Both the position numbers and the translations under genes were made by a program. Below are positions 1-7,418 of a stretch of 7,418 nt of DNA, piece by piece (positions within the stretch are counted from its first letter, which is position 1; each line of letters opens with the position of its first letter). The DNA is from Candidatus Mcinerneyibacteriota bacterium (GTDB taxonomy: Bacteria > AUK180 > JAQVHJ01). Under the pieces are notes generated by a model. It made no database searches and was not told where the DNA came from. It worked only from the letters and a program-made list of their open reading frames with translations. The stretch is from contig DAOVMD010000140.1 in the NCBI GenBank assembly GCA_030630935.1, positions 1-7,418 on the forward strand. Direction: 5' to 3'.

Positions 1-36
1 ACCGGAAAGTTCATTATTTAAAATCAATACTTTCAT
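1..36 (-). CDS. 5' end of an unidentified gene, cut by the window edge
   Basis: Twelve codons are visible, reading MKVLILNNELSG, with no stop before the left edge. The ATG (36-34) overlaps the flippase stop codon in an ATGA arrangement. A good ribosome binding site, AAGGAG (47-42), lies five bases upstream inside the flippase tail, so the start is well supported and the gene belongs to the same operon. The opening resembles the first beta strand of many GT-B (family 4-like) glycosyltransferases, which often begin MKVLxxNNE. A glycosyltransferase would fit after a flippase, but twelve residues cannot establish a family. Confidence 0.6.
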   Translation of the reverse strand, partial: MKVLILNNELSG

Positions 37-1538
37 TTAAACTCCTTTCTATATCTATAAAAATAATAATATAATCCAAAAGGCACTGTAATAATAGTAA
101 AAAGAATGGATCTTTGTAAATAAATCAGATAACCATTTAATTTATAAATACATTCAACTGAATGAATAATCAGTAAACTTAAAAATAATATTATAAATGG
201 AAGAGATATATTAAAAAATTTCTTTATCGCTTCTTTTCGTGTTTTTGAAATGTATTTTAAAGTAAAAAAAATCACTCCAATTCCATATAATAAATAGGTT
301 AGCGATGTTCCATAAGATACACCATTTATTCCAAAACCCATTAATAAAATAACATAATCTGTTATAATACAAACTATAATTGAAATAATATATATTTTAA
401 TAATATCTATCTGTCGGTGAATAACAATCAAAAAATTGCCAAGAACCATTGAAATAGAATAAAAGAATAATCCAAAGGTTATAATTAGAAAAGGCTCGAT
501 TGAATTCAAATATTTCGGTAAAAACGATTTCACTAAAAACGGAAATAATATGTAAGCATAACCAGTTAAAAACATTAATATGTATGAAAAACCAAGTGTA
601 GGTTTATATACAATATTAGTCATTTCATAAATATTTTTTAACTTTCCATATTTAAAGGACATTTTAGGAAACAAAGTTACACCTATTGTAATAGGAAGCA
701 TAAGTAAAAAAGATGTTAGTGTAATGCTAAAATGATAATAGCCTAAATCTGTTTTTGTTAAATACATCAAGATGAAGGTTTTATCTATATTCCGTATTAG
801 GATATTAGAATATGAAATTAACATAAGGGATATACCCGGGATGATCATTTTAAACATTTTTTTTACATCAAAATCAAACCGAAATTTCACATGCTTTATT
901 AATCTTATAAAGATTAAAGACACAATATAGGTAGTAATTACTGCTAAATAAAGCCCTTTTAATTTAAAGAAATATGTTAAGGGTACTGCAAATAATAAAT
1001 TTACAGCAGAAAAAAAGATTGAAATTTTTACTAAGCTCTTAAAATCATCCAAAGCGCGAATTGCAATAGAAAAAAAACCATACACTCTTATGGTAATTAT
1101 TAATATACCTATTAATATTATACCTAATTTATATATTGGTGATGCTGTTTGCCCAAATGTAAAAAGATATATAAAAATAAAGATAGAGAAAATTAATCCG
1201 AAAAAGAAATTAAAAGTAAAAGTTACATTCATTAACTTCTCACATTCTATAACATTATTCCTTGCCCTTGCCTTTGGATAACTTCTTGAAAATTCGGTGT
1301 TCAAACCAAAATCAAAACCCATTATATAAGTCAAAATAACAAATAGACTTGACCAGATCCCTAATAGTTCAGGACCTAAAAACTTTGCAATTAGGAAACC
1401 GCGAACTGTATTGAAAATCCTGCCAATAATTGAACCGGATAACATCAATATTGAATCAATAATCGTTTTCTTCTTGAAATCTACTTGAACTTCTTGTGTG
1501 AGCTTCTTTTCATTGGTTCGTTTTTTATACTGTTTCAT
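33..1538 (-). CDS. Wzx-like polysaccharide flippase (MOP superfamily)
   Basis: A 501-residue integral membrane protein with a basic, lysine-rich cytoplasmic start (about residues 1-25) followed by some 12-14 hydrophobic segments. Marks of the polysaccharide transporter branch of the MOP superfamily are FLGPELLGIW near residues 53-62, DFGLN at 76-80, and IDKTFIL...DLGYY at 251-268. The length is normal for Wzx/RfbX-type proteins. Members move undecaprenyl-diphosphate-linked oligosaccharides from the inner to the outer face of the cytoplasmic membrane. It follows the dehydratase after 18 bases, so it should share its transcript. The ribosome binding site is weak (AGGA about 12 bases upstream of the ATG), which may keep expression low. 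It presumably exports the glycan that carries the sugar made by its neighbours; the substrate cannot be read from sequence. Confidence 0.88.
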   Translation of the reverse strand: MKQYKKRTNEKKLTQEVQVDFKKKTIIDSILMLSGSIIGRIFNTVRGFLIAKFLGPELLGIWSSLFVILTYIMGFDFGLNTEFSRSYPKARARNNVIECEKLMNVTFTFNFFFGLIFSIFIFIYLFTFGQTASPIYKLGIILIGILIITIRVYGFFSIAIRALDDFKSLVKISIFFSAVNLLFAVPLTYFFKLKGLYLAVITTYIVSLIFIRLIKHVKFRFDFDVKKMFKMIIPGISLMLISYSNILIRNIDKTFILMYLTKTDLGYYHFSITLTSFLLMLPITIGVTLFPKMSFKYGKLKNIYEMTNIVYKPTLGFSYILMFLTGYAYILFPFLVKSFLPKYLNSIEPFLIITFGLFFYSISMVLGNFLIVIHRQIDIIKIYIISIIVCIITDYVILLMGFGINGVSYGTSLTYLLYGIGVIFFTLKYISKTRKEAIKKFFNISLPFIILFLSLLIIHSVECIYKLNGYLIYLQRSILFTIITVPFGLYYYFYRYRKEFK

Positions 1539-1556
1539 TTTTACAGAAAATCCTGC

Positions 1557-2585
1557 TTACAATATTTTTAATTGTTTAATTAACCTCATTATCTGATTTT
1601 TATTTAGAGGAATCCCACGTGAGGAATATTCTCTCATTTGAAGTTTCTTTGTATTATATAGTTTTAAATTTCCCTGCTTTAATGAAACCTTAAATTCGGG
1701 GTGAGGTAAGATAATATACATATCTGTTGTCTCTACTGCAAATTGTGATTCTATCTCAGTAAGTAATAATTCAAAATGTTTTTCGCCTGGGCGAGGATTA
1801 ATTATCTTAACTTTTATGTCTTTTGATTTAAATCCAAACTGGGGGGCGCAATATTTAATTAAAACATCAACGAGATCGCCTAACTTTATTACAGGCATCT
1901 TTAAAATAAAAACTTCACCACCACTAGTCAATTTTGTTGCTTTAAATATCAATTGAACTGCATTAGGGATTGTTATGAAAAACCTCGTCATTTCTGGATC
2001 GGTTACAGTTACAGGACCACCTTTTTTTATCTGGTTTATAAATAATGGAATCACCGAACCGCGGGAACCCAATACATTGCCGAATCTAACCGATGAAAAT
2101 ATGGTCTTTTTGCTACCTTTATAAAACATTGCAGAAGTTATTATCTTCTCTCCTAATAATTTTGTTGCCCCCATCACGTTAACCGGTTCCGCAGCTTTGT
2201 CTGTACTGATTCCAATAAATAATTTTACCCCTTGAGCAAGAGCACAATCAACAACATTCTGTGTCCCTATCACATTTGTCTTTACTGTTTCAAAGGGGTT
2301 ATACTCTGCAATGGGTACATGTTTAATCGCAGCAGTATGATAAACAATATCAATGTTCTCCATCGCCATCATTAAACGTTCTTTATCTCTTACATCACCA
2401 ATTAAATATCGTAAATTCCTATATTTCTTCATTTCTTGTCTCATCATATATTGTTTATACTCATCCCGAGAGTAAATCCTAATTGTTTTTGGTTTATACT
2501 TTAATAACTGCCTGACTATCTCAGAGCCGATTGAACCTGTACCCCCAGTAATTAAAATTTGTTTACCCTTAAAATATCTTTTCAT
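1557..2585 (-). CDS. Short soluble NAD-dependent UDP-HexNAc 4,6-dehydratase (CapD/LegB-like)
   Basis: A 342-residue extended SDR protein of the polysaccharide biosynthesis CapD family. The Rossmann NAD site is GGTGSIG (14-20). Family motifs are AAIKHVP (85-91), STDKA (127-131), RFGNVLGSRGS (167-177), DPEMTRFF (196-203) and RPGEK (265-269). Thr128, Asp129 and Lys130 match catalytic positions known in PglF-type enzymes. The usual SDR tyrosine is Met138 (MGATK, Lys142 following), as in WbpM, PglF and LegB, rather than the Tyr of PseB/FlaA1. That points to the C5-retaining reaction, UDP-GlcNAc to the 4-keto-6-deoxy-D-xylo product. The membrane domain of WbpM/PglF/CapD is absent, so the enzyme is cytoplasmic. 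It starts 6 bases after the aminotransferase stop, with the AGG of its ribosome binding site in that gene's last codons. Substrate is inferred, not shown. Confidence 0.9.
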   Translation of the reverse strand: MKRYFKGKQILITGGTGSIGSEIVRQLLKYKPKTIRIYSRDEYKQYMMRQEMKKYRNLRYLIGDVRDKERLMMAMENIDIVYHTAAIKHVPIAEYNPFETVKTNVIGTQNVVDCALAQGVKLFIGISTDKAAEPVNVMGATKLLGEKIITSAMFYKGSKKTIFSSVRFGNVLGSRGSVIPLFINQIKKGGPVTVTDPEMTRFFITIPNAVQLIFKATKLTSGGEVFILKMPVIKLGDLVDVLIKYCAPQFGFKSKDIKVKIINPRPGEKHFELLLTEIESQFAVETTDMYIILPHPEFKVSLKQGNLKLYNTKKLQMREYSSRGIPLNKNQIMRLIKQLKIL

Positions 2586-2591
2586 TTCTTT

Positions 2592-3707
2592 TTACCTGTA
2601 TTTTTTAATGGTTGTTTGAATTAAATTGCAGACATACTTGATTTGGTCATCAGAAATATTATTAAAAAAAGGAATTGCAATCGTTCTTTTTGAAATTGCT
2701 TCTGTAATCGGGAAATCTCCTTCTTTATATCCAAATCTCTCTCTATAAAACGGCTGTAAATGAATTGGTGGAAAATAGGGTTTGGATTGAACGCCTAAGT
2801 CATTTAACTTTTTCAAAATATCATCCCGATCTAAATCCTTTGCTAATTTAATTATGTAAACAAACCATGACATTCTCGTGACATAATCTGCAACTTTTAA
2901 TGGTTCAACTCCATCAATTCCCTTAATTCTGTTATTATATTTCTCTGCTATTGCACTCCTTTTATTTAATATCTCTTCTATCCGTTCCATCTGAACAATC
3001 CCCAGGGCTGCACTCATTTCATTTAACCTGTAATTATATCCCAACCTGGTATGATCCAGCCAACTATCACTTGGACTTCGGCCTTGATTACGAAGACTTC
3101 GGGCATAATCACATAAATCATCATCATCAGTAACAATAATCCCGCCTTCGCCAGTTGTAATCTGTTTGTTTGGATAGAATGCAAAAGCACCTCCAACTCC
3201 AAACCGACCTACCTTTTGACCTTTATATTCAGCTCCAAGTGCTTCACAAGAATCTTCAATGATTGGAAGATTATATTTCTCTGATATTTTCAATATCTTA
3301 TCCCAATCTAACGGATGACCAAATATATCAACTATAATTAATGCCTTTGTTTTTTCTGTTATCTTCTCTTCAATTTTATCTTCATCGATATTTAATGTGT
3401 CTGGATTGATATCTACAAAGACGGGAGTACCACTCTCAAATAAAATTGCATTGGAAGATGCAATAAATGAAAATGGCGATGTGATCACTTCATCACCTTT
3501 TGTAATACCAAGATACTTAATCATAATATGTAAAGCTGATGTTCCACTGTTTACACCAACTGCATGGCTTACTCCAATATAATCTGAGAGTGCCTTCTCA
3601 AATTCTATTATCTTAGGACCAATACTTAAATGACGGGTTTTCAAAACATTAACTACTGAATCAATCTCCTTTTGAGTAATATCCGGGCTTGAAAGTGGGA
3701 CCTTCAT
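2592..3707 (-). CDS. PLP-dependent sugar aminotransferase (DegT/DnrJ/EryC1/StrS family, LegC/PglE-like role)
   Basis: A fold-type I aminotransferase that puts an amino group on a nucleotide-linked keto-sugar. From the chosen start (MKVPLSSPDI) it is 371 residues, the usual family length. Visible motifs are GTSALH (55-60, phosphate site), EDSCEALGA (151-159, with Asp152 for the pyridine nitrogen), FYPNKQITTGEGG (177-189, with Lys181 as the Schiff-base lysine), GYNYRLNEM (223-231) and PYFPPIHLQPFY (310-321). The ATG at 3707 has GGAAG eight bases upstream and gives the canonical family N terminus. The same frame stays open upstream to an ATG at 3722 and another at 3902 (436 residues), so an N-terminal extension is possible (see the separate entry). 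Being directly followed by the 4,6-dehydratase, its likely substrate is that enzyme's 4-keto product, giving a 4-amino-4,6-dideoxy sugar. Confidence 0.9.
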   Translation of the reverse strand: MKVPLSSPDITQKEIDSVVNVLKTRHLSIGPKIIEFEKALSDYIGVSHAVGVNSGTSALHIMIKYLGITKGDEVITSPFSFIASSNAILFESGTPVFVDINPDTLNIDEDKIEEKITEKTKALIIVDIFGHPLDWDKILKISEKYNLPIIEDSCEALGAEYKGQKVGRFGVGGAFAFYPNKQITTGEGGIIVTDDDDLCDYARSLRNQGRSPSDSWLDHTRLGYNYRLNEMSAALGIVQMERIEEILNKRSAIAEKYNNRIKGIDGVEPLKVADYVTRMSWFVYIIKLAKDLDRDDILKKLNDLGVQSKPYFPPIHLQPFYRERFGYKEGDFPITEAISKRTIAIPFFNNISDDQIKYVCNLIQTTIKKYR

Positions 3708-3944
3708 AATTTTTTCTTCCATGTTTAAAATCCATTTATTCTTTTTATAATACTTGGATGATATCTCTTTTAAAACTGTATCGTTTACAATTGTAAAATT
3801 CTGTTCATTAATATTTATCAATTCACCTTCATAAGTTGGATACAAAAAAGCTATGACTTTATTCTCTAAATCCTTAACTGAATCATTCTTCGAAATCAAC
3901 ATCAGCCTTTCAAATTCTTCGCGGTTAATATAACAACTGAAACT
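3708..3944 (-). other. 79-codon open stretch in frame with the aminotransferase (extension or fossil coding sequence)
   Basis: After a stop at 3947-3945 the aminotransferase frame is open for 79 codons before the canonical family start at 3707. Such a run is unlikely by chance in DNA this AT-rich. The translation looks protein-like (for example INREEFERLMLISKNDSVK and PTYEGELININEQNF), with alternating hydrophobic and charged residues, but I do not recognise a family. An ATG at 3902 could start a 436-residue protein; its nearest purine run (GAAAGG) sits only about three bases away, which is poor. It may be a real N-terminal extension, the 3' remnant of a gene lost beside the IS element, or chance. 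No known DegT aminotransferase domain needs it. Confidence 0.45.
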
Positions 3945-4005
3945 TTATTCCTGTCCTGGAAAAATTGAATTCTTTAATATCATTCCTATAATCATATAAT
4001 TATAT

Positions 4006-4034
4006 ATTTTATAGTTATGTTAGGATCATGTCAT
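4006..4034 (-). promoter_or_regulatory. Candidate sigma-70/sigma-A promoter for the aminotransferase block
   Basis: On the minus strand ATGACA (4034-4029) is followed after exactly 17 bases by TAAAAT (4011-4006), each matching five of six consensus positions. Transcription would start near 3999, upstream of both candidate aminotransferase starts. It would let the aminotransferase, dehydratase and flippase be expressed independently of the promoter at 7261-7233, from which they are separated by the IS remnant. The surrounding DNA is so AT-rich that -10-like sequences are common, so the call rests on the -35 match and the exact spacing. Confidence 0.4.
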
Positions 4035-4073
4035 AAATTCCAATTGTTTTCATTGAAATGTTTAAAGAACTTA

Positions 4074-4100
4074 TTTAATTATACCATATTTATAATTAAA
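4074..4100. repeat. AT-only inverted repeat, 10-bp arms
   Basis: TTTAATTATA (4074-4083) and TATAATTAAA (4091-4100) are perfect inverted repeats around a 7-base spacer. There is no G or C in the arms and no adjacent T tract on the minus strand, so it is not a convincing terminator. On the minus strand the arm contains TGGTATAAT, an extended -10 shape, but the matching -35 (TTTATT) is poor. Confidence 0.35.
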
Positions 4101-4176
4101 AATAAAGAGATATTTCCTTAATTTAGTCGGATAACTTTTTGTAAAATATTATATATTTTTTAAGCTAAGCCCTTTT

Positions 4177-4562
4177 TTTCTGTAAAATTAAGAATGGATC
4201 ATTTCATTTTCTATTTTCTCCTTCTCCTCCTTCTTGTTATTAAGATTTTTAATCTTTGTTAAAAATTCATTGCCTTCTTTCTTTACCGTATGCCTGTCTT
4301 CATTAATATCCATATACTGCCGGTTTGAAGTTCTCCATTCTTCATCGATCTCCATAAGAATAGCAAACATTAATCTTATGCATGATTCTTTGTTTTGAAA
4401 AACATTAATTATCTTCAAGCGCTACTTAAGCTTTTTATTTATTACTCCTTTAATTCGATTGGTAGTTCTTATCTTCTTTCGATGCTTTTCAGGGAAACCA
4501 TAATCGGAAGTATTATCCCCGGAGTTAAAGAACCTCTATTTTACAGAAAGTATAACACACCC
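4177..4562 (-). mobile_element. Decayed, internally deleted IS256-family (Mutator-type) insertion sequence
   Basis: This segment contains the C-terminal part of an IS256-family transposase and is flanked by a perfect 12-bp inverted repeat: TTTCTGTAAAAT at 4177-4188 and ATTTTACAGAAA at 4538-4549. On the minus strand the transposase-proximal end reads GGGTGTGTTATACTTTCTG from 4562, which looks like an IS256-type terminus. Complete IS256-family elements are about 1.3-1.5 kb with a transposase of about 400 codons. Here the left repeat runs almost directly into the last third or less of the gene, so the N-terminal and most catalytic coding sequence is gone. The outer boundaries are estimates, the far end has diverged, and no target duplication was found. 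It sits between the NeuC-like and aminotransferase genes. Confidence 0.6.
4188..4535 (-). pseudogene. IS256-family transposase fragment (C-terminal), with an internal stop
   Basis: Reading from 4535 the frame gives FPEKHRKKIRTTNRIKG, then an in-frame TAG (4424-4422), then RLKIINVFQNKESCIRL and ILMEIDEEW, ending at 4188. This matches the family's conserved C-terminal block, roughly FPxxHRxxIRTTNxIERLN-EIxRRTKVVxVFPN-xSxLRL-LMEIxEEW, in order and with the expected spacing. The catalytic N-terminal and central regions are absent, and a stop (4538-4536) closes the frame upstream. It is therefore a dead fragment, not a gene. The tail beyond EEW is lysine/glutamate-rich. The only in-frame part without the stop (4188-4418) would need a TTG start and should not be annotated as a protein. 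Confidence 0.82.
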
Positions 4563-4663
4563 TTTATCTTTTCTTCTTTTAAATTAAAAATTAATTTAAA
4601 AATAACATTCTATTTAAACTTCCATTATTTTATACTGATGAAAGATTTACGTTAATATTACTT
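4563..4663. repeat. Short AT-rich spacer after the NeuC-like gene with an AT-only inverted repeat
   Basis: Between the NeuC-like stop and the IS remnant there is about 100 bp of very AT-rich DNA. It contains a perfect inverted repeat, TTTTAAATTA (4577-4586) and TAATTTAAAA (4592-4601), around five bases. With no G:C pairs and no following U run on the minus strand it is unlikely to be an efficient terminator, so read-through into the aminotransferase block remains possible. I see no gene here. Confidence 0.4.
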
Positions 4664-5815
4664 TTAATATACAATTGATTTTTGAATTAGATTCTCATCA
4701 ATTTCAATATTATGGAGTATCTTTACAATCCTTCTTGAAGTTTTTCCATCACCATAGATATTTTTTATCCTATTAATCTTTGATAGAAATTTTTTATCAA
4801 ATAAGGATTTTCGGATAGCTTTCATTATCTCTTTTTTTTGATGTGGAACGTCAATCACATTTTTATTTCTTTCTCTACCTTCTTGGCGTATTCCAATATT
4901 CACTACTGGAATTTTGAAACTTGCTGCTTCAATTATTCCACTGCTAGAATTCCCAACAAGTACTTTACAATATTTTAATAAGTTTAGATATATTTTTCTT
5001 TCAAGATTTTTAATAATTTTTATATCCTTATAATTTTTATATTCCTTTAGTTTTTTGATTATTCTTCTCCCTCCTGCATCTGAATTTGGATAAATTATTA
5101 TTTTTCTCATTTCAAATTGTAAAACCGCTTCAAGTGTTTGAATTATCTGTTCTTCTGCATAATCTGGTTGAGTAGATACAGAATGTTGAACTACTAATAG
5201 ATATGGCTCTGAATTATTTAGTTGCATGTATTGTTCAATATTCTTCCTTGATATCAATTCCATAGTAGTTATTTCATCAAGTCCCGGAGCACCTACCTCA
5301 TGGATTCTCCATGCTTCTTCACCCAATTTCTTTATCCTAGAAGCGGATTTTGAAGTAGCAGGAAAATGAATATGAGCAAACTTGGTAATAGCGTGCCTTG
5401 AAGATTCATCAAGACCTGCTTTTGATTTATCCCCTCCATGTATATGTGCTACAGGTATATTCATATAAGTAGCAGCGATCGTTGCGGCTAGAGCTTCCGT
5501 TCGATCTCCAAGAACCATTATAATATCAGGACAAATATTATGTAATATTTCTGAAAAACCAAGAATTCCTTTCCCGACAGATTTTGACATTGAAAAAGAT
5601 GTATCATCAGCGGGAATCATCCGGACTTCACCTATAATATTAAAACCATCTGCCAAAATCTGTTTCTTTGTGAAACCAAATTCTTTAGAAATATGCATCC
5701 CGGCAATAACTGTCTGTAAAATTAAAGACTTATCTTTTTCAATTTCTCTCATTACATTTCTTAATAAACCATACTCAGCACGAGTTCCAGTTATGATACA
5801 AATTTTCTTGGTCAT
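4664..5815 (-). CDS. Hydrolysing UDP-GlcNAc 2-epimerase family protein (NeuC/LegG type)
   Basis: A 383-residue GT-B-fold enzyme. NeuC-type members hydrolyse a UDP-HexNAc and invert C2, releasing a free ManNAc-type sugar plus UDP, for nonulosonic (sialic, legionaminic) acid synthesis. Motifs are GTRAEYG (10-16), LGDRTE (102-107), HIHGGD (124-129), QHSVSTQP (210-217), GNSSSGIIEA (288-297, nucleotide site), GIRQEGRER (308-316) and the C-terminal YGDGKTS (354-360). GTRAEYG and GNSSSG...RQ.GR favour the hydrolysing branch over the non-hydrolysing WecB type. The ATG at 5815 shares its A with the formyltransferase stop (TAATG), favouring tight coupling; an upstream TTG at 5836 is a poorer start. Specificity (UDP-GlcNAc, or a 4-amino-6-deoxy derivative as for LegG) cannot be read, but the neighbouring dehydratase and aminotransferase favour the latter. 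Confidence 0.88.
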   Translation of the reverse strand: MTKKICIITGTRAEYGLLRNVMREIEKDKSLILQTVIAGMHISKEFGFTKKQILADGFNIIGEVRMIPADDTSFSMSKSVGKGILGFSEILHNICPDIIMVLGDRTEALAATIAATYMNIPVAHIHGGDKSKAGLDESSRHAITKFAHIHFPATSKSASRIKKLGEEAWRIHEVGAPGLDEITTMELISRKNIEQYMQLNNSEPYLLVVQHSVSTQPDYAEEQIIQTLEAVLQFEMRKIIIYPNSDAGGRRIIKKLKEYKNYKDIKIIKNLERKIYLNLLKYCKVLVGNSSSGIIEAASFKIPVVNIGIRQEGRERNKNVIDVPHQKKEIMKAIRKSLFDKKFLSKINRIKNIYGDGKTSRRIVKILHNIEIDENLIQKSIVY

Positions 5816-6561
5816 TATTCTATCTCTGCCTTCCAAATCCTTAATTTCTTCCCATGTACTTTTATATACGCCCCTTTGTAAGGTTTTGATAATGCCCGGA
5901 TTTTCCTAATTATTAATTTAGGATTATCTTTTTTTAAATCAATTCTATTGTTGCGAAGTTTGGGCTTTTTAAAATAAAATGCCTTCTTATTATCTTGGGG
6001 AATACGGGGAGCAGTTCCTTGATCAATTAAAGGGAAATAATCGAAAATTAACTTCTTTCCTGCTTCTATTACTTTTTCATAGATATCTAAAGCATAATCA
6101 TTCTCATCAATCGAGAATTTTTCCTGACCGATTATATCCCCAGAATCCAATCCTTCATCTAAATAAAACATTGTAACTCCAGACTTTTTTACACATTCAA
6201 AAATAGTATTTATTATTGGAGCAGACCCCCTACCATAAGGAAGTAAGGTTGGATGAAATCCTATCGTTCCTAATTTGGGAATTTTAATAATATCCAGCGG
6301 GATAATCTCTCGCCAACCTATTACTACTAATAAATCAGGTTTCATTTGTTCAATTTCAGTTAACGATTCTAAGATTGAACTAACTTTAGTTACATCAACA
6401 TTAAATCTATTCCAATTTTCTTGGGGAATTTTATCATAGATTACAAATGGACTGTCTTCTTTGCTGGTTATAATACCACAAAGAATAAGCTCAGGTATCT
6501 TACTTGCAGTTATTAAAGCTTGGTACCCAAATTTATTTGCTGATAACCAAATAACTTTCAT
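5815..6561 (-). CDS. Sugar-type formyltransferase (Fmt/GART fold)
   Basis: A 248-residue protein of the formyl-transferase family, which moves a formyl group from N10-formyl-tetrahydrofolate to an amine. The core motif is GTIGFHPTLLPYGRGSAPI (98-116), followed by LDEGLDSGDII (134-144). A gapless comparison with remembered E. coli Fmt places His103 on catalytic His108 and Asp139 on Asp144, but catalytic Asn106 is replaced by Gly101. The C-terminal segment (RALSKPYKGAY, KLRIWKAEIE) resembles the small C-terminal subdomain of Fmt, shortened; total length is well below tRNA formyltransferase (about 310). Context, between a deacetylase and a NeuC-like enzyme and with an aminotransferase downstream, favours N-formylation of an amino sugar over initiator tRNA. 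Its ATG overlaps the upstream stop (ATGA). Confidence 0.85.
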   Translation of the reverse strand: MKVIWLSANKFGYQALITASKIPELILCGIITSKEDSPFVIYDKIPQENWNRFNVDVTKVSSILESLTEIEQMKPDLLVVIGWREIIPLDIIKIPKLGTIGFHPTLLPYGRGSAPIINTIFECVKKSGVTMFYLDEGLDSGDIIGQEKFSIDENDYALDIYEKVIEAGKKLIFDYFPLIDQGTAPRIPQDNKKAFYFKKPKLRNNRIDLKKDNPKLIIRKIRALSKPYKGAYIKVHGKKLRIWKAEIE

Positions 6562-7205
6562 TTTATATTATATCCTCTAATTAAACAAAAAGCCTCAGCA
6601 TATTTAGTACACGCTTCGGTTCCTCGCTTACCGGCTAAATATTTAATTCCTTCAACACTTCGAGGATGAGGGTATTTTTTTACCTCTGATTCATATATTA
6701 AAAAAGCTTCAATCTTTTTATCGATTTCATCAGAGATATCTACCCAAACATTTGGTGTAAATTGATTAATTCCCCATTCTGTCTCTGAAAGGGTTTCATA
6801 AGTAAATAAATTAGCCATCAAGGGAGGACGAGATACTACTAATACAGACTTAAATGCAATATTATGATCAATATTAACATCATTTTGACAATGAGTATAG
6901 ATAATATGAGGTTTTATTTTGTCTACTACTTTTTGAATTTCTCGATTCAATTCCCCGTGAGGTAATGTGTTTAATTTTACAGTTGGTAAGTCCAAATTAA
7001 TCCTCACTTTAATCCCGATTAATTGATCTACTTCACGTTGCTCTTCTATCTTTTTATCCATATATTCTTGAGACCAATCCGGTTTATATGCTTTGGTTAA
7101 TATACAAACATACACTTCATCGGCTTCTTTAACATGTTTTATTAATCTTCCACCAACTCCTAATAATTCATCATCCGGGTGGCAGGCAATAACTAATACT
7201 TTCAT
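6558..7205 (-). CDS. PIG-L/LmbE-family zinc N-deacetylase
   Basis: A 215-residue cytoplasmic protein of the PIG-L superfamily (relatives: MshB, BshB, GlcNAc-PI deacetylase), which removes acetyl from N-acetyl sugars using one metal ion. Motif 1 is ACHPDDE (7-13), with His9 and Asp12 as likely ligand and base/ligand residues. Motif 2 is THCQNDVNIDHNIAF (104-118), with His114 as the third ligand. The C-terminal RGTEACTKYAEAF (194-206) is the usual family ending. No signal peptide is seen. It is the first gene behind a perfect-consensus promoter, with AGGGGAG (7217-7211) five bases before the ATG. It overlaps the formyltransferase by four bases (ATGA), which suggests coupled roles on the same sugar: exposing an amine that is then formylated, or deacetylating a later intermediate. 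The substrate is unknown. Confidence 0.88.
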   Translation of the reverse strand: MKVLVIACHPDDELLGVGGRLIKHVKEADEVYVCILTKAYKPDWSQEYMDKKIEEQREVDQLIGIKVRINLDLPTVKLNTLPHGELNREIQKVVDKIKPHIIYTHCQNDVNIDHNIAFKSVLVVSRPPLMANLFTYETLSETEWGINQFTPNVWVDISDEIDKKIEAFLIYESEVKKYPHPRSVEGIKYLAGKRGTEACTKYAEAFCLIRGYNIK

Positions 7206-7232
7206 ATCGACTCCCCTGATTTATTGAAAGTT

Positions 7233-7261
7233 ATTATATCATATTATAAAACCTTTGTCAA
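7233..7261 (-). promoter_or_regulatory. Perfect-consensus sigma-70/sigma-A promoter of the deacetylase operon
   Basis: On the minus strand TTGACA (7261-7256), a 17-base spacer and TATAAT (7238-7233) match the housekeeping consensus at all twelve positions. Transcription should start near 7226, leaving a leader of about 20 bases that contains the AGGGGAG ribosome binding site (7217-7211). The leader is too short for a riboswitch or attenuator. A promoter this strong suggests constitutive high expression or control by a repressor. Confidence 0.85.
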
Positions 7262-7314
7262 ACTATACTGAACCAGAACAGCTCTGAATAGTAAATTAAA
7301 AATCGTTTGACAAA
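7254..7314. repeat. 10-bp inverted repeat carrying the two divergent -35 boxes
   Basis: TTTGTCAAAC (7254-7263) and GTTTGACAAA (7305-7314) are exact reverse complements 41 bases apart, and each contains the -35 box of one of two divergent promoters. The core TTTGACAAA is itself palindromic around its central base. A further TGACAAA occurs at 7341-7347. The matching flanks could be a shared operator or simply two strong -35 boxes in AT-rich DNA. Confidence 0.5.
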
Positions 7315-7335
7315 AATCGAAAAATGTATTAAAAT
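7307..7335 (+). promoter_or_regulatory. Strong sigma-70/sigma-A promoter reading rightward out of the window
   Basis: TTGACA (7307-7312), a 17-base spacer and TAAAAT (7330-7335) match eleven of twelve consensus positions. Transcription should start near 7342 and reach the GGGAGG ribosome binding site at 7387-7392 after a leader of about 45 bases. It is divergent from the operon promoter, with 45 bases between the two -35 boxes, so one regulator could serve both. Confidence 0.75.
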
Positions 7336-7397
7336 ATGTATGACAAAAGGTGTAGACGGTATTATAGCTCTTTAGAAATTATTTTTGGGAGGATACG

Positions 7398-7418
7398 ATG
7401 GAACACAATATTTTTTAA
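7398..7418 (+). CDS. Six-codon ORF (MEHNIF) behind a strong ribosome binding site; leader peptide or broken gene start
   Basis: The ATG at 7398 lies five bases after GGGAGG (7387-7392), downstream of a strong promoter, so initiation here is very likely. Yet the frame reads MEHNIF and stops at TAA, the last three bases of the window. It could be a leader peptide for a gene beyond the edge, the start of a gene disrupted by mutation or sequence error (the stop follows a run of six Ts), or a minimal ORF without function. What lies downstream cannot be seen. Confidence 0.4.
   Translation: MEHNIF

Follow-up and report, generated by a model that had tools for sequence, protein, structure and literature searches.

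The window, a stretch of 7,418 nucleotides, belongs to a locus that probably makes a CMP-activated, N-formylated legionaminic-type nonulosonic acid, in which a PIG-L deacetylase and a formyltransferase (FMT) would exchange an acetyl for a formyl group at C2. Gene content, linkage, conserved order, gene fusions and co-occurrence of folate genes are the observed basis of this scheme, from which we infer all the activities, the C2/N5 position, the exchange intermediate and the C8 stereochemistry.

Organization of the locus

The first-pass annotation had placed five genes on one strand, from a dehydratase to a deacetylase, and Pfam and NCBIfam profile matches confirm all five on the minus strand at the positions proposed. 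The features of the window are as follows.

33..1538, minus strand: Wzx-type polysaccharide flippase (PF01943, E 4e-10)
1557..2585, minus strand: NDP-GlcNAc 4,6-dehydratase, PseB/CapE/Pen-like (PF02719, E 4e-108)
2592..3902, minus strand: DegT sugar aminotransferase, LegC/PseC-like (Pfam PF01041, E 7e-120)
4188..4418, minus strand: ORF of 76 aa between NeuC and DegT
4664..5815, minus strand: NeuC/LegG-type hydrolysing UDP-sugar 2-epimerase (TIGR03568, 450 bits, cut-off 235.9)
5815..6561, minus strand: formyltransferase (FMT), Fmt/ArnA fold, 248 aa (PF00551, Formyl_trans_N, E 4e-24; PF02911)
6558..7205, minus strand: PIG-L/LmbE-family de-N-acetylase, 215 aa, first of the pair (Pfam PF02585, E 2e-19)
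7233..7261, minus strand: promoter-like site TTGACA-17-TATAAT ahead of PIG-L (12/12, TG before the -10)
7270..7278, no strand assigned: 9-bp target-site duplication GAACCAGAA (TTCTGGTTC on the minus strand), identical to C154 4375-4383
7279..7296, plus strand: 18-bp terminal inverted repeat CAGCTCTGAATAGTAAAT of the insertion sequence (11 exact genome copies)

The five genes share a strand but do not form an unbroken run, as about 760 bp part NeuC from DegT; the only ORF in this gap (76 aa) gave no family match in the Pfam search. The tight coupling described earlier is borne out by the overlaps of PIG-L with FMT (4 nt, ATGA, 6558-6561) and of FMT with NeuC (1 nt, TAATG at 5815). The promoter-like site upstream of PIG-L (7261-7233) is a perfect sigma-70-type match. 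Homology of the DegT protein begins at residue 68, and its true start is probably the ATG at 3722.

A single insertion sequence (IS) copy joins the window (contig C291) to contig C154; it carries 18-bp inverted ends, is flanked by identical 9-bp target duplications and extends from its terminal repeat to the contig end (7297-7418). Three left/right pairs of IS ends in the genome have identical 9-bp duplications. C154 encodes NeuA, NeuB and NeuD, and the joined order is NeuA-NeuB-NeuD-[IS]-PIG-L-FMT-NeuC-DegT-dehydratase-Wzx. The nonulosonate synthase on which the earlier proposal depended, NeuB, is therefore present on C154 and IS-linked to the window.

Proposed pathway and its product

In the proposed scheme, the PF02719 dehydratase would dehydrate UDP-GlcNAc, DegT would aminate the sugar at C4 and NeuD (PglD-like) would acetylate N4. 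PIG-L would then strip the C2 nitrogen of its original acetyl group, and the freed amine would be formylated by FMT from 10-formyl-tetrahydrofolate. NeuC is predicted to release UDP with inversion of C2, NeuB to condense the sugar with phosphoenolpyruvate and NeuA to make the CMP sugar, and the finished unit may be exported by Wzx. The expected product would be 5-formamido-7-acetamido-legionaminic acid or its C8 epimer. The pair would most simply act at N2 (the C5 position of the nonulosonate), replacing acetyl by formyl, because only N2 arrives acetylated, while N4 formylation needs no deacetylase because LegC delivers N4 as a free amine.

FMT and the deacetylase had been thought to replace the acetyltransferase LegH and to give a 4-formamido sugar; this is not upheld, as an acetyltransferase candidate, NeuD, is retained. 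A partly de-N-acetylated product, also suggested, is possible and not required. The earlier suggestion of a possibly undescribed product is probably mistaken, since 5-N-formyl-legionaminic acid has been detected by MS in the haloarchaeon Halorubrum sp. PV6 (PMC6137143); the product is thus probably not new. The PIG-L/FMT acyl-exchange pair appears to be undescribed in the literature searched: a search that covered few subscription journals found no paper linking PIG-L to legionaminic acid or formylated nonulosonates.

Pathway enzymes other than the pair

NeuC scores as a hydrolysing 2-epimerase, and its best solved relative is GDP/UDP-N,N'-diacetylbacillosamine 2-epimerase. The aminotransferase lies below the cut-offs of both PseC (324.8 bits, cut-off 423.5) and LegC (302.5, cut-off 420). 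The dehydratase had been called LegB-like; it is a PF02719 dehydratase, but the LegB label is loose, as evident from 70.6 bits against TIGR04180 as compared to a cut-off of 475. It reaches 341.6 bits against the PseB model (cut-off 407.75), and its best solved relatives are 6bwc CapD and 2gn4 FlaA1. Judged from these profile matches, it is an unassigned member of the PseB/CapE/Pen type and not a canonical LegB, and its failure to score as a retaining LegB-type dehydratase was counted against the exchange scheme. The Met/Tyr active-site position was rejected as a marker of retaining and inverting enzymes, as Met is shared by CapE and enzymes of the FnlA type. Since the dehydratase sequence does not tell whether C5 is retained or inverted, the C8 epimer is possible, and the name 'legionaminic-type' does not denote the LegBCHGIF pathway.

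NeuB of C154 belongs with LegI/NeuB synthases (TIGR03569, NeuB_NnaB, 451, cut-off 399.65) and falls under the PseI model (290.5, cut-off 340.25); the C154 cytidylyltransferase likewise falls under PseF (166, cut-off 205.7). A pseudaminic route in this genome was rejected, as NeuB is below the PseI cut-off and PseG found no match in the 80%-complete assembly. NeuD exceeds the cut-off of TIGR03570 (222 against 160.8), is closest to PerB, VioB and PglD, and is a candidate 4-N-acetyltransferase that would fill the acetyltransferase place in this locus; it could also be an O-acetyltransferase. The LbH acetyltransferase of related clusters is absent from this genome, which has three weak matches to LbH, one of them NeuD. 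FolD is present elsewhere in the genome, outside the cluster.

The deacetylase and the formyltransferase

The metal ligands of PIG-L (H9, D11, D12, E13, D113 and H114; HPDDE/H-x-DDE with a distal DH) are invariant in 13 relatives, and its nearest solved relatives are an LmbE-related protein, diacetylchitobiose deacetylases and BshB1. The PIG-L matches of Priestia and Cytobacillus (40%) have glycosyltransferases as neighbours, without nonulosonate genes, and were set aside.

The nearest solved relatives of FMT are Fmt and ArnA. Alignment to ArnA indicates that His103 and Asp139 of the catalytic triad are kept and that the catalytic Asn is replaced by Gly101; this position is Gly in the window and in 13 of 14 FMT relatives, and Ala in one. 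The full Asn-His-Asp of the ArnA/Fmt type is hence not found in FMT, which was counted against the exchange scheme. Identity with housekeeping Fmt was rejected, as FMT relatives at E<1e-60 form a clade of their own and are very rare in bacteria: in three bacterial samples, only one genome besides the three from which the search started had such a relative. Plasmid and phage tblastn matches to FMT were mostly formyltransferases of other polysaccharide loci, about 30% identical, and the FMT tree did not resolve the direction of gene transfer.

Recurrence of the pair and alternative explanations

Beside the same partner genes, the PIG-L/FMT pair is also found in archaea, in further bacteria and on one putative viral contig. 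When the gene set was sought elsewhere, as the first-pass annotation had advised, the order NeuB-PIG-L-FMT-NeuC-acetyltransferase-DegT-dehydratase was found in a Woesearchaeota contig and related genomes, and the same set, rearranged, in a Parcubacterium. Of 380 genomes related to the Woesearchaeota one, 9 encode a close PIG-L relative (E<1e-100), in each case adjoining an FMT relative; the latter is present in 10, the tenth at a contig end. A haloarchaeal plasmid carries NeuB-PIG-L-NeuC with two formyltransferases. In one locus NeuB is fused to PIG-L and FMT to NeuC. The conserved order and these fusions support the earlier view that NeuC shares a pathway with the deacetylase and the formyltransferase and, together with NeuA, NeuB and NeuD linked to the window, that this is a nonulosonate pathway with N-formylation.

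In the Woesearchaeota-related set, folate genes accompany 10/12 PIG-L clusters with a formyltransferase as compared to 0/5 without, and many versions encode a one-carbon supply of their own (SHMT, FolD, 5-FCL). The bacterial loci have no folate genes within the cluster, a point counted against the exchange scheme. Given the conserved order, the fusions and the folate genes at most loci of the archaeal set, FMT is very probably a 10-formyl-THF enzyme in a nonulosonate pathway.

It is unlikely that FMT takes the role of LegH by formylating N4 while PIG-L frees N2, to give a 5-amino-7-formamido nonulosonate with NeuD as an O-acetyltransferase. Three points fit such a route: N4 in the pseudaminic pathway is formylated by PseJ-type enzymes, the solved relatives of FMT include a formyltransferase named PseJ, and O-acetyltransferases such as E. 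coli NeuD belong to the NeuD family. Yet every cluster of sufficient sequence length has a candidate 4-N-acetyltransferase beside the pair, and NeuD is nearest to 4-amino-sugar N-acetyltransferases. Moreover, in some other clusters PIG-L is paired with WbqC instead of FMT, which fits an amine prepared for whichever acylating partner is present. The computed residue mass would be 260.10 for the 5-amino-7-formamido product as compared to 302.11 for one formyl and one acetyl group.

Improbable, too, is a correct but later exchange, following the NeuC or NeuB step, with the free hexosamine or the finished diacetyl nonulosonate as substrate. The NeuB-PIG-L fusion fits action near the NeuB step, and PIG-L-family deacetylases accept varied GlcNAc-like substrates; against this, in the same locus FMT is fused to NeuC and lies upstream of NeuC in gene order. 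That the pair merely shares the operon and acts on a different sugar of the same polysaccharide is very unlikely: one locus has a related PIG-L-FMT pair whose neighbours, judged by eye, resemble transketolase and ATP-grasp genes and include neither NeuB nor NeuC, but the position between NeuB and NeuC is conserved across diverse genomes and two fusions are found.

Besides the exchange at C2 proposed for the window, a general N5-acyl cassette may tentatively be considered, in which PIG-L would be devoted to freeing the amine and FMT, a PseJ-type formyltransferase or WbqC would interchangeably re-acylate it, in legionaminic- and pseudaminic-type sugars of archaea, bacteria and putative viral contigs. 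Family annotation gave no function for WbqC. The two-enzyme exchange is a candidate for the missing step by which formyl reaches N5 of a known archaeal sugar, and the pair would mark genomes that make N-formylated sialic-acid-like sugars. The function of WbqC could then be hypothesized to be that of an alternative re-acylating partner, and enzymes for making N5-variant nonulosonates would become available.

Comparison with known systems

FMT shares with PseJ and ArnA the Formyl_trans_N fold, the catalytic His and Asp and the LLPxxRG and DxGDI motifs, but has Gly for the catalytic Asn. To our knowledge, PseJ/ArnA-type sugar N-formyltransferases act on an aminotransferase-made C4 (or C3) amine, without a deacetylase. 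PIG-L shares its metal motifs with BshB1 and diacetylchitobiose deacetylase, which take the C2 N-acetyl group off GlcNAc-like sugars, and the same is proposed for PIG-L; it differs in its linkage to nonulosonate genes and lies far under the BshB1 cut-off (73 bits, cut-off 182.5).

The window pathway has NeuC/LegG, NeuB/LegI, a putative cytidylyltransferase, a DegT aminotransferase and a candidate acetyltransferase in common with the canonical LegB-C-H-G-I-F pathway, to which it adds PIG-L and FMT, and its dehydratase lies outside the curated LegB type. Halorubrum sp. PV6 has homologues of LegB, LegC, LegG, LegI, LegF and NeuD and, like the window, a predicted formyltransferase gene adjoining legG (PMC6137143). 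No deacetylase is named in that report, nor is a route to the N5 formyl given, whereas the window has PIG-L. The haloarchaeon Halorussus has a formyltransferase from which the FMT clade is separated with good support. From the published Halorubrum ions a mass step of 302.10 was computed, in agreement with one acetyl and one formyl group (302.11); it fits 5-formyl-7-acetyl and 5-acetyl-7-formyl equally, the 5-position being taken from PMC6137143. The Halorubrum product carries one formyl and one acetyl group, as would be expected for the window.

Gene layout of the window

The five genes proposed by the first-pass annotation (de-N-acetylase, formyltransferase, NeuC, DegT aminotransferase and dehydratase) were recovered at their places with scores far above chance. 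The features first needed here are as follows.

6558-7205, minus strand, PIG-L/LmbE-family de-N-acetylase (PIG-L), overlapping the formyltransferase gene via ATGA
5815-6561, minus strand, Fmt/ArnA-fold formyltransferase (FMT), overlapping the NeuC gene via TAATG
4664-5815, minus strand, NeuC, 450 bits against a cut-off of 236
33-1538, minus strand, flippase, last gene of the contig

The assignment of NeuC is clear-cut, and among solved structures it comes closest to the hydrolysing UDP/GDP-diacetylbacillosamine 2-epimerase. A sigma-70-type site (12/12 matches, 7261-7233) lies immediately upstream of PIG-L. A gap of about 760 bp (3903-4663) separates NeuC from the DegT and dehydratase genes; it holds a 76-codon ORF (4188-4418) resembling, by eye, a transposase C-terminus, with no match in Pfam. 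About 60 open codons (3722-3902) ahead of the DegT homology match no known family, and the DegT start is probably the ATG at 3722.

Linkage of the window to the synthase genes

A nonulosonate synthase, whose absence was held by the first-pass annotation to speak against its pathway, is present in the window's source genome (80% complete) as a single NeuB on contig C154, in the order Wzc-NeuA-NeuB-NeuD (Wzc named by eye). The 18-bp repeat CAGCTCTGAATAGTAAAT occurs at C154 4384-4401 and at window 7279-7296, flanked in both on the outer side by the identical 9-bp duplication TTCTGGTTC. The genome carries 11 exact copies of this repeat, every one close to a contig end; the ends fall into two types, with three left/right pairs sharing identical 9-bp flanks (C19-C273, C83-C377 and C154-C291, where C291 is the window). 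We infer that the C154 end and the window's right end are opposite ends of a single copy of a multi-copy insertion sequence. Since their flanks are identical, the ancestral order, read from these flanks and not from assembled sequence, would be NeuA-NeuB-NeuD-PIG-L-FMT-NeuC-DegT-dehydratase-Wzx, with the insertion between NeuD and PIG-L. The insertion-sequence ends span window 7270-7418 and C154 4375-4506 (L002), where the assembly is broken. The insertion may interrupt co-transcription of NeuD and PIG-L.

Conservation of the PIG-L/FMT pair

Close relatives of FMT are found on a Woesearchaeota contig (54%), in a Parcubacterium (52%), and on an IMG/VR (50%) and an Omnitrophota contig (49%); all four clusters contain NeuB and PIG-L, and NeuC wherever the contig is long enough. 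This clustering, together with the insertion-sequence link to NeuB, bears out the nonulosonate class of the pathway first proposed. The neighbourhoods typically read NeuB-PIG-L-FMT-NeuC-LbH acetyltransferase, followed by DegT and dehydratase. Whole-genome searches (E<1e-80) covered 380 genomes related to the Woesearchaeota one, which are likely archaea, and detected FMT in 10 of them; of 334 genomes related to the Parcubacterium, 2 were positive, and in two further sets (338 and 386 genomes) only the starting genome was hit. Among the 380 Woesearchaeota-related genomes, exactly 9 encode a PIG-L relative (E<1e-100), adjoined by FMT in 9/9. On the assumption of independent genomes, which does not hold here, such co-occurrence would arise by chance with a probability of about 1e-17.

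Gene fusions and variant loci are listed below.

L060 6783-9479, NeuB-PIG-L fused in one 899-aa frame
L060 9542-11629, FMT-NeuC fused in one 696-aa frame with an Asn-rich linker
L060 11629-13179, FolD-5-FCL (5-formyl-THF cyclo-ligase) fused in one 517-aa frame; this fusion occurs in L054 too
L026 (IMGVR_UViG_3300030616_000506, a 144-kb contig classed as viral) 4636-14730, NeuA, short NeuB, short NeuC, PIG-L, FMT, LbH acetyltransferase, amidotransferase, DegT and dehydratase
L061 8839-10469, PIG-L-formyltransferase pair adjoining transketolase-like and ATP-grasp-like genes, without NeuB and NeuC; perhaps the same exchange on a different sugar

A small protein, by eye like an Lrp/AsnC-type winged-helix regulator, heads many PIG-L clusters (L057 4447-4941, L058 14732-15217, L059 14076-14594, L060 6216-6695, L089 5702-6190, L093 5526-6002 and L094 12499-12993). 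Adjacent genes in L025 (1741-2529 and 2545-3318) encode products near-identical across their last 200 residues, reflecting either tandem duplication or an assembly artefact.

The putative acylating partner of PIG-L alternates. In L089, L090, L093 and L064, PIG-L has WbqC (Pfam PF08889) as a direct or near neighbour, together with NeuB and often NeuC or PseG, and FMT is missing; these four, with L094 and viral L121, L124-L126 and L128, carry a WbqC-family gene adjacent to PIG-L within a nonulosonate or glycan cluster, mostly at the formyltransferase's place. In the pseudaminic-like clusters L091 and L092, PIG-L adjoins PseJ-type formyltransferases (typed by motif), and pairing with WbqC or PseJ recurs in several IMG/VR contigs. 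Such variation around a constant deacetylase is the pattern to be expected of an acyl-exchange module, at the level of gene neighbourhood and not of activity.

Folate genes and the formyl donor

The catalytic Asn position of ArnA is Gly in FMT of the window and most relatives. 5-FCL, FolD and/or SHMT genes accompany FMT in 8/9 clusters of the Woesearchaeota-related set, a cluster ending just past FMT being left aside. When pseudaminic-like loci are taken in, folate genes occur in 10/12 clusters with a formyltransferase versus 0/5 with PIG-L but no formyltransferase (p ~0.003, kinship ignored); the nonulosonate clusters bearing them are L023, L052, L053, L054, L056, L057, L058, L060, L091 and L092. 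This co-occurrence supports a truly 10-formyl-THF-dependent reaction, the Gly for Asn notwithstanding, and the in-cluster genes are seemingly a private formyl supply. The bacterial loci have no folate genes within the cluster; FolD lies elsewhere in the window's own genome. A search of that genome with FMT returned itself and a 206-aa PurN-like frame (C398) only, and no housekeeping methionyl-tRNA formyltransferase, perhaps owing to the 80% completeness.

Probable site of formylation

In the nonulosonate, N5 derives from N2 of UDP-GlcNAc and is acetylated from the start; N7 derives from N4, a free amine supplied by the aminotransferase, hence formylation of N4 needs no deacetylase. All clusters of sufficient length also retain a second acyltransferase: either NeuD or an LbH protein, the latter 65-71% identical in most LbH-bearing clusters. 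PerB, VioB and PglD, acetyltransferases acting on 4-amino sugars, are the nearest relatives of the NeuD of the window locus. The earlier suggestion that FMT and the deacetylase replace LegH, giving a 4-formamido sugar, is therefore probably wrong. Acyl exchange at N2 would fit best, because two acyltransferases and one deacetylase are present for two nitrogens, one of them pre-acetylated: PIG-L would deacetylate N2, and FMT would formylate the freed amine. The substrate may be the UDP sugar, a free hexosamine or the finished acid; the fusions point FMT towards NeuC and PIG-L towards NeuB. The dehydratase scores below the cut-off of the LegB model, its nearest relatives being PseB/CapE/Pen-like enzymes, so the product may have either configuration at C8.

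Comparison with haloarchaeal 5-N-formyl-legionaminic acid

The sugar of Halorubrum sp. PV6 has been described as 5-N-formyl-legionaminic acid (PMC6137143), and the step of 302.10 computed from its published ions (PMC6137143) matches the 302.11 of one formyl plus one acetyl group. The product, thought at first to be perhaps undescribed, is thus probably known in archaea. A formyltransferase gene was predicted for Halorubrum PV6 and a deacetylase was not named (PMC6137143). Against the literature compared, which included few subscription journals, the dedicated PIG-L/FMT exchange pair appears to be new, as do its partners. In Halorussus, a haloarchaeal plasmid carries PIG-L flanked by NeuB and NeuC; two formyltransferase genes lie close by.
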